In this document: positions 1 through 64,000 of the stretch, one piece after another
Numbering within the stretch: the first letter of the stretch is position 1
Layout of the letters: every line of letters begins with the position of its first letter
Assembly (NCBI RefSeq): GCF_001571385.1
Contig: NZ_BCNW01000001.1
Span: 1,674,001-1,738,000 of the forward strand
Reading direction: 5' to 3'
Length of the DNA stretch: 64,000 nucleotides
Origin: Methanofollis ethanolicus
GTDB lineage: Archaea > Halobacteriota > Methanomicrobia > Methanomicrobiales > Methanofollaceae
Notes under the pieces: model-generated
The model's database searches: none
What the model saw: only the letters and a program-made list of their open reading frames with translations
Told to the model about the DNA's origin: nothing
Made by a program: the position numbers and the translations under genes

Positions 1-308
1 GCCCCTCTCAAAATGAGTTTGGCAATGTCTGTTGCAGAATTGGCAATTCGTTCTGCCGCCTCGGCGATCTGGAGGAGGCCGCTCATCGACTCGGCTTCCT
101 CCACCCGGCGCGCCCCGAGAATGGCCGAGATCCGCGCCTGATACGCGTGCCGGTTCATGACCTCTTCGAGTTTCTCAACTTCGCCGGCAATCTCGTGGCT
201 TTCAAAGAGAACTGCAGAATAGGCAAGGTCAACCATCAGCTCCGAGATATCCTTCATCTCGATAAGGACATCCTTGAGACTGGTCGGCTGATACTCGACT
301 TCCATCAT
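1..308 (-). CDS. PhoU-domain protein, C-terminus beyond left edge
   Basis: My translation from the ATG at 308 gives about 102 residues with the helical, charged pattern of a PhoU four-helix bundle (begins MMEVEYQPTSLKDVLIEM; later repeated ERIANSATDIAKL-type heptads). A second ATG at 305 is equally possible. In methanogens such proteins often carry a TrkA-C domain after PhoU and sit beside ion channels or transporters. That agrees with the MgtE-like transporter directly upstream on the same strand, 73 bases away, and suggests a regulator of cation transport. The rest of the protein lies outside the window, so the presence of a TrkA-C domain is an inference. Confidence 0.6.
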   Translation of the reverse strand, partial: MMEVEYQPTSLKDVLIEMKDISELMVDLAYSAVLFESHEIAGEVEKLEEVMNRHAYQARISAILGARRVEEAESMSGLLQIAEAAERIANSATDIAKLILRG

Positions 309-381
309 GAATCTGTACCGTCTTCACTCTCAATAGTGTTATGACAGTATATTAATTCGCAGTTCGCACACCCGGACGCCC

Positions 382-1590
382 CTAGAGGAAGAGGTCGATG
401 ACTGCAACCAGGACCACGGCGCCGAGGAGGTCGATGACTGCGGAGATGACCGGGATCCCGAAGTTGTCCGGGTCGAGGCCGAACCTGAAAGAGATCGTCG
501 CGGTGAGGTGGGCGATCCCGTTGACCAGGGTCATCACGACCGCACCTGCCAGGGTGGCGATGGCGACCATGGGGAGGAGGCCGGGGGAAGGGGCACCGAG
601 GAGGAGGGCCGCAAGGTGCGCGAGGGCCGCCATCAGGGGGAGGAGCAGGACGGTGAAGAGGTAGGTATGGGCGAACTGCACCAGCACTCCCTTCGAGGGG
701 ACAAGAGAGGGGGCGATGATGCCGAGGTGCATCTCGGTGCCGAGGCGCGAGCAGAGGATGCCACCGATAGACCCGCATATCCCGGCAAAAGGAGGGATCA
801 GGATGAGAAGGGCGGCCATGCTCACAAGACGGTCAAGGCCGAGGGTGTAGGTCACCCCGGCAAAGGTCCCGAGGACAGAGAGGCAGACGAGGAGGGGGAG
901 GACCTCGGTGGAGATCCGCTTTATGCGTCCGCCCCGCGACCAGGAATAGAGACAGGCGACGGCTGTGACGAGGAGCATCGCCCAGAGGAGAAGAGTTCGT
1001 GTCCCCGGCTGGAAGGAGAGGACGACCACGGCCGTTATGGTGAGGACCGGGATCGTGACCAGGTCGCCGAGGGTCGTCACCGCCGGGGCGGCGATCATGT
1101 CCATGTCGATGCCCTGCCTGTACGAAAGGACGGAGATAAGGATGGTAAAGCCCATGACGATGAACCCGGCGACAATGCCGGCGATCACTGATATGAGGAC
1201 GAGGTCGCCTGTGGCGATCACCGTGACGCCTGTCAGGGTACTGACAAGGCTTGCCACGATACCGAGAGCGACGGCCGTGGCCAGGGTGAGGATAAGGGAG
1301 ACATGGAGGTTCTCGGCAAGGACGCCGCCGTCATGGAAGCTTCCTGTAAACTCCCCGAGGTGCATGGACGACGAGAGGCGGGATGCGAGCACGCCCGAGA
1401 TGCTCCCCCGCATATTGATCGTCGGCGGCACCAGCACCAGGAGTCCGGGGATGAGGACGAGGACTTCACGGACCGAGGAGAGATAGGATCCGGCAACGAC
1501 GGCAATCACGGTGCTGATGAGGAGCGCCGCAAGGCCAGTCAGGAAGAGGCGCCGCTCGCGCCTCAAACCGTTTCCCGACTTCATCCTCAC
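382..1590 (-). CDS. MgtE/SLC41-like divalent cation transporter
   Basis: This 402-residue membrane protein has about ten hydrophobic segments. It is an internal duplication: the motif PPTINMRGSISGVLASRL (near residue 55) recurs as PPFAGICGSIGGILCSRL (near residue 270), each followed by a conserved MHLG. That is the MgtE integral-membrane domain in tandem, as in SLC41 proteins. It lacks the cytoplasmic N and CBS domains of bacterial MgtE. The likely role is Mg2+ or other divalent cation transport. It lies 15 bases after rnz, and the PhoU-domain gene follows, so the last two genes of this operon probably form a transport unit. Confidence 0.85.
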   Translation of the reverse strand: MRMKSGNGLRRERRLFLTGLAALLISTVIAVVAGSYLSSVREVLVLIPGLLVLVPPTINMRGSISGVLASRLSSSMHLGEFTGSFHDGGVLAENLHVSLILTLATAVALGIVASLVSTLTGVTVIATGDLVLISVIAGIVAGFIVMGFTILISVLSYRQGIDMDMIAAPAVTTLGDLVTIPVLTITAVVVLSFQPGTRTLLLWAMLLVTAVACLYSWSRGGRIKRISTEVLPLLVCLSVLGTFAGVTYTLGLDRLVSMAALLILIPPFAGICGSIGGILCSRLGTEMHLGIIAPSLVPSKGVLVQFAHTYLFTVLLLPLMAALAHLAALLLGAPSPGLLPMVAIATLAGAVVMTLVNGIAHLTATISFRFGLDPDNFGIPVISAVIDLLGAVVLVAVIDLFL

Positions 1591-1605
1591 CCTCCGTCAT
1601 TGCTG

Positions 1606-2556
1606 TCACTCCCTGAAAGGAACTTCTACCATCGCCAGATCCGATGGCGCAAGCACCTCGCCTTCAAACTTCTCCTCTGCATCCCGTATATGGTTTGTCA
1701 TCGAGGTGTAACGCGAACTAATGTGGACGAGGGCAAGAGAGTGGGCTTTGAGTGCCGACGCCGCTTCGCCGGCCTCACCGGCCGAGGAGTGGTAGACTTC
1801 AGCGGCGCGGCCCCTCTCCAGGTCGTCGAAAGTGGCGTCGTGGATGAGGAGGTCGGCCCCTTCGAGGCCCTCTGTATGGAGACGGTGGATGGGACGGGTG
1901 TCTCCGGTATAGATGATCATCCGCCCCGGCCGGGGCGTCCCCAGGATCTGGTCGGGGGTGATAGTCACCTCGCCGCCGTCGTCGCGCATCACGGTCACGC
2001 TCTCCCCGCGCTGGAGACGGCCGAAGAGGGGGCCGGGCGGGACGCCGAGGGAGATCGCTGTCTCGCGGTCGAACCGGCCTGGCCGCGCATCTTCCCTGAG
2101 CGCATAGCCAAGGCTTGGCATCCCGTGGGAGGTCGCAAAGGCCTCCACCTGGTAGCCCGAGAACCTGACGGCCATGCCGGGCACCAGCTGGACGGGCTGG
2201 AGGTCGAAACCGAGTTTTGTCCGCCCGATCTTGATGGTGTACTCGACGAAGTCGTGCACTCCTTCGGGGCCGTAGATGACGAGCGGTTCTGTCCGGCCGT
2301 TGAAGGCCATGGTCTGCACGAGGCCGAGGACGCCGAGAAAATGGTCGGCGTGCCAGTGAGTGATGAAGATGGCATCGACGAGAAACCCGGTCCGCGCCCG
2401 CATCATCTGTTGCTGGGCCCCCTCGCCGCAGTCAAAGAGGAGGGTGTCCGAACCGTGCCTGACCATGACGCACGAGGGGTTGCGGTTGGGCGTCGGGAGG
2501 GCGCCGGCCGTGCCGAGGAAGTACACCTGCAGGGTTTCGCCGGCTATACGAAACAC
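1606..2556 (-). CDS. rnz: Ribonuclease Z
   Basis: tRNA 3'-endonuclease of the metallo-beta-lactamase fold, 316 residues, the usual length for the short (RNase ZS) form. It removes 3' trailers from pre-tRNAs. Visible signatures are the N-terminal FLGTAGALPTPNRN, the metal-binding ITHWHADHFLG (HxHxDH), the later YTGDTRP with its Asp ligand, and a C-terminal LVHISSRYT that supplies a His ligand. The GTG at 2556 overlaps the upstream isomerase gene by 13 bases; a start a few codons later cannot be excluded because the conserved region begins at about residue 9. Confidence 0.93.
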   Translation of the reverse strand: MFRIAGETLQVYFLGTAGALPTPNRNPSCVMVRHGSDTLLFDCGEGAQQQMMRARTGFLVDAIFITHWHADHFLGVLGLVQTMAFNGRTEPLVIYGPEGVHDFVEYTIKIGRTKLGFDLQPVQLVPGMAVRFSGYQVEAFATSHGMPSLGYALREDARPGRFDRETAISLGVPPGPLFGRLQRGESVTVMRDDGGEVTITPDQILGTPRPGRMIIYTGDTRPIHRLHTEGLEGADLLIHDATFDDLERGRAAEVYHSSAGEAGEAASALKAHSLALVHISSRYTSMTNHIRDAEEKFEGEVLAPSDLAMVEVPFRE

Positions 2557-3320
2557 CTCCTGAAGACCTCAAGGCTTTTCCGCGCCTCGTCGAGGTTGCG
2601 CCCCTCGACGACAGCCACGCCGCCGCGGTACCCCTCTGCGACGGCGTGCCCGATCTTCTTCCAGTCCTGCGTCCCGTCGCCGAGGGCGAGATGCTCATCG
2701 GTGATGCCGTGGTTGTCGTGGATGTGCAGGTGGTTCGCCTTCCCGATCTCTGCAAGGAAGGCGCCCGTCTTTCTGACGGTGTTCGAATGGCCGAGGTCGA
2801 AGGTGACCCCTATCCCCTCGATCCCTTCGGTGAGGCCGAGGAGTTCACCGGGGTCGTGGCAGAGGAAATCGGGGATATTGATCATATTCTCCAGGCAGGC
2901 GACGACGCCGTGTTCATCGGCACATTTTCCGATCATGCGTAATGCCTCCTTCTGCAGGCCCCACACTTTGTCGGGCAGCAACTTTCCGGCAACGGAGAGG
3001 TAGCCGGGATGCATGGTGACCCGGTCGGTGATGTCGGCGGCGTGCTCGACGCAGAGGCAGATCTGCCGCACCGACTCGCGCCAGATGGGGTCGTTGATGG
3101 AGGCGGGGTTGAGGTCGGCATAGGGTGCGTGCACCGTCGCCTTGAGGTGGGTGCTCTCCAGCACGTCGCGGATAGCCGCCTTGTTCTTCGGGTTTTCGAG
3201 GCGGTAGTTCCCGTCTGCCGAGATCTCCCAGCCCGCGTACCCGCACTCCTCGATGCCGAAGACCCAGTCCACGGACTCCCAGACCTTCGAGGACGAGGCG
3301 AAGTACGGCTGGATGCTCAT
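2544..3320 (-). CDS. Sugar phosphate isomerase/epimerase-like TIM-barrel protein
   Basis: A protein of about 258 residues of the AP-endonuclease-2/xylose-isomerase-like TIM barrel superfamily. Seen: an N-terminal GIEECGYAGWEIS strand-helix, HAPYADLNPAS, ENMINIPDF, VTFDLGHSN and LHIHDNHG, which supply the His/Glu/Asp metal ligands of the fold. The substrate is unknown. I chose the ATG at 3320 rather than 3326: it makes an ATGA overlap with the upstream UPF0200 gene and has GGAGGG eight bases upstream, whereas the 3326 ATG directly abuts that site. It is an interior gene of the 4617-382 operon. Confidence 0.82.
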   Translation of the reverse strand: MSIQPYFASSSKVWESVDWVFGIEECGYAGWEISADGNYRLENPKNKAAIRDVLESTHLKATVHAPYADLNPASINDPIWRESVRQICLCVEHAADITDRVTMHPGYLSVAGKLLPDKVWGLQKEALRMIGKCADEHGVVACLENMINIPDFLCHDPGELLGLTEGIEGIGVTFDLGHSNTVRKTGAFLAEIGKANHLHIHDNHGITDEHLALGDGTQDWKKIGHAVAEGYRGGVAVVEGRNLDEARKSLEVFRRCFV

Positions 3321-3865
3321 GCGCATCCCTCCAGGGCGTCGAGGAGGTGCCTGGCCTTTTCCCCGTACTCTTCCATCGTGCCTTCGTTCTCGAAGAAGAC
3401 GTCGGCCATGGCGAGGGCGTCGCCGAGGCCCCAGCCGATCTCACGCTCGTCGCGCCTCCTGAGGTCGTCGGCGGAGGCGGGGTCGTCCGACCGGCCGCGG
3501 CTGCCGAGGCGGGCGAGACGTGTCTTGAAAGAGGCCCTCACTCCGACGAGGAGGAAGGAAGGGAAGTGCTCCCTGAAGATCTCGACCTCGGCGCTCCCTC
3601 GTATCCCGTCGATGACGGCGACGGGGGCGCCTGTCGCCTCTACCTCAGGGACCGTGATGAGGCCGATCGCCCCCATGCCGTGCTTCGCGCGGAGGTCTGA
3701 GGAGACCTTTCCCATGTTCCCGTCTGTCAGGGGAAGCCCGGCGGTTGTGACGGCCTTCCTGATGGCGTCCCCCATCACCACGACAGGTATCCCTTTCTCT
3801 GCTGCTATCCGTGAAAACTCGCCTTTGCCGCTTGCGGGCATGCCGACGATTCCGATGACCTTCAT
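3317..3865 (-). CDS. UPF0200 family nucleotide kinase-like protein
   Basis: This 182-residue P-loop protein matches the archaeal UPF0200 group, related to adenylate and dephospho-CoA kinases. The Walker A motif is GMPASGKGEF at residues 8-17, followed by VVVMGDAIRKAV and, mid-protein, VIDGIRGSAEVE, which resembles an NMP-kinase core. The phosphorylated substrate is not established. The gene overlaps the radical-SAM activase upstream by 4 bases and the isomerase downstream by 4 bases, so it is translationally coupled on both sides. Confidence 0.85.
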   Translation of the reverse strand: MKVIGIVGMPASGKGEFSRIAAEKGIPVVVMGDAIRKAVTTAGLPLTDGNMGKVSSDLRAKHGMGAIGLITVPEVEATGAPVAVIDGIRGSAEVEIFREHFPSFLLVGVRASFKTRLARLGSRGRSDDPASADDLRRRDEREIGWGLGDALAMADVFFENEGTMEEYGEKARHLLDALEGCA

Positions 3866-4617
3866 TGTTCGCTTCTCCTCTCCTGATCTCTGATGCTCTC
3901 CGCCCTGACGATCCGCCGTCCTTCATAGGCGACCTCGCCGTCCTGCCGCGTCCTGATCCGCACGCTCCGGCCGAGGCGGTCGGCGATGGCCGCGAGCTCC
4001 TCGAAGTCGAGAGGGGCGACGCCGGCGATGACGCCCTGCTGGAGGACGAGGTCGACGCTTTCCGCGTCCTTTGCGATGTAGGCGATGTCGTCCTCGCACC
4101 CCCGGAAGGTCGTCACGACCGCCTCGAACTCCGGGAGTCTGCCGGCGTGGTGGGCCTCGGTGCAGAGGAGGAGCGACTCCTTCACCCGATCGGCGAAGTC
4201 CTTCTTGAGGAGGTTGTTGTAGTGGCGCCACTGCGTCTTCAGGTCGAGGGAGATCTTGTCAACGAGGCCCTCTTCAAGGAGCGCCCGGATCGTTGCCGGG
4301 TAGACGCCGTTCGTCTGGAGGCCGACGCCGAGGCCCATCTTCTTCACGCCCTTCGCAAGGGCGAGAAGCGCCTCCTTCTGCATCGTCGCCTCCCCGCCCG
4401 AGAAGACGACGCCGGAGATGACAAGGGCGGACTCTTCTATCATGGCAAGGACCTCGTCGACCTCCCGCTCGTCCTTACCGTCGAGTATGGCGGCATTCTG
4501 GCAGTAGTGGCACCGGACCGGGCAGCCGCGGAGAAAGGCCGTGCAGACTGCCCTGCCTCTCCAGTCCACCGTGCTGAGCGGGACAAAACCGCCGAAGTTC
4601 ACCTTCAGAAAAACCAC
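3862..4617 (-). CDS. Radical SAM activating enzyme, NrdG-like
   Basis: A 251-residue radical SAM protein with the cluster motif RGCPVRCHYCQN (CxxxCxxC) at about residues 29-40, then SGGEATMQ for SAM binding and GLQTNGVYP. It resembles the anaerobic ribonucleoside-triphosphate reductase activating protein of archaea, which makes the glycyl radical on NrdD. No nrdD lies in the window, so the partner is inferred. The start is a GTG at 4617 (GTG GTT TTT); another GTG five codons in is possible. It is the first gene of the minus-strand operon that runs to the left edge. Confidence 0.82.
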   Translation of the reverse strand: MVFLKVNFGGFVPLSTVDWRGRAVCTAFLRGCPVRCHYCQNAAILDGKDEREVDEVLAMIEESALVISGVVFSGGEATMQKEALLALAKGVKKMGLGVGLQTNGVYPATIRALLEEGLVDKISLDLKTQWRHYNNLLKKDFADRVKESLLLCTEAHHAGRLPEFEAVVTTFRGCEDDIAYIAKDAESVDLVLQQGVIAGVAPLDFEELAAIADRLGRSVRIRTRQDGEVAYEGRRIVRAESIRDQERRSEQ

Positions 4618-4713
4618 CGTTGTATATCATGGGCGAGCGGTTTTATAGAATGTATCGAACGGTGCAGGAGACGGCCTCCGCGAGAATCGGCCTCCGTCCT
4701 CTCAGGAGGGCAA

Positions 4714-6019
4714 TCACTCCCGGCGGGTCCTGAAATTCCCTGCCGGGACCACGACCTCAAAGCGCGCCCCTTCGCCCTCTATCCCTGTCTCCCGGATCGT
4801 CATGCCGGTGATCCCCAGGATCTCGCGCACCAGGAAGAGGCCGAGGCCCGAGGCCCGACGACCGAAACCTCTGGTGAAGATCTTCTCTTTCAGGGCAGCG
4901 GGGACACCTATCCCATTGTCCTCGAAGACGAGGATGCCCCTGTCGTTCTCTTCATGAAACGAGACGGTGAACTCTGTTGCCCGGTCTCCATGACGGACAG
5001 TATTGTCTGCAAGGTTGAAGACGACCTTCTCGAAGAGGGGGTCTGCGAAGACCTCAAATCTCCCGGTATGGACCCGGACCTTCAGTCTCCCGAGGGATGC
5101 CTTCTCCCCGGCAAACCTGACGACCTTCTCAACGCACTGCCATTCGGGGACTTTCACGCCCACTTTTTCATAGTCCTGCATGAAGACGACCTGGTCCCTG
5201 ATCGTCGCGGTCGCGCGGGTCACCAGTCTGGCATATTCCCGCGTCTTTCCGTCTGTCTCCGCCTCTTCCTCGATCAGTCCTGCGTACGCGGCAATGACGC
5301 CGACCTGGTTGAGGAGGTCGTGTCTGGTGATGCTGTACAGGAGGTCAAGTTTTTTGTTCGCCTCTTCAAGGGCCTCTCTAGTCCGGTGCGTCTCGGTGAT
5401 GTCTCTCATTATGCCCGTCGCCCTGATGGGGCGACCGTCCCCATCGCGTGCCGTCACCTTTCCCAGGACATGCACCCACCGCCACGACTTTCCCGGGCAT
5501 CGTTCCCGGCATTCGACCTCATAGTACGGCATGGCATCGTCTTTCACCTCTTCCATGCTCTGTATCAGCAGAGGGAAGTCGTCGGGATGGATGTGCTCCC
5601 GGAGAATTGAGATGTGGGTCTCCTCCTCCGGGGCCGGGGAGGGCCGGTCATGTATGTATCCAGTCATGGATTATCGACAGTTCGCCTGTCGCGACGTCCC
5701 AGTCCCAGATGCCCAGGGATCCCCCTTCGATGGCAAGTCTCAACCTCTCCAGAACGATTTTCCGCGCCCTGACCTCGGCCGTGAGTTCACTCCACCGCCG
5801 TACAGAGAAGACGGCAAAGCCCACAGAGAGTATGAGGACCACGGTGACGATCTCGTCGACTTCCCACTGTTTGTATTCTGTGGCGAACTCCACGAGCACC
5901 TCGAAGGCGTCGATGGACCGGGCTATCAGAAAAAAAGCGACTCCGACTACCGCAAGAACCAGCGCATCGCGTCCGGCACGGGTATGGAAAAAATGAGTGC
6001 GGAGCCAGAAGGTGTTCAT
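4714..6019 (-). pseudogene. Membrane PAS sensor histidine kinase, broken by a frameshift
   Basis: Two overlapping reading frames together make one kinase. The 123-residue front (6019-5648) has two membrane segments, a short coiled region and a PAS start (GGSLGIWDWDVATGELSI), then stops at TGA. The 317-residue back (from 5667) continues with REHIHPDDFPLL and the PAC segment GIMRDITETHR. It then has the phospho-acceptor box SITRHDLLNQ, an N box (NLADNTVRHG) and G boxes (EDNGIGVP, GLGLFLVREI). Reading through needs one base removed near 5660-5667. It is a real mutation or a sequencing error; independent translation of the back half would give a soluble kinase lacking half its PAS domain. Confidence 0.8.
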
Positions 6020-6110
6020 ACCGGATGAACATTTCTCTGACGCAATGATAAATATTTCCAGATATTTGATTTCTTTAAAGAAGACAATAATGTATAAATT
6101 CTATTTTTTC

Positions 6111-6362
6111 GGCTCTGTAGAAACCCTTGCGGAAAAGTACTTCCTGAAGTGATAGGGGAAAAAATTCTTTTCAGACGTGCCTGGTCCCAGGGGGGCTGCC
6201 GCCCCCCATACCCCCTGCCATTACGATAGGGGCAGGGATGGCCTCCTCCTCCGGGACTCCGACCCTTTCTTCCCGGGGGCAAAAGTCCCCCGGCGAACAG
6301 GAAGGGGAAGGCAGAGGATCAGCACGCACTATCAACCGATGGAGGAGGATTTCTACAAAGCC
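6111..6362. repeat. Dispersed MITE-like repeat, copy A
   Basis: A 252-bp non-coding element with imperfect terminal inverted repeats, GGCTCTGTAGAAA at 6111-6123 and TTTCTACAAAGCC at 6350-6362. Its body is nearly the same as copy B (62980-63326), sharing AAGTACTTCCTGAAGTGATA and CAGCACGCACTATCAACCGA. Unlike B it lacks the two nested hairpin inserts. No target duplication is evident, so it is probably older. Confidence 0.85.
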
Positions 6363-6389
6363 GATATTGAAGCATTTTTTATCTAAGAG

Positions 6390-6790
6390 GTCATCCCAAA
6401 ACTGATCCGAACCTTCATTCACGCCGATGAAAGGACTCACATTCGGTTCTGAAAAATCCAGTTCTGGTGTCTTGTCCGGGGGGTTTCACCCCCCGCCCTC
6501 GAAGACTTCGTCTTCTCATGCTCGCTAACGCTCGCACCCCCCCCTCATTGCGAGAGGGGGTGGAGGGCAATCTTCCTTCATCAGGATCTCTGGTCTCTCT
6601 TCCCTGACCCTATCCTGTTTCGGGGGTCCGGGGGCGTCAGTCCCCCGGCAGAGAGGTAGGGGAAGGTGGGGGTTTCGCACGATTCTTCAGGGAATTCAGG
6701 AAGATATCGACCCGAACATGATATTCTCTCCCGATCCCTGCATGCAGAGATGGGGGGAATGAACGAGAGTTTGGGGATGTGCTCTAAATC
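6390..6790. repeat. Dispersed repeat, copy F, truncated relative
   Basis: About 400 bp that align along their length with 54904-55270: shared GTCATCCCAAAACTGAT, GGTTCTGAAAAATCC, CCTATCCTGTTTCGGGGGTC and GAATGAACGAGAGTT-type blocks in the same order. It contains a nested hairpin module at about 6498-6536 (GAAGAC-TTC-GTCTTC) that the other copy lacks. Terminal repeats are not recognisable at either end. It fills most of the gap between copy A and thiC and no credible gene lies in it. Confidence 0.75.
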
Positions 6791-6862
6791 TGTCTCTTTC
6801 GCTGCTCCGGGTAGGGGAGCACGCTCAGGTAATTCCACTTGCCCAAAGGTAAACAAATTTAC

Positions 6863-6881
6863 TTGTTTGGAGAACAAACAA
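6863..6881. promoter_or_regulatory. Inverted repeat upstream of thiC
   Basis: TTGTTTG-GAGAA-CAAACAA, a perfect 7-bp inverted repeat in an AT-rich stretch about 60 bases before the thiC start. It could be an operator or an RNA hairpin in the leader. No TPP riboswitch consensus was found in this leader. Confidence 0.4.
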
Positions 6882-6941
6882 AATTTAACCGGCGACGGCA
6901 AAACAGAGGGTTTATCTCAGATTTTACCCAACAATGAAGGC

Positions 6942-8216
6942 ATGGGACTAATTGAGGACGCAAAGCGCGGCGTCATCACCGAAGAAATGAAGATCGTCGC
7001 GGCGAAGGAAGGAGTCACCGAGGACTTCGTCCGCCGCGGCGTGGCCGAGGGCCATATCACCATCCCGGTCTCCCCGTACAGGAAGGTCAAGATCTGCGGT
7101 ATCGGCGAGGGCCTCCGCACCAAGGTGAACGCCTCCATCGGCACCTCCACCGATATGGTGGACGTGGACCAGGAGATCGAGAAGGTGAAGATGGCCGAGA
7201 AGGCCGGTGCCGACACCCTCATGGAACTCTCGACAGGCGGCGACTTCCTGGATATCAGGCGCCGTGTCATCGAGGCGACGACCCTCTCCGTGGGGAGTGT
7301 CCCCCTGTACCAGGCCTTCATCGAGGCCGCACAGAAGAAGGGCGGCGTCGTCTTCATGGACCCCGACGACCTCTTCAGGATCACCGCTGAGCAGGCGAAA
7401 CTCGGCACGAACTTCATGGCCATCCACACCGGCATCAACCTGGAGACGATGAAGAGGCTGAAGAATCAGGGCCGGCACGGCGGTCTGGTCTCCCGCGGCG
7501 GTGCGTTCATGACTGCATGGATGCTCCACAACGAGAAGGAGAACCCACTCTATGCTGAGTTCGACTATCTCCTTGAGATCCTGAAGGAGCACGAGGTCAC
7601 GCTCTCCTTCGGCAACGGCATGCGGGCCGGCGCGGTCCACGACGCCACCGACAGGGCGCAGCTCCAGGAACTGATCATCAATGCCGAACTCGCGGACAAG
7701 GCCAACGACTTCGGCGTGCAGACGATCATCGAAGGACCGGGCCACATCCCCCTGGACGAGATCCAGGCGAACGTCGTCGTCCAGAAGCGCGTCACGAACA
7801 GGAAGCCCTTCTACATGCTCGGCCCCCTGGTCACCGACATCGCTCCGGGCTACGACGACAGGGTCGCCGCCATCGGCGCATCTCTCTCCTCGGCCTACGG
7901 CGCGGACTTCATCTGCTACGTGACCCCGGCAGAGCACCTCGCCCTCCCGACCCCCGAGGAGGTCTATGAAGGCGTGATGAGTTCCCGGATCGCCGCGCAC
8001 GTCGGCGACATGATCAAGCTGAAGAAGAGGGACGACGACCTCGAAATGGGCCATGCCCGCCGGGACCTCGACTGGGATCGGCAGTTCGCCGTCGCCATGA
8101 ACCCGGAGCGCGCAAAGAAGATCCGGGACGAGCGGATGCCCGCCGACACCGACGGCTGCACGATGTGCGGCGACTACTGCGCCCTCAAGATCGTGAACAG
8201 AAACTTCCACTTCTAA
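6942..8216 (+). CDS. thiC: Phosphomethylpyrimidine synthase
   Basis: Radical SAM enzyme converting aminoimidazole ribotide to HMP phosphate for thiamine synthesis; about 424 residues from this ATG. Signatures include the N-terminal [72 protein letters not shown] and the C-terminal cluster motif CTMCGDYC. The spacing CxxCxxxC differs by one residue from the CxxCxxxxC of E. coli ThiC and is the form I associate with archaeal ThiC; a BzaF-like relative is a less likely alternative. The frame is open for 276 bases upstream, but those codons lie in repeat F and are not protein-like, so I chose [10 protein letters not shown]. Confidence 0.9.
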
Positions 8217-8238
8217 ATTTTTTTAGAATCTTTTTTTT
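8211..8238 (+). terminator. Hairpin plus T-tract after thiC
   Basis: TTCTAAA-TTTT-TTTAGAA (8211-8228) forms a 7-bp stem that includes the thiC stop codon and is followed by TC and eight T residues. Archaeal termination depends mainly on such T-tracts. Confidence 0.6.
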
Positions 8239-8326
8239 CGGGCTGTGCTGGAGCGGCCCGTCCGATCATCACGTACTCACCTCTTACAACAGCGCAGCGG
8301 ACGGGAACATCGGGAGGGCGTGGTGA

Positions 8327-9118
8327 TCAGACGTGCCACTTCGATTGACCGGCACGGGGTTCTCGAAAGTACGGACACACCGTCAGGCACCGGCTGCAGA
8401 CCATCTCTGCGTCCCAGGCCATGCGGTTGATCAGCCACTCCGCCAGGGGCGCTCCGGCGTTGCTCCCGAAGAGGACGCCGAAGACGGGTCGCACCGGCGC
8501 CGGGATCGTGTGGGTCACGTTCCTGCAGCGGAGGACATCTACTCCCTCTTCAGTCAACGCTCCCGCAGGACAGGCCTTGATGCACCTGTTGCACCGGCGG
8601 CATTGGGGCGGCGGCACCGCCGGTCTCTCCACGTGCAGTTCCTTCTCTGTCACCACTGCCCCGAGCGCCACGCGATTTCCCGACTGCGAGGTGATGAGGA
8701 GCGTGTTCTGCCCGATGCTCCCCATACCCGCTTCTGCGGCCAGATGCTTCAGGGAGAGATACCCCCTGATCCTCCTGTCCCGCACCCGCACCGGGAAGAA
8801 AGACGGAACTGCGATGGAAGAGTGTCCCTCCTCCTCAAGTGCTTTCGCAAGCGAAAAAGCGGTCTCGTCAAGGCGTTCGATGACGCGGTGCAGCCGTTCG
8901 GTCTTCTCTCTGCTCGTGAGAGAGAATGTTTTAGCCGGGATTTCCATTCCGAAGACTATGACGGTTTTTGCGGAGGGCAATACGTCCCGGGGATGATATC
9001 CCTCCGGTGCAGAGCATTCGGCCACGGCCAGAGTGGCGTAGAGGTCCACTCCTTCGGTGTGGAGGAGGTACTCGAGAGTTTTTTTGGATCTGCGGAGGGG
9101 AGAGGACCCGGAGTGCAT
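8327..9118 (-). CDS. 4Fe-4S double-cluster protein, epoxyqueuosine reductase (QueG)-like
   Basis: About 263 residues from the ATG at 9118 (MHSGSSPLRRSKKTLEYLLH); the frame is open further upstream but that part is not protein-like. The N-terminal half resembles the QueG/DUF1730 cobalamin-binding fold (VIVFGMEIP, SLKHLAAEAGMGSIGQNTLLIT). The C-terminal half has two ferredoxin motifs, CRRCNRCIKACPAGAL and MVCSRCLTVCPYF. True QueG proteins are about 350 residues and work on tRNA queuosine, which archaea do not make, so a different Fe-S redox role is likely. It converges with thiC. Confidence 0.75.
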   Translation of the reverse strand: MHSGSSPLRRSKKTLEYLLHTEGVDLYATLAVAECSAPEGYHPRDVLPSAKTVIVFGMEIPAKTFSLTSREKTERLHRVIERLDETAFSLAKALEEEGHSSIAVPSFFPVRVRDRRIRGYLSLKHLAAEAGMGSIGQNTLLITSQSGNRVALGAVVTEKELHVERPAVPPPQCRRCNRCIKACPAGALTEEGVDVLRCRNVTHTIPAPVRPVFGVLFGSNAGAPLAEWLINRMAWDAEMVCSRCLTVCPYFREPRAGQSKWHV

Positions 9119-9272
9119 GGCGGTATTGGATCGACACGTGTTTTTGTTTGTTCTGGTATGGATGGTGACGTGGAAAGTCCGTCGATATTCTGGTGAAAGA
9201 TGCCCGGGAGCATGTCTCCATAGTATTCGGGGGTTCCGGGGGTCTCCCCCGGCGCGAGGATATCCGCTGAAA

Positions 9273-9292
9273 ACCGGAGAATATGCTCCGGT
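9273..9292. promoter_or_regulatory. Perfect palindrome between divergent genes
   Basis: ACCGGAG-AATATG-CTCCGGT, a perfect 7-bp inverted repeat in the 265-bp gap between the divergent Fe-S protein gene and the AhpD-like gene. A second small one, GCCGG-ACTA-CCGGC, follows at about 9309-9322. Either could be an operator for a shared redox regulator. Confidence 0.4.
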
Positions 9293-9383
9293 GAATCGGG
9301 CGTATGCCGGACTACCGGCCCATGCACTACACTCCACGGCCGAAAAGACAGAAAGATAACCCCCGCCTCCCAAACTTTCTCCT

Positions 9384-9779
9384 ATGAAACCGGAAAACCA
9401 GAAGACTCTCGATGACTTCCTCTCCCATGCCGACACGATGGCCGACGACGTCCTTGCCGAGACCGAGAACTGGCTCGGCACCGTCCCCTTCATCTTCACC
9501 GTGATGCGCGAGCGCCCGGAGGCCTTCACCCTCTCCGCCCTCGGCGACTACAAGACCGCACGGCCGGCGAGCATGGACGCAAAGACCGCCGAACTCGTGG
9601 CGATCGCCGCCGGTGCCGGTGCCGGTGCCGACAAGTGCATCAAGGTCCATGTCGGTGCGGCCCTCAGGGAAGGGGCGACCCGCGACGAGATCCTGGACAC
9701 GATCCTCATCGCCGGCGTCATCGGCAAGACGCACGTCCTCGCCTCCTCCCTCCGGGCCTTCAAGGAATCGTTCCCGTGA
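9384..9779 (+). CDS. Carboxymuconolactone decarboxylase (AhpD-like) family protein
   Basis: A 131-residue all-helical protein of the CMD/AhpD family. The central MDAKTAELVAIAAGAGAGADKC-IKVHVGAALREGATRDEI region is typical. AhpD enzymes use a CxxC pair with a nearby His; here only one Cys is seen, in KCIKVH (CxxxH), so disulfide reductase activity of the AhpD type is doubtful. The ATG at 9384 follows the repeat-free intergenic region with palindromes. No operon partner: the next 480 bases downstream are a repeat. Confidence 0.8.
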   Translation: MKPENQKTLDDFLSHADTMADDVLAETENWLGTVPFIFTVMRERPEAFTLSALGDYKTARPASMDAKTAELVAIAAGAGAGADKCIKVHVGAALREGATRDEILDTILIAGVIGKTHVLASSLRAFKESFP

Positions 9780-9794
9780 GTGAGATTGTGGGAA

Positions 9795-10160
9795 AGTTCT
9801 GTTGGACTTTGTAGAATCCCTCATGCTCGCATCGATGTATCCCTCCGACTGCATGAGGGAAAGCACGGGTCCACCGCCTTCCCTATAATCGAGACCGGGG
9901 GACTACGCCTCACCCTCGAAGACCTACTGGTCTTCTCGAACTCGCTTCGCTCGCACCCCGCTCAGGATTGGTCGGGGGAAGGGAGAAGTAAATCCGAGGG
10001 GAGTGAACTACCATCCCCGTCCCTATCCTAATGATGGGAGGACCGGGGGGTGAAACCCCCCGGCACAAACACGCCCAAACAGGAATTACCATGGAAACCA
10101 CCTCAGTGCTTTTCAAAGAATCGCTTGAAACTTCGTTTCATGAGCGATTCAACAGAGACT
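9795..10160. repeat. Dispersed repeat, copy D
   Basis: Non-coding stretch with degenerate ends: GTTCTGTTGGACTTTGTAG at the left and ATTCAACAGAGAC at 10147-10159 on the right, matching the family ends. Inside are the characteristic GGACCGGGGGGTGAAACCCC block and a nested hairpin module at 9915-9954 (GAAGACC-TACT-GGTCTTC then a GCTTCGCTCGC-type tail). It fills the 480-bp gap between the AhpD-like gene and the cyclo-ligase gene. Confidence 0.65.
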
Positions 10161-10257
10161 TTTCCCCCATCCCGAAACATCTCCCCTCAAAAGCCTGAGA
10201 GATCCTCCAGACCCCGGAGAGATTTCTTTATCCCCGGCCGACCGCGATAGAGTATAG

Positions 10258-10881
10258 ATGAATGCTGTGCGTCCTGAGCAGCCTGCGGCAAAACAGGCAT
10301 TGCGGGACAGCGTGAAGAAACTCCGCTTCGCCCTCTCCGCAGACGATATCCAGGAAAAAAGCAGGGCCGTCACCGACCGCCTCCTCTCCCTCCTCGACGG
10401 GGCCGGGACCGTGATGGTCTACGTCTCGAAGCCCCCCGAGGTTGATACCGCCGGCCTCATCGACGCCCTCCTTGCGCGGGGCACGCGGGTCGTCGTCCCG
10501 ATCATCGAGAAAGAAACGCATTCCCTCCGCCTCTCCTATATTGAAGACAGGGACGTGCTCGTGGAGAGTACCTTCCATGTGCCCGAACCCATCGGCCATG
10601 AGATACCGGCATCCCCCGCCGACCTCGACGCCGTCATCGTCCCCATGGTCGGCTTCGACCGCTCGGGAAACCGCCTCGGCTACGGTGCGGGATATTACGA
10701 CCGCTTCCTTGCAGAGTGCCCGGAGGCCCGCACGGTCGGCATCGCGTTTGCCTGCCAGGAAGTCGAGACTGTCCCTCACGAACCCTTTGATCGGCAGATG
10801 GACGCGATCATTACGGAATCTGAATCCCTTTCCTGCTCCCCACCAGGAGTGCGCACAAAGTTAAAATACAATGACCACTAA
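10258..10881 (+). CDS. 5-formyltetrahydrofolate cyclo-ligase family protein
   Basis: A 207-residue protein of the 5-FTHF cyclo-ligase (MTHFS) family, which in its classical form converts 5-formyl-THF to methenyl-THF with ATP. Seen: an N-terminal Lys/Arg-rich helix (KQALRDSVKKLRFALS), VMVYVSKPPEVDTAGLI, and the family signature VPMVGFDRSGNRLGYGAGYYDRFL with its Gly-rich ATP loop, then GIAFACQEVE. Methanogens use methanopterin, so the actual folate-like substrate is not certain. The reading frame ends 33 bases before the cdc48 ATG, so co-transcription is likely. Confidence 0.9.
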   Translation: MNAVRPEQPAAKQALRDSVKKLRFALSADDIQEKSRAVTDRLLSLLDGAGTVMVYVSKPPEVDTAGLIDALLARGTRVVVPIIEKETHSLRLSYIEDRDVLVESTFHVPEPIGHEIPASPADLDAVIVPMVGFDRSGNRLGYGAGYYDRFLAECPEARTVGIAFACQEVETVPHEPFDRQMDAIITESESLSCSPPGVRTKLKYNDH

Positions 10882-10914
10882 CTTTGAGTAAATCACTCTG
10901 TGAGGGAGTGTCTT

Positions 10915-13356
10915 ATGCAGAAAGAGTATCGGGACCTTACTGTAAAAGAGGCGTATTACGAGGACGCCGGGCGCGGCATCGCGCGTCTCGGCATCGACGT
11001 GATGAAGGACCTCGGTCTTGTCTCCGGCGACGTGATCGAGATCCAGGGCAAACAGAAGGCTGCCGCCATCGTGAAGCCGAGTTATCCCGAGGACACGGGA
11101 AAAGGCATCATCAGGATCGACGGGACCATCAGGGGCGACGCCCGCGTCGGCATCGACGACACGGTCAGGATCGGAAAAGTCGAGGTGGGCTACGGCCAGA
11201 AGGTCGTCATCCAGCCGACCCAGCCGATCCGGCTCGTCGGCGGCGAACAGTTCCTCAAGCGTATCCTGGTCGGCAGGCCGGTCTTCGAGGGTCAGTCCAT
11301 CCGGGTCAATGTGCTCGGCAACCCCCTGACCTTCGTCATCACCAAGGTGGCTCCGAAGGGGATCGCGATCATCTCTGAGATGACCGAGGTCGAGTTGAAG
11401 GAGACGCCGTACAAGCCCGGCGAGGGCGTGCGCAAGGAGGCCACGGGCGTCCACTATGAGGACATCGGCGGCCTCGGCCGCGAACTCGACATGGTCAGGG
11501 AGATGATCGAACTTCCGATGCGCCACCCCGAACTCTTCAAGAGGCTTGGCATCGACCCGCCCAAGGGCGTGCTCCTGTACGGCCCGCCCGGCACCGGGAA
11601 GACTCTCATCGCCAAGGCCGTCGCCAACGAAGTGGACGCCCACTTCATCTCCCTCTCCGGCCCGGAGATCATGAGCAAGTATTATGGCGAGTCCGAGGAA
11701 CGCCTGCGCGAGGTCTTCGAAGAGGCGCAGGAGAACGCCCCGACGATCATCTTCATCGACGAGATCGATTCCATCGCCCCAAAACGCGAGGAGACGAAGG
11801 GCGAGGTGGAGAGACGGGTCGTCGCCCAGCTCCTCGCCCTCATGGACGGCCTCAAGGCCCGCGGCCAGGTCGTCGTCATCGCCGCCACAAACATCCCGGA
11901 CGCCATCGACCCGGCCCTCCGCCGCGGCGGCAGGTTCGACCGGGAGATCGAGATCGGCATCCCCGACAAGAAGGGGAGGCTTGAGATCTTCCAGGTCCAC
12001 ACGCGGGGCGTCCCCCTCGCCGAGAACGTTGACCTCCCGCACCTCGCCGACACCACCCACGGCTTTGTCGGTGCGGACATCGCCCTCCTCGTGAAGGAGG
12101 CGGCAATGCACGCACTCCGCCAGGTGATCCCGAAGATCAAGATCGAGGAGGAGATCCCGGCCGAATTGATCGAGAACCTCAAGGTCACGGGCGAGGACTT
12201 CGACGAGGCCAGAAAGCACGTCGAACCCTCGGCGATGCGCGAGGTGCTCGTCGAGGTGCCGGACGTGAAGTGGGAGAGCGTCGGCGGTCTCGACGACGTG
12301 AAGAGCGAACTCTCCGAGGCCGTGGAGTGGCCGCTGAAGTACCCCGAAGTCTTCAGCCGGATGCACACCAAGCCCCCGAAGGGCATCCTCCTCTTCGGCC
12401 CGCCCGGCACCGGCAAGACCATGCTTGCCAAGGCGACTGCCAATGAGAGCGAGTGCAACTTCATCTCTGTGAAGGGCCCAGAACTCCTCTCCAAGTGGGT
12501 CGGCGAGTCGGAGAAAGGAGTGCGGCAGATCTTCAGAAAGGCGCGGCAGGCGGCCCCGTCGATCGTATTCTTCGACGAGATCGACTCCCTCGTGCCGAAG
12601 CGCGGCTCGTACACCAATTCCTCCCATGTGACTGAGAGCGTCGTCTCCCAGCTCCTCACCGAACTGGACGGCCTCGAAGAACTGAAAAACGTGATGGTGC
12701 TCGGCGCCACGAACAGGCCGGACATGCTCGACGAGGCCCTGCTACGGCCGGGCAGGCTCGACCGGATCATCTATGTGCCCCCACCCGATGCCGGGAGCAG
12801 GAAGAAGATCTTCGAGGTGTACCTGAAGGGCACCGAGGACCTGCTTGCGGCCGACGTGAAGGTCGACGACCTTGTCGCCAGGACAGACGGCTATGTCGGC
12901 GCCGATATCGAGGCCGTGGTCAGGGAGGCGAAACTGGCGGCAATGCGCGAGTTCATCGCGGCGATGAAGGACAAGTCGGCAGAAGAGCGGGCCGACGCCA
13001 TCGGGAATGTGCGGGTCACCGCCAGGCACTTCGACCTAGCCTTCGGGAAAGTGAAAGGGTCTCTCCCGGCCGAGAGGCGCGAGGAGTTCGAGCGCCTCTC
13101 CTGGGAGATCCTGTACTCCGGGGAGCAGAAGGGCATTCTCGAAAAAGCGGCGACTCTCGTCAAGCGCGCGGGGCTTGTCGCCGGACGGGGCGACGAGACG
13201 GTCAGGACGCTTGTCGAAGAACTGAGGACGGCAAACTATGCACAGAAGAAGGACTTCCCTGCGATCACGGCGCTCTCCGAAAAACTGGAGGCGGCCCTCG
13301 GTGCGCAGAAGAAACCAGCCTACGCGGATGTCTCCGGACACCTGCAGGGGAGCTGA
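10915..13356 (+). CDS. CDC48/VCP-type AAA+ ATPase
   Basis: About 813 residues with the full p97 layout: double-psi barrel and N domain (residues 1-185), D1 with GPPGTGKT and FIDEID near 220-280, and D2 with a second GPPGTGKT and FFDEIDS near 495-560, each with an SRH arginine-finger region ([27 protein letters not shown]). It unfolds ubiquitin-like or damaged proteins and can feed the archaeal proteasome. A GTG at 10900 is in frame, but GAGGGAG lies about seven bases before the ATG at 10915 and would fall inside the protein otherwise, so I chose 10915. Confidence 0.95.
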
Positions 13357-13477
13357 CCCCACTTCTTTTTTGGAATGATAATTTGAGAATAAATTTGAAA
13401 CACAAATCGATATATCGTACATTCACTTCGACGGGATAATAGAAATCTATATTAGTAATATACCATTAAAGAAAATT

Positions 13478-14260
13478 GTGAAGATCAAGTGGCTCCTCCT
13501 CATCCTCGGCATCCTCGTCGTTGCAGGGTTCTCCCTCTCCGACCGCATCGCCGATGACCCGGAGTATCTCTCGTCGGGGGTCGCCGATGTCGGCACCATG
13601 GCCGCCTCCACTCTCATCTCCTTCGAGCAGTATGAGGCAGCGGCCGCCTGCGCAGACTTCGCGAGCACGGTCGTTCCCGACAACCCCGGGCTTCTGCGGG
13701 TGAAAGGAAAGGCCCTGTCGGCACAGGGGAAGTATGACGAAGCGGTCGTCTGCTATGACATGGCCCTCACCACCGGAGAGGGGGATGCAACAACACTCTC
13801 GGAGAAAGGGAAAGCACTCATGAAGGCCGGCGACCTTGAAGGCGCCATCGCGGCATGCGCAGATGCCCTCGCTCGCGACCCCGCCGACCTCCCGGCACTC
13901 CAGACGGCCGGGGCCTCAAGTCTCCTCCTCGGACAGTACGACGAGGCTGTCGGTTACTACGACCGGATCCTCCAGGCACAACCTGAGAACGCGGCGGCAT
14001 GGATCAAAAAAGGAGACGCACTCCTCTACATCTCGTTGCAGGAGGAGGAGCAGATGAAGGAGGCGTTCAGGGACATCGGGGGTGCGTCGGGCGGCTCCTC
14101 CTTCAGCCCCAACCCGAACGCCTATATGGACGCGATAGAGTGCTTCAACCACGCAATCGCCCTCGACCCGAAGACGGCGCCCCTCCTCGCCACCCGCCTC
14201 GTCGCGCGGTCTGAACTCACCGTCCAGACCTGCGAGGACATTGTCAAAAATCTCGGGTAA
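13478..14260 (+). CDS. TPR-repeat protein with N-terminal membrane anchor
   Basis: A 260-residue protein starting at GTG. The N-terminal KIKWLLLILGILVVAGFSLS is a signal anchor. From about residue 45 there are at least four tetratricopeptide repeats (AAACADFASTVVPDNPGLLRV, YDEAVVCYDMALTTGEGD, LEGAIAACADALARDPAD, YDEAVGYYDRILQAQPEN) and a last one before the C-terminus. It is likely an extracytoplasmic scaffold for protein contacts; the partner is unknown. The AT-rich 120 bases before it hold its promoter. It is followed by the first TnpB element 72 bases after the stop. Confidence 0.85.
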   Translation: MKIKWLLLILGILVVAGFSLSDRIADDPEYLSSGVADVGTMAASTLISFEQYEAAAACADFASTVVPDNPGLLRVKGKALSAQGKYDEAVVCYDMALTTGEGDATTLSEKGKALMKAGDLEGAIAACADALARDPADLPALQTAGASSLLLGQYDEAVGYYDRILQAQPENAAAWIKKGDALLYISLQEEEQMKEAFRDIGGASGGSSFSPNPNAYMDAIECFNHAIALDPKTAPLLATRLVARSELTVQTCEDIVKNLG

Positions 14261-14332
14261 GATCTCTCTCCCATCTTTTTTATCATCGAAAGCCTCTCCC
14301 GGCCCTGTTCTGAGGAGACGAATGTTCGGCTG

Positions 14333-15657
14333 TGTGAACTACCACGCCCTAAAGGGCGTGGCTTCCTGCTTCATGGACAACACTTGCATCACAGAGATGC
14401 GATGGAGAGGTATCGTCTCCACAGGCTCAAAGGGCTGTTCCATCCCCACGCGGTGAATGTTCACCGCGGCATTGTAATCTCGATCGGCAACAAAACCACA
14501 GTATGGACATTCATGGACTCTCTCGGAGAGAGTCTTTTTCACGATACTTCCACAGTTCGAGCACATCTGTGATGTGTTCCGGGGATCGACTTTGACGAGT
14601 TCCGTACCAGCACTTTCAGCCTTGTACGCAAGATAAGAATAGAACCGTCCCCATGAAGCGTCGTGGATACTCCTGTGCAGTCCTGTAGAGTTGCCTTTCT
14701 CCTTCAGACCTTTGATGTCCAGGTCTTCGACACAGATCGTTGCATGGGTGTCAACGTACTGGCGGGAGAGTTTGTGCAGGAAATCTTTTTTCTGGTTCGT
14801 GATATGATCATAGACCTTCTCCAGTCTGCTCTTTGCTTTCTTCCAGTTCTGTGAAAATCGTTTCTTCCGGACAATACTCCGCTGGATCTTCTTGATCGTA
14901 TTCAGTGAGCGCCCATAGAATCGGGGATTTTCGATCACCGCACTGTCACTATCGACTGCAAACGAGTTCAGACCAACATCGATCCCAACAGACCGTCCTT
15001 CGCGCTTTGACCCGGAAGCATCCTGCTCTGCCGGAACGATCACGTACCATCTATCACCAGAACGGGTGATCAGGACACCTTTCACCTTCCCGGTGTATGG
15101 TCGGTGCATCGTGAACCGGATCGCGCCGATCTTCGAGAATGAGATGGTGCTATGCTCTTTATCAATCTTGAACCCGGACTGTTGTAGTTGAGCGTCCGGT
15201 ACCGGAATGCGCTCTTGAACCTGAGTTTACCTATCTTTCGCCCCTTCTTCTTTGTCTGCGAGAGTGCAGCGATGTTGCTCCAGAGAGTATAGTTCACCAT
15301 CTGGAGCACTTTGGAGTACACACCCTTCAGAGACGGATTATCGTCCTTCAGCGAGACGATCCGCGCCTGCGTTCCTCGCATTGTTGGAGCGATCCCGCCC
15401 TCCCGTGCCGTGTTGCATTCTTCGAGGAGTGCGTTGTAGAGCCACCTACAGGTATCGAGTGCGGCATTCAGCCGCGTCTCGGTGGTTGCGTCTGGATACG
15501 CTCGATACTTGTAGGAAATGATCATAGACACACAAATGTTTCTGGGGAGTGTGATATAATCATTCATTACAGGGTGAAAGTGAAGAAGGGCGGCTCTGCT
15601 TTCATCCCCGGCCTGAAGACCCGGGACTTCCCGCTCCGCCCCCTTCACCCCCGCAAG
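14333..15657 (-). mobile_element. IS200/IS605-type element, tnpB-only, copy 1 (degenerate)
   Basis: Bounds come from comparing this copy with copy 2 (16772-18149). The shared right end begins TGTGAACTACC and has a hairpin CCACGCCC-TAAA-GGGCGTGG (14342-14361) followed by CTTCCTGCTTCA. The shared left end reads TCATCCCCGGCCTGAAGAC and finishes ACTTCCCGCTCC-...-GCAAG at 15657. No tnpA is present, so movement needs a transposase in trans. Its tnpB has a frameshift. Confidence 0.8.
14339..15525 (-). pseudogene. tnpB: TnpB RNA-guided nuclease, frameshifted
   Basis: The front (from the ATG at 15525, MIISYKYRAYPDATTETRLN) and the back (down to 14339) are in different frames. The correct frame after RTLNYN reads SGFKIDKEHSTISFSKIGAI, so one base is missing near 15180. 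The back keeps the RuvC Asp in GIDVGLNSFAVDSD, the Glu in CVEDLDIKG, the zinc pairs CSNCG and CPYCG and the last Asp in DRDYNAAVN. It is therefore a recently inactivated nuclease. The stop codon lies inside the right-end sequence. Confidence 0.85.
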
Positions 15658-15773
15658 TTAAAATTTCTCATGCATGGACACATGACACCAGGATTTACCA
15701 TGGAAAACATTTCACGCAGTATGCCTGGGGCGTGCTGCCAACTCATGCTCTATTCCCCAGAACCCGGATTCCC

Positions 15774-15785
15774 ATAAAAAATAAG
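15774..15785 (+). promoter_or_regulatory. TATA box of the aldolase gene
   Basis: ATAAAAAATAAG. Transcription about 25 bases downstream would start near 15800-15805, after the first in-frame ATG (15797) but before the second (15812). This supports 15812 as the translation start. Confidence 0.45.
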
Positions 15786-15811
15786 TACAGGGCGGCATGA
15801 TTGAGTCTGGT

Positions 15812-16729
15812 ATGTCTGCAAATGTTACCCTGTCCGTCCCCGCCGACGTTCCCGGCACGGCACGGGAGACCTATATCGAGAACTACAGGACAATCACCCA
15901 CGGATCCGGTCGCCTCATGCTCTTTGCCGGCGACCAGAAGATCGAGCACCTCAACGACGACTTCTTCGGCGAGGGCATCCACGAGGACGACGCCGACCCG
16001 GAGCACCTCTTCAGGATCGCGCAGAAGGGGCGCATCGGCGTCTTCGCAACCCAGCTCGGCCTGATCACCCGGTACGGCCGGGACTATCCCGACGTCCCGT
16101 ACCTGGTCAAGCTCAACTCCAAGACCCACCTGGTGAAGACCGCCCAGAAAGACCCGTACAGCCCGATGATCTCGACAGTCGGGCAGGTCGTTGCCTTCCG
16201 CAACCAGACCGGCCTGAAAGTCCTCGGCGTCGGCTACACGATCTATCTCGGCTCCGAGTATGAGTCCGAGATGATGAGGGAAGCGGCCCAGATCATCTTC
16301 GAGGCCCACCAGCACGGCCTCGTCACCGTCCTCTGGATCTACCCCCGCGGTGCGGCGGTGAAGGACGAGAAGGACCCTCACCTCATTGCCGGCGCCACCG
16401 GCGTCGCTGCCTGCCTCGGCTCCGACTTCGTCAAGGTGAACTCCCCGAAGAAGGAAGGCGCGGTCTCGGCCGAACTCCTGCGCGAGGTGACCCGTGCCGC
16501 AGGCAGGACGCAGGTCGTCTGCGCCGGCGGGTCGAGCATCGACGAGACGAAGTTCCTCAAGGAACTGTACGACCAGATCCATACCGGCGGTGCGTCAGGC
16601 AATGCAACAGGCCGGAACATCCACCAGAAGTCCCTCGACGAGGCGGTCAGGATGTGCAACGCCATCTCGGCCATCACCATCGACAATGCACCCCTTGAGG
16701 ACGCCGTCGCGCTCCTGAAGGGCAACTGA
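15812..16729 (+). CDS. Archaeal class I fructose-bisphosphate aldolase family protein
   Basis: About 305 residues of the archaeal class I aldolase (DhnA/FbaB) family: condensation or cleavage of fructose 1,6-bisphosphate through a Schiff-base lysine. Seen: FAGDQKIEHLND near the N-terminus (the family substrate loop), VTVLWIYPRGAAVKDEKDP, GSDFVKVNSPKK with the likely catalytic Lys in strand 6, VVCAGGSSID (phosphate-binding) and ASGNATGRNIHQKS. The alternative start at 15797 adds five residues; the TATA position favours this one. Pathway logic pairs it with the FBPase at 18173, now separated from it by a transposon. A related 2-amino-dideoxyheptulosonate synthase is a less likely alternative. 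Confidence 0.85.
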   Translation: MSANVTLSVPADVPGTARETYIENYRTITHGSGRLMLFAGDQKIEHLNDDFFGEGIHEDDADPEHLFRIAQKGRIGVFATQLGLITRYGRDYPDVPYLVKLNSKTHLVKTAQKDPYSPMISTVGQVVAFRNQTGLKVLGVGYTIYLGSEYESEMMREAAQIIFEAHQHGLVTVLWIYPRGAAVKDEKDPHLIAGATGVAACLGSDFVKVNSPKKEGAVSAELLREVTRAAGRTQVVCAGGSSIDETKFLKELYDQIHTGGASGNATGRNIHQKSLDEAVRMCNAISAITIDNAPLEDAVALLKGN

Positions 16730-16771
16730 CCCATTTTTTCTTTTCGCCCCCCTGTACCGGGGCGGTGTTCT

Positions 16772-16990
16772 TGTGAACTACCCCGGCCTGAAGGGCGGGG
16801 CTTCCTGCTTCACCCTCCCTCTACTGAGGCAAGTCCACAGGCTCAACGGTGCGTTCCGCACCTGATACCCCGACAAGGTTCTGTTCTTGCAGGGCAAATT
16901 TCTTGATATTGACCGCCGCGTTGACATCGCGGTCGTGATGAATACCACAATCAGGACAGATCCACTCCCTGTCAGAGAGGGTAAGATCCT
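16772..16990 (-). ncRNA. Predicted omega (right-end) RNA of TnpB copy 2
   Basis: In known TnpB systems the guide RNA scaffold comes from the 3' end of tnpB and the right end of the element, with the guide taken from flanking DNA. Here the region covers the last codons of tnpB, the short 3' segment and the terminal hairpin. The guide would then come from bases just left of 16772, in the 3' flank of the aldolase gene. Bounds are approximate and expression is unproven. Confidence 0.4.
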
Positions 16991-17984
16991 GTTTGAGATA
17001 CCCGCATTTGCTACAAATCTTCGAGGAGGGATCGAATCTCCCGATCTTCAGGAGAGTCTTCCCGTACTTCCGACACGTGTATTCCAGCATCGTGAAGAAC
17101 ATACTCCACGAAACATCTCCGAACCCCTGTGCCAGATGATGATTCTTCATCATCCCGCCAACATTCAACGATTCCACTGCAATGGCTTGGTTCTCGCTCA
17201 CAACTCGAAAAGAGATTTTGTGCAGGAAATCGTTTCTCTGGTTGGCGATCTTTTCATGGCACCGGGCAAGTCTCAGGATCGCCTTCTCCCGGTTCTTCGA
17301 CCCTTTCACCTTCCGCGACACCCTCTGCTGTAACACCTTCAACCGCTGGAGGGAAGTCTTCAGGTATCGGGGGTTCTCGATCTTCTCTCCCGTAGAGAGG
17401 GTTGCAAAGTCCTTCAGCCCGACATCGATCCCAAGAGTAGTGTTCAGAGAGAAGGGTGCAGGTGTCGGTTCGGGTTTCCCGTCATCGACAAGGATACTGA
17501 CGAACCATTTTCCTGTCGATGTTACAGAGACGGTGGCATACTTCATCTTCCCGGTGAAGACACGGTGGAAGACAGTTCTAATCTTGCTGATCTTCGGGAG
17601 TTTGATCCATCTCTGATCGAAGTCCACGGAGTAACTCTGAGGCACCTGAAAGGACTGTACGGGATTCTTCTTTGACTTGAACCGTGGAAATCCTTTCTTC
17701 TCACGGAAGAACCGGGTGAAAGCGTTGTCGAGATTTTTGTTGGCACTCTGGAGAGACTGAGAGTTCACTTCCTTGAGCCACGGATGTTCTTCCTTAAGGG
17801 CGGGAAGACGGTTGTTCAGGTCGAAACAGGAGAGTTTTTGACCTTCCTGCTCGTATGCCCGGATCTTCTGCTCCAGAGAATGGTTATACACAAACCGGCA
17901 GGCATGGATGTGATTCATGAGGAGCGTAACCTGCTCCTCTGAAGGATACATCCGATACTTGCAGGCTTGAAGCATACAAGGCAT
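16821..17984 (-). CDS. tnpB: TnpB RNA-guided nuclease (IS605 OrfB), intact
   Basis: 387 residues, complete. The N-terminal helix-turn-helix (CKYRMYPSEEQVTLLMNHIH) is followed by the OrfB core. All RuvC acidic residues are in place: Asp in GIDVGLKDFATLS (about 190), Glu in AIAVESLNVGG (about 275) and Asp in HHDRDVNAAVN (about 357). The zinc ribbon CSKCGYL...CPDCG is complete. TnpB cuts DNA matching its omega RNA next to a transposon-adjacent motif and helps keep the element. Copy 1 upstream is a diverged, broken relative in the same orientation. Confidence 0.93.
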   Translation of the reverse strand: MPCMLQACKYRMYPSEEQVTLLMNHIHACRFVYNHSLEQKIRAYEQEGQKLSCFDLNNRLPALKEEHPWLKEVNSQSLQSANKNLDNAFTRFFREKKGFPRFKSKKNPVQSFQVPQSYSVDFDQRWIKLPKISKIRTVFHRVFTGKMKYATVSVTSTGKWFVSILVDDGKPEPTPAPFSLNTTLGIDVGLKDFATLSTGEKIENPRYLKTSLQRLKVLQQRVSRKVKGSKNREKAILRLARCHEKIANQRNDFLHKISFRVVSENQAIAVESLNVGGMMKNHHLAQGFGDVSWSMFFTMLEYTCRKYGKTLLKIGRFDPSSKICSKCGYLKQDLTLSDREWICPDCGIHHDRDVNAAVNIKKFALQEQNLVGVSGAERTVEPVDLPQ

Positions 17985-18070
17985 TATAGAATTTACAACA
18001 ATATATTGTTGGGGTAATCGCGATCACCAAAAGGGGTTCCGCTGTCATCCCCGGCCTAAAGGCCGGGGTC

Positions 18071-18120
18071 TGTGCACTTCTGAAGGAAGTGCGCATGTGC
18101 ACCTCTCTGAGAGGTGCACA
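18071..18120. promoter_or_regulatory. Two stacked palindromes before fbp
   Basis: TGTGCACTTC-TGAAG-GAAGTGCGCA (18071-18095, nearly perfect) is directly followed by TGTGCACCTCTC-T-GAGAGGTGCACA (18096-18120, perfect 12-bp arms). Both contain GTGCAC. The block lies inside the left end of TnpB element copy 2 and about 53 bases upstream of fbp; copy 1 lacks it. Confidence 0.7.
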
Positions 18121-18172
18121 CTTCCCGCTCCACCCCTTTACCCCGCAAGATAGAGAATTTCGGAGACTGAAG

Positions 18173-19078
18173 ATGACGACACTGCAAGACTATCTCCGGG
18201 CGGCAGGCTGCGAAGCCGGGCTGCAGGAACTCATCGAACTCATCGCACGGCAGGCGGGCCCGATCAGGGAGGCCTTCATCACCCATCAGTCCTATGCCGG
18301 GAGCGAGAACGTCTACGGCGAGCAGCAGGCGGCGATGGACACCTGGGCCGACGAACGGATCATCGGGGCGGCCCGCGACTCCGGCCTCGTGCGCGAACTC
18401 TCCTCCGAGGAACAGGAGGAGGTGCTCACCTTCGCCGGGGCGAAGCAGGACTATGCCATCGTGATGGACCCGATGGACGGGTCGTCCCTGATCCAGACGA
18501 ACCTCGCGGTCGGGACGATCATCGGGATCTTCGGCAACGGGTCTGTGCGACAGAAGGGACGAAACCTGAAGGCCGCGCTCTACATGCTGTACGGCCCGAT
18601 GACGACCCTCACCCTGACAATCGGCAAGGGCGTGCAGATCTTTGCGATGGACCATGAGGGTGTCTACCGCCTCCTCGAAGCCGATGTCAGGATGCCGGAG
18701 GGCACCCTCTACGGCACCGGCGGGAAGAGGCCTGAGTGGACGGCGCCGCATACCACATTCATCGAGACGATCGAGAAAGAGGGGGCGAAAGTCCGCTACA
18801 CCGGGTCCTATGTGGCCGACTTCCACCAGATCCTCAAGTATGGCGGGATCTACTGCTACCCTGCCTTGAAGGACAGACCGAAGGGCAAACTCCGCCTGAT
18901 GTACGAGGCCGTCCCGGTCGGCTTCATCGCCGAGCAGGCCGGAGGCGCGATCACCGACGGCACCCGGAACCTCCTCGACGTGGAACCCGACGACCCGCAC
19001 CAGCGCACCCCGATCTATGTCGGGTCCGCAGGCATGATCCGGACGGTAAAGGAGATCTTCGGCAGGACGCACGCATGA
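18173..19078 (+). CDS. fbp: Class I fructose-1,6-bisphosphatase
   Basis: 301 residues. Hydrolyses fructose 1,6-bisphosphate to fructose 6-phosphate in gluconeogenesis. Seen: the metal-binding Glu/Asp region MDPMDGSSLIQTNLAVGTI (DPxDGSS motif) near residue 100, ENVYGEQQAAMD, a sugar-binding YTGSYVADFHQILKYGG, and the C-terminal EQAGGAITDGTRNLLD. Length and motifs match class I enzymes. The ATG at 18173 starts MTTLQDYLRA; upstream codons in the same frame lie in the transposon end. The gene ends in an ATGA overlap with the next gene. Confidence 0.93.
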   Translation: MTTLQDYLRAAGCEAGLQELIELIARQAGPIREAFITHQSYAGSENVYGEQQAAMDTWADERIIGAARDSGLVRELSSEEQEEVLTFAGAKQDYAIVMDPMDGSSLIQTNLAVGTIIGIFGNGSVRQKGRNLKAALYMLYGPMTTLTLTIGKGVQIFAMDHEGVYRLLEADVRMPEGTLYGTGGKRPEWTAPHTTFIETIEKEGAKVRYTGSYVADFHQILKYGGIYCYPALKDRPKGKLRLMYEAVPVGFIAEQAGGAITDGTRNLLDVEPDDPHQRTPIYVGSAGMIRTVKEIFGRTHA

Positions 19079-19851
19079 CCGCCGTCACGGTGGTGACGGC
19101 AGACATCGGCGGATTCCCGGCCGGCATGAAGGCGCACCCTCTCGTCATCGAGAGGGCCGCACAGGTGCTCAAGAAAGAGCACGGCGGCCTCATCGTCGAT
19201 TCCTTCGTGACCAGAGTGGGCGGAAGGCTTGCCTGCATCTTCACTCACCAGGACGACCCGCGGATCGCAGACCTTGTCGACCGTGTGATGGTGGAGTGCC
19301 GCACCCTTGCAACAGGTTTCGGCCTCGTCGGCCACGGTGAGGCAGGGAGAGCGGACCTTTCCGTCGAGAGCGGGGAGGGCGTGCTCGTCTTCCTCTCCAG
19401 CGGGGCGGGGGGAGGGGCCTGGAGCGAGGTGCTCGCCCGTATCTTCGCCGACCCCTACACGACGCCCGCCCTGGTGGACGACCCCCTCCTCCACCGGGGG
19501 TTTGCCTTCACCTGCAGTGACGGCGGGGTCTACCCCACGCCGTCCGGCGCCTACGACCTCCTCCAACACATCCGCGGCGGCGCCTCCGTCGTGAAGGTTG
19601 AGGGACCGGAGAAGACCGTCGCCACGGCCGGCACAGGCGCCGACCCGGCCCTCCTCCTCGGTACCGGCCGTGGGTGCCCGCCGGTCGCCGGCGTCCTCGC
19701 CGCCGTCGCGGCCTCAGGCCTCATGCCGGTCAGCCTCTGCGACGCCGTACCGGTCTGTACAAAAGCCGTCTGCCTGGGATTCGGGGTCCATGACGGCATG
19801 CTCATCGGCCCGGCAGACCTCTTCGACGACCCGGCCTTCACCCCGCGGTGA
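19075..19851 (+). CDS. Short FBP aldolase/phosphatase-like protein, likely catalytically degenerate
   Basis: 258 residues, recognisably like the archaeal bifunctional FBP aldolase/phosphatase (class V) but much shorter than its usual 365-400. Shared: VVTADIGGFPAGMKAHP, FADPYTTPALVDDPLLHRGF, YDLLQHI, LMPVSLCDA and GPADLFDDPAF. Aligned by eye with the canonical family, the metal-binding Asp-Asp of xVGDDLxLIxTH is GR (RVGGRLACIFTH), the His of GHHxVHP is lost, the Schiff-base region GKYVGKDDP reads TAGTGADP, and the C-terminal tail with the catalytic Tyr is missing. It is translationally coupled to fbp, so a regulatory role is plausible. Note the alternative: a functional enzyme with altered chemistry. 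Confidence 0.75.
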   Translation: MTAVTVVTADIGGFPAGMKAHPLVIERAAQVLKKEHGGLIVDSFVTRVGGRLACIFTHQDDPRIADLVDRVMVECRTLATGFGLVGHGEAGRADLSVESGEGVLVFLSSGAGGGAWSEVLARIFADPYTTPALVDDPLLHRGFAFTCSDGGVYPTPSGAYDLLQHIRGGASVVKVEGPEKTVATAGTGADPALLLGTGRGCPPVAGVLAAVAASGLMPVSLCDAVPVCTKAVCLGFGVHDGMLIGPADLFDDPAFTPR

Positions 19852-19931
19852 GGCCTCCGGAAAAAACGGTGCAATGGGGTTTTTCCGGCTGATGGAAAGA
19901 TTAAATACTTTCCACCACCACATAACCTCAG

Positions 19932-20168
19932 ATGGTCAACAGTATTGTTCTGCCAGTGAAAAAAGTTTTTTCGCTCGTTGATTCAAAGATTAGCGTAGAG
20001 ATCAAGGACGAGGGCCGGAAGCTGCAGGGAAGACTCGTTGCCGTGGACGAGCACCTGAACCTGCACATGGACGAGACGATCGAGTTCACGGGCGACCAGC
20101 GGGGACGCAACCTCGGCACCGTCGTCATCAGGGGGAACAATATTCTTACGATCGCACCCCTTATCTGA
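19932..20168 (+). CDS. Sm-like archaeal RNA-binding protein
   Basis: 78 residues with both Sm motifs: LQGRLVAVDEHLNLHMDET (Sm1) and the Sm2 strand GTVVIRGNNILTIAPL. Archaeal Sm proteins form heptameric rings that bind U-rich RNA. Length and motifs are typical. The ATG follows a purine-poor AT-rich leader beginning about 80 bases after the FBPA/P-like gene. Its stop overlaps the start of the next gene (TGATG), so the two are co-translated. Confidence 0.92.
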   Translation: MVNSIVLPVKKVFSLVDSKISVEIKDEGRKLQGRLVAVDEHLNLHMDETIEFTGDQRGRNLGTVVIRGNNILTIAPLI

Positions 20169-20515
20169 TGGACATGCCATCTGTTGAAGATGAGGCCCTG
20201 AGGATCATCCAGTCGAGGCAGGAAGGAGTGCTCCAGAGTGAACTCTGGAAACTCCTCAACATCGACAGCCGGAAATGCTCGCGGGTCGTCAAGAAACTGA
20301 GCGATGCCGGCCTCATCGATCGCCTCGAGTACAGAGAGGAGGGGCTCAAGACATACCTGCTGAAGGCACGGCAGCAGGCGGTCGATCCCTCTCTCCTGAT
20401 GGCAGGAGAAGAGTTGATCCCCTGTATCGGTTGTGACCTGGACTGCAATGTGGAGCAGTGTTCGGTCCTTCTTGACTGGATGTACGAACTGGCAATCAGC
20501 GAAGTGAACGAGTAA
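20168..20515 (+). CDS. Winged-helix protein with C-terminal Cys cluster
   Basis: 115 residues. The N-terminal 75 form a winged helix resembling MarR/Lrp and Rpc34-type domains (ALRIIQSRQEGVLQSELWKL, SRVVKKLSDAGLIDRLEYRE). The C-terminal part carries CIGCDLDCNVEQC, a four-Cys cluster that may bind zinc or an Fe-S cluster. It is probably a transcription factor or an RNA polymerase-associated factor. Coupling to the Sm protein gene suggests an RNA-related or housekeeping role, but the function is not known. Confidence 0.7.
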   Translation: MDMPSVEDEALRIIQSRQEGVLQSELWKLLNIDSRKCSRVVKKLSDAGLIDRLEYREEGLKTYLLKARQQAVDPSLLMAGEELIPCIGCDLDCNVEQCSVLLDWMYELAISEVNE

Positions 20516-20548
20516 CCTGTCCTTGCCCGGGACGAACTTCCTTTTTTC

Positions 20549-20975
20549 GGCTCTTGTGAATCGCTCATGCTCTCACCAAGGCACGAGTGCGGCCCGCTGC
20601 CGTCCCCATAATCGAAATTGGGGGACGAAGTGCCTTCGAACCCCACATTGGGATTGGGGGTGGGACGGCAATCTCCCCCTTAGCAATCCTCTTCCGGGGT
20701 TCTATCCTCATTGCAAGGGTTCGGGATGAAACCTGCGGTGATTCCGTATGGAAAAGGCGATTGATCGGGCTCTCCCATCCCTAATTCTATCCTAATTTTG
20801 GGGGTCCGGGGGGCCGCCGCCCCCCGGTGTCTGATTAAGGGATGGCGTTTGTACGGGTGTCACAGGATCTAAATGCCTGTACCGGGGATGAAACCCGCGG
20901 TGAGCATGTATGGAGAAGGTAGTGGATCCACGCTTTCACCGGAGGATCAGAGGTATCTCCCACTTTCAACAGAGC
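20549..20975. repeat. Dispersed repeat, copy C
   Basis: Begins GGCTCTTGTGAATCGCTC (20549) and ends TTTCAACAGAGC (20964-20975), imperfect inverted ends of the family. The middle has the typical GGGGGTCCGGGGGGCCGCCGC-type GC block around 20800-20830. Two blocks GGATGAAACC-GCGGTGA-TATGGA-AAGG recur at about 20725 and 20885, showing internal duplication. No gene is seen. Confidence 0.65.
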
Positions 20976-20996
20976 AGAAAAATGGAGACCTGATCA

Positions 20997-22148
20997 TCAC
21001 CGCCGCCGGCGGTACAGGGCCGCCACCATCCACCCCGCAAGCACCACCCCCCCGGCGAGCAGGAGGACCTGCGGCAGGGGCCGGTTAAAAATGGTCGAGA
21101 ACCCGAACAGGGACTTTTCTGGAGAGATGGCTCCCGGGGCCTCCGCAACAGGGGGCAGTGTTTCGATCGTCCTGACAGGCGGGAGTGTCGGGGGCTGCGT
21201 CGGCTGCGTCGATATCACTGCGGCAATCGTTTCGAGGGCGTACATGGATACCCTCTGGTCACCCGTGCCCGTCCCCGAGAGGACAAGGGACCCGTCGTCC
21301 GAGATGACGGCCGCGGTGACCGACGCGGGCTGTGTCTCCTTCCAGAGGAGTTCGCCATCTTTCGAGAGCAGATAGACGGCCTGGTCCTGCGATGCCCCGA
21401 CAACCCGGCCATCAGATGTGATCCCCACATGATGGACGCGGTTGTCTGTCCTGTACTGCCAGAGCAGCGTCCCATTGCTGCTATAGAGGTGAACCCGGTA
21501 ATCCAGGGACCCGACGGCGATCAGGGCCCCGTCAGGGGATATGGCGACCGATCGAATCCCTTTCCCGGCATCCTTTTTCCAGATCTTTTTGCCGTTCTTG
21601 CCCAGCATGTAGACCTGACCGTCGGCACCCGCGGCGACCAGACTGCCGTCGGCCGAGATCGCGACGGCATCGACATCGCCTGTCGTATCATACTTCCATA
21701 ACTCGCCGGCGCCGCGTCTGAGAAGGCGTACTGTGTCGTCGTCGCTTCCTACGGCGATATATTTTCCATCGGTAGATATGGCCACGCTAAAGGCGAAGTA
21801 CCCGGAATTCCACCGCCAGTCCAGATCCCCCTCGCGGGTAAAGACCCGCACCAGGTCCGACCCTTCGACGACATAGGCCCCGTCCTTCGAGACCGCAGAA
21901 CCATAGACCGGGCACCCTGTTTCATGGCTCCAGAGGAGGGTGCCGTTCCGGTCATAATAATACAGGGCCCCGGGCCTGTTTGTCCCGACCGTAAAGGAGG
22001 AACCGTCGGGCGCCAGTGCAAGGGTCAGGATCTCGCTCCCGAAGGCATGCTCCCATGTACGGGTCGCCTCGATCTCTCCGGCACTCCCGACCACCACGGC
22101 CTGTAGTGCCAGAACAAAGAGAAGAGCAAATAGTGTCCACTTCGGCAT
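20997..22148 (-). CDS. Membrane-anchored WD40/PQQ-type beta-propeller protein
   Basis: 383 residues: a signal peptide (about 1-22), seven or so beta-propeller blades of the form VAISxDGxxxAVGSxDxxVxLxxxxGxLLWxY (for example VAISTDGKYIAVGSDD, VAISADGSLVAAGADG, VAISPDGALIAVGSLD), a Pro/Thr-rich linker (TQPTQPPTLPP) near 305 and a C-terminal transmembrane helix followed by YRRRR. The propeller should face the outside of the cell. Function is unknown; such proteins are common in Methanomicrobia surface layers. It is divergent from the pilin-like gene at 22303. Confidence 0.85.
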   Translation of the reverse strand: MPKWTLFALLFVLALQAVVVGSAGEIEATRTWEHAFGSEILTLALAPDGSSFTVGTNRPGALYYYDRNGTLLWSHETGCPVYGSAVSKDGAYVVEGSDLVRVFTREGDLDWRWNSGYFAFSVAISTDGKYIAVGSDDDTVRLLRRGAGELWKYDTTGDVDAVAISADGSLVAAGADGQVYMLGKNGKKIWKKDAGKGIRSVAISPDGALIAVGSLDYRVHLYSSNGTLLWQYRTDNRVHHVGITSDGRVVGASQDQAVYLLSKDGELLWKETQPASVTAAVISDDGSLVLSGTGTGDQRVSMYALETIAAVISTQPTQPPTLPPVRTIETLPPVAEAPGAISPEKSLFGFSTIFNRPLPQVLLLAGGVVLAGWMVAALYRRRR

Positions 22149-22302
22149 GCACGTCCCCCACCTGCTTCTCCCTTCCGACAGCAGAGGAAGAAGAGAGTTT
22201 GAGAGAGATCACGCCCCTCATATATGAATTTTGCGCTGACGGGAGCGGCAGAGATGTCCGCCGACCGGAAGTCTTATGTAGGGACATCGCCAGGCCAGAA
22301 CA

Positions 22303-22893
22303 ATGAGCTCCGGAACAGTTGAGGCAACATCTCATCTGATAGGCGAGCTGATCCTCTGTGCGGTCGTCATGACCGCCGCTGTCCTCCTCATTATCTATTG
22401 CCTGGGTTTCTCCTTTTCTTTCTCGATCTCTGAGGACCCGTGCATCTTCGAGATCATCGACATCGCCCACGTCGATGACGAAAAACCGTATACGATGAAC
22501 TATGACAGCCGCGTCTCCCTCTGGTACAACCCCCGTCCCCCTCCCGAGGACGCGGGGGACGCGGCCATGAAAGAGTTCTGGAAACGCCTCGGCGTCCATA
22601 CGACCGAACCCGACAGGACACGCTATTATGTCAAAAACGATATGTATCCCACATTTTTCAAAAACGGCCAGAAGGTCGAGGCCCGCATCCTGACGATGGA
22701 GGCGCACGAGTTCATACAGACCCATCACACCGGCACCCAGTATATGACAGGCACAGGGAGCCAGTGGTGCCCGAACGGTCGGATCATCATCGACTTCGCC
22801 AACGGCACCTTCCGTCCCGGCGACGTGGTGCGGGTCGAGATCCGCGACACCCGGACAGGTGCGCTCATCTCTGCCGATACGTATACTGCATAG
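22303..22893 (+). CDS. Type IV pilin-like secreted protein
   Basis: 196 residues with one N-terminal hydrophobic helix (about 12-36, LIGELILCAVVMTAAVLLIIYC) followed by an extracytoplasmic domain. The pattern fits archaeal pilin N-terminal domain proteins (DUF1628-like), which are normally cleaved before the helix by a prepilin peptidase, although no classic cleavage motif is clear. The C-terminal WCPNGRIIIDFANGTFRPGDVVRVEIRDTRTG segment is the beta-rich domain typical of this group. The last 29 bases overlap the convergent DUF99 gene. Confidence 0.7.
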   Translation: MSSGTVEATSHLIGELILCAVVMTAAVLLIIYCLGFSFSFSISEDPCIFEIIDIAHVDDEKPYTMNYDSRVSLWYNPRPPPEDAGDAAMKEFWKRLGVHTTEPDRTRYYVKNDMYPTFFKNGQKVEARILTMEAHEFIQTHHTGTQYMTGTGSQWCPNGRIIIDFANGTFRPGDVVRVEIRDTRTGALISADTYTA

Positions 22894-23434
22894 CGGCGCG
22901 GGCGGCGAGGCGGGCGACCCGCAGGGGTTCTGGGATCTTCCCGTCGCGGGTGAAGGCATCGACGACTCTCCCCGCGTCCGCCGTCTCGATCCCCGCCGAC
23001 CGCAGGTAGACGGTGTACCCGGTGCCAAGGCGGAGGGGGACGCGAGGGCCGAGGCGGCTGTACGCCTCCATCCTCTCTGCATCGCCCGGGAAGTGAGCGG
23101 CGATATCATCTTCAAGACCGTCCGAGTCCTCGTACGTGACCACGACGACGGGGAGCCCCGTCGCACGGCTGACCACGTCGGGGTCGATGATATTGTACCA
23201 GGCGATGACGCACCCGGAGAGGAGGACACAGTTGATATCCTCCCGTTCCAATCCTTGAAATAGGGAGATCACGGCAGCGGTCCCGTCCACGCCGCCGACC
23301 GTCACCTCGCCGAACCCGAAGCCGTCGACCACGCCGTCCCTGCGCATCACGACGCCGGCAAGCGTGGACCTCTCCCGCCCCCGGAAACTCTCGGCGATAC
23401 CGAGGGCACGCAGCCCCGTCTTCGCCATGTGCAT
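22865..23434 (-). CDS. DUF99 (UPF0215) family protein
   Basis: 189 residues. The family core is clear: GLRALGIAESFRGRERSTLAGVVMRRDGVVDGF at the N-terminus, LSGCVIAWYNIIDPDVVSRATGLPVVVVTYEDSDG in the middle and a C-terminal LRVARLAARA. UPF0215 proteins are widespread in Archaea and have an endonuclease V-like fold; a DNA-repair role for damaged bases has been proposed. Two starts, 23434 and 23428, are equally likely. The 3' end overlaps the pilin-like gene on the other strand. Confidence 0.85.
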   Translation of the reverse strand: MHMAKTGLRALGIAESFRGRERSTLAGVVMRRDGVVDGFGFGEVTVGGVDGTAAVISLFQGLEREDINCVLLSGCVIAWYNIIDPDVVSRATGLPVVVVTYEDSDGLEDDIAAHFPGDAERMEAYSRLGPRVPLRLGTGYTVYLRSAGIETADAGRVVDAFTRDGKIPEPLRVARLAARAAMQYTYRQR

Positions 23435-23467
23435 GGAAGCACTTATGACGATGGCTTTTTAAATAGT

Positions 23468-24406
23468 ATGGCAATGGAGATCGAGAAGGACCAGGTGTGC
23501 ATCTTCATTCCCACCCTGAACGAGGCGCCGACCATAGAAGGCCTGGTCAGGGAGTTTCAAGAAAGGGGATATCACCGGATTCTGGTGGCTGACGGGCACA
23601 GTACCGACGGCACACCGGAGATTGCGCGGAAAGCCGGGGCAGAAGTCATCTTCCAGACTGAAAAGGGAAAAGGAAACGCGATCATCGAAGCAGCCGCGAT
23701 CATCGATCTCCCCTATGTCCTCATGCTCGACGGGGACGGCACGTACCTCCCCGACGACGCCGAGAAGATGCTCTCTCCCCTCGTCTCCGGTTTCGACCAC
23801 GTGATCGGCGACCGTCTCGCCTACCCGGAGAAAGGCGCCTTAACCCGCCTGAACCTCGTCGGGAACTATATCATCAACTATTTCTTCAAGGTCGCCCACG
23901 GCCGCGACCTCCATGACATCCTCTCCGGCTACCGCGCCTTCACCCTCTCCTCCCTGCGGCAGATGGACCTCCAGGAGGCGGGGTTCGAGATCGAGACCGA
24001 GATGGCGGTGCAGGCGGTAAAATTCGACCAGCAGGTCGCGGTGGTCCCTGTCCACTACCTGATGCGGCCGGGGACGCCGACCAAACTCAATCCCGTCCAG
24101 GACGGGTTCAGGATTCTCTCGGCAATCTTCCGTTTCGCCCGCCTTAATAATCCCCTCTTCTATTTCGGGATGATAGGGCTCCTGCTCACCTTTATCGGCG
24201 GGTGCATGGGGGTCTATGTCTTCCTCGAATGGCTCAAAGACATCGAGCACCTCCCGATGACCATCCTCACGGTGCTCTTCATCGTCGTCGGCATCGAGAT
24301 CTTCATGTTCGGCGTGATCAGCGACCTGATCCTCGCCTTCCACCGCGAGGTGATCCGGGAGGTCCAGAGGCTGCAGCCGCCTCAGCCGCCGAAGAGACGG
24401 GAGTGA
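23468..24406 (+). CDS. AglJ-like dolichyl-phosphate glycosyltransferase
   Basis: 312 residues. An N-terminal GT2 domain (CIFIPTLNEAPTIEGLV, VADGHSTDGTPEI, MLDGDGTYLPDD with the DxD-type metal site, ILSGYRAF) is followed by two transmembrane helices (about 225-247 and 258-282) and a basic tail. It matches the archaeal S-layer N-glycosyltransferase AglJ, which starts lipid-linked glycan assembly on dolichol phosphate at the cytoplasmic membrane face. The ATG at 23468 was preferred because upstream codons are in an AT-rich promoter. A second ATG lies at 23474. Confidence 0.88.
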   Translation: MAMEIEKDQVCIFIPTLNEAPTIEGLVREFQERGYHRILVADGHSTDGTPEIARKAGAEVIFQTEKGKGNAIIEAAAIIDLPYVLMLDGDGTYLPDDAEKMLSPLVSGFDHVIGDRLAYPEKGALTRLNLVGNYIINYFFKVAHGRDLHDILSGYRAFTLSSLRQMDLQEAGFEIETEMAVQAVKFDQQVAVVPVHYLMRPGTPTKLNPVQDGFRILSAIFRFARLNNPLFYFGMIGLLLTFIGGCMGVYVFLEWLKDIEHLPMTILTVLFIVVGIEIFMFGVISDLILAFHREVIREVQRLQPPQPPKRRE

Positions 24407-24711
24407 GTGAGTCGGCCTCCCCCTCTATCTCGGTCTCGTCAGTTCAATCTCCATCAGCCCTCTTTTTTTGATCCCCTGCCGCTTCATGCTCCGATTCTCA
24501 TAAAAACAATAGCGGATCATTTATCTTTCCCTCGGGTATATCCTCCACCTCATTGCAGAAGGCTTATGAGAGAATCCCGTCCCCCTCACGGAAAAAATTC
24601 AGATGGTGAACCGTCGAAAGGTCCGCAGATGAGCGATGTAATTATTCAGGCCCTCGAAAAAGTGGAGAACAGCGGGAAGACGCACACGAAGGAGATCTAA
24701 GAGGGGAAAGG
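24407..24711. other. Intergenic, possible 23-codon ORF
   Basis: A stretch of 305 bases between AglJ and a toxin remnant. A short frame from the ATG at 24629 to the stop at 24700 encodes a 23-residue lysine- and glutamate-rich peptide (ends GKTHTKEI) after an AT-rich leader. It could be a real small protein or an antitoxin fragment, but nothing confirms it. No repeat or RNA gene was recognised. Confidence 0.3.
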
Positions 24712-24845
24712 TCAGTACCCAAATCGCCTCTCATATGCAGTGTGGTCCAGCCACTCGATGATCACCACGATCGTCTCGCCGTCGCTGGCCACCGTATAGA
24801 TCAGGCGCCACGAGTCGTTCTGGTTATACTTCCAGAGGTTCTGTG
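24712..24845 (-). pseudogene. RelE/ParE-like toxin remnant, C-terminal part
   Basis: The minus strand reads NLWKYNQNDSWRLIYTVASD then an EWLDHTAYERRFGY end and a stop at 24712. This is the C-terminal core of a RelE-superfamily toxin. Upstream (24846-24960) the frame soon meets a stop and no N-terminal strand is recognisable, so the gene is truncated. It sits next to another broken accessory gene and marks decayed mobile material. Confidence 0.65.
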
Positions 24846-24971
24846 GCGACGAGTGGTGCCGTCGTCATGAAGGTGATAGAGGGGGAGGTGACAGAGGGCG
24901 GTTCGTCCCGACCGTGCCGGTGATAGGTGCCCTGCGATCAGGTCGGGGAGATCATCACGCCTCATCACGCA

Positions 24972-25950
24972 TTATCTCAGTGGCCCCTTTGTCTCCCGGG
25001 ACAGGACATAGTGCGTGTCCCGCCGCGACGTGCCCCGCCGTTCAAGAATATGCTTTGTGACCATCTCATTCAGGTCTCTCAGTGCGGTTCGGGCGGCGAC
25101 GGTGTTGAGTTTCTGATACTGAGTGTTGGTTATGGTGCCATGCTCCTTGAGGAAGGAAACGGCTGCGATCTGTCGGTCGTTCAGACGGAGTTCCTGTAGA
25201 TATCCATCGGTGAAGAGATTCATGCGCATGGTGAGCGTGAAACCGAGGGGCGTACTGACAATCTCAGGCGTTGGCAGTTTTCCCTCCTCCAGGGCCCGGA
25301 TGATCCGTTCGATCCCCGACCCGTAACGCTCCACGAGGCCAGCACGGTAGAAGACATCGGTGATCAACGGGTTGCGGAGATAGGAATAGTGTTCCCTGAG
25401 GATCATCTCGATGGTGACGCCCTCGGGAAGGCGACCGGGGTTGTGGAAGCGGATGGCATCGTCGAAGATCCTGACCTGCGTCTGGACGGTGTTGTTGAAG
25501 TAGTCCCGGTGGATGAGGGCGTTGAGCAGGGCCTCGCGGATCGCCGGGAGAGGGTATTCCCAGACCTCCTTCCGCTGAAAGGACTCCTGCATCGCCTCCT
25601 CTGAGATGTCGTAGCGGACGCCGATTGTAGTTCTTGATGATCCTCTCTGCCTCCTCGAACTGGACAAAGAGGTTGCCCCTGATCTCGTGGTCGCCGATGA
25701 TGATGATGTCGGCCCGCCTGAACCTGCCGATTCTGATGATGGTGTTCGGGAAATATGTCTGCGGGTCTTTGCCGAAGAGGACGATGGCACCGTTGGTGAT
25801 GCGGCCGTCCCTGATGAGGCCGAGACGGCGGAGGACGGTGTCGGCAAATCCCGACACTTTTCCGAAGGTGCTCCGCAAGTATTTCCAGCAACCGTAATGC
25901 CAGAGAAAAAAGAAAACAACGCAAGCGGAAAGCCAGAAGAAATGTAACAT
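24972..25950 (-). pseudogene. AlbA_2 / HATPase_c_4 (RecG-like) protein, truncated and frameshifted
   Basis: The C-terminal two thirds of a DNA-binding AlbA_2-type regulator are visible in two frames. Frame 1 (from 25950) gives GRITNGAIVLFGKDPQTYFP and RADIIIIGDHEIRGNLF; frame 2 gives YPLPAIREALLNALIHRDYF, GRLPEGVTIEMIL, GLVERYGSGIERIIRAL and a winged-helix tail. One extra base near 25628 separates them (IIKN / TIGVRYD). The N-terminal AlbA_2 domain is absent; the sequence before FGKVSGFADT looks like foreign AT-rich DNA. A homologous intact protein lies at 49254-50693. Confidence 0.82.
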
Positions 25951-25988
25951 TCTGGAAAATAGAGATTTGATTAATATTTATTATATTA

Positions 25989-26705
25989 CTATCCGGAACA
26001 CTCAATAGATACAAGATATGGAGAAAAATTCAGATAATCACAAAATGATTGACCAAGTGTCATGTACCAATCTTCTTCGCGAAACCACCCTTGTGATACT
26101 GAATTTCGAATAAGACTCTCTTTGTCGATGCCCAGATGTTTCGCAATCTCAGTAAGAGCATCATGTGGATCCATACGCTCAATATCATCTTTGTATTTTG
26201 AAAGTTGTCTATTTTTCTCAAAAGATTTAGCAACAAGGCTTTTTTCGAAACTCTGTGGTATAAATATAAAATGAAACTGGAATGAATGACGAGAATCCTG
26301 CTTTGAAGTAAGAGTGATCGTGCAATTATCTTCGTTCTTATCAAAATCTACATTGTTCATATTTTTAGCCCGTATAATCTCAGATATTGTATCGTAATAA
26401 TTTCCTAGGAGAAACCTATGATTGGAACCATCAGAATCCTTGAGAACAACGTAGTGTAGATTAAGGGGAGTAAAAGCAGCAAAGTATTCTCGAATAATTT
26501 TTGGGATATATTTGCTAATCAAATCATGCCCATTGTCCGAAAGGATAATACAAGGTTTTCCATCACGGCAACCCCATCTATAATACCTACTAAAACTCTT
26601 AAAATCACTATGCAGGCGGATTGGCAACACAGCATACTCTATTTTCAAGATTTCATCCAGAAACCAAGAGTCATATCTTCCTTCACAGAGAATAGGGCGA
26701 ATCAT
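25989..26705 (-). CDS. Possible Toprim-like partner of an OLD-type ATPase
   Basis: 238 residues, no clear named family. The N-terminal PILCEGRYDSWFLDEILK resembles the Glu-containing first motif of Toprim/DUF3226-like domains, and LHYVVLKDSDGSNHRF may supply the DxD motif. The middle CIILSDNGHDLI is compatible with the fold's central strand. It starts 2 bases after the ATPase stop codon, so the pair is surely one transcript. Codon use is AT-rich, unlike the core genes. I infer a nuclease or effector subunit; this is not established. Confidence 0.55.
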   Translation of the reverse strand: MIRPILCEGRYDSWFLDEILKIEYAVLPIRLHSDFKSFSRYYRWGCRDGKPCIILSDNGHDLISKYIPKIIREYFAAFTPLNLHYVVLKDSDGSNHRFLLGNYYDTISEIIRAKNMNNVDFDKNEDNCTITLTSKQDSRHSFQFHFIFIPQSFEKSLVAKSFEKNRQLSKYKDDIERMDPHDALTEIAKHLGIDKESLIRNSVSQGWFREEDWYMTLGQSFCDYLNFSPYLVSIECSG

Positions 26706-26707
26706 GA

Positions 26708-28027
26708 TTAAACACCCCGAAGATCTGCATTAATAGTCTCTATATCATCCAAGGCTTCACTCCCAGAGATGACTTCTGCTTCACTCGCGTGTATGTCAGT
26801 TCTGTTATGCATTTTTATGACTTGGACAGTATCAAGACATTCTATATTATTTGCCGATTCTAACAAACTCTCAATTAGATCTTCAGAATGAGTTGAAATA
26901 AAAAATTGTGTATTTTTTGAACAAAAAAGAATAGAATCAGCTAACATTTCGATGTAACCAGGATGAAGAGATACCTCTGGTTCTTCAAGAACAATTACTC
27001 CATTTTTGGCTAGAACACTTAAATATACTATTTTTAGTATCGATTTGAGCCCATCTCCCATTGAAGATAGTGGGATTGTCCGATCATATCCGTTTAGAGA
27101 AACGAACATGCCTTCATCAGTCTTACGAATATCTTCAATATAGGGAATCTTTGAAATAAGCCAATCCTGTGATTCAGACATCAGATTTCTTCGAACAACT
27201 TCATCATGCAAATCCTCCACTTTTCGCGCATTACCACTCGATCCAATATCACTCACAAAATTGGCTTTATTGGAATTACTCGAATGAACCGTGAATACTC
27301 CATCATCTCCGTAGAAATACCTTAAAAATTCGAAGACTTCTTCTCTTCGTAGAAGGTATCTTGGTTTTTCTGGGCCTAAAGCAACATACAGATAATCAAG
27401 AGCATTATTCGAAAAGCCAGATATCACAATCTTATTTTTGTTATACATATATGATTCAAACTTTTCTTGTAATAGCCCAATATAATCCGCCAATGTTTGA
27501 TCAACGTATTCATTATTTTCATCTATATCGTATAATCTCGATTGAATGTCAGATGGAATCATCCCATCAAGTGTTATTTGTTTTGCCTTTGGAGATGACC
27601 TAAAATAATATTTTCTCTCCTCATTGTAGCGAGATTTATATCTTGCAAGGGTATCTGGTTGACTAAGGTATTCATGTATTTTTTGGGAGAAAAAATTCTG
27701 GATCATTGTTCCAGTCTCATCTTTTGGGTATCCAGAAGAATATAATTCTACGAACATCTTACTATCGCCATATGCAATCTGTATTGACTGATTTAAACCA
27801 CGAATAAGATATTCTATCGAATATTTTTGGATAATCTCATTTAACACAGAAACACCAAGGGAGTCTTTGCACTTGTTTCTCCCTGAAATTAACAGAGCAA
27901 CTGCTTCAAGAATAGAAGATTTGCCACTATTGTTTGGGCCAACAAAAATATTCACGGCTTTGGGTTGAAAGGATATTTCATTCAATGCTCGATAATTTTT
28001 AATAGAGATCTCTTGAAGTCCATCCAT
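26708..28027 (-). CDS. OLD-like AAA/ABC-type ATPase
   Basis: 439 residues. N-terminal ISIKNYRALNEISFQPKAVN is followed by the Walker A GPNNSGKSS (about 30-38). The C-terminal half has the ABC-type signature SSMGDGLKSILK, Walker B GVIVLEEPEVSLHP and the H-switch QFFISTHSEDLI. The layout is that of OLD-family and other SMC-like overcoming-lysogenisation ATPases. Unlike GajA or OLD, no Toprim domain is fused; the next gene may provide it. Strongly AT-rich compared with flanking genes, suggesting recent transfer. Likely phage-defence component. Confidence 0.8.
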   Translation of the reverse strand: MDGLQEISIKNYRALNEISFQPKAVNIFVGPNNSGKSSILEAVALLISGRNKCKDSLGVSVLNEIIQKYSIEYLIRGLNQSIQIAYGDSKMFVELYSSGYPKDETGTMIQNFFSQKIHEYLSQPDTLARYKSRYNEERKYYFRSSPKAKQITLDGMIPSDIQSRLYDIDENNEYVDQTLADYIGLLQEKFESYMYNKNKIVISGFSNNALDYLYVALGPEKPRYLLRREEVFEFLRYFYGDDGVFTVHSSNSNKANFVSDIGSSGNARKVEDLHDEVVRRNLMSESQDWLISKIPYIEDIRKTDEGMFVSLNGYDRTIPLSSMGDGLKSILKIVYLSVLAKNGVIVLEEPEVSLHPGYIEMLADSILFCSKNTQFFISTHSEDLIESLLESANNIECLDTVQVIKMHNRTDIHASEAEVISGSEALDDIETINADLRGV

Positions 28028-28305
28028 ACTAAAAGGAATGTTGTACTGGTTTCATTTCTACCTTCCGATATGAAGGGGAACATATTGTATCTCCACATCT
28101 TTTTTAATTAACGAGCCCATTTTGTGTTAGTAATCTGATCACAGAACCCAGAGATCGCTCCTGAACATAAGGTACTGATACCGACGGGTGACCTGCCTGA
28201 TCTCCGCATTCAAGGAAAACTCAGTTCAGATTGTGGGAAGAACGGAGATCCCCTATCCTCCCTCAATAAACAAGGGGGATACTCCAATCCCTCCCAAAAA
28301 ACAGC

Positions 28306-28851
28306 TTAAAAACTCCCTTTCCCCCACAACCCCGCGTACAACAAAACCCGGCACGAGTACTCCGCGAGCGACGTGTAGAGATATGCCTCGTCGAGACTCT
28401 TCCCCGCCGCGAAGGTGCCGTGGCCGCGGGCGATGACCAGGTGGGCGTCCTTCAGCGCCGCCGCCACATTGTCGGCGAGTTCCTGCGTCCCGGGCGCCCC
28501 GCCGACGACCGCGATCTCCGGGCAGAGCATCTCCCCCTCGCTGTCCATCGGGACGATCCTCTCGCAGGCGAGAGACGCCGCCACCGCATGGGCCGGGTGA
28601 GCGTGGACGACCGCCCGGTGGGGAGTCAGCCTGTAGACCGCCTGGTGCACCCTGTACTCGCTCGACGCCCCCGGCGGCGCCTCGCCCTCGCAGGGCACCA
28701 GCACCAGGTCGCCGGGATCGTCGAGGTACGACCCCGTCCTCGTGATCAGGAAATCGTCCTCCACTCTCCTGCTCATGTTCCCGAAATTTCCGCCGACAAG
28801 GCCCTCCGTAAAGAGCCTCTTTCCTATACGCACACAGTCTTCATCCTGCAC
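28306..28851 (-). CDS. Class II aldolase/adducin family protein (FucA-like)
   Basis: 181 residues of the L-fuculose-phosphate aldolase family. Zinc site HAHPAH (about 96-101) and RGHGTFAAGKSLDEAY near the C-terminus are conserved, as is the N-terminal LVGGNFGNMS phosphate loop. In methanogens a FucA-type aldolase can generate lactaldehyde for coenzyme F420 synthesis; that role here is an inference. The gene begins inside the end of the HhH glycosylase gene (28-base overlap), so translation is coupled. Confidence 0.88.
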   Translation of the reverse strand: MQDEDCVRIGKRLFTEGLVGGNFGNMSRRVEDDFLITRTGSYLDDPGDLVLVPCEGEAPPGASSEYRVHQAVYRLTPHRAVVHAHPAHAVAASLACERIVPMDSEGEMLCPEIAVVGGAPGTQELADNVAAALKDAHLVIARGHGTFAAGKSLDEAYLYTSLAEYSCRVLLYAGLWGKGSF

Positions 28852-29450
28852 TCGTCACACCGTCCTGCAACACAGAACTCCTTTGCATATTCGACGACCT
28901 GGCCATGGACACGCCCGTACAGTGCCGCGTCCTCGGGCAGCACCCTCTCGAAGGCCGCCTTGAGCGCACCATACGACCCCGTGACACCGATGCACCCGCA
29001 GATACGCTTCGTGTAGGCATCGACCACGAAGGACGGACGGGCGAACCCATAGCAGAGGATGCTGTCGGCCGTCTCCTCGCCGACACCATTGACGGCAAGG
29101 AGCGCCTCCCGCAAGGCAGGTGTCGGAAGACGGGACAGGCCCTCGATACCCCCCATCTCACACATCCGGCGGCACAACCTCTTCAGCCGCGCCGTCTTCA
29201 CCCGGTAAAAACCGGTGCAGCGGACCGCCGCCTCGACCGTTGCCGTCTCCGCCCGGTCGACCCCCTCGACCGTGCAGACCCCCGCGTCCTTGAGGAGGGC
29301 GAGGGCGCGTTCGACATTCTCCCACCGCGTCTGCTGGGTGAGCACCGCACCGATGACCACCTCGTCCGCGGATGCGTCCCACCAGACGATCTCGCCATAG
29401 CGTGCAGCAAGAAAACCGAGCAGGGCCCGGACTCGTTCGTCCTGATCCAT
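28824..29450 (-). CDS. HhH-GPD DNA glycosylase, endonuclease III-like
   Basis: 208 residues. Base-excision repair enzyme fold: VIGAVLTQQTRWENVERAL, helix-hairpin-helix LLAVNGVGEETADSIL with the following PSFVVDAYTKRI carrying the catalytic Asp, and a C-terminal cysteine set CVAGRCDECRMKTVC suggestive of a [4Fe-4S] cluster. The first spacing is CxxxxC rather than the CxxxxxxC of E. coli endonuclease III. No Lys is seen at the usual endonuclease III position before HhH, so a monofunctional glycosylase (MagIII-like) is possible. Confidence 0.85.
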   Translation of the reverse strand: MDQDERVRALLGFLAARYGEIVWWDASADEVVIGAVLTQQTRWENVERALALLKDAGVCTVEGVDRAETATVEAAVRCTGFYRVKTARLKRLCRRMCEMGGIEGLSRLPTPALREALLAVNGVGEETADSILCYGFARPSFVVDAYTKRICGCIGVTGSYGALKAAFERVLPEDAALYGRVHGQVVEYAKEFCVAGRCDECRMKTVCV

Positions 29451-29476
29451 GGAAAGAAAAATGGTGAAAGTATCCC

Positions 29477-29752
29477 TTACTCTTCGATCAGGGGCTTGAG
29501 GATATCCTCAAGGACATCGGCACGGGTGACGCCCTCGATTTTCTGGAGGACAATGCCGTCCTTCTCGATGATAAGGGTCGGTACAACACGGATCTGGTAC
29601 TTCATCGCCTCTTCCATGTTCTGGTCGACATCGATCGTCCTGATCTCGACCAGATCGCCCATCTTCTCCTTGAGGTCTTCAAGGATCGGCGTCTGCATCT
29701 TGCACGGCCCGCACCATGTCGCAAAAAAGTCAGTCAATACCGGTTTGCTCAT
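29477..29752 (-). CDS. Thioredoxin
   Basis: 91 residues with the active site ATWCGPCKMQTP and the cis-Pro VVPTLIIEKDG. Reduces disulfides in the cytoplasm. Second of two tandem thioredoxin genes; it overlaps its upstream neighbour by 4 bases. The WCGPC motif is canonical. Confidence 0.9.
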   Translation of the reverse strand: MSKPVLTDFFATWCGPCKMQTPILEDLKEKMGDLVEIRTIDVDQNMEEAMKYQIRVVPTLIIEKDGIVLQKIEGVTRADVLEDILKPLIEE

Positions 29753-30045
29753 ACTATCCCTCTTTCTGCATGATCATCGATCAGAGATAATAAAATGCTT
29801 TCGAGCGTCTCTGCGTCGGTGACCTTCTCAAACCTCCCGACCACTTTTCCCCCCGCCTCGATGACGATCGTCGGAACGGTCACCAGCCTGTAGGCAGATA
29901 TCAGGTCGCGCCTCTCCGCGACATCGATCATCCTCACCTCCACCCTGTCGCCGAGCCTTTCGGCAAGGGCCTCCACGATGGCGGTCTGCTCCCGGCAGGG
30001 TTCGCACCACGCGGAGAAGAAATCGATCAGCACCGGTTTACCCAT
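29749..30045 (-). CDS. Thioredoxin-like protein with WCEPC active site
   Basis: 98 residues, a diverged paralogue of its neighbour: PVLIDFFSAWCEPCREQTAI and the cis-Pro TVPTIVIEAGG. The Gly-Pro dipeptide of the active site is Glu-Pro, which should change the redox potential. Coupled by ATGA overlap to the canonical thioredoxin downstream, suggesting the two work with different partners in one module. Confidence 0.88.
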   Translation of the reverse strand: MGKPVLIDFFSAWCEPCREQTAIVEALAERLGDRVEVRMIDVAERRDLISAYRLVTVPTIVIEAGGKVVGRFEKVTDAETLESILLSLIDDHAERGIV

Positions 30046-30084
30046 GCCGACGTATGGGGAAAAAAGAGGGGAAAGAGTTTCCGG

Positions 30085-31533
30085 TTATTTCGAGAGGATC
30101 GCCATGATGATCTTGCCGTATGCAGGCCGGGTGACCAGCACGCCGATGAGCACGCCAAGGATCGTGATGATGGCGAAACCGCGGAGAGTCGAGAGGTCCA
30201 TCAGGGCGAGGGGCAGCATCGCGAAGACGACAGTCCCTGCGGAGACGACAATGATCCCGAGGGCCCGCGAGAGCCTCTTCAGGTAGACGCTCGACGACGG
30301 CACCCGGCCCTCGTGGAGCACCTCGTCGGTGATCACGACGAGCTGGTCGATGCCCGTACCCATCACGGCGATGATACCCGCGATCGATGCCAGGTCAAGC
30401 TGCTGGACAAACCGTGCGATGCCGAGCAGGATGATGATCTCGGCGAGGTTTGTTGCGACCATGGGGAGCACGATGCTCGGCTCGCGGTACCGGTAGTAGA
30501 CCACGACACCGACGACGATCAGGGCGGCGATCGCGGCCAGGATACAGAGGATCTTGTAGTAGTCGCCGAGGGTTGCCGAGACAGATCCCGACCCTGCGAC
30601 AGTCACGTCCACAGGCAGGGCACCGGCCCGCAGGTGGATCTCAAGGTTCTCTGCTTCCTGCAGGCCCTCGTCGCCGACGCCGGTGGAGGCGCTGAGGCTG
30701 CGGATCGGCCCGGCCTTCAGCTGCGAGGCGAGTTCAGCGGACAGGGGCGCCGAGTACACCGTATTGTTGTCCAGGAGCATGACCAGTTCATGGTTCTGCG
30801 GGTCGTTCACCGCATTCGAGGAGATGGCGCCCTGTCTGAAGGCATCCGCACCCTCGGGGCTGAGCGTGAAGCCAACGCCCCACATACCCTGCTGGTCCTT
30901 TGTCGGCACGTTGACGCTCGTGATCACGTCGCCGAAGATCACGTGCTCGGTCTGGTTTCCGGTCGTCTGAACGCGGATCTCGAACTTGCCCTGCTGGCCG
31001 ACGATCTCGTTCGCCGTCTTCATGTCGACGCCGGCGAGTTCAACACGCACATAGCGGGTGATGCCGTTGAGACCGGTGAGGATGTTCACCCGTGCATCCT
31101 TGGTGCCGAGGCTGTTCACCTTCTCGTCAAGAGTCCGCTTCACGAGTTCGGCGGTGTCCTTGGAGACGCCAGGGTTCACGGTAACGATGGTCGCCCCGGC
31201 CTTCGTGAAGACGGGCTCAAGCTGCTCACGTGTGAACGCCTTCCGAACCTCGACCTGATCCGCCGAGATCGGGATCACCTCGGTGTCCAGTTCCGTGCCC
31301 AGAGTGTCTGCAAGTTTGTTGATATCGATGCCCGGTTCGACTGTGACCACTTCGGCCTGGAACTCCATCTGGAGCCAGGAACCCTCCTGGAGGTCGAGGC
31401 CGTACTGGAGGTTGGTCGTGAATTTTCCGTCCTCGAAGTGTGGACCGATGGCGATGATCGAGAGGATGACCAGGGCCACCATGAGGACGATCCTCCAATC
31501 GGTATAGAGTTTTCTGAGCGTATCGCTGTTCAT
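30085..31533 (-). CDS. secD: Protein translocase subunit SecD
   Basis: 482 residues, six transmembrane segments. The membrane-inserted accessory of the Sec translocon; with SecF it helps late steps of export. Seen: an N-terminal helix, the RND-like first periplasmic domain (YGLDLQEGSWLQMEF), and the C-terminal TM block with GTGIDQLVVITDEVLHEG and AMLPLALMDLSTLRGFAI. Archaeal SecD is shorter than the bacterial one. Overlaps secF by ATGA; order secF-secD. Confidence 0.93.
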   Translation of the reverse strand: MNSDTLRKLYTDWRIVLMVALVILSIIAIGPHFEDGKFTTNLQYGLDLQEGSWLQMEFQAEVVTVEPGIDINKLADTLGTELDTEVIPISADQVEVRKAFTREQLEPVFTKAGATIVTVNPGVSKDTAELVKRTLDEKVNSLGTKDARVNILTGLNGITRYVRVELAGVDMKTANEIVGQQGKFEIRVQTTGNQTEHVIFGDVITSVNVPTKDQQGMWGVGFTLSPEGADAFRQGAISSNAVNDPQNHELVMLLDNNTVYSAPLSAELASQLKAGPIRSLSASTGVGDEGLQEAENLEIHLRAGALPVDVTVAGSGSVSATLGDYYKILCILAAIAALIVVGVVVYYRYREPSIVLPMVATNLAEIIILLGIARFVQQLDLASIAGIIAVMGTGIDQLVVITDEVLHEGRVPSSSVYLKRLSRALGIIVVSAGTVVFAMLPLALMDLSTLRGFAIITILGVLIGVLVTRPAYGKIIMAILSK

Positions 31534-32387
31534 GCGTGCCTCCCGTTCCGTGTTACGTATGCCCTGAGGATGCCGACGTTGAGCACCCAGGTGTTCATCA
31601 GGTCCACAAAGAGGCCGACGAGAAGGACGGCCGAGATCTGGGCGATGACCTCAACGCCGCCGAAGGCCGTGACCGCGAACATCGCCGCGACCGCGGCCAT
31701 TGTCGTCGTGGTCATGATGATGCCGGTCCTGTAGGCCCCGGCGAACTTGTCCTCCGTCTTCCCCTGCCTCTTGAGGACTCGGGTCGTAAGAAGGATGTCG
31801 CTGTCCACCGAGTAACCGATGAGCATCAGCAGGGCCGCCGTCGTTGAGAGGGTGAGAGGAATGCCGATGAGGCTCATGATCGCCGCTGTGATCGCGATGT
31901 CCGAGAATGCCGAGATGACAACGGCCACGGAGGGGACGAGGTTCCTGAACGCGATGAAGACCACGAACGCCATCCCGATGAAGGAGAAGATCAGGGCGAT
32001 GAAGGCCTGCTGCTGGAGGGTGCTCCCGAAGGCCTCGCCGATCTGGTCGATCTTTGCGTCAGGATAGCGTTCCAGGACCTTTTCGTTGAGCGCCTGCGCC
32101 TGGTCGTCGTCCATGGGGCCGAACCTGACGTACTTGCCGCCGTCAAGCCCCTCACCGACATCAGTCAGGGGGAATCCTGCGAAATATTCCTTAATCTCAT
32201 CAATACTGTCGTCGGTGATGACGGTGACGGCAGTGCCGCCTGCAAAGTCGATGCCGGGAGTTAACGGCATCCCTGTGCTCAGCCAGTTAAAAGTAAGGAG
32301 GCCGAGCGCCAGAAGAAGCAGAACGAGTGGTATCACTACCATCTGCTTTGGCGGGTATTTGTTGACATCGTAGGTGACAAACCCCAT
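31530..32387 (-). CDS. secF: Protein translocase subunit SecF
   Basis: 285 residues from the ATG at 32387 (MGFVTYDVNKYPPKQM). Six helices with the typical TPGIDFAGGTAVTVI, FGSTLQQQAFIALIFS, MLIGYSVDSDILLTTRVL and NTWVLNVGILRAY regions. The frame is open to 32561 upstream, but those residues are not SecF-like. It is the first gene of the secF-secD pair; the AT-rich segment between it and the divergent gene at 32570 should hold both promoters. Confidence 0.93.
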   Translation of the reverse strand: MGFVTYDVNKYPPKQMVVIPLVLLLLALGLLTFNWLSTGMPLTPGIDFAGGTAVTVITDDSIDEIKEYFAGFPLTDVGEGLDGGKYVRFGPMDDDQAQALNEKVLERYPDAKIDQIGEAFGSTLQQQAFIALIFSFIGMAFVVFIAFRNLVPSVAVVISAFSDIAITAAIMSLIGIPLTLSTTAALLMLIGYSVDSDILLTTRVLKRQGKTEDKFAGAYRTGIIMTTTTMAAVAAMFAVTAFGGVEVIAQISAVLLVGLFVDLMNTWVLNVGILRAYVTRNGRHA

Positions 32388-32569
32388 AGGTATATAGTCT
32401 GCCGTAGAAGGGATTAATATTTGGATATCCCCCCCTGTATTGCGTCTTTTTGGAGGGGAATAACGTCTCGACCCATTCATTCGCGGGAGGCTTTTTTCCT
32501 GATACCACGGCCGGGAGAGTCTGAAATAAAATAGTAAGATTAATATGGAGACCAATACCACACACCACT

Positions 32570-32884
32570 ATGCGGTCGCCGGCCGACATCAAGAAGGAGA
32601 TCGAGGCCCGCCTGAAGACATATCTTTCACGAGACAATACAGGCATCAGGCATGAAGTTCTTGCCTTTTTCGTCAGGATCAGGTCGACGACGATCCCCGA
32701 TCTCTATGCGCTGCTCTCCCGGACCTTTACGGTCAGTTATCATTCCATCGCCTCGATGGTGGGGATCATCGCCTCGCGCATCGGAGTCCTGCGTGTGCGA
32801 CGTGACCCGGAGAGCCCGAACGCCGTCTACGAGATCAAGGACGATTACATCGGCATGGTCACCCGCCTCCTCGACAGCGGATAG
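32570..32884 (+). CDS. DUF2551-like small protein
   Basis: 104 residues with a compact helical, wing-like pattern (EIEARLKTYLSRDNTGIRHE, TIPDLYALLSRTFTVSYHSI, RIGVLRVRRDPESPNAVYEI). It resembles archaeal DUF2551 proteins, possibly nucleic-acid binding. First gene in the plus-strand run leading to RtcB; the ATG follows an AT-rich promoter region shared with secF. Confidence 0.65.
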   Translation: MRSPADIKKEIEARLKTYLSRDNTGIRHEVLAFFVRIRSTTIPDLYALLSRTFTVSYHSIASMVGIIASRIGVLRVRRDPESPNAVYEIKDDYIGMVTRLLDSG

Positions 32885-32932
32885 GCGGGGGATCACAACA
32901 GTTTTACCCTTTCCTGCATTGACGTATAAGGG

Positions 32933-33196
32933 ATGATAAGGACCGGGAAAGAACCCTCTGCCCCGAGGATAAAAGTCTCGGAAGAGGTTCTGTCATATGT
33001 TCAAAAGCGAGGCTGCGATTTCAGGGTGTGTACGTCCTGCGGGGGCCCGATTTTGCTTCCGATCTCGGTCAAGCCCCAGAAAGCCACAGACGTGGCAGTG
33101 AAGGCAGGGCGCCACTGGATCTATATCTCCATGTACCAGGCGCCGTACCTTGACACCATCGACCTCGGCCTTGTGCCGGCCTACGACCTGGAGTGA
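32933..33196 (+). CDS. Conserved small protein with one CxxC
   Basis: 87 residues. An R/K-rich start, then CDFRVCTSCGGPILLPISV with two CxxC-like spacings (C..C..C), then YISMYQAPYLDTIDLGLVPAYD. No family is recognised; a zinc ribbon is possible. It precedes archease, its stop overlapping the upstream GTG of that gene by 2 bases, so it is probably part of the RNA-repair operon. Confidence 0.65.
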   Translation: MIRTGKEPSAPRIKVSEEVLSYVQKRGCDFRVCTSCGGPILLPISVKPQKATDVAVKAGRHWIYISMYQAPYLDTIDLGLVPAYDLE

Positions 33197-33198
33197 GG

Positions 33199-33606
33199 AT
33201 GTCGTTCGAGGAACTTCCCCATCAGGCAGATGTGCGGGTGCGGGTGCGGGCAGAGGACTGCAACGCCCTCTTTGCCGAGGCCGCCAGGGCAATGTTCTCC
33301 ATCATGTACGTCACCTGCGACGAGGGAGAGATCGAGCGGAGCATCACGGTCACGTCCGACGACATCCCGTCCCTGATGATCGACTTTCTCTCCGAACTCC
33401 TCTTCGTCTCGGAAGTGGACAGGGTCGTCTTCTCCTCCTTCGATGTCTCCATAACAGGCACGAGCCTTACGGTAACGGCCAGGGGAGAACCCTTCGCCCG
33501 GGAGAAACACCAGGGCGGTATGGAGGTCAAGGGGGTATCCTATTCAGGGTTGACGATCTTCAGGGACGGGGAAGAGTTTTGTAGCGAGATACTCTTTGAT
33601 GTGTGA
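33199..33606 (+). CDS. Archease
   Basis: 135 residues from the ATG. Archease accelerates the guanylylation and ligation steps of RtcB, binding metal through conserved acidic residues. Seen: EELPHQADVRVRVRAED (family start), SLMIDFLSELLFVSEVDR and YSGLTIFRDGEEFCSEILFDV. GTG at 33193 is also in frame; a GGAG run 5-6 bases before the ATG favours 33199. Directly followed by rtcB, 12 bases on. Confidence 0.92.
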   Translation: MSFEELPHQADVRVRVRAEDCNALFAEAARAMFSIMYVTCDEGEIERSITVTSDDIPSLMIDFLSELLFVSEVDRVVFSSFDVSITGTSLTVTARGEPFAREKHQGGMEVKGVSYSGLTIFRDGEEFCSEILFDV

Positions 33607-33617
33607 GGTAGTCGGAA

Positions 33618-35051
33618 ATGCTTGAAGGGATCGAGAAGATCAGCGAGGTCGAATGGGAGGTGCCGGTCGGTTATGTCCCGGGGATGCGGGTACCCGGCCG
33701 GTTCTTCCTCTCCGAAGACCTATCGGAGACGCTGGAAGCGGGGGCGGTCCAGCAGCTCGCCAATGTCGCCACGCTCCCGGGCGTCGTCAGATATTCCCTT
33801 GCCATGCCCGACATCCACTCGGGTTACGGCTTTCCCATCGGGGGTGTCGCCGCCTTTGAAGAGGACACGGGCGTCGTCTCGCCGGGCGGGGTCGGCTACG
33901 ATATCAACTGCGGCGTCCGCCTGATCACGACGCCTCTCACCGTCGCCGACATCACAAACCCGCGGGCCCTGATCGAGGAACTCTTCAGGACGGTGCCGAC
34001 AGGCGTCGGTGCCGAGAGCACGATGCGCCTCTCCGAGGCCGACCTCGACGACCTGATGGCCGACGGGGTGGAGTGGGCGATAGACCACGGTCTCGGCATG
34101 GAGTCCGACATCGTCCACTGCGAAGAGCAGGGGAAGATGAAGCAGGCGAACCCGGCCGCGGTGAGCAAGAAGGCCCGTCAGAGGGGGAGGCCGCAGGCCG
34201 GTACCCTCGGCTCGGGCAACCACTTCCTGGAAGTGCAGGCGGTGGACGCGGTCTTCGACCCCGAGGCGGCAAAGGCCTTCGGTCTTGCGACCGGCCAGAT
34301 CTGCTGCATGGTCCACTGCGGGTCGCGGGGCCTCGGCCACCAGGTCTGCACCGACCACCTGCGGGTCCTCGAGTCGGCGACCCGGAAGTACGGGATCGAG
34401 ATCCCGGATCGGCAACTCGCCTGCGCCCCTGTCCACTCCCCCGAAGGGGAGGCGTACTTCGGGGCGATGGCCGCCGCAGCGAACTATGCCTGGGTGAACA
34501 GGCAGGTGATCACCCACCAGGTACGCACCGTCTTCGCACGCCTCTTCGGGATCGCCTATGAGGAGATGCCCCTGGTCTACGACGTCGCCCACAATGTCGC
34601 CAAGATGGAGGAGCACGCCGCCTACGGGAAGAGGCGGACCCTCTGCGTCCACAGAAAGGGCGCCACCCGCGCCTTCGGCCCCGGTCTCCACGACGTGCCG
34701 CAGGTCTACCGTGCGGTCGGCCAGCCGGTGATCATCCCGGGCAGCATGGGCAGTTCCTCTTATGTCCTCCATGGCACGGCGACGGCGATGGAGAGGACCT
34801 TCGGGAGCACCTGCCACGGTGCCGGCCGGGTCATGAGCCGCACAAAGGCCAAGCACGCCACGCCTGGCAGGCAGGTCAGGGAACAACTCCTGAAGCAGGG
34901 GATCATCGTCAGGGCGACGAGCGACGCCTCGATCGCCGAAGAAGCCCCTGACGCGTACAAGGAGAGCGACAAGGTCGTCGACGTCGTCCGCCTGGCAGGG
35001 CTCTCCCTTCCGGTGGTCAGGCTCCACCCGGTCGGGGTGATCAAGGGGTGA
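33618..35051 (+). CDS. rtcB: RNA-splicing ligase RtcB
   Basis: 477 residues, intein-free. Joins tRNA halves (2',3'-cyclic phosphate plus 5'-OH) using GTP and Mn2+. Seen: PDIHSGYGFPIGGVAAF, SPGGVGYDINCGVRL with the metal Cys, TLGSGNHFLEVQ, MVHCGSRGLGHQV, a His in HNVAKMEEH that would be the guanylylated residue, HRKGATRAF, and PVIIPGSMGSSSYVL. All catalytic residues I can identify are present. Partnered with archease and followed by a gene starting inside its stop codon. Confidence 0.95.
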   Translation: MLEGIEKISEVEWEVPVGYVPGMRVPGRFFLSEDLSETLEAGAVQQLANVATLPGVVRYSLAMPDIHSGYGFPIGGVAAFEEDTGVVSPGGVGYDINCGVRLITTPLTVADITNPRALIEELFRTVPTGVGAESTMRLSEADLDDLMADGVEWAIDHGLGMESDIVHCEEQGKMKQANPAAVSKKARQRGRPQAGTLGSGNHFLEVQAVDAVFDPEAAKAFGLATGQICCMVHCGSRGLGHQVCTDHLRVLESATRKYGIEIPDRQLACAPVHSPEGEAYFGAMAAAANYAWVNRQVITHQVRTVFARLFGIAYEEMPLVYDVAHNVAKMEEHAAYGKRRTLCVHRKGATRAFGPGLHDVPQVYRAVGQPVIIPGSMGSSSYVLHGTATAMERTFGSTCHGAGRVMSRTKAKHATPGRQVREQLLKQGIIVRATSDASIAEEAPDAYKESDKVVDVVRLAGLSLPVVRLHPVGVIKG

Positions 35052-35629
35052 CGGCAAAGGCGGCAATCCTCTGGGACGAACCAGGTACCTTCAACAGGTT
35101 CGTCAACGAGTGTTGCGGGGTCAGCTGCGACCCCATCAACCAGCTGCTCGTGGCGTCTCCCTTCTACCGCGGGCGGTACGTCGCCCTGATCGTGCCGACC
35201 GGGTTTGCGAACCCCCGGTACTCCCGTCTTCTCCCGGCACTCCGCGCTGCGTCCGGTCGGATCCGCACCTTCGTCGAGAACGGCGGTCACCTCCTGATCT
35301 TCGGCGCCATGGACGAGCGGCCGGGGGCTTACGACTGGCTCCCCTTCAGGGTGGAGTACAGGCACGACTTTGGGCAGAGGAAACTCGTCTTCCCTGCCGA
35401 GAGCGAGTACGCCGCGATCGTCGAGGACTACGACACTGATGCCGTCGAGACAGACGGCGTCTTCCCTGATGCCGACGCGGACGTGATCGCCGCAACACCC
35501 GAAGGGGAGGCGGTCGTCCTTGCAAAGCAGATAGGAAAGGGAGTGGTCGTCGTCACCAGCATCCATGAGTATCCCTCTGCCCGGTTTGTCGGTACCTTCT
35601 GTACCGCGGAAAGAGAAACCTTATTTTAG
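35048..35629 (+). CDS. Uncharacterised protein, glutamine amidotransferase/ThuA-like fold
   Basis: 193 residues from the GTG at 35048, which overlaps the rtcB stop (GTGA). Patterns VALIVPTGFANPRYSRLLPAL, RIRTFVENGGHLLIFGAMDE and a C-terminal QIGKGVVVVTSIHEYPSARF resemble ThuA/class I glutamine amidotransferase-like alpha/beta folds, but the catalytic Cys-His pair is not evident. Function unknown. Coupling to rtcB hints at RNA repair or a shared transcript only. Confidence 0.65.
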   Translation: MTAKAAILWDEPGTFNRFVNECCGVSCDPINQLLVASPFYRGRYVALIVPTGFANPRYSRLLPALRAASGRIRTFVENGGHLLIFGAMDERPGAYDWLPFRVEYRHDFGQRKLVFPAESEYAAIVEDYDTDAVETDGVFPDADADVIAATPEGEAVVLAKQIGKGVVVVTSIHEYPSARFVGTFCTAERETLF

Positions 35630-35659
35630 AAGAGTGTAATGGAGAGTACAGGTGGAATA

Positions 35660-36082
35660 ATGGACCAGTATATCATTTCCGCTTCATCCACGACAGACGA
35701 CCTCACGCCGGTGGTGATGGCGGTCCATCTCCTTCTCAACAGGCTGCCGATAACGGCACGGTCACGGAATGCACCAGGGCTGCGTGTCGAGGAGGGGAGG
35801 GTGGTCGACGGTCACTATACCGGTCCGCTCCTCGAAGCCGCCATTGCAGAAAACAGACTGAAAAAAGATGTGCCGCCGTCAGGCCCCTATAGAGGGGTGC
35901 CTGTCGTCGTCGCACCGGTGCGCGACAGCGCCGGCGAGGCGATTGGTGCGATCGGCGTCGTCGACATCACCGGGATCTTCGACCTCGCGACCCTGATGGA
36001 GCACCAGTCCGCGATCCTGCAGCAGGTCTGCGGAAAAGACCCCTGTCCTCTCCCTACAGAAGCGATCCCCGCAAAAAGGTAA
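35660..36082 (+). CDS. DUF2111 family protein
   Basis: 140 residues from the ATG preceded by AGGTGG; the ATG at 35639 adds seven residues. Mid-protein GPYRGVPVVVAPVRDSAGEAIGAIGVVDITGIFDLATLM is typical of the DUF2111 family found in methanogens, with a GAF/PAS-like sensory pattern. It lies 5 bases before birA and may sense a metabolite for the biotin/pyruvate carboxylase operon; that is an inference. Confidence 0.75.
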   Translation: MDQYIISASSTTDDLTPVVMAVHLLLNRLPITARSRNAPGLRVEEGRVVDGHYTGPLLEAAIAENRLKKDVPPSGPYRGVPVVVAPVRDSAGEAIGAIGVVDITGIFDLATLMEHQSAILQQVCGKDPCPLPTEAIPAKR

Positions 36083-36087
36083 TAGCC

Positions 36088-37068
36088 ATGAACGATGTTA
36101 CTGAGAAGGTTCTAAAGATACTCGAATCGGCCGAAGACCCCATCACCGCTGAACAGATCAGCGAGTCCCTCGATATACCCGGTTCGTCGGTCGCACACCA
36201 TATCAAAAGCCTGCGCGAGGCAGGACACGACATCGAGTTCTCCCGGGGGTCAGGCTATCTCCTTGTCAGGGGAGGGGGGGCGATCACCTCCGAGGAGATC
36301 GGAAAGACGCTCAAGACCGCGGTGATGGGCCGGGAGATCAGGTACCATGAGAGTGTCGGCTCGACAAACTGGGCGGCCCGGAAGCTCTGCACTGAAGGGG
36401 ACCCTGCCGCCCTCCACGGCACCCTGGTCGTCGCCGGAGAACAGACCGGCGGTTTCGGGAGGATGGGCCGCGCCTGGGTCTCGCCAAAGGGTGGCATCTG
36501 GGCGAGCCTCATCCTGAAACCGACGATACCGGTTCACTCCCTCTTCCTGATCACGATGGCCGCGTCCCTTGCGATCGCCCGGGCGATCAGGCGGAAGTAC
36601 GACCTCGGGGCCCTGATCAAGTGGCCGAACGACGTATATATCGGCGACAAAAAGGTGGCCGGGCTCCTCGTCGAACTCTCGACCGAGGGGGAGACTGTCA
36701 ACTACTGTCTCCTCGGCATCGGCATCGACGCCAACGTGGATATCAGCGACCTCCCCCCTGACCTCCAGAAGACGGTCACGTCTGTCATGGCAGAACTCGG
36801 ACACGAGGTCGACCGGGCGTCCCTGCTCACGACTGTCCTCAAGGAGTTCGAGAGCAGGTACCAGATCCTGGAGAGCGGCGAATACGACCCGATCATCAGG
36901 GAGTGGAAGAGCCTTTCCCGCACCCTGGACAACCGCGTCTCGATCAGGACGATGCGAAAGACCTTCGAGGGCATCGCCATCGACATCGACCAGCACGGCG
37001 CCCTGATCATCAGGCGGGACAACGGGCGGATCGAGAAGGTCGTTGCAGGCGACTGCATGCACCTCTGA
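36088..37068 (+). CDS. birA: Biotin protein ligase and repressor BirA
   Basis: 326 residues. An N-terminal winged helix (KVLKILESAEDPITAEQISESL, SSVAHHIKSLREAG) precedes the catalytic core SVGSTNWAARKL, GEQTGGFGRMGRAW (biotinyl-AMP loop), IKWPNDVYIGDKKVAGLLVEL and a C-terminal SH3-like domain. It attaches biotin to the PycB lysine encoded downstream. The HTH suggests it also represses this operon when biotin is plentiful. One deviation: the usual GRGRxG loop reads GFGRMG, so the first Arg is absent. Confidence 0.93.
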   Translation: MNDVTEKVLKILESAEDPITAEQISESLDIPGSSVAHHIKSLREAGHDIEFSRGSGYLLVRGGGAITSEEIGKTLKTAVMGREIRYHESVGSTNWAARKLCTEGDPAALHGTLVVAGEQTGGFGRMGRAWVSPKGGIWASLILKPTIPVHSLFLITMAASLAIARAIRRKYDLGALIKWPNDVYIGDKKVAGLLVELSTEGETVNYCLLGIGIDANVDISDLPPDLQKTVTSVMAELGHEVDRASLLTTVLKEFESRYQILESGEYDPIIREWKSLSRTLDNRVSIRTMRKTFEGIAIDIDQHGALIIRRDNGRIEKVVAGDCMHL

Positions 37069-37077
37069 GGGCGGGCG

Positions 37078-37587
37078 ATGTACGGCAGCGAAGAGCGCTC
37101 CCGCATTATCGCAGAGTCTGCCGGCTTTGTCGCCCTGATAGCCGCGGGTTCGTGGGTCTCCATTCCCTTCGTCCCTGTGCCCCTCACCCTCCAGACCTTC
37201 TTCGTCCTCCTCTCCGGAGCGGTGATGAAGAGATGGGCGGTGGTGCCCGCGGCCCTGTACCTTCTCCTCGGCCTTCTCGGCCTGCCGATCTTCCACAATG
37301 GCACGGCTGGCATCGGCGTCCTGATGGGGCCGACCGGGGGTTTCATCGTCGGCTTCATCGCCGCGGCCCTCGTCGCGGGCCTGGCGTACGAGAGAGACGC
37401 CGAGATTGTCAGGATCGCCGGCCTTGCCGCCGCCTCGATTGCGATCTACCTCTTCGGGGTCTCCTGGCTTGCATATTCGACCGGCATGGGACTTGTGGCC
37501 GCAACTCTCGTCGGGATGGTGCCCTTCCTCCCCGGCGACGCTGTCAAGACGGCGGCCGCGTATATCGTCGCACGAAGACTGGCATGA
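37078..37587 (+). CDS. bioY: ECF biotin transporter substrate-binding subunit BioY
   Basis: 169 residues, about six transmembrane helices. Typical BioY features: IPFVPVPLTLQTFFVLLSG near the N-terminus, LYLLLGLLGLPIF, and GPTGGFIVGFIAAALVAGL. Captures biotin at the outer face. The stop overlaps the ATG of the ATPase gene by 4 bases (ATGA). Confidence 0.94.
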   Translation: MYGSEERSRIIAESAGFVALIAAGSWVSIPFVPVPLTLQTFFVLLSGAVMKRWAVVPAALYLLLGLLGLPIFHNGTAGIGVLMGPTGGFIVGFIAAALVAGLAYERDAEIVRIAGLAAASIAIYLFGVSWLAYSTGMGLVAATLVGMVPFLPGDAVKTAAAYIVARRLA

Positions 37588-38267
37588 TCGAGATCGACGG
37601 CCTCGTCCACGGCATCCTCACCATCCCCTCCCTCCGGGTCGACGAGGGGCACACCGCCCTCATCGGCCCGAACGGGAGCGGCAAATCAACTTTTCTCTCT
37701 CTTCTTTCCGGCATCGCCGTCCCTCTCTACGGCCGGATCGGCATCGACGGCCGCCCGCCGCGGCTGGTCGACGTCGGGTGGGTCTCTGAGTTTCCCGACC
37801 AGAGCATCCTCTTCACCCGCGTTGATGACGAGATCGCGAGTCCCTCCCGTTTCGCCGGCCTCCCCTGCAAGGAGGTGGAGACGCGGGTGGAGGCGGCCGC
37901 ACGCCTGGTCGGCATCGAAGACCTCCTCCCCCGCACGGTCAGGGAACTCTCCGGGGGCGAACGGGCCCTGGTGGCCCTCGCGACTGCCCTCTCGACAGAT
38001 CCGGAGGTGCTCGTCCTCGACGAGTTCGACTCCCATCTCGACGGCGAGACGGCGGAGGTCGTCGAGGAGGCGCTGGCCAGGTGCCGGTGCCGGTACTCTG
38101 TCCGTTGCACGCAGGACATGGCCGCCGCCGCACGGGCCGACACCGTGCTGTACCTGGAAAAAGGGCGGGTCGGCGAGATAGGCACGCCCGCCGACGTCTT
38201 CGCCGCCCGCGAAGAGACCTGCTTCTACCCCCCCCTCTGGAGGACCGCCCATGGACGTCAGGCTTGA
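37584..38267 (+). CDS. bioM: ECF transporter ATPase, biotin module (BioM)
   Basis: 227 residues: Walker A GPNGSGKST (about 33-41), Q-loop region EFPDQSILFTRVDDE, signature LSGGERALVALATAL and Walker B VLVLDEFDSHLDGE. Couples ATP hydrolysis to biotin uptake with BioN and BioY. Overlaps the next ATPase gene by 17 bases. Confidence 0.9.
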   Translation: MIEIDGLVHGILTIPSLRVDEGHTALIGPNGSGKSTFLSLLSGIAVPLYGRIGIDGRPPRLVDVGWVSEFPDQSILFTRVDDEIASPSRFAGLPCKEVETRVEAAARLVGIEDLLPRTVRELSGGERALVALATALSTDPEVLVLDEFDSHLDGETAEVVEEALARCRCRYSVRCTQDMAAAARADTVLYLEKGRVGEIGTPADVFAAREETCFYPPLWRTAHGRQA

Positions 38268-38949
38268 GGGCGTCATCTTTAACCGCGGCGCCTTCACCCT
38301 CTCCTGCTCGGGCGTCTTCGGCGAGGGCGTCCATCTCATCAGCGGCAGGGTGGGGAGCGGGAAGACGACCTTCGCCCTCCTCCTCGCGGGTCTTGTGACG
38401 CCATCGGCGGGGACGATCATCAGGGATGGCATCGCCTCCCTCACTCTCTCCTTCCAGAATCCCGAATACCATGTCACCGAGGCGACGGTCGAGGACGAGG
38501 TCCTCTCCTACGGCGCCGACCCGGTAGAGGTCACGGCCCTCTGCGGCCTCGAAGACCGCCGGGGGGACGACCCCTTCGCCCTCTCCCGCGGCGAACTCAA
38601 GCGCCTCCACCTCGCCTGCGTCCTCGCCGGGAAGCACGACCTCCTTGTCCTGGACGAACCCTTCAGTTCTCTCGACTGCGTCCAGAAAGGGCGCCTGTGC
38701 AGGGAACTGGAGGAGAGGGACGGCGGCGTCACCGTCATCTTCACCCACGAGAAACAGGTGCTGCCGCGGGCAGACTATCTCTGGGAGGTCGAGGAGGGAG
38801 AGGTCGTCTGTCTCGGCAGGGTGCCGGACGCCATCCCGGCATGGCGGCACGCACCGCCGTACCTCAGGTACGCCATCGACGCCGGCGTGGTGCCGGAGAA
38901 CATCAGGTTCAGGGACACGGTGGAGGCGCTATGCAGGACACACGACTGA
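38251..38949 (+). CDS. Second ECF transporter ATPase
   Basis: 232 residues. The Walker A is GRVGSGKTTF and Walker B LLVLDEPFSSLDCVQKG; the signature is degenerate (ALSRGELKRLHLACVLAG; LSRGE for LSGGE). With the preceding ATPase it forms the A/A' pair of a classical ECF transporter. Overlaps the bioN gene by 19 bases. Confidence 0.88.
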   Translation: MDVRLEGVIFNRGAFTLSCSGVFGEGVHLISGRVGSGKTTFALLLAGLVTPSAGTIIRDGIASLTLSFQNPEYHVTEATVEDEVLSYGADPVEVTALCGLEDRRGDDPFALSRGELKRLHLACVLAGKHDLLVLDEPFSSLDCVQKGRLCRELEERDGGVTVIFTHEKQVLPRADYLWEVEEGEVVCLGRVPDAIPAWRHAPPYLRYAIDAGVVPENIRFRDTVEALCRTHD

Positions 38950-39575
38950 GACTCTTCTGCATCTTCGCCCTCTCCATCGCGGCCTTCCACTCGGTGCACG
39001 GCGCGGCCCTCGTCTTTCTCTGGTGGGTGGTATTCAGCAGGAGGCGCGCCTCCCTCCCGCCGCGGACCGCAGGGGCCGTCGTCCTCCTCACCCTCGGCAT
39101 CACCGCGGCCGCGACCGAGGTCACCGCAGGTGGCGGCCTCGCCTACTTTTTCCGCCTGGCCGCGGTCTTTCTCATCGCGTTCTGGGCGTACCGCGAACGC
39201 GTCCCTGGCGAACTCCTCGGCGCCGGTGCCTCCCTCTTCGGGAAAAAGTGGGGCTTCGACATCGGCCTCGCCGGAGAGATGGGAATGGAGGCACTCGCTT
39301 CCCTGGAGGGTGACATCACACGGATGAGAATGGCACTGCGACTGAAAGGGAAGGGCCGCGGCATCAGGGCCGTCGTCCCCCTCGGCCTCGGCCTCCTCCA
39401 CGCACAGATGCAGAGGTCAACAGACCGCGCCTCCCTCCTCGCCGTGCGCGGCTACACCGGTGGGGGGTCAGTCTGCCCTGTTTTTACCCGGACGAGAGCA
39501 GACAAATGCGCCGCTGCTCTTGCCGGAATTATCGTAATTCTCTCGTATGTACCTCTTAGTGATGTATTTATATGA
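38931..39575 (+). CDS. bioN: ECF transporter T component (BioN)
   Basis: 214 residues, four or five transmembrane helices, with the coupling-helix segment RMRMALRLKGKGRGIRAVVP and a later cytoplasmic LLAVRGYTGGG; these match the EcfT family's A-R-x motifs (ALR, AVRG). Links the ATPases to BioY. The gene ends 54 bases before pycB, where an AT-rich spacer may hold an internal promoter. Confidence 0.85.
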   Translation: MQDTRLRLFCIFALSIAAFHSVHGAALVFLWWVVFSRRRASLPPRTAGAVVLLTLGITAAATEVTAGGGLAYFFRLAAVFLIAFWAYRERVPGELLGAGASLFGKKWGFDIGLAGEMGMEALASLEGDITRMRMALRLKGKGRGIRAVVPLGLGLLHAQMQRSTDRASLLAVRGYTGGGSVCPVFTRTRADKCAAALAGIIVILSYVPLSDVFI

Positions 39576-39629
39576 TCAGATTGAAAAATTGAGAGGCTTG
39601 AGGATATTTAAGAGCCCCGAGGTATTCAG

Positions 39630-41372
39630 ATGAGTGCTGCCAGTTCTAAAAGGGTATATATCACCGATACGACGCTCAGGGATGCCCATCAGTCGCTCAT
39701 CGCCACCCGCATGAGAACGGAGGACATGATCCCTCTGGCTCGGAAGATGGATGATGTGGGCTTTTTCTCCCTGGAGGCCTGGGGGGGTGCGACCTTCGAC
39801 AGCTGCATCCGCTTTCTCAACGACGATCCCTGGGACCGTCTGAGAGACCTGAAGGCCGAACTTACGAAGACGCCGATCCAGATGCTGCTGCGGGGGCAGA
39901 ACCTGGTGGGCTACCGCCACTACCCCGACGATGTCGTGGAGCGTTTTGTCGATGCCGCATATAAGAATGGTGTCGATATCTTCCGCGTCTTCGACGCCTT
40001 AAATGATATCAGGAATATGGAGAAGGCCTTCACCAGCGTGAAGGCGGCAGGCGCACACCTGCAGGGGACAATTTCCTACACGACAAGTCCGGTGCACACC
40101 ACGGCCACCTTCATCGACATGGCCGAGGAGATGGCGGCGCGTGACTGCGACTCCATCTGCATCAAGGACATGGCCGGGCTGATCATGCCCGAGGCCGCCC
40201 GGGAACTCATCGCGGGGATCAAGGAGAGGGTCGATATCCCGGTCTGCCTCCACTCCCACTCGACGAGCGGGATCGCGTCGATGAGTTACCAGGCGGCGAT
40301 CGAGGCGGGCGTCGACATCCTTGACACGGCGATGTCGCCCTTCGCCCTCGGCACCTCGCAGCCCCCGACGGAGAGCGTGGTCGCCTCCCTCAGGGGCACG
40401 GCGCGGGACACCGGCATCGACCTGCACGCCCTTCGTGGAGTGCGGGACCTCTGTGTCGGCCTCAGGGAGAAGTACGGCGGCCTCCTCGACCCGATCTCCG
40501 AGCGGGTGGACAGCGACGTCCTCATCTACCAGTTGCCCGGCGGCATGATCTCGAACCTGGTCTCCCAGTTGAAGGAGCAGGACGCCCTCAACCGCATGGA
40601 GGAGGTACTCGCCGAACTGCCGAAGGTGCGGGCAGACCTCGGCTATCCTCCCCTCGTCACCCCGACCAGCCAGATCGTGGGGACGCAGGCTGTCCTGAAC
40701 GTCCTGATGGGCAAGGAAAGATACTCCAATGTCACGAAGGAGGTCAAGGACTATGTCCGCGGCCTGTACGGCCGGTCGCCGGCGCCGATCTCCCCCGAGA
40801 TCAGGACTCTGATCATCGGCGACGAGGACGTGATCACAGGCCGGCCCGCCGACCTCCTGGAACCCGCCTACGAGAAGATGCGGGAGCAGGCGGTGAAGGA
40901 GGGGCTCGTGCGGAAGGAGGAGGACGTCCTCACCTACATCATGTACCCGGCAATCGCCCCGTCCTTCCTGAAGGGCGAGAGAAAGCCCGAGGCGATCCCG
41001 CAGAAGGCGACGGCTGCAGCAAGCGCCGCCGACATCCCGGGCTTCATGGAGGTCGAGGTCGACGGCGAGATCTTCTCCGTGCGGATCCTCTCTGTCGAGG
41101 GGAGTGCGGTCGAGTCGGCCGCACCCTCTGCCGGTAAGGAGATCCCGCGGGGCGAGATCGCCGGCGGCATCAAGTCCAATATGCAGGGCATGGTCCTTGA
41201 GATGCGGGTCTCCGCAGGCGCCGAGGTGCGGAAGGGCGACGTCCTCCTGGTCCTCGAAGCGATGAAGATGGAGAACCCGATCTACGCCCCTGCCGACGGC
41301 AAGGTCACCGAGATCTTCGTGGATGCAGGAGACGTCGTCCAGAACGGGGACGTCCTGATGGTGGTCGAATAA
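39630..41372 (+). CDS. pycB: Pyruvate carboxylase subunit B
   Basis: 580 residues. Carboxyltransferase TIM barrel ([58 protein letters not shown]) followed by a PYC_OADA domain and a C-terminal biotin carrier domain with the biotinylated Lys in [14 protein letters not shown]. Transfers carboxyl from biotin to pyruvate, making oxaloacetate for the partial TCA pathway of methanogens. Separate A and B subunits are the archaeal form. It lies before pycA with a 20-base gap. Confidence 0.95.
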
Positions 41373-41392
41373 ACTCCCCTCTGTGTGGTCAC

Positions 41393-42871
41393 ATGAGATA
41401 TTTTGAGAAGGTGCTCATCGCAAACAGGGGCGAGATCGCCATCAGGGTGATGCGGGCCTGCCGCGAACTCGGGATCGAGACGGTCGCGATCTACTCGGCC
41501 CCCGACAAAAACGCCCTCCATGTGAAGTACGCGGACGAGGCCTTCTTTGTCGGCGAGGCCCCGCCGCAGAAGAGTTACCTGAACATGGAGAGGATCGCCG
41601 AGATCGCGAAGATGTCGGGAGCGGAGGCGGTCCACCCTGGCTACGGGTTCCTGGCAGAGAACGCGAAGTTTGCAAAACTCGTCGAGGACGAGGGTCTCAC
41701 CTACATCGGCCCGTCCTGGAAGACCATCGAGATGATGGGCTCGAAGATCGAGAGCAAGCAGACGATGCAGGCGGCGGGCGTGCCCGTCCTGCCCGGCACG
41801 CCGGGCGGGATCACGAGTCTCGACGAGGCGGCGAAGGTCGCGGAGGAGATCGGCTATCCGGTGATTGTGAAGGCGAGCGCGGGCGGCGGCGGTATCGGGA
41901 TGCATGTCGTCAATTCGCCTGACGAGCTGGAAGAGGCGATCGCGGGGAGCATGCGGATCGCGGGGTCGGCCTTCGGCGACCCGACGGTCTTTATCGAGAA
42001 GTATCTCACGAAGCCCCGCCACATCGAGTTCCAGGTGCTCGCGGACAGGTACGGGAAGACTCTCCACCTGTACGACCGTGAGTGCTCGATCCAGCGCCGT
42101 CACCAGAAACTGGTGGAGGAGGCGCCCTGCCCGATCATGACGGACGAGCTGCGGGAGAGGATGGCGGCCTCGGCGGTGACTGTCGCAAAGACGTCCCATT
42201 ACAAGAACGCGGGCACGGTGGAGTTCCTGTACTCGGACGGGGACTACTACTTCATGGAGATGAACACCCGTCTCCAGGTGGAGCACACGATCACCGAGAT
42301 GATCACCGGGATCGACATCGTGAAGCAGCAGATCGCGGTCGCTGCGGGGCAGGACCTCTCCTTCGACCAGGAGGATGTCTCGATCCGGGGGCACGCGATC
42401 GAGTGCCGGATCAATGCCGAAGATCCCCTGAACAACTTCCAGGCCGACCCGGGCAAGATCGTCCGGTACCGCTCGCCAGGCGGCCCGGGGATCAGGGTGG
42501 ACTCGGGGATCCACATGGGCTACACGATCCCGCCGAACTACGACTCAATGATCTCGAAGCTCTGCGCCCACGGCCAGACGAGGATGGAGGCGATCGAGAG
42601 GATGCGCAGGGCGATCTACGAGTACGTGATCCTGGGGGTGAAGACGACCCTGCCCCTCCACCACGCGATCATGCACAACCGGGAGTTCGCGCTCGGCAAC
42701 ACGCACACCCACTTCCTCCAGGAGGAGCATATCGCCCAGAGTCTTCGGCGGTACCTGCGCGAGGAGGAAACCCGCATGCAGACCCTCGCGGACTCTCTGC
42801 GGCAGGGGAAGGAGACGGCGGCGATCTCCGCCGCGGTCAACGTCTACATCAACCAGATGAGGCGGAGATAA
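41393..42871 (+). CDS. pycA: Pyruvate carboxylase subunit A (biotin carboxylase)
   Basis: 492 residues. Biotin carboxylase: [23 protein letters not shown]-grasp [51 protein letters not shown] and [10 protein letters not shown]. Carboxylates the PycB-borne biotin with ATP and bicarbonate. Downstream of pycB and last gene in the run that starts with archease/RtcB and BirA. Confidence 0.96.
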
Positions 42872-42940
42872 CCCTGCCCCACAATAACCTTTATTAACCA
42901 ATCCATCATTGTTATACTGCACTTAGGTGCAAACACTCGT

Positions 42941-43051
42941 GCTGCGGTGGCCTAGTTGGTTAGGGCGCCAGACTCATAGGGTTTTGAGCAAAAACGAAGC
43001 GCCCAGATCTGAGATATCTGGAGGTCGGGGGTTCGGATCCCCCTCGCAGCA
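42941..43051 (+). tRNA. tRNA-Met (CAT) with a 37-nt intron
   Basis: Acceptor arms GCTGCGG and TCGCAGC pair with one G:U; D arm GCC...GGC; T arm GGGGG-TTCGGAT-CCCCC. Anticodon stem CCAGA/TCTGG frames a loop with anticodon CAT at 42975-42977. An intron of 37 bases, 42979-43015, follows base 37. The mature length is 74. The stem lacks the three G:C pairs typical of initiators, so it should be elongator Met; an AUA-reading tRNA-Ile is an alternative. CCA is not encoded. A TATA-like TTATAC lies about 27 bases upstream. Confidence 0.9.
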
Positions 43052-43090
43052 CTCTTTTGGGATGTTTGAGTTCCAATTTTGAATTGCGAC

Positions 43091-43098
43091 TTTTAAAA
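43091..43098 (+). promoter_or_regulatory. TATA box, TTTTAAAA
   Basis: A perfect palindromic TATA box 17 bases before the TTG codon at 43115; this spacing implies a leaderless or very short leader transcript. Confidence 0.5.
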
Positions 43099-43114
43099 GG
43101 CTCCATTTGATACC

Positions 43115-43408
43115 TTGACGCACGCCCTTGACCAGAGCAGGCATGACGGCGATGTCCGGGACTCTGCCATGTACTGCGGTGACCTCGTCCTCATGAACCT
43201 CAGGACCGGCGACAATGCGGCGGCATATATGTACGCCTCAGATCTTGTCCTGTATCTCAAAGGGGACATTCAGGCCTCTGCCCGCGACCTCGCCGACCAG
43301 ATCAGGGTCAGGGTCGAGAACCAGATCCCCGCGGTCCCGGAGGAGATCCTGAAAAAAGCGGAGTTCATCGTCCACAGGATACACTATGGGGAGAACGACA
43401 CTTTTTGA
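43115..43408 (+). CDS. Conserved small protein, function unknown
   Basis: 97 residues, TTG start. The sequence is helical and acidic with a pattern AMYCGDLVLMNLRTGDNAAAYMYASDLVLYLKGDIQASARDLADQIRVR. No family is recognised. The first ATG-coded methionine is at 43169, which would cut the conserved-looking N-terminal helix; the TATA box position supports the TTG. Followed by a 7-bp inverted repeat. Confidence 0.55.
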   Translation: MTHALDQSRHDGDVRDSAMYCGDLVLMNLRTGDNAAAYMYASDLVLYLKGDIQASARDLADQIRVRVENQIPAVPEEILKKAEFIVHRIHYGENDTF

Positions 43409-43417
43409 GAATACGTT

Positions 43418-43434
43418 TTGGGATATGATCCCAA
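43418..43434. terminator. Inverted repeat after the small gene
   Basis: TTGGGAT-ATG-ATCCCAA, a perfect 7-bp stem 9 bases after the stop codon. No long T-tract follows, so its role as a terminator is uncertain. Confidence 0.35.
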
Positions 43435-43787
43435 CAGATCTGCACATGTTTTCATACCACAGATGCAATAAAAAACGAGATTGCAGGCCCCTACAAATCC
43501 CCCACGCCGAGCAAACACCTTCTGAGGGAGGTGGTCAGTCCGAGGACCGAACGGGGATTAACTATTTTGTGTCATCATGATCCGATGGGTGGGGATTTCA
43601 TGAGATTCACCAAATCTGATATCCCCTTCTCGTACGATCAATTTTATGGATTTATCATTACTTATTTCATAAACAGGGTTCAATAAGGATGTATTTTTGC
43701 TGGGAGAGAATTGTTTGACAGGGAGATCGGACATCAGGACATTATGGGGTCGTGAAGAAATGAGGAGTCTTGGAGGGGCTAAGGTCT
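43435..43787. other. Intergenic, no gene seen
   Basis: About 350 AT-rich bases between convergent genes. I see no credible coding frame or RNA gene. GGTC-AGTCCGAG-GACC at 43531-43546 is a small hairpin. Confidence 0.4.
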
Positions 43788-44888
43788 CTACAGACCAGAT
43801 TTTTTTAATCTGTCTATCTCAGGCTGAAAGACTTCAAAGAATATGATCATGTTGTTTACAGCCCAAAATCGCAATTCTTCTGACATCTCACCTGTTTTTT
43901 TCTCTATTGATATCTTCGCCCATTTTCTGCCCCATTCTTTAGTTATAATGACATTTTCCCCTGTTCTCTCTTCAAGCGTCTTTTGTAACGATGCCAGACG
44001 GACCAATTGTTTTTGATTTAATAATTTGTCACTATTTTCAAAATGCAATTCAACACTGAATGCATTCCGAGGTCTTCCCCGGAATATCCATTCATAATGG
44101 ACATTACTCAAACCCGAAGAGATAGTATAATAATTTCTTGGAAGGGGTTTTGGATAGGTGTCTGGAATTCGATCTCCTAGTTTTGAGACTAGATCAGCGT
44201 AAAACTCCAGATATTCCTGTTTTGAAAGACTTTGCGAACCCTCTGAAAGTTCTTTCTTTTCGACCTGTATCAGGTATTCTTTTGCATCGGGAATGGGTAT
44301 GATGATCGATGACTCTACCGTCAATGCTGTTTCATCATTGATATAGGGGGTTATTTTTACACAGGTAATATCAATGCCAAATTTACGGAGCCAGAAGACA
44401 GAGGCCGTCACCTCGGGTCGATATTCCATTGCAAGTAAAATGATTCTTGGTCTATCGTTGATCTCCTCGAATTCAGTATTCTGTATAAAATCAATTAATT
44501 TCGATTTTACATGCTCCCTTTCTGCCTGTTCTCCTCTCCTTCTGAGATAATCTACATGAAGATCGATTACTTGATCGAGATTTAATGTCGAACAGTACGC
44601 AGCATATTTAATTGCTTGTAATTCAGCTGTTCTTCCGGTATTGTCCCTTTTGAGTTCTATAACAACAAGGTTGCCATCCTGATCCAGGGCGAGGAGATCC
44701 AGCCGCTCAGATGTCTTATCAAATTTGTCAAATTCGGTTGTTAAAATGAGTAATTCCTCGCCTAATATCTCGGGATATGTTTCTACCCATTTTTCAATGT
44801 TTTTTCTTTCTAATATGTTGTGATCTTTAAAGGTGGTTTTTTGAGGGATTTTTATTCTTTCATCCTGGAGGTTGTACGTAAAAATCAT
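43788..44888 (-). CDS. PD-(D/E)xK nuclease-like protein, DUF91/NucS N-terminus with DUF4268-like C-terminus
   Basis: 366 residues. The N-terminal half has the nuclease core ERLDLLALDQDGNLVVIELKRD: Asp in RLDLLA and the E-x-K pair in VVIELKRD, preceded by IEKWVETYPEILGEEL as in NucS/DUF91 proteins. The C-terminal half (about 240-366) matches DUF4268-type domains (RPRNAFSVELHFENSD, a Trp-rich GRKWAKISIEK). AT-rich codon use contrasts with neighbours. It is divergent from the helicase-nuclease gene. Likely DNA cleavage, possibly defence. Confidence 0.78.
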   Translation of the reverse strand: MIFTYNLQDERIKIPQKTTFKDHNILERKNIEKWVETYPEILGEELLILTTEFDKFDKTSERLDLLALDQDGNLVVIELKRDNTGRTAELQAIKYAAYCSTLNLDQVIDLHVDYLRRRGEQAEREHVKSKLIDFIQNTEFEEINDRPRIILLAMEYRPEVTASVFWLRKFGIDITCVKITPYINDETALTVESSIIIPIPDAKEYLIQVEKKELSEGSQSLSKQEYLEFYADLVSKLGDRIPDTYPKPLPRNYYTISSGLSNVHYEWIFRGRPRNAFSVELHFENSDKLLNQKQLVRLASLQKTLEERTGENVIITKEWGRKWAKISIEKKTGEMSEELRFWAVNNMIIFFEVFQPEIDRLKKSGL

Positions 44889-45082
44889 CGAAACTCTCTG
44901 TAGACCTTCGAACTATAAAAGAGAGAGGATTTCGCAGGGATCCTTCTGCCATATGGATCTTTTGAGAACTCGCGTGTGCAATGAGTCCGCTTCAAAACCC
45001 AACACTTATCCTCCCCCCCGGTTCACCCACATCTGATCCAGATGCACCCCCACAACCGTACACCAACCAAAGGAGCTCCAAT

Positions 45083-48000
45083 ATGCCTTCATCTGGCTTG
45101 AACCCCCGCCAGGTAGAGGCAGTGACCCTTTCAGGCCGTCAACTCGTCCTTGCAGGCCCGGGCTCAGGAAAGACCCGGGTGATCACCGAGAAGATCCTCC
45201 ACCTCATCGAGAGCGGGCAGGCCGTCCCTGAAGAGATCCTCGCCCTCACCTTCTCGGACAGGGCGGCCCGGGAGATGCAGGAGCGCATCGACCGGGCCGG
45301 CGACCTTGCCGCCGGCTGCACTGTCCAGACCTTCCACTCATTCTGCCATACCCTTCTTCGCGACCATACCCTTGAGAGCGGGCTGAACCTCACAAACGGC
45401 CTCATCAGCCGCACGAACCAGATCGTGTGGGGACAACGGCACATCGACGAATTCGGTTTTGAGTATATCGAGGTCGGCAACAATGCTGCCGGTGTGATCG
45501 AGTCGATCATGGATGGGATCAGCAGTTTCAGGGACGAACTGATCGCCCCCGACGACCTTGAGCGATATATTGCCGACCGGCTCACGGCTGCACCTGATCC
45601 TGAGGCTGAGGTGGAGGTCCGCCGGCTCGCCGACCTCCTCTCGGTCTACCGGGCGTACGAACGCTACAAGCGGGATGAGCGGCGGATCGACTTCGACGAT
45701 ATGATCCATGAAGCGGTCAACCTGCTGGAGCGCCGGCCCCTGGTGCGGGAGCGGCTGGTGCGGCAGTACCCCTACATCCTGGTGGACGAGTTCCAGGACA
45801 CCAACTACGCCCAGCTCGCCCTGGTCAAGGCCATCGGAAACGGCCACCTATGTGTCGTCGGCGACGACGATCAGTCGATATACCGGTTCAGGGGTGCCTA
45901 CTTCGGGAATGTGAATGACTTCGCCGCCACCTACCCTGACCATTCCCTTACGGTTCTGAACGAGAACTACCGCAACTCGGCCACCATCCTTGCTCTCGCC
46001 CGTGAGTTCATCGAACAGGCGCACGGCCGCACCCAGAAGGATCTCCGCACCGACAACCCCGGTGGCGAACCGGTCGTGGTCGCCGAGTGCGAGAACGAGG
46101 CGGCCGAAGCGGTGTATGTGGCCGATGAGATCCGGGCCCTCCTGCAGACCGAATTCACCCCCAGAAAGGAAGGGGAACCGCGACGGTTCCGCTATGGTGA
46201 CATCGCCATCCTCTGCCGCCAGCGGGCCCAGGGGAAGAAATTCTATCGGCAGCTCGTCAACGACGGCATCCCCTGCGAATTTGTGGGCGAGGAGGACTAT
46301 CTCCGCTTCCCGGCGGTGCGGGATCTCATCGCCGTGCTGCAGGCGGCAGACGATCCCCTGAACGCCGGGATCCCGATCAACCGTCTGCTGCGCCGGGCCG
46401 GGGTCTCAGAGGTGACGGTCCAGGGGATCAACCGGGCGGCCAGGCGGCACGCCGACGCCGGGGAGGACACCGACGGCGTCTACGCGGCCCTCCTCCAGCA
46501 CAACGGCGATGCGGCGGTGCAGGAGGTCGTCTGCAGGATCGGCCGCGCCATCGAGCAGAAGACGCAACTCCCCTTCCCTGATTATATCTACACCCTGATG
46601 ATGGAGAGCGGCGGGCTGTACGCCGCTGTTCTCCGGGAGGGCAACGAGCGGGAGCGGCGGGTGCTGGACTGGCTCTACCGTCTTGCCACCGAATACACCG
46701 CCCTCACCCCTGACCCTTCAATCGCCGACTTCCTCCTCTACCTCGACCAGGTGCAGGAGATCGCCGTGGATACGGAGGGGGAGGCCGGCGGCGATGCCGT
46801 GCAGATCATGACGATCCACCAGAGCAAGGGCAAGGAGTTCCCGGTTGTCTTCCTGGTCGATCTCTCGGAAGGTCGGTTCCCGGTCCGTTACCGCTCTAAA
46901 GTCTTTACGGTGCCTCTTGACCTGGCTAAAAGCCTCCTCCCCGAGGAGGACGAGCGGGAACTCTTCAAGCAGGAGGAGCGTCGTCTCTGCTATGTGGCGA
47001 TGACCCGGGCCGAGGAACGTCTCTATCTGACGAGGGCGGTGATGTACGACGGGCGCAAGACCGCCGCAAAACCCTCGCCCTTCCTGGACGACCTGCATTA
47101 TACAGAACACCCCCTCATCAGGGTTGTCCAGGTCCCGGCCCCGGAGACGGTGGCAGACGGTGTGCTGCTCTCTGACCTCGAACAGGCGCGGCAGCGGCTG
47201 CAGGGGGAGGCGATCCGGGCAGTGGCCGAGATGCGCCTCTTCACCGCCCTGCAGCGGTTGATGGACCTGGAACGGTGCCGGCTCCTGGCGGCCGGAGAAG
47301 ATCCGGCGTTCTTTGACCGGGATGCGTTCCTCTCTGTGGCAGCCCCACCCTTTGATCTGGAGGTCCGGGCCGGGGTGCGGTCTGAACCCGGTCTGACCGA
47401 CGACATTCGCCTCTCAGCCTCTGCCCTCTCCACCTACGAGGACTGCCCGCTGCGGTTCAAGTTCGGGACAGTGCTGCGGGTGCCGACCAGGCCGAAGACC
47501 TACTTTTCCCTCGGGACAGCGGTGCACGCCGTCTGCGAGGGGATGGCCCGCCGGAAGATGGAGGGGGAGCGCGTCAGCCTCGATAACGCCCTCTCGGCCC
47601 TGGATGCGGCCTGGTCGTCTGTTGGATATCCGTCGCGGAAGAAAGAGGAAGAAGACAGGACAAAGGCGCGTGAGATGGTGGCGACCTATGTGGCCTGGGA
47701 GGAGGCGAACAGGAACACCGTCGTGGACGTCGAGCGGTGGTTTGAGTTTTGCATCGACGGCGTGCGTTTCGTCGGCTCCATCGACAGGGTGGAGCGGACC
47801 CCGGAGGGCAGGTACGTGGTGGTCGATTACAAGACCGGCAGTTCGAACGGGTTCACGAAAAAAGGTCTCCCTGAGAACATCCAGTTGAACCTCTACTGCC
47901 TGGCCGTGTGGGAGATCTTCGGGGAACTTCCGGAGCGGGCGACGTTCTTCTTTGTGAAGGAGAGAAAGGAATTGCATTATTCCCCGACAGAAGAGACTGT

Positions 48001-48136
48001 CGCTGCATTTCGGGAACGGTTGTCAGGCTATATCCTGCGGATCCGTGCCGGTGAGTTCCCGGTGCGGAGCGGGTACGGCTGCACCCATTGCGATTACCGG
48101 ATGCTATGCGAAGGGATGGAGGGAGACCAGACCTGA
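45083..48136 (+). CDS. UvrD/Rep-type helicase fused to a RecB-like PD-(D/E)xK nuclease
   Basis: 1017 residues from the ATG with AAAGGAG five to eight bases upstream. Superfamily 1 helicase motifs: Q motif LNPRQVEAV, I GPGSGKTRVI, Ia LTFSDRAAREM, II ILVDEFQDTN, III VVGDDDQSIYRFRGA, IV-V MTIHQSKGKEFPVVFLV and VI YVAMTRAEERLYL. The C-terminus has the RecB-type nuclease (GTAVHAVCEG, VVVDYKTGSS, LNLYCLAVWE) and a closing CTHCDYRMLC Fe-S type cysteine set. A DNA end-processing machine; might be recombination repair or defence. Confidence 0.92.
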   Translation: MPSSGLNPRQVEAVTLSGRQLVLAGPGSGKTRVITEKILHLIESGQAVPEEILALTFSDRAAREMQERIDRAGDLAAGCTVQTFHSFCHTLLRDHTLESGLNLTNGLISRTNQIVWGQRHIDEFGFEYIEVGNNAAGVIESIMDGISSFRDELIAPDDLERYIADRLTAAPDPEAEVEVRRLADLLSVYRAYERYKRDERRIDFDDMIHEAVNLLERRPLVRERLVRQYPYILVDEFQDTNYAQLALVKAIGNGHLCVVGDDDQSIYRFRGAYFGNVNDFAATYPDHSLTVLNENYRNSATILALAREFIEQAHGRTQKDLRTDNPGGEPVVVAECENEAAEAVYVADEIRALLQTEFTPRKEGEPRRFRYGDIAILCRQRAQGKKFYRQLVNDGIPCEFVGEEDYLRFPAVRDLIAVLQAADDPLNAGIPINRLLRRAGVSEVTVQGINRAARRHADAGEDTDGVYAALLQHNGDAAVQEVVCRIGRAIEQKTQLPFPDYIYTLMMESGGLYAAVLREGNERERRVLDWLYRLATEYTALTPDPSIADFLLYLDQVQEIAVDTEGEAGGDAVQIMTIHQSKGKEFPVVFLVDLSEGRFPVRYRSKVFTVPLDLAKSLLPEEDERELFKQEERRLCYVAMTRAEERLYLTRAVMYDGRKTAAKPSPFLDDLHYTEHPLIRVVQVPAPETVADGVLLSDLEQARQRLQGEAIRAVAEMRLFTALQRLMDLERCRLLAAGEDPAFFDRDAFLSVAAPPFDLEVRAGVRSEPGLTDDIRLSASALSTYEDCPLRFKFGTVLRVPTRPKTYFSLGTAVHAVCEGMARRKMEGERVSLDNALSALDAAWSSVGYPSRKKEEEDRTKAREMVATYVAWEEANRNTVVDVERWFEFCIDGVRFVGSIDRVERTPEGRYVVVDYKTGSSNGFTKKGLPENIQLNLYCLAVWEIFGELPERATFFFVKERKELHYSPTEETVAAFRERLSGYILRIRAGEFPVRSGYGCTHCDYRMLCEGMEGDQT

Positions 48137-48241
48137 TCATTTTTATCAATGGTTCGGACCATAGAATCATTTTGACACAATATTCAAGGTTTGATCATGT
48201 TTTTGCGGCAGGTGAGCACCATGGTGCGGCACAACCCCTAT

Positions 48242-48271
48242 TACTAATCTGGATTAGTACTAATCTGGATT
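48242..48271. promoter_or_regulatory. Tandem operator-like repeats
   Basis: TACTAATCTGGATT occurs twice (48242-48255, 48258-48271). The first lies in the palindrome ACTAATC-TG-GATTAGT. It sits in the 480-bp gap after the helicase gene and before the DUF4062 gene and looks like a repressor site. Confidence 0.45.
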
Positions 48272-48373
48272 GGGGTTTTGTCGAGCGGGAGGAGGGGCGG
48301 CGGATCCTTGATGAGGAGCATCAGAAGGGGGGAGGACGGATGATCATCCTGTACGGCCGGCGGTGGTGGAAGA

Positions 48374-48547
48374 GTGAAGCGAGAGGGGTGCCTGGAGGCG
48401 AAGGCGGAGAGGGTCAGACATGACCGATACCCGAGGGAGCGCTATCTCCTCGTCGGGGGCAGTGTGGAGGGGAAGGAAGATCTGCGGGGCGAGGGCTACC
48501 TCGTGTACGATCTGGCTGACATCGAGGGTTTCGTGAGAGGTAAGTAA
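48374..48547 (+). CDS. Possible 57-residue ORF or gene fragment
   Basis: From GTG the frame encodes a charged peptide containing HDRYPRERYLLVGGSVEGKE and a YLVYDLADIEGFVRG-like end, which looks like the tail of a larger protein. The upstream frame meets a stop close by. It may be a fragment of a lost gene. The remainder of 48137-48618 holds the operator-like repeats and little else. Confidence 0.3.
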   Translation: MKREGCLEAKAERVRHDRYPRERYLLVGGSVEGKEDLRGEGYLVYDLADIEGFVRGK

Positions 48548-48618
48548 TGCCTCCTGAGAAAGGCTTAACATCTCTTCTCCAGAGATAATCGATCAGAACA
48601 GGGCTCAGCTGAGGAAAG

Positions 48619-49257
48619 ATGAAGGGCAATAAGAAACTCACGATCATGGTTTCATCCACGGTCTATGGTATCGAAGAACTTCTGGACCGGATATACACGC
48701 TCTTAACCGAATTCGGGTATGAAGTCTGGATGTCCCACAAGGGAACCATGCCGGTCTTTTCACATCATTCAACTTTTGATAACTGCATCGCGGGAGTAAC
48801 AAACTGTGATCTGTTTCTCGGCTTGATTACCCCTCATTACGGTAGCGGGATAGATAAGGACGGACTTTCCATCACTCACCAGGAACTGAGAAAAGCCATC
48901 GAACTCAACAAGCCACGCTGGCTTCTGGCTCATGAACATGTGATTTTCGCCAGGTCGCTCCTGAAATATCTCGGGTATAATGGAGGAGACGACCGGAGAA
49001 AACTTTTGCTGGAGAAAAACCAGATCCTTGATGATCTTCGTGTCATTGACATGTATGAAGAAGCTATTCTCTCCCAGAAACCCCTGCAGGACCGACAGGG
49101 GAACTGGGTCCAGAAGTTCAACTCAGATGATGACGCCGCCCTGTTCGCTATGGCGCAATTCTCTCGATATCAGGAAGTCGAGGCATTTGTGCGCGAGAAC
49201 TTACGTGATAGTGCCCGCATTTCTCACATTGTTCAGGACAGGAGGGAGCGCCCATGA
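48619..49257 (+). CDS. DUF4062 domain protein
   Basis: 212 residues. The N-terminal 130 match the DUF4062 pattern (KLTIMVSSTVYGIEELLDRIYTLLTEFGYEVWMS, CIAGVTNCDLFLGLITPHYG), a TIR/SIR2-like Rossmann relative common in defence or stress loci. The C-terminus is helical. ATGA overlap with the AlbA_2 gene shows they work together. Moderate GC. Confidence 0.82.
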   Translation: MKGNKKLTIMVSSTVYGIEELLDRIYTLLTEFGYEVWMSHKGTMPVFSHHSTFDNCIAGVTNCDLFLGLITPHYGSGIDKDGLSITHQELRKAIELNKPRWLLAHEHVIFARSLLKYLGYNGGDDRRKLLLEKNQILDDLRVIDMYEEAILSQKPLQDRQGNWVQKFNSDDDAALFAMAQFSRYQEVEAFVRENLRDSARISHIVQDRRERP

Positions 49258-50693
49258 AGCCGGAGAAGATCGGGGAGATTCTGCTGCCGGGAAATGATCA
49301 GAGCACCGAGTTTTTGCCGCGGTGCCAGGATCTTGAGTTTGTAGGTTCAGTTGTCTGCGGATTTCTCAATACATCCGGCGGTTCTATTGTCTGTGGCGTG
49401 GATGACAGAGGGGACATTATCGGCATCGAAAACGCCGATCGTGCGGTGAAGAATCTTGAACAGGAGTTGCTCCACGGCATTTCTCCGGGAGCACTCGTTT
49501 CTGTTCAGGCCCATAAAATCGGAGAGAAGGCATTGCTGGTAGTCGAGGTACCATCTGGCAAGGACATACCCTATGCCTTTAAGAATGTGATCTATCTCCG
49601 TGAAGGTCAGATAACTCGAAAAGCCGATATCGAAACGATCCGAGATATGGTGCTCCGCAAACAGGTTGAACCCGAACGATGGGAGCGGCGTTTTTCTTCT
49701 GCCGATATAAAAGAGGATCTGGACAGGGATGAAATCCGCTCCACAGTGGGTGCGGCAAATGAGAGGTTCCAGGTACAGTTTCGCGATAGTGAAAACCCGA
49801 TCATAGCTCTTGAAAAACTTGGAGTGTGTCGCTATGGGCGCCTGACCAATGGCGGCGATGTCCTCTTCGGAACCAATCCCGCCATGCGTTATCCACAAGT
49901 TCGGGTCCGTGCCGCCTGTTTTACGACAGATCGAGCAGATGATACCTATCGGGATATGAAATCCTTTGAGGGACCTCTGGTCCCGGTGTTAGAGGATGTT
50001 TACCATTTTATTCAACGGAATACTTCAACAATATCACGCTTTAGCAAGGGGGATCTGGAACGCCGGGACGAACCTCTCTATCCCGTGCTCGCCATCAGAG
50101 AGGGGTTGGTGAATGCGTTTGTTCACCGGGACTACAGCGATTTTTCCGGGGGGATTGCCGTTCGTATCTATCCAGATCGTCTGGAGATCTGGAACAGCGG
50201 CACATTCCCTGAAGGTGTGACCCCCGATAACCTCCTGTCGGGGCAGCACCTCTCAGTACTGCGTAATCCTGACATCGCTCATGTGATTCATCTACGGGGA
50301 CTGATGGAGATGATAGGCCGTGGCAGCGTGATGATCAAGAGGGCCTGTGATGAACGCGGTTTACCCCCGCCGAAGTGGTCGGAAGATAGACGCGGCGTTA
50401 CCTTAACCTTCTATGCCCCGGAAGTCACCCCGGAAGTCACCCCGGAAGTCACCCCGGAAGTCACCCCGGAAGTCGCACAGATGCTCGCTGCCTTTGATGG
50501 AGAGATGTCGCGGAAGGACCTTCAATACATTCTCGGCCTGAAAGACAACGAACACTTCAGGAAAGCCTATCTGCTGCCAGCCATCCGGGAAAATCTGATT
50601 GAGATGACCATCCCCGACAAACCAAAGAGCAGCAAGCAAAGATACCGCCTCACGGAGAAAGGACGTGCCCTGATAGGCGAAGATCGTTCATGA
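49254..50693 (+). CDS. AlbA_2 / HATPase_c_4 DNA-binding protein with an EVTP repeat linker
   Basis: 479 residues: AlbA_2 domain (TEFLPRCQDLEFVGSVVCGFLNTSGGSIVCGVDDRG), then a HATPase_c_4/RecG-like module (YPVLAIREGLVNAFVHRDYSDF, GTFPEGVTPDNLL, GLMEMIGRGSVMI), a linker of four EVTP units plus EVAQ (encoded by a 12-bp tandem repeat at 50421-50468) and a winged helix (MSRKDLQYILGLKDNEHFRKAY) near the C-terminus. Paralogous to the broken 24972-25950 copy. Paired with DUF4062. Confidence 0.85.
   Translation: MKPEKIGEILLPGNDQSTEFLPRCQDLEFVGSVVCGFLNTSGGSIVCGVDDRGDIIGIENADRAVKNLEQELLHGISPGALVSVQAHKIGEKALLVVEVPSGKDIPYAFKNVIYLREGQITRKADIETIRDMVLRKQVEPERWERRFSSADIKEDLDRDEIRSTVGAANERFQVQFRDSENPIIALEKLGVCRYGRLTNGGDVLFGTNPAMRYPQVRVRAACFTTDRADDTYRDMKSFEGPLVPVLEDVYHFIQRNTSTISRFSKGDLERRDEPLYPVLAIREGLVNAFVHRDYSDFSGGIAVRIYPDRLEIWNSGTFPEGVTPDNLLSGQHLSVLRNPDIAHVIHLRGLMEMIGRGSVMIKRACDERGLPPPKWSEDRRGVTLTFYAPEVTPEVTPEVTPEVTPEVAQMLAAFDGEMSRKDLQYILGLKDNEHFRKAYLLPAIRENLIEMTIPDKPKSSKQRYRLTEKGRALIGEDRS
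50421..50474 (+). repeat. 12-bp tandem repeat inside AlbA_2 gene
   Basis: GAAGTCACCCCG four times in tandem, then a partial unit GAAGTC. It encodes a Pro-rich linker; copy number could vary by slippage without breaking the frame. Confidence 0.95.
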
Positions 50694-50739
50694 ACATTTG
50701 CCCGACCGGTTTCTGACAGAGATTGGAAAGGGCGTGCCG

Positions 50740-50800
50740 GGCAGGTGCCGGAGTTCGATCTCATCAGGTCCGATGAACTCCCCGAGGGCGTCCTCACCTC
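50740..50800 (-). pseudogene. Fragment of the Cache lipoprotein 3' end
   Basis: GGAGTTCGATCTCATCAGGT, then GATGAACT, repeats 51480-51520 with few changes; on the minus strand it reads the lipoprotein's FIGPDEIELR region. It lies just after the AlbA_2 gene and so predates or accompanies a segmental duplication around the toxin-antitoxin cassette. Confidence 0.7.
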
Positions 50801-50889
50801 AACGTCTTCGGCATGAGGACCGACCCGGAATCACATAGGGGTTAATAAAGATCATAACCTTCATCATGGATACTTTAGTATACCCAGGT

Positions 50890-51129
50890 ATGCCAGCCGA
50901 CACCACCACCATCAAGATCAGGGTCCCCCTCAAGCACCGCCTGGACTCTCTGAAGATCCACCCCAGGGAATCCTACACCGACGTAATCGAGCGGCTTGTG
51001 GAGATGGCAGTCGATGACGAGCCCCTCAGCGACGCCACCATCAAGGCCATCGAGGAGTCTCTCGAAGATATCAAAAGTGGCCGGGTCTCTACCCTTGAGC
51101 CGGTCATGGCGGAGTTGAAAGACGAATGA
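50890..51129 (+). CDS. RelB-type antitoxin, DUF7557-like
   Basis: 79 residues from MPADTTTIKIRVPLKHRLDSL; the upstream ATG at 50866 adds eight residues but the family normally starts here. An N-terminal ribbon-helix-helix (TIKIRVPLKHRLDSLKIHPRESYTDVIERL) binds DNA and the C-terminal tail (EESLEDIKSGRVSTLEPVMAELK) should wrap the toxin. Followed by the toxin gene with ATGA overlap. Autoregulation from its own promoter is expected for such pairs. Confidence 0.85.
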   Translation: MPADTTTIKIRVPLKHRLDSLKIHPRESYTDVIERLVEMAVDDEPLSDATIKAIEESLEDIKSGRVSTLEPVMAELKDE

Positions 51130-51386
51130 GTTATCGCGTCTTCTTCTCCGCGACGGCCCGCCGTGACATCAAGCGTATCCCGAAGGACTACGCCCTCACG
51201 ATCGGTGAAGAACTGATCTCGCTCGCCGCGGAGACGGACCCGAAGAGACATGTGAAGAAGATACAGGGAGGACAGAACCCGCCTTTTTACTCTCTCAGGG
51301 TCGGCGACTACCGCGCCATCCTCACCATCGTCGACGACGTGATGGTCATCCACGTGATCGAGGTGGGACACCGGAGTACGGTGTAA
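51126..51386 (+). CDS. RelE/ParE family toxin
   Basis: 86 residues: SYRVFFSATARRDIKRIPKDY, KKIQGGQNPPFYSLRVGDYRAIL and VIHVIEVGHRSTV match RelE-type mRNA interferase or ParE-type toxins. The basic Arg/Lys residues of the active-site region are present. The pair lies between two fragments of other genes and is probably a recent insertion. Confidence 0.9.
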   Translation: MSYRVFFSATARRDIKRIPKDYALTIGEELISLAAETDPKRHVKKIQGGQNPPFYSLRVGDYRAILTIVDDVMVIHVIEVGHRSTV

Positions 51387-51413
51387 CTGATCGAAAAAAA
51401 GACGGGGGAAAAA

Positions 51414-52325
51414 TCAGTTCTTCTCCCTCTTCAGATGGAAGAGGAGGGCCACCGCAGTGTCCCCGTTCTCGATGTACCGGAGTTCGATCTCATCCGGTCC
51501 GATGAACTTACCGAGGGCGGAGCCGTCATCGTGATCGATGATGGAGATCTCCCCGTCAGAGGCGATGACGCCGGAGATGTTCTCCGAATACCTGACGCCG
51601 TCCGCCTTTGTATACTCCTTATACCCGGTAAAGGCCGGTCCGTTCTGTGCCGTGATAATGTACCGGTGGGCAGCGCTCTCACGGAATCCCACGGTCTTGA
51701 TGTGGCCGCTCGACGTTCCGGTCCAGACCCCGACGATGTCCGGGGTGGAGGGTGAGGTGACCTCCGGGGAGGGCGTTGCCGCACCGGTGAGGGGTGTGGT
51801 CGGGTCCGTGTATATCCCGGAGCCCAGCCACCAGTCATCGTCTACCTTTTCGACATATCCCAGTTTCGGCTCGATTGAGCGGTTGTGAGCAGGGTTGATA
51901 TAATAAAACCGGACAAATCCGCTGCCTTTAATCGCAACGTCCCGCAGGTCTTTGATGAAGTACCCGCCCTGCGCATCGGTTTCAGCGAGCCGGTTTACAC
52001 CAATCTTCTCCGGGTTGAAGGGATGGGCAAGAGTGGTACCGTTGAAATCATAGGCATAGATATAGAGCTCACCCTCGACAAACGAACCGTTCGGGTTGGA
52101 AAATTCTGCCAGGGCTTTTTCTTTGCCGTATGTTTTTGCATAGGCGGCCGCACTGTCAACGAAGGCGACAAGCGTTTCATTGGAGGTGTAGGTCTCCTGC
52201 TGGATGGTGTTAGTATCTCCCGGCGTTGATGTGGTTGCGGCGGGCTGGTCCTGCGTGCACCCGGCTGTTATCAGAAACAGGCCGAGAACAAACACCAATA
52301 CGAATGAAATTGACGTTCTCTTCAT
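51414..52325 (-). CDS. Cache-domain lipoprotein
   Basis: 303 residues. A lipobox signal peptide (LFLITAGCTQDQP) ends in a Cys. A single Cache domain follows (ELYIYAYDFNGTTLAHPFNP, GGYFIKDLRDVAIKGSGFVRFYYI, VDDDWWLGSGIY), then a Thr/Pro-rich linker and a C-terminal beta-rich domain (GVWTGTSSGHIKTVGFRE to YIENGDTAVALLFHL). It likely senses a small ligand at the cell surface, but no kinase or chemoreceptor partner is adjacent. A fragment of its 3' end lies at 50740-50800. Confidence 0.85.
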   Translation of the reverse strand: MKRTSISFVLVFVLGLFLITAGCTQDQPAATTSTPGDTNTIQQETYTSNETLVAFVDSAAAYAKTYGKEKALAEFSNPNGSFVEGELYIYAYDFNGTTLAHPFNPEKIGVNRLAETDAQGGYFIKDLRDVAIKGSGFVRFYYINPAHNRSIEPKLGYVEKVDDDWWLGSGIYTDPTTPLTGAATPSPEVTSPSTPDIVGVWTGTSSGHIKTVGFRESAAHRYIITAQNGPAFTGYKEYTKADGVRYSENISGVIASDGEISIIDHDDGSALGKFIGPDEIELRYIENGDTAVALLFHLKREKN

Positions 52326-52467
52326 CTTGATGGATAGATTTTTCTTGCTGATAATACCAGATCATTCGACACTCTTTTTTGCAATTTTTAAAGACGCTTT
52401 CAGAAAAATGGCTCTGTAAAATGAGGCCCGGGTCGAGAACATGCCTCAAGCCCCCCGCGTCGCCATG

Positions 52468-52590
52468 GGGGAAAATCTGATTACAGTGACGCTCCCCGAC
52501 AGACCAGAGAGCAGCAAGCAGAGGTGCTGCCTCACGGAGAAAGAGCGTCCCCTGATCAAAGAAGATCGTTCATGAAGCCGCCCGACCCTT
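52468..52590 (+). pseudogene. Fragment of the AlbA_2 gene 3' end
   Basis: GGGAAAATCTGATTACAGTG, CTCCCCGACAGACCAGAGAG and AAGATCGTTCATGAA parallel 50588-50695 (end of the AlbA_2 gene and its stop). The same order of homologous blocks is seen on both sides of the toxin-antitoxin/Cache lipoprotein cassette. The frame is degraded. Confidence 0.75.
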
Positions 52591-52636
52591 TCCGGTCAGA
52601 AGGCTTTGAACCGTATCGAGGGGGGACAGGACCCCT

Positions 52637-53263
52637 TCACTCCCGCTCGATCTCCCCTCCGGCCTCCCGGATCGTCGCCTCGACCGCCTCCAGCAGTGCG
52701 GCGTCGTGGGTGGCAAAGTCCAGCATCGAAAAACCTCCCACAAGGGGGATGGGCTTGAAGACGGCAAGGGGTGGCTTCCCGTTCTTTTCCGGGGCCTCGC
52801 CCGGGGCGATGACGGCGGTCGTGCCGTCCTTCCAGACGGCGAGGTTTCCGTAGCCCTGTGCGTCCCAGATCTTCTGGATGATCTCGCGGGTGTACAGCAT
52901 AGAGAAGAGACCATGCACGAAGAGGATATCAAACTTCTGGTACCTGCTACTCCGGTGAAGGGAGAGAAAAATGCGTGAGAGGGCGCCCGACGACCCGGCC
53001 CCCCCGTCGTTTATCTGGCAACCGAGGAAGATGCTCGTCCTGACCAGGGTTTCGTAACCGTCGTCCGCCGCGGTGAGGGTGACGGTGCGGGGGACCCCTG
53101 TGGAGACAAAACCGACGACCGCTTCGGTGCTGACAGGCGCCCGGGTCGGGAAACCCTGTTTCTGGAACGTGGCGTTGATCGCCTCCCCGAAGGCGTCGCT
53201 CCAGGAGAGGTTGCTGTAACCGGCACTCTTCTCGACGGAGTGCGGGGCGGCAGGACACTCTCA
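52637..53263 (-). pseudogene. Headless open frame behind the antiporter gene
   Basis: A single frame, about 208 codons without a stop, runs from just after the antiporter stop to a stop at 52637. It reads AGYSNLSWSDAFGEAINATF, RTVTLTAADDGYETLV and, at the end, GYGNLAVWKDGTTAVIAP. No ATG or GTG start lies at its front, and the first such codon is a GTG at 52918. It may be the C-terminal part of a secreted protein whose front was lost; alternatively a gene of 93 residues starting at 52918. No family is recognised. Confidence 0.45.
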
Positions 53264-54745
53264 CTCCCCCGTCTGCATCGACACCTCCCCCTCCGTCCCG
53301 ACCAATCTGGCACGAACCTCATCCACCATCTCCTCCGTCGTCAGGAGGAGGAGTGTATCGCCGACCCCGATGACGGTGCTGCCGCTCGGGACAAAGCGGT
53401 CGTTCCCTTTCTGCATAAGAATGATAAGGGCGCCTTTCGGCAACCCCAGGTCGACGACCTGCTTTCCCACAGCCGGGGAGTCCGGGGGGATGACCAGGTC
53501 GAGCATTTTGCTCGGAGTATCTGATTCCGCCTCGAACTCCCGCGAGAGTTTGAGCGGTTCTTCGAGGGGGGCGGCGAGACCGAGCCGCCGGGCGACGGCC
53601 GGGATCGATGTCCCGTGGACCAGCGCCGAGACGATGACGATGAAAAAGACCATATTAAAGATCAGGTCCGCACCGGGCACTCCTGCCACGAGGGGATAGG
53701 TGGCGAGGATGATCGGGACGGCCCCCCGCAGTCCCACCCACGAGACCAGGACCTTCTCGTTCATCGGCATCTTCCAGGGGAGCAGCGTGACCATGACGGC
53801 AACCGGCCGTGCGACCAGGATCAGGAAGAGAGCGGCGATCAGACCCGGCACGACCGCCAGAGCAAGCTGCGAGGGGAAGACGAGCAGCCCGAGTGCAAGG
53901 AACATCACGATCTGCATCAGCCATGCGATCCCGTCGTGGAACTGGACCAGACTCTTCCTGTAAACGAAAGTGCTGTTGCCCATGACAAGGCCAGCGATAT
54001 AGACTGCGAGAAACCCGTTTCCCCCGATGATGGACGTCAGCCCGTAGGTCAGCAGCACCATGGTCAGGGTGAGCACCGGGTACAGCCCCTCGGACTCCAG
54101 CCTGATACGGTTGATGAGATATACGATGAATATGCCCATCACGTAGCCGAACAGGCCTCCGACTGCCATCTGCTGCACGAACATCGGGACGAGGGAGAAG
54201 ATCGATGAGCCCGGGATGAGGATCAGGCCGATAACGCCGGTGGTGAGGAGGACCGCCATGGGGTCGTTGCTCCCCGACTCGAACTCCAGGAACGGCCGCA
54301 GGTTTCCTTTCAGGCGTGCCCGTGCCATCCTCAGGACCGAAAAGACCGCCGCCGCATCGGTGGACGAGACGACCGCACCGAGGAGAAGGCCCGTAAGCGG
54401 GGAGAAGCCGAGGACCAGGACGGCAAATGCGCCGAGCAGGACTGCAGTCAGGACGACGCCGACCGTGGAGAGGGCGATCCCGGGCCAGAGAACAGGCTTG
54501 ATCTGCTCCCACCGTGTGTCAAGGCCGCCTGAGAAGAGGATGTAGGCAAGCGCGATAATCCCGATGATCTGTGCAACCTCGGGATCGTCGAAGGGAATGC
54601 CGCCCGGCCCCTCCGAGCCCGCCAGCATCCCGACGACGAGGAAGATAAGGAGGGCGGGGACGCCGAGACGCTCGGAGAACGTGTTTGCGATGATGCTGAT
54701 CAGGAAGAGCAACGCTATGCCGACAAGTACGAGGGTGAGCACCAT
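53261..54745 (-). CDS. CPA1-type potassium/proton antiporter (NhaP2-like)
   Basis: 494 residues from the ATG at 54745. Twelve or so transmembrane helices with the CPA1 hallmarks LFSGGLDTRWEQI, VVSSTDAAAVFSVL and FESGSNDPMAVLLT (Asp residues of the transport site), VGLRGAVPIILATYPL, and a C-terminal TrkA-C-like cytosolic domain from about residue 400 (VIPPDSPAVGKQVVDLGLPKGAL). It should exchange Na+ or K+ for protons. GTG four codons upstream is an alternative start. Confidence 0.9.
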   Translation of the reverse strand: MVLTLVLVGIALLFLISIIANTFSERLGVPALLIFLVVGMLAGSEGPGGIPFDDPEVAQIIGIIALAYILFSGGLDTRWEQIKPVLWPGIALSTVGVVLTAVLLGAFAVLVLGFSPLTGLLLGAVVSSTDAAAVFSVLRMARARLKGNLRPFLEFESGSNDPMAVLLTTGVIGLILIPGSSIFSLVPMFVQQMAVGGLFGYVMGIFIVYLINRIRLESEGLYPVLTLTMVLLTYGLTSIIGGNGFLAVYIAGLVMGNSTFVYRKSLVQFHDGIAWLMQIVMFLALGLLVFPSQLALAVVPGLIAALFLILVARPVAVMVTLLPWKMPMNEKVLVSWVGLRGAVPIILATYPLVAGVPGADLIFNMVFFIVIVSALVHGTSIPAVARRLGLAAPLEEPLKLSREFEAESDTPSKMLDLVIPPDSPAVGKQVVDLGLPKGALIILMQKGNDRFVPSGSTVIGVGDTLLLLTTEEMVDEVRARLVGTEGEVSMQTGE

Positions 54746-54903
54746 GTATACGCACACCTTGGGCGTGAAACGTTATAATCGTGACTTCTCGACCTTTCGG
54801 GCAGTGTATTTTCGGCGGACAGGTTTCCTCCTTTCCATTGACGAATGAGACCCGAATATCCCGGTCGGAGAGCGTGATCACCTCGACAGATACATTCGAT
54901 GAA

Positions 54904-55323
54904 GTCATCCCAAAACTGATCATACCCTCTGTCCTGTCGATGGAATGATCGGTATGTGGTTCTGAAAAATCCTGTTCTGGCGTCCTGTCCGGGGGTTTTC
55001 ACCCCCCGGTCCCTCCCTTATTGCGATAGGGGACGGATGGCAATCTCCTTCATCAGGATCTCCGGTCTCTCTTCCCCGACCCTATCCTGTTTCGGGGGTC
55101 CGGGGGTGTCGGTCCCCCGGCGAAGAGGTGGGGGAAGGCGGTGGTTTCGCACGACTCGTCAGGGAATTTGGGAAGACATCGGTCCGATCATGAAATTTTC
55201 TCCCGAGTTCAGCATGCGGGGAAAGGGAAATGAACGAGAGTTCTGGGATATGCTCGATGTCTGCTTGAGCCCGGGGTTCATGCACGATTCTACATATTTT
55301 TGCTTGCTTAATTCAACAGAGCC
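54904..55323. repeat. Dispersed repeat, copy E
   Basis: Aligns with 6390-6790 block by block and ends in TTCAACAGAGCC at 55312-55323. The left terminal repeat is not seen. It fills most of the 645-bp space between the antiporter gene and the DJ-1 gene; the rest is AT-rich promoter sequence. Confidence 0.8.
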
Positions 55324-55403
55324 TTTTTTTTAAATTGCCGGCAATTTCGGGAAGTAAAATTGATATCCTATCCTGCCAAGTGTTGATGGCGTAGTGATGC
55401 CAA

Positions 55404-56033
55404 ATGCCGACACTCTATCTCTATATCCTTGATACGCTTTCCGACTGGGAAACCGGCCATGCCCTTGACGAACTCCATTCCGGGAGGTACCTCAAAGACC
55501 CGTCGCTGAAGTACGATGTCGTCCTGTGCGGAAAATCCCTGGACACGATAACGACGATGGGCGGATTGAAGTTGACACCGGGTATCACCATTGAGAATAT
55601 CAGGGCCAAAAAAGGAGATCTCCTGATCCTGCCCGGCGCAGACACCTGGCTTGATCCCGCCCATGCGTCGATTATCAATATGGTAGACACGCTCCTTGAG
55701 CAGGAGATGGTTGTTGCAGCAATCTGCGGGGCTACCCTCGGCCTGGCCAATGCCGGGCTGCTTGACAACCGGCCCCACACCAGCAATGATCTCGAAGTGC
55801 TCAAAATGTTCTGCCCCGGATACAAAGGAGAGCAATTTTACCGGACAGAGCCTACAGTGACAGACGGGAACCTTATCACGGCAAGCGGGCTTGCACCGGT
55901 TGAATTTGCCTGCAGCATATTCAGGAAACTGGATGTCATGAATCCCGCAACCCTCGACGCATGGTACGGGCTCTTCACGTTAAGGAAACAGGAATTTTTC
56001 TATGCCCTCATGGCATCCCTGCCTTCTCAATAA
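55404..56033 (+). CDS. DJ-1/PfpI family protein
   Basis: 209 residues. Fold core LYLYILDTLSDWETGHALDEL, DLLILPGADTWLDP and the nucleophile elbow VVAAICGATLGLANAGLL with the Cys of the family. Typical of PfpI/ThiJ proteins with peptidase, glyoxalase or chaperone roles; nothing tells which. Lies between two dispersed repeats and has slightly lower GC than core genes. Confidence 0.85.
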   Translation: MPTLYLYILDTLSDWETGHALDELHSGRYLKDPSLKYDVVLCGKSLDTITTMGGLKLTPGITIENIRAKKGDLLILPGADTWLDPAHASIINMVDTLLEQEMVVAAICGATLGLANAGLLDNRPHTSNDLEVLKMFCPGYKGEQFYRTEPTVTDGNLITASGLAPVEFACSIFRKLDVMNPATLDAWYGLFTLRKQEFFYALMASLPSQ

Positions 56034-56049
56034 CAAATTCGGAAATTCT

Positions 56050-56225
56050 GGCTCTGTTGATAACCTGATCGGATGGGCATTGGATGGTGATGGAGCCACG
56101 GGTGCCCGGGGTCTGTCGACCCCCGCCCCGTGGAGAATGACGGTATTAGGGCATCTCAAAAGATCGAAACCGAAGTCACCCTCGCAATTCCCCTGAGCGC
56201 GTTGGGGAAAGGATTTCAACAGAGC
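56050..56225. repeat. Small MITE copy with perfect terminal repeats
   Basis: 176 bp bounded by GCTCTGTTGA (56051-56060) and TCAACAGAGC (56216-56225), a perfect 10-bp inverted repeat, with the 5' G at 56050. The middle has the family-like GGGTGCCCGGGGTCTGTCG block. No target duplication is visible. Confidence 0.75.
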
Positions 56226-56286
56226 ATATACTTCTTGAAAAAATGAGAAAGGACCTCGGGATTGTGTATTTTCTGGTTAATAACCC

Positions 56287-57612
56287 TCAGAGATATGCCT
56301 TCAGTCTCCAGATAAGGTATAACGGAATTTCCAGAACTTCCCCATATTCATCCGAATGTCTGGCAATATTCTTAAGACTGGTCCGGACGGCAATACGCGG
56401 GCCGTATTTTTTCCTGTACTCTGTAATACTTCTTGAACGAGTCCTTCTTGCGGATTTAACCTCGATCGGAACGACATCAACGCCTTCCTGTATGATATAA
56501 TCAACCTCGGCGGTGCCGCCGGATTTCCAGAAAAATGGTCTCTGGAAATCACTCGCAATCAGTTCTGTCAACACGAAATTTTCCGTGAGAATTCCCCGCA
56601 TGTCGGCGGTCAGCGAAGAGGTGTCAAAAACGACATCTGCCGGGAATCTGCTCATCCTTCGTGAAAGTCCCACATCTGAGAAATAGATCTTGAAGTACGT
56701 AATGTCCCCATATGTCGTAACCGGAATAGAGGGCCGCTCGATCTTTTCGACCTTGTAGATGAGCCCTGCCGATATCAGCCATTGCAGGGAGTCTTCCAGA
56801 TCGCGGGCACGCATTCCCTGCTTTACATGAGCGAATATAAATTTCTGATTGTCCTTTGCAAGCTGTGCAGGGATTGCATTCCAGATCAGAGAAAGTTTCG
56901 GAAATTCGGATACAGACGCATATTTCACGAAATCCTTTTCATAATTACTGAGAATATCGCTTTGTATTGTTTCTACAAGCCCGATGTCGTGGTTATTTAT
57001 CCATGATCTGACAACCTCGGGCATACCTCCCGTGATCAGGTATTCACGATATGCTTCTTCCAGTTTGCTGGTAAATACGGTGGATATTTCTTCATCCCGG
57101 GACAAATTATTCAGGTACTCGTAAAGGAGTTCTTCATCTTTTGCCAGGAGAAATTCCGGGAAATTAAGAGGATACATCTTAAGCATCTGCACCTTGCCAA
57201 CCGGAAATGAGACATTTTTTCCCATCTGTGCAACAGCCACTCCCAGCAAGGAACCGGCGGCAGCAACGTGGAGTTCGGACAGATTTTCGCAGAAATATTT
57301 GAGAGACGTTATCGCACGAGGGCAGATCTGAATTTCGTCTAATATGAGGATGGTTGTCCCGGACTGGATGGATTTATTCCTCAGAATGCCAAGGTCTTTG
57401 ATAATTCTTGAAACATTCAGGTCGCCTTCGAATATCTTGTGCAGCCGGTCATCATATTCAAAGTTGAAATAAGCGATATCTTTGAATTCCGCCTCGCCAA
57501 AGTGCTTTAATATCCAGGTTTTTCCGCACTGGCGAATTCCTTCAATAATAATCGGTTTACGATCCCCACGGTCTTTCCATTTGAGTAAAGTATCGTACAT
57601 GAACCGTCTCAT
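56287..57612 (-). CDS. AAA_14/DUF4143 ATPase
   Basis: 441 residues; ATGs at 57612 and 57600 are both possible. Walker A EGIRQCGKTW (about 24-33), Walker B TILILDEIQICP (about 90) and a C-terminal DUF4143 domain (PFFWKSGGTAEVDYIIQEGVDVVPIEVKSARRTRS, with a PD-ExK-like VDYxx...PIEVK). Members are often found singly in archaeal and bacterial accessory regions; their function is unknown. Moderately AT-rich. Confidence 0.88.
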   Translation of the reverse strand: MRRFMYDTLLKWKDRGDRKPIIIEGIRQCGKTWILKHFGEAEFKDIAYFNFEYDDRLHKIFEGDLNVSRIIKDLGILRNKSIQSGTTILILDEIQICPRAITSLKYFCENLSELHVAAAGSLLGVAVAQMGKNVSFPVGKVQMLKMYPLNFPEFLLAKDEELLYEYLNNLSRDEEISTVFTSKLEEAYREYLITGGMPEVVRSWINNHDIGLVETIQSDILSNYEKDFVKYASVSEFPKLSLIWNAIPAQLAKDNQKFIFAHVKQGMRARDLEDSLQWLISAGLIYKVEKIERPSIPVTTYGDITYFKIYFSDVGLSRRMSRFPADVVFDTSSLTADMRGILTENFVLTELIASDFQRPFFWKSGGTAEVDYIIQEGVDVVPIEVKSARRTRSRSITEYRKKYGPRIAVRTSLKNIARHSDEYGEVLEIPLYLIWRLKAYL

Positions 57613-57644
57613 AAAATGACATCTGCACTTTTAACTATATATTA

Positions 57645-57694
57645 TGTGTCTCCAGTACACATTTTTACAACTTATTTTGTGTGTGAGGTACACA
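57645..57694. promoter_or_regulatory. Two TGTGT-N7-ACACA operator-like sites
   Basis: TGTGTCTCCAGTACACA (57645-57661) and TGTGTGTGAGGTACACA (57678-57694), 33 bases apart start to start, each followed by GTACACATTTTT-like text that is nearly identical. They sit 33 bases before the AAA_14 start and may be bound by a repressor. Confidence 0.5.
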
Positions 57695-57787
57695 TTTTTC
57701 TAACTTAAGATTGGAAGAGCGTGTATTTTCGAGATATCTTGCCCGCATGCAGCATGCAAAAAAGTGTGATCTCATCGCTTCACTAAC

Positions 57788-57995
57788 ATATCCCGGCCGC
57801 TCCTCATCGTCCAGACCGGCTTCGACGGCTGCCAGGAGGAGCTCCACCCGTATGCGATGGAAGGGGCCAGACGCGGCTACAACGTCCTGACGTTCGAGGG
57901 GCCGGGCCAGGGCGACGTGATCCGGGTCCAGCATATCCCGTTTCGTCCCGTCGGGAGAACATGATCGGATCCGGCCCGACGTCGAGAAAGACCGG
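57788..57995 (+). pseudogene. Alpha/beta hydrolase remnant
   Basis: The plus strand reads RPLLIVQTGFDGCQEELHPY, then ARRGYNVLTFEGPGQGDVIR and, after a gap, IRPDVEKDRMIF, all in the order of an alpha/beta hydrolase of the FrsA type (GxxGxxE-like strand, GPGQG oxyanion region, cofactor segment). There is no catalytic Ser strand and the frame is broken, so it is a decayed gene. The 58000-58213 stretch after it holds nothing I can name. Confidence 0.7.
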
Positions 57996-58213
57996 ATGAT
58001 TTTCCCCTGGTGCACCATGATATCCAACTCGCATCCACACAATAACCGATAGTTATAATATAACTAAGAGTTACACTATTCTGGTGAGACGCCCTCCAGG
58101 CAGCATCCCGGAGTGACATCCCCCGCTGGGAGAGGGACGAGGACCCAGGGGGAGTGAAGGGGAATGAACGGTGTCGTTCGCACAATTCATAGACTATTGA
58201 CGGGGCAGATGAA

Positions 58214-59014
58214 ATGAAAACGGAATCGGTGAAACTGGTATATTTCTCACCTACGGGAACGACAAAAGCGGTGGTCCAGGCCATTGCACGCGGCATCGAT
58301 CACGGCAACGTGGAACTGCTGGACATCACCCGACCGGACGCGAGAGTGCAACCGCTCGAAACATCGGAGAATGAACTGCTCGTCGTCGGCGTGCCGGTGT
58401 ATATGGGGAGGGTGCCGGCCCTCGTAACCGAATGGCTGCACGCGATCTCCGCCCGGAATACGCCGGCGGTATGTGTCGTCGTCTACGGCAACCGGGTGTA
58501 TGACGATGCACTCATCGAGCTCGAAGATATCCTGACCGGGTGCGGGTGCAGACCGATCGCCGGTGCGGCCTATATCGGGGAGCATTCGTTCTCCACCGAC
58601 GAAACGCCGACGGCTAAAGACCGCCCGGATGCAGGCGACCTCCGCCACGCGGAGTCGTTCGGACGGAAAATCCGGGAAAAACTCGATGCCATCCCATCGG
58701 CCGACCAGATCCCCGATGGAGCGATACCCGGATGCCGCCCGTACCGGGGGGACTCGAAACTCTGGACGGTCGATTTCATCGCGGTCGGCGATGCGTGCGT
58801 CCGGTGCGGGACCTGTGCGGAGGTATGCCCGGTCGGCGCCATCGATCCGGAAGACAGCGCGGCGATCGACACGAAAAAATGCATCACCTGCTGCGCCTGC
58901 ATCAAACGCTGCCCAAAACACGCGAGGACGATGAAGCACGGCCTGGTGAGGGACGCATCGTTGCGCCTCCATACGCTCTATAGCGAGCGAAAAGAGCCGG
59001 AATACTTCTTATAA
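58214..59014 (+). CDS. EFR1-type flavodoxin-ferredoxin protein
   Basis: 266 residues. N-terminal flavodoxin (VYFSPTGTTKAVVQAIARGI, VGVPVYMGRVPALVTEWL, VVYGNRVYDDALIELEDIL) and two C-terminal 4Fe-4S motifs CVRCGTCAEVCPVGAI and CITCCACIKRCPKHA. It transfers electrons between an FMN and two clusters. EFR1-like proteins are anaerobe-specific; the redox partner is unknown. No overlap with neighbours. Confidence 0.88.
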   Translation: MKTESVKLVYFSPTGTTKAVVQAIARGIDHGNVELLDITRPDARVQPLETSENELLVVGVPVYMGRVPALVTEWLHAISARNTPAVCVVVYGNRVYDDALIELEDILTGCGCRPIAGAAYIGEHSFSTDETPTAKDRPDAGDLRHAESFGRKIREKLDAIPSADQIPDGAIPGCRPYRGDSKLWTVDFIAVGDACVRCGTCAEVCPVGAIDPEDSAAIDTKKCITCCACIKRCPKHARTMKHGLVRDASLRLHTLYSERKEPEYFL

Positions 59015-59072
59015 CGAGGAGATTCATCATGGCAACGAGGAGATCTTCACGATTCCATACCGGGGATACCTG

Positions 59073-59915
59073 ATGGAGCACCGCCCGTTCTACGCAGTCC
59101 GCCCCCTCCTCCCGGTCTACCCGGAGCCTGAGGAGCCGTCGCCCGCACGGAAACGCTGGGTCCTGGTCCAGGACAGTTCCGTGCTCTTGCAGAGCGACCC
59201 GGCCCCCGGCACCGTGCTCATGCCCGACCCCCTCCCCGCCGGTCTGGCGTGCGGTGCGCCGGTGTACCTCGGCACCCGCGACGACCTCGTCTACTATGCG
59301 GCCGAGGTCCCGGCCGGTGCCGCGCCGCCGGGCGACTGGCAGCCGTCGCCGGTCAGGGAGTTGTCCGGAAAGGTCCCGGACGGCGACATGGCCGTCGCCT
59401 CCTATGCCGTGCGGATCCTCGACTTCGACCGGTCGACCGCCTTCTGCGGGAGGTGCGGCGCACAAACCCGCCCGCTCACGACCGAACGGGCGCGGATCTG
59501 CACGGCCTGCAGCCACATCACCTACCCCAGGATCTCCCCGGCCATCATCGTGCTGATCAAATTCGGTGAGGAGGTCCTGCTCGCCCGTTCCCCCGCCGCC
59601 CCGCCCGGGGCCTTCTCGCTCATCGCCGGCTTCAACGAGCCCGGCGAGAACCTCGAGCAGACCGTCCACCGCGAAGTCGGCGAGGAGGTCGGCGTTGCGG
59701 TGCAAAACCTCCGGTACTTCGGGAGCGAGCCCTGGCCGTTTCCCGATTCGCTCATGATCGGCTTTGTCGCAGATTATGCCGGAGGAGAAATCCGGGTCGA
59801 CGGCCGGGAAATTGAAGATGCACGGTGGTTTACCCGCGACACCCTGCCCCCTGTTCCCCGGAGGGCGAGCATCACGCGGGCGCTCATCGAGGCCTGGATC
59901 CGGCGGGAGGTCTAA
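59073..59915 (+). CDS. nudC: NADH pyrophosphatase (NudC)
   Basis: 280 residues. Zinc ribbon CGRCGAQ...CTACSHITYPR (about 128-150) and the Nudix box GFNEPGENLEQTVHREVGEEVGV (about 190-211), then the NudC-specific SEPWPFPDSLMIGF (usually SQPWPFP). Hydrolyses NAD(H) and can remove NAD caps from RNA. The N-terminal half is diverged but the fold fits. The ATG at 59073 has a weak RBS. Typical in bacteria and uncommon in Archaea. Confidence 0.92.
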   Translation: MEHRPFYAVRPLLPVYPEPEEPSPARKRWVLVQDSSVLLQSDPAPGTVLMPDPLPAGLACGAPVYLGTRDDLVYYAAEVPAGAAPPGDWQPSPVRELSGKVPDGDMAVASYAVRILDFDRSTAFCGRCGAQTRPLTTERARICTACSHITYPRISPAIIVLIKFGEEVLLARSPAAPPGAFSLIAGFNEPGENLEQTVHREVGEEVGVAVQNLRYFGSEPWPFPDSLMIGFVADYAGGEIRVDGREIEDARWFTRDTLPPVPRRASITRALIEAWIRREV

Positions 59916-60092
59916 ACGCCGCCGGGTATCACGAACGAAAGGAACCGAAAGGGTTTCTTCCTTGAAACGAACTGACGGAGACAATCAGAACCGGTCGGAT
60001 CCCCCCAGGGGTATCAGTCGGCGCCAGCCCGGACCGGCGGACCCTTTCAGATCCGGCGTCGTGAACACCGGCACACGAACGGGAGCATCAGG

Positions 60093-60818
60093 ATGGGAAC
60101 AACAGAGAGAAGACAGCGAGAAAAAGAGCAGCGAAAGACCGCGATCATCGATGCAGCCGAGCGTCTCTTCTTCTCCCGGAGGTACGAAGACGTCTCCATG
60201 GACGATATCGCCCGGGAGGTCGAACTGAACAAGGCGACGATCTATCTCTATTTTAAAAACAAGGAGACGCTTTTCGCCACAATCGTCCTCCGCGGCGTCG
60301 AGATCCTCAAGGAAAAATACCTGGCATGCATGGGAACACCGGCCCCCGGCATCGTCAAAGTAGCCCTGATGGGCCAGGCCTATTACCGGTTCTCGCAGGA
60401 ATACCCGGAGTATCTCAGACTGATCCACTTCTACGGGTCCGAGCGTTTCTCCGGAGAGAACCCCTATACCGCAGAGATCGGAAAGGGCTACGGCACCTGC
60501 CGCCGGATCCTGCGGGATGCGGTCCAGAAGGGCATCGACGACGGGACGATCCGGGACGATCTCGACCCGTTCCTGACCTCGATGTACCTGATGACATCCT
60601 TCATGGGCATATTGTCGATGGAAAACAGATGGAAACTGGCGATCGAGGCGGAGGGGTTTTCCTACGAGCAGTTCGCCGGTGAATTCTTCAGGTTCATCAT
60701 GCCGGCGCTTTCTCCCGGCGAGGGTTCCCACAGGATGGACGTCAGGGATTTCGCGGCGTTCGGGTTCCATGTAACAGAACCTCCGGCGCAGGAGAAGAAG
60801 AAAAGGCCGGAACCGTAA
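60093..60818 (+). CDS. TetR/AcrR family regulator
   Basis: 241 residues. The N-terminal helix-turn-helix AIIDAAERLFFSRRYEDVSMDDIAREVELNKATIYLYFKNKETLF is classical. The C-terminal all-helical domain binds an unknown ligand. TetR proteins are mostly bacterial; here it lies between NudC and a methyltransferase, which are possible targets. Confidence 0.9.
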   Translation: MGTTERRQREKEQRKTAIIDAAERLFFSRRYEDVSMDDIAREVELNKATIYLYFKNKETLFATIVLRGVEILKEKYLACMGTPAPGIVKVALMGQAYYRFSQEYPEYLRLIHFYGSERFSGENPYTAEIGKGYGTCRRILRDAVQKGIDDGTIRDDLDPFLTSMYLMTSFMGILSMENRWKLAIEAEGFSYEQFAGEFFRFIMPALSPGEGSHRMDVRDFAAFGFHVTEPPAQEKKKRPEP

Positions 60819-60897
60819 CATCGCGGGGAGAATTCCCCGTCCTTCCGGGTTTTGGACCACCGCCGTTTAATAACCGGGACTGCATAATTCTACGGCA

Positions 60898-61644
60898 ATG
60901 GATCTTTCATTCATCTTCACCATGCACGAGGGACTGCCCCGCCAGGGGCCGGGCAGCAACGAGTGCACGAGAAAAGCGTTTTCGATGCTGAAGGATCTCC
61001 CGGACCGCCCGGAGATCCTGGATATCGGGTGCGGGTCAGGGATGCAGACGATCGAGCTCGCCCGGATATGCCCGAACTGCCACGTCACCGCCGTCGACAT
61101 CCACCAGCCGTATCTGGACGATCTGGCCCGAAAGGCGGCAACGGCCGGGGTGGGCGACCGGATAACGACGGTGCGGGCGTCCATGGACGATCTGCCGTTT
61201 GAAGATGCAACCTTCGACGTCCTCTGGGCAGAGAGCTCTATCTTCGTTGTGGGGTTCGAAGAGGGACTCAGGTCGTGGAAGCGGCTTCTCCGGCCGGACG
61301 GCTCCTTCTGCCTCACCGAGGCGGTCTGGTTCACCGATCACCCCTCGCCGGAGGCGGCGGCGTTCTGGAACGAGAGTTACCCTGCGATAAAAATGGTCCA
61401 GGAGACCTCTGCGATCGCTGAGAGTGCCGGCTACGAGGTTGTCGCAACCTTCCCGCTCCCCGGATCGGCGTGGTGGGATGATTATTATACGCCGCTCATC
61501 GAACGGCTGCCTGACCTGAAGAAGGCGGCTGCCGGCGATCCCGACGCGGAAGCACTGGTCGCGTTCTCGGAGCGGGAGATCGAGATGCATCGGGAGCACG
61601 GAGGCGAGTACGGCTACCAGTTCTTCATTCTGAAGAGACACTGA
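60898..61644 (+). CDS. Class I SAM-dependent methyltransferase
   Basis: 248 residues. Motif I ILDIGCGSGMQTIELAR (about 43-59), post I VTAVDIHQPYLDDLARKA, motif II MDDLPFEDATFDVLWAESS and motif III RLLRPDGSFCLTEAVWF. The small-molecule substrate is unknown; similarity is to UbiE/arsenite methyltransferase-like proteins. It lies 79 bases after the TetR gene. Confidence 0.85.
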   Translation: MDLSFIFTMHEGLPRQGPGSNECTRKAFSMLKDLPDRPEILDIGCGSGMQTIELARICPNCHVTAVDIHQPYLDDLARKAATAGVGDRITTVRASMDDLPFEDATFDVLWAESSIFVVGFEEGLRSWKRLLRPDGSFCLTEAVWFTDHPSPEAAAFWNESYPAIKMVQETSAIAESAGYEVVATFPLPGSAWWDDYYTPLIERLPDLKKAAAGDPDAEALVAFSEREIEMHREHGGEYGYQFFILKRH

Positions 61645-61883
61645 ACCCGTATATCTCTCTGCTCAAAACAGAGTGGGACGCCACCGGTCATCATTTGCCA
61701 TCACCCCTCCCTGACCCCCTCTCACTATCACTATTTTCAACGGCGGTACCCTCTACTTCGACCCTGTAGACACACCATTGTTCGCATGTGATCGCCATGC
61801 AGAAGAGACCGCAGTCGATGATCGCGACCACAAAGCACTTGGCGCATTGTATGCCACCCCTTTTACGGAGGAAAGGTTGTCTC

Positions 61884-62978
61884 ATGAACCAGTCCACTTC
61901 CCGGTGCGGAGAGCAGCATCGCTCTATGCTTAAAGACCTCGGCTGGACGGAGGAGCACGATATGGCATTCTCAAAGTACACCGGGCCGTATGTGCCGGGC
62001 CGCGTGGCCTGCCGGCAGAAGACCGTGTGGGACGTTCTCGTCGACGGCGGGTCCGTCACGGCCGGGATCTCCGGAGCTCTGCGGAAACTCGGCCGCTTTC
62101 CCGCAGTCGGGGATTTCGTCGTAGTGCTCGACCAGCCGGAGGCCGGCACCTCGACGATCGTTGATATCCTCCCGCAAAAGACCCTCTTTGCACGGGGGAC
62201 ATCGGGGCGTGAAAGCACCGACCAGGTCATTGCGGCGAATATCGATACGGTCTTTATCGTCACGGCCGCCGGTCATGACCTCAACGCCCGCCGGATTGAA
62301 CGATACCTCGCGATCGCCCACGCATCCGGTGCCCGCCCGGTTATCGTCGTCAATAAATCCGACCTGGCGGACGACCCCGCATCGCTCGCCGAAGGGATCG
62401 CTTCGGTCTCTCCCGGCATCCCGGTCATTCCGATCAGCGCCGTGAGCGGAGAGGGTGTCGACCGGCTTGACCCGTACCTCCCGCCGGGGACAACGGTCGC
62501 CCTCATCGGTTCGTCGGGCGTCGGCAAGTCCACCCTGATCAACCGGCTCATGGGCTGTCCGGTGCAGGAGACCTCGCACACCCGGGACTATGACGACAGA
62601 GGGCGGCACACCACGACCGTCCGCCAGCTCTTCGTCCTGGAAGGCGGGGCGCTCATGATAGACAACCCCGGTCTGCGGGAGGTCGGCATCGGTACGGCAG
62701 CTGCCGGTATTGCCGATACATTCCCCGATATTCTTGAACGTGCGGAGGGCTGCCGGTTCTCGGACTGCCGGCACGAGCAGGAGCCGGGCTGTGCGGTGCA
62801 GGCGGCCGTGAGGGACGGGACCCTCTCCGCAGCACGGCTGGAGAGTTTCCACCGGCTCATGCGGGAGCTCGAATTCGAACGGGATAAAGCGGAGATCGGG
62901 CTGGCGAGGCTAGAGAAGAAGCGCTGGAAAGCAATCGGAAAAGAGGCGCGGGATATCTGGAAGATAAAAGGGAAGTAA
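61884..62978 (+). CDS. rsgA: Ribosome small-subunit-dependent GTPase RsgA
   Basis: 364 residues from the ATG with GGAGGAAAG upstream; an open frame from 61788 is not protein-like. Circularly permuted GTPase order: G4 VVNKSDLAD, G5 PISAVSG, then G1 GSSGVGKSTLIN, G3 DNPGLREVG. An N-terminal OB-like part and a C-terminal zinc motif CRFSDCRHEQEPGC are present. RsgA matures bacterial 30S subunits; its occurrence in an archaeon suggests lateral transfer. A MITE lies right after its stop. Confidence 0.94.
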   Translation: MNQSTSRCGEQHRSMLKDLGWTEEHDMAFSKYTGPYVPGRVACRQKTVWDVLVDGGSVTAGISGALRKLGRFPAVGDFVVVLDQPEAGTSTIVDILPQKTLFARGTSGRESTDQVIAANIDTVFIVTAAGHDLNARRIERYLAIAHASGARPVIVVNKSDLADDPASLAEGIASVSPGIPVIPISAVSGEGVDRLDPYLPPGTTVALIGSSGVGKSTLINRLMGCPVQETSHTRDYDDRGRHTTTVRQLFVLEGGALMIDNPGLREVGIGTAAAGIADTFPDILERAEGCRFSDCRHEQEPGCAVQAAVRDGTLSAARLESFHRLMRELEFERDKAEIGLARLEKKRWKAIGKEARDIWKIKGK

Positions 62979-62979
62979 C

Positions 62980-63326
62980 GGCTCCGTAGAAACCCTCGCG
63001 GGAAAGTACTTCCTGAAGTGATAGGGGAAAAATTCTGTTCAGAAGTGCCTGGTCCGGGGGGGCTGCCGCTCGAAAAACTACGTTTTTCTCGACTCCCGTC
63101 GGTCGCCCTCCCAATCCCCCTGCCATTAAGATAGGGGCAGGGATGGCCTCCTCCCCCAGGACTCCTACCCTTTCTTCCCGGGACCAATCCTGAGAGGGGG
63201 TCCGGGGGCTGCGACCGAAGGGAGCATGAGAAGACCATCAGGTCTTCGAGTGTAGTCCCCCGGCGAACGGGAAGGCAGAGGATCAGCACGCACTATCAAC
63301 CGATGGAGGAGCATTTCTACAGAGCC
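62980..63326. repeat. Dispersed MITE-like repeat, copy B, recent insertion
   Basis: 347 bp with matched ends GGCTCCGTAGAAA (62980-62992) and TTTCTACAGAGCC (63314-63326). It is flanked by the perfect 8-bp direct repeat GAAGTAAC (62972-62979 and 63327-63334), a target-site duplication. The left duplicate includes the rsgA stop codon. Compared with copy A it has two nested hairpin inserts (about 63070-63108 and 63211-63250). Confidence 0.9.
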
Positions 63327-63448
63327 GAAGTAACGGCGATCCGGTGCAGCACCGACTGCAAATCGGACCCGGCATCTCCCGGCGGGAAAGGAGGGCCTGT
63401 CCGGGTTGCCGACTGCACCCCGTATGGCCAGGATACGATCACGCACCC

Positions 63449-64000
63449 TCACTCTGTCGGGATCAACCCCTCCCCCTCCACCACCTGGTGCCTCTCATAG
63501 TTCCGCCGCACCGCCCCCTCGGCCGAGTTCGCATAGCAGGAGAGGCAGAGGTGGGGGCATGTCGAGTAGGCGCCGATGTCCTTGCTCCGGATGCAGCCGC
63601 AGCTCTCCCTCTGCCCTCTGTCCTTCAGGCTTTTTGTGGGGACAATCCCCCCGAAGAGGTCGCGCTGCGGCGGCGGGCCCAGGAACGCCGTCAACTCTTT
63701 ATCCTCGGGAAAGAGACGCCTGAGGAGGCGGGCGTCGATGCACCTGTTCTTCGCGACCTCGTACGCGGAGAGGTCCATCTCTTCGGCACAGGTGGCGAGG
63801 GCAAGGCCCCAGTCCCTGTTCAGTGCGGCGAGGCCCTCCGCGAAGGCCCGCATCTCCTCAGGCCGAAACTCGCGGTAGCTCCCGCCGAGACGCCGCCGCA
63901 CCGCACGGTAGGCGTCGATGTCGGCAAAGCTGAAGACCAGGCGTTCTGTCGAGGCGTGGACGCGGTCCCCCACCCCCTTCACCCGTGCAAGGAGTCTCTC
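63449..64000 (-). CDS. DUF1848 family protein, N-terminus beyond right edge
   Basis: At least 183 residues. The open frame continues upstream past 63982 to the window edge, so the start is outside. The C-terminal half carries CGCIRSKDIGAYSTCPHLCLSCYAN, a Cys-rich radical-SAM-like or Fe-S/zinc site typical of DUF1848. Function unknown. Faces the 120-base AT-moderate gap after MITE copy B. Confidence 0.8.
   Translation of the reverse strand, partial: ERLLARVKGVGDRVHASTERLVFSFADIDAYRAVRRRLGGSYREFRPEEMRAFAEGLAALNRDWGLALATCAEEMDLSAYEVAKNRCIDARLLRRLFPEDKELTAFLGPPPQRDLFGGIVPTKSLKDRGQRESCGCIRSKDIGAYSTCPHLCLSCYANSAEGAVRRNYERHQVVEGEGLIPTE

Follow-up and report, generated by a model that had tools for sequence, protein, structure and literature searches.

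A catalytically depleted FBPA/P homologue behind class I fructose-1,6-bisphosphatase in Methanofollis ethanolicus, a candidate non-catalytic partner of the enzyme

Locus organization and loss of the FBPA/P active site

Within the window, a 64,000 nucleotide stretch of the Methanofollis ethanolicus genome, a class I fructose-1,6-bisphosphatase (FBPase) gene is followed directly by a gene for a short relative of the FBP aldolase/phosphatase FBPA/P, raising the question of what such a protein does beside an FBPase and whether it is an enzyme at all. A sequence-only reading of this DNA had described a 4-base overlap of the two genes and had regarded the short protein as a pseudoenzyme that may sequester or allosterically control the FBPase. 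The overlap was confirmed as an ATGA motif shared by the two reading frames (Table 1), with the same start offset of -4 in every Methanofollis locus where both genes lie on one contig. The FBPase gene is the single PF00316 gene above cut-off in the genome and its product conserves the invariant residues E79, E80, D99, D102 and E245 (alignment A1), its catalytic motifs being assigned their roles by comparison with the pig enzyme. The short gene is the single PF01950 gene, and a PF01950 search of the genome revealed no second, working FBPA/P elsewhere. A DhnA-type aldolase gene adjoins the FBPase gene in most Methanofollis, as indicated by synteny, and probably took over the aldolase function of FBPA/P. 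In M. ethanolicus these two genes are separated by a solo IS200/IS605 TnpB element at approximately 16772-18150 (TnpB at 16821-17984, minus strand), a site that is empty in the close relatives G009 and G010, where ~85 bases lie between the DhnA and FBPase genes.

Table 1. Features of the FBPase and short FBPA/P locus, in positions of the window
Feature	Position	Strand	Evidence
DhnA-type class I FBP aldolase	15797..16729	+	NF005321 537 bits, PF01791
Class I fructose-1,6-bisphosphatase (FBPase), 301 aa	18173..19078	+	PF00316/PF18913; catalytic motifs intact
ATGA start/stop overlap, predicted translational coupling	19075..19078	+	Sequence; offset -4 in Methanofollis
Short FBPA/P homologue, probably catalytically dead, 258 aa	19075..19851	+	PF01950; ligand table; AF2 pLDDT 92.9; Z 32 to 3t2g over 258/258
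Asp10 codon, sole retained ligand (Asp11 in canonical numbering)	19102..19104	+	
Gly17 replacing canonical ligand His18	19123..19125	+	
Gly50-Arg51 (codons 50-51) replacing metal pair Asp52-Asp53	19222..19227	+	
LSm-like gene, ancestral downstream neighbour of FBPA/P	19932..20168	+	Named from sequence and conservation across loci
wHTH-like gene, ancestral downstream neighbour	20168..20515	+	Named from sequence and conservation across loci

The short protein matched PF01950 with 93 bits against a gathering cut-off of 25 (E 2.6e-26) and the FBPA/P structures 3t2g and 1umg in the PDB with E about 1e-21, and missed the cut-off of the NCBIfam equivalog NF041126 (89.8 vs 520 bits). When it was compared with 14 canonical Methanomicrobiales FBPA/P, only one of 11 metal, Schiff-base and catalytic positions (Asp11) was found to be kept, the other ten being lost by substitution (His18 to Gly, Asp52-Asp53 to Gly-Arg, Gln95 to Glu, Asp132-Lys133 to Ser-Gly, Lys232 to Gly and Asp233 to Ala) or by deletion (Tyr229 and Tyr348), whereas 65 of the 123 other aligned family-invariant positions were retained. 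In the Sulfolobus and Thermoproteus structures, the Mg ligands are Asp11, His18, Asp52, Asp53, Gln95, Asp132 and Asp233. Lys232 and Tyr348 are essential in FBPA/P (PMC5080403). The substitutions previously noted in the metal Asp pair (reading GR), the His of the GHHxVHP motif and the Schiff-base Lys region all stood, since alignment to canonical FBPA/P restored no lost ligand, and losses at Gln95, Asp132, Lys133, Tyr229 and Asp233 can be added to them. The accompanying claim that about 100 C-terminal residues are absent together with the catalytic Tyr was right as to number and as to the Tyr but not as to place, as ~108 residues are missing relative to a canonical relative, of which the C-terminal segment (Tyr348 included) accounts for only 49. 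The remainder comprises smaller gaps and three internal loops, of 15 residues immediately after the Gln95-Asp96 position, 12 residues immediately before Lys232 (Tyr229 included) and 13 residues. As over half of the lost residues are internal, a simple C-terminal truncation is ruled out, as is an active enzyme by the lost ligands. Judged by its sequence, the short protein is a descendant of FBPA/P and not FBPA/P as an enzyme.

Predicted fold and selective constraint

An AlphaFold2 model of the short protein generated from a 25-row alignment (pLDDT 92.9, pTM 0.92) superposed on residues 2-329 of Thermoproteus FBPA/P (3t2g) over 258 of 258 residues at 1.9 A with a Z of 32, and a Foldseek comparison of the model with 1umg gave an E of 4.7e-22. 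The FBPA/P core fold is thereby predicted to be retained, in keeping with the family scaffold earlier read from the sequence. The 215-residue form found in Methanocorpusculum was predicted with a pLDDT of 80.

Conservation extends to sister species, an uninterrupted orthologue being present in 12 of 12 Methanofollis genomes searched. Pairwise dN/dS values (NG86, own script) for damaged FBPA/P were 0.21-0.51 in Methanofollis, 0.12-0.13 in Methanocalculus and 0.05-0.25 in Methanocorpusculum, those for the paired FBPases were about 0.03-0.35, and those for canonical FBPA/P 0.03-0.09. As the values for damaged FBPA/P are well below 1 but above those of the canonical proteins, the constraint on them is relaxed but real. 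A chance ORF or wrong frame is ruled out by dN/dS values >1 in both other same-strand frames of the short gene; the antisense frame gave 0.21-0.47, an expected side effect of its shared codon phase, and is without homology support. In a neutral simulation of ORF survival allowing substitutions only, the Methanofollis ORF survived in 1.5% of runs with K 0.9 and in 15% with K 0.25. For the Methanocalculus and Methanocorpusculum ORFs, survival fell from about 1% with K 0.25 to about 0.1% with K 0.5. The simulation backs selection strongly for the latter two genera and weakly for the GC-rich Methanofollis. The loss of ten of 11 catalytic positions, the predicted retention of the fold, purifying selection and genus-wide retention make the pseudoenzyme reading, as originally advanced, well supported.

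Distribution of damaged FBPA/P in the Methanomicrobiales

The survey covered 100 genomes of Methanomicrobiales and 80 named loci. Throughout these, lineages without the FBPase clade of Methanofollis type kept canonical FBPA/P, and 14 of 14 canonical proteins without an adjacent FBPase of this clade retained 11 of 11 residues. Lineages with a Methanofollis-type FBPase had either a damaged FBPA/P directly 3' or none, with the single exception of locus L129, where a canonical FBPA/P lies 67 bases behind the FBPase. Damaged copies lying immediately 3' of an FBPase of this clade were found in Methanofollis, Methanocalculus, Methanocorpusculum, genome G068 and loci L123 and L134/136/137, and partly damaged copies in L049/068/099, several Methanoregulaceae-type lineages being among the carriers. 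The L123 protein is full-length but dead, keeping one of 11 catalytic positions vs 132 of 173 others (p 1e-5), and on this sequence comparison is the best display of selective catalytic loss, while those of L134/136/137 are dead and shortened; shortening reaches 215 aa in Methanocorpusculum. Most Methanomicrobiaceae have an FBPase-LSm-wHTH arrangement from which FBPA/P is cleanly gone, and PF01950 gave no match in whole Methanomicrobiaceae genomes, where searched. Methanoregula-type genomes encode a canonical FBPA/P and, two genes away, a distant class I FBPase (41-46%), a coexistence which rules out that FBPA/P is ruined wherever a class I FBPase is present; being redundant with such an enzyme is therefore insufficient for FBPA/P loss.

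Several further loci were observed. L123, L129, L134, L136 and L137 are DhnA-FBPase-FBPA/P operons of MAGs labelled Methanoregulaceae or Methanospirillum, so that canonical, dead full-length and dead shortened forms occur in one FBPase clade. The full-length proteins of L049, L068 and L099 carry D11E/S, H18T/N, Q95N/H/R and Y348P/F/H with Lys232 kept, and are possibly partially active or single-function intermediates; ADP-dependent phosphofructokinase (ADP-PFK) is present in G027 and G070, the source genomes of L049 and L068. On a MAG contig labelled Thermoplasmata (L107, 4300-5700), DhnA and FBPase genes precede a broken FBPA/P whose N-terminal 70 residues are canonical and whose C-terminal end lies in a different frame; this copy looks like a pseudogene, or may reflect an assembly error or misbinned contig. 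Related class I FBPases also occur, perhaps through transfer or misbinning, in contigs that carry the labels Nanohaloarchaea, Aenigmatarchaeota, DPANN and Altiarchaeota (L141, L142, L144, L146, L149 and L152).

The FBPase tree and the FBPA/P tree match in their subclades, so the pair is inherited as a unit. The FBPase tree places L129 in a 100/100 clade with L119/L123 and L134/136/137. Since a joint return of lost catalytic residues is unlikely, and since the canonical L129 lies within a clade of two differently damaged lineages, inactivation appears to have recurred at least four separate times, the four counted being L123, L134/136/137, L049/068/099 (Lys232 present) and the Methanofollis/Methanocalculus/Methanocorpusculum/G068 forms. 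A single common origin of all damaged forms was set aside; long branches meet in the deep FBPA/P tree, making it unreliable, and the count was taken from the FBPase tree and from residues that L129 and L049/L068/L099 have kept. The forms make up a graded series from enzyme to non-enzyme, running from canonical beside FBPase (L129) through partly damaged full-length (L049/L068/L099), dead full-length (L123) and loop-deleted (Methanofollis, L134 type and Methanocalculus) to the minimal Methanocorpusculum protein, with outright gene loss or a pseudogene as alternative ends. This series makes it testable whether a displaced enzyme is retained as a subunit of its own replacement. For annotation, dead copies ought not to be taken for functional FBPA/P in reconstructions of how a methanogen carries out gluconeogenesis.

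The FBPase as candidate partner, alternative explanations and known systems

We put at about even chances an explanation in which FBPase and DhnA took over gluconeogenesis and the displaced FBPA/P, its catalysis lost, was repeatedly retained as a non-catalytic partner that is co-translated with FBPase. The short gene would be the organism's own FBPA/P, in its ancestral place ahead of the LSm and wHTH genes, made redundant when class I FBPase and DhnA aldolase took over both half reactions, and would then have lost metal binding, the Schiff-base lysine, the catalytic tyrosines and active-site loops while keeping the core fold. Ribosomes ending FBPase would reinitiate at the ATGA to produce the short protein from the same message, and the two chains would assemble, the dead protein binding FBPase to stabilise it, to promote its oligomerisation or assembly, or to modulate it. 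The sequences show that catalytic residues were lost, that selection acts and that the adjacency recurs, and they predict that the fold is kept; co-translation, binding to FBPase, control of FBPase and the direction of any effect are steps that we infer. Sequestration or allosteric control, as first suggested, is plausible because it accords with the coupling, with the repeated joint retention and with the persistence of the pair where other neighbours changed. A PFK/FBPase futile cycle was rejected as the reason for such control, as ADP-PFK was not found in Methanofollis or Methanocorpusculaceae.

In about eleven Methanocorpusculum loci (4 kb each side) the FBPase and dead genes are adjacent, and DhnA, LSm and wHTH genes were not detected within 4 kb of the pair. 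Because this adjacency persists, because no damaged FBPA/P was seen in surveyed genomes of the order lacking a Methanofollis-type FBPase, and because a distant FBPase leaves FBPA/P canonical, FBPase is the likely partner, the evidence being one of association; spacing to FBPase is also tight in most damaged lineages. Against this, most Methanomicrobiaceae ordinarily have the FBPase and no FBPA/P at all, so that FBPase does not in general require the partner, Methanofollis dN/dS values of up to 0.5 are clearly relaxed relative to the 0.03-0.09 of canonical FBPA/P, and adjacency to FBPase is in part explained by ancestral gene position. A two-protein FBPase holoenzyme, composed of class I FBPase and dead FBPA/P and derived from at least four catalyst-to-partner conversions in the Methanomicrobiales, is proposed more tentatively, at somewhat less than even chances. 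To our knowledge such a holoenzyme is known from nowhere else.

The old fold might instead bind another ligand or partner, or catalyse something else, and stand behind FBPase by ancestral position only. The gene was already at the locus, as FBPA/P-LSm-wHTH synteny indicates, its fold is predicted to be intact and the physical tie to FBPase is one that we infer, yet such neofunctionalisation seems rather unlikely given the Methanocorpusculum loci, where the gene stays beside FBPase with its other neighbours gone, the tight spacing in most damaged lineages and the finding of damaged copies in no surveyed genome without this FBPase clade. Raised dN/dS relative to canonical FBPA/P, deletion of the gene in Methanomicrobiaceae, the apparent pseudogene in L107 and progressive shortening to 215 aa would also be expected of a slowly decaying remnant, redundant since FBPase arrived and functionless. 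This is improbable in view of an ORF that is intact throughout the Methanofollis genomes searched, dN/dS values far below 1 in all lineages sampled, a confident predicted fold and a simulated neutral ORF that rarely stays open, the last being weak evidence alone in GC-rich Methanofollis (15% at K 0.25).

A protein that had lost catalysis might still bind a sugar phosphate through its remaining residues and pass the signal to FBPase. HisZ-like regulatory proteins do bind an effector (PMC9734150), and Methanofollis retains Asp11, the His22 position, the Asp286 equivalent and a small number of further invariant residues, but loops adjacent to the active site are deleted, including the Tyr229 loop and the 256-268 loop, and a ligand sensor is accordingly quite improbable. 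That the protein is still active as FBP aldolase or phosphatase, through a site that has been rearranged, is suggested by family homology only and is scarcely credible when ten of the 11 metal and catalytic residues are missing.

Among known systems, and with no report of such an FBPA/P pseudoenzyme found in the open papers searched, a non-catalytic FBPase partner has three points of comparison. FBPA/P itself (PF01950; PDB 1umg, 3r1m and 3t2b-3t2g) is homologous, shares the predicted core fold over 258 residues and occupies the orthologous locus, whereas the short protein has lost three loops, the C-terminal segment and all but one of the 11 catalytic and metal residues and scores 90 bits against the equivalog cut-off of 520. 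Trypanosomatid prozymes are dead paralogues that activate AdoMetDC or deoxyhypusine synthase, and a dead enzyme as partner of an active one is what is proposed here, although prozymes are homologous to their partners, while FBPA/P and class I FBPase fall into separate Pfam families. For the way in which dead FBPA/P might act on FBPase, the closest precedent, comparable in principle, would be HisZ and HisG, which are unrelated in fold. HisZ is the regulatory subunit of short-form ATP phosphoribosyltransferase, without catalytic power, which activates HisG and mediates its inhibition by histidine (PMC9734150). Families and pathway differ, and here the proposed regulator and putative interactor would be the enzyme that formerly carried out the same reaction; as would be expected of a regulatory subunit acting like HisZ, the short protein lacks most catalytic residues, is under selection, is predicted to fold and is genetically linked to a proposed catalytic partner across lineages.
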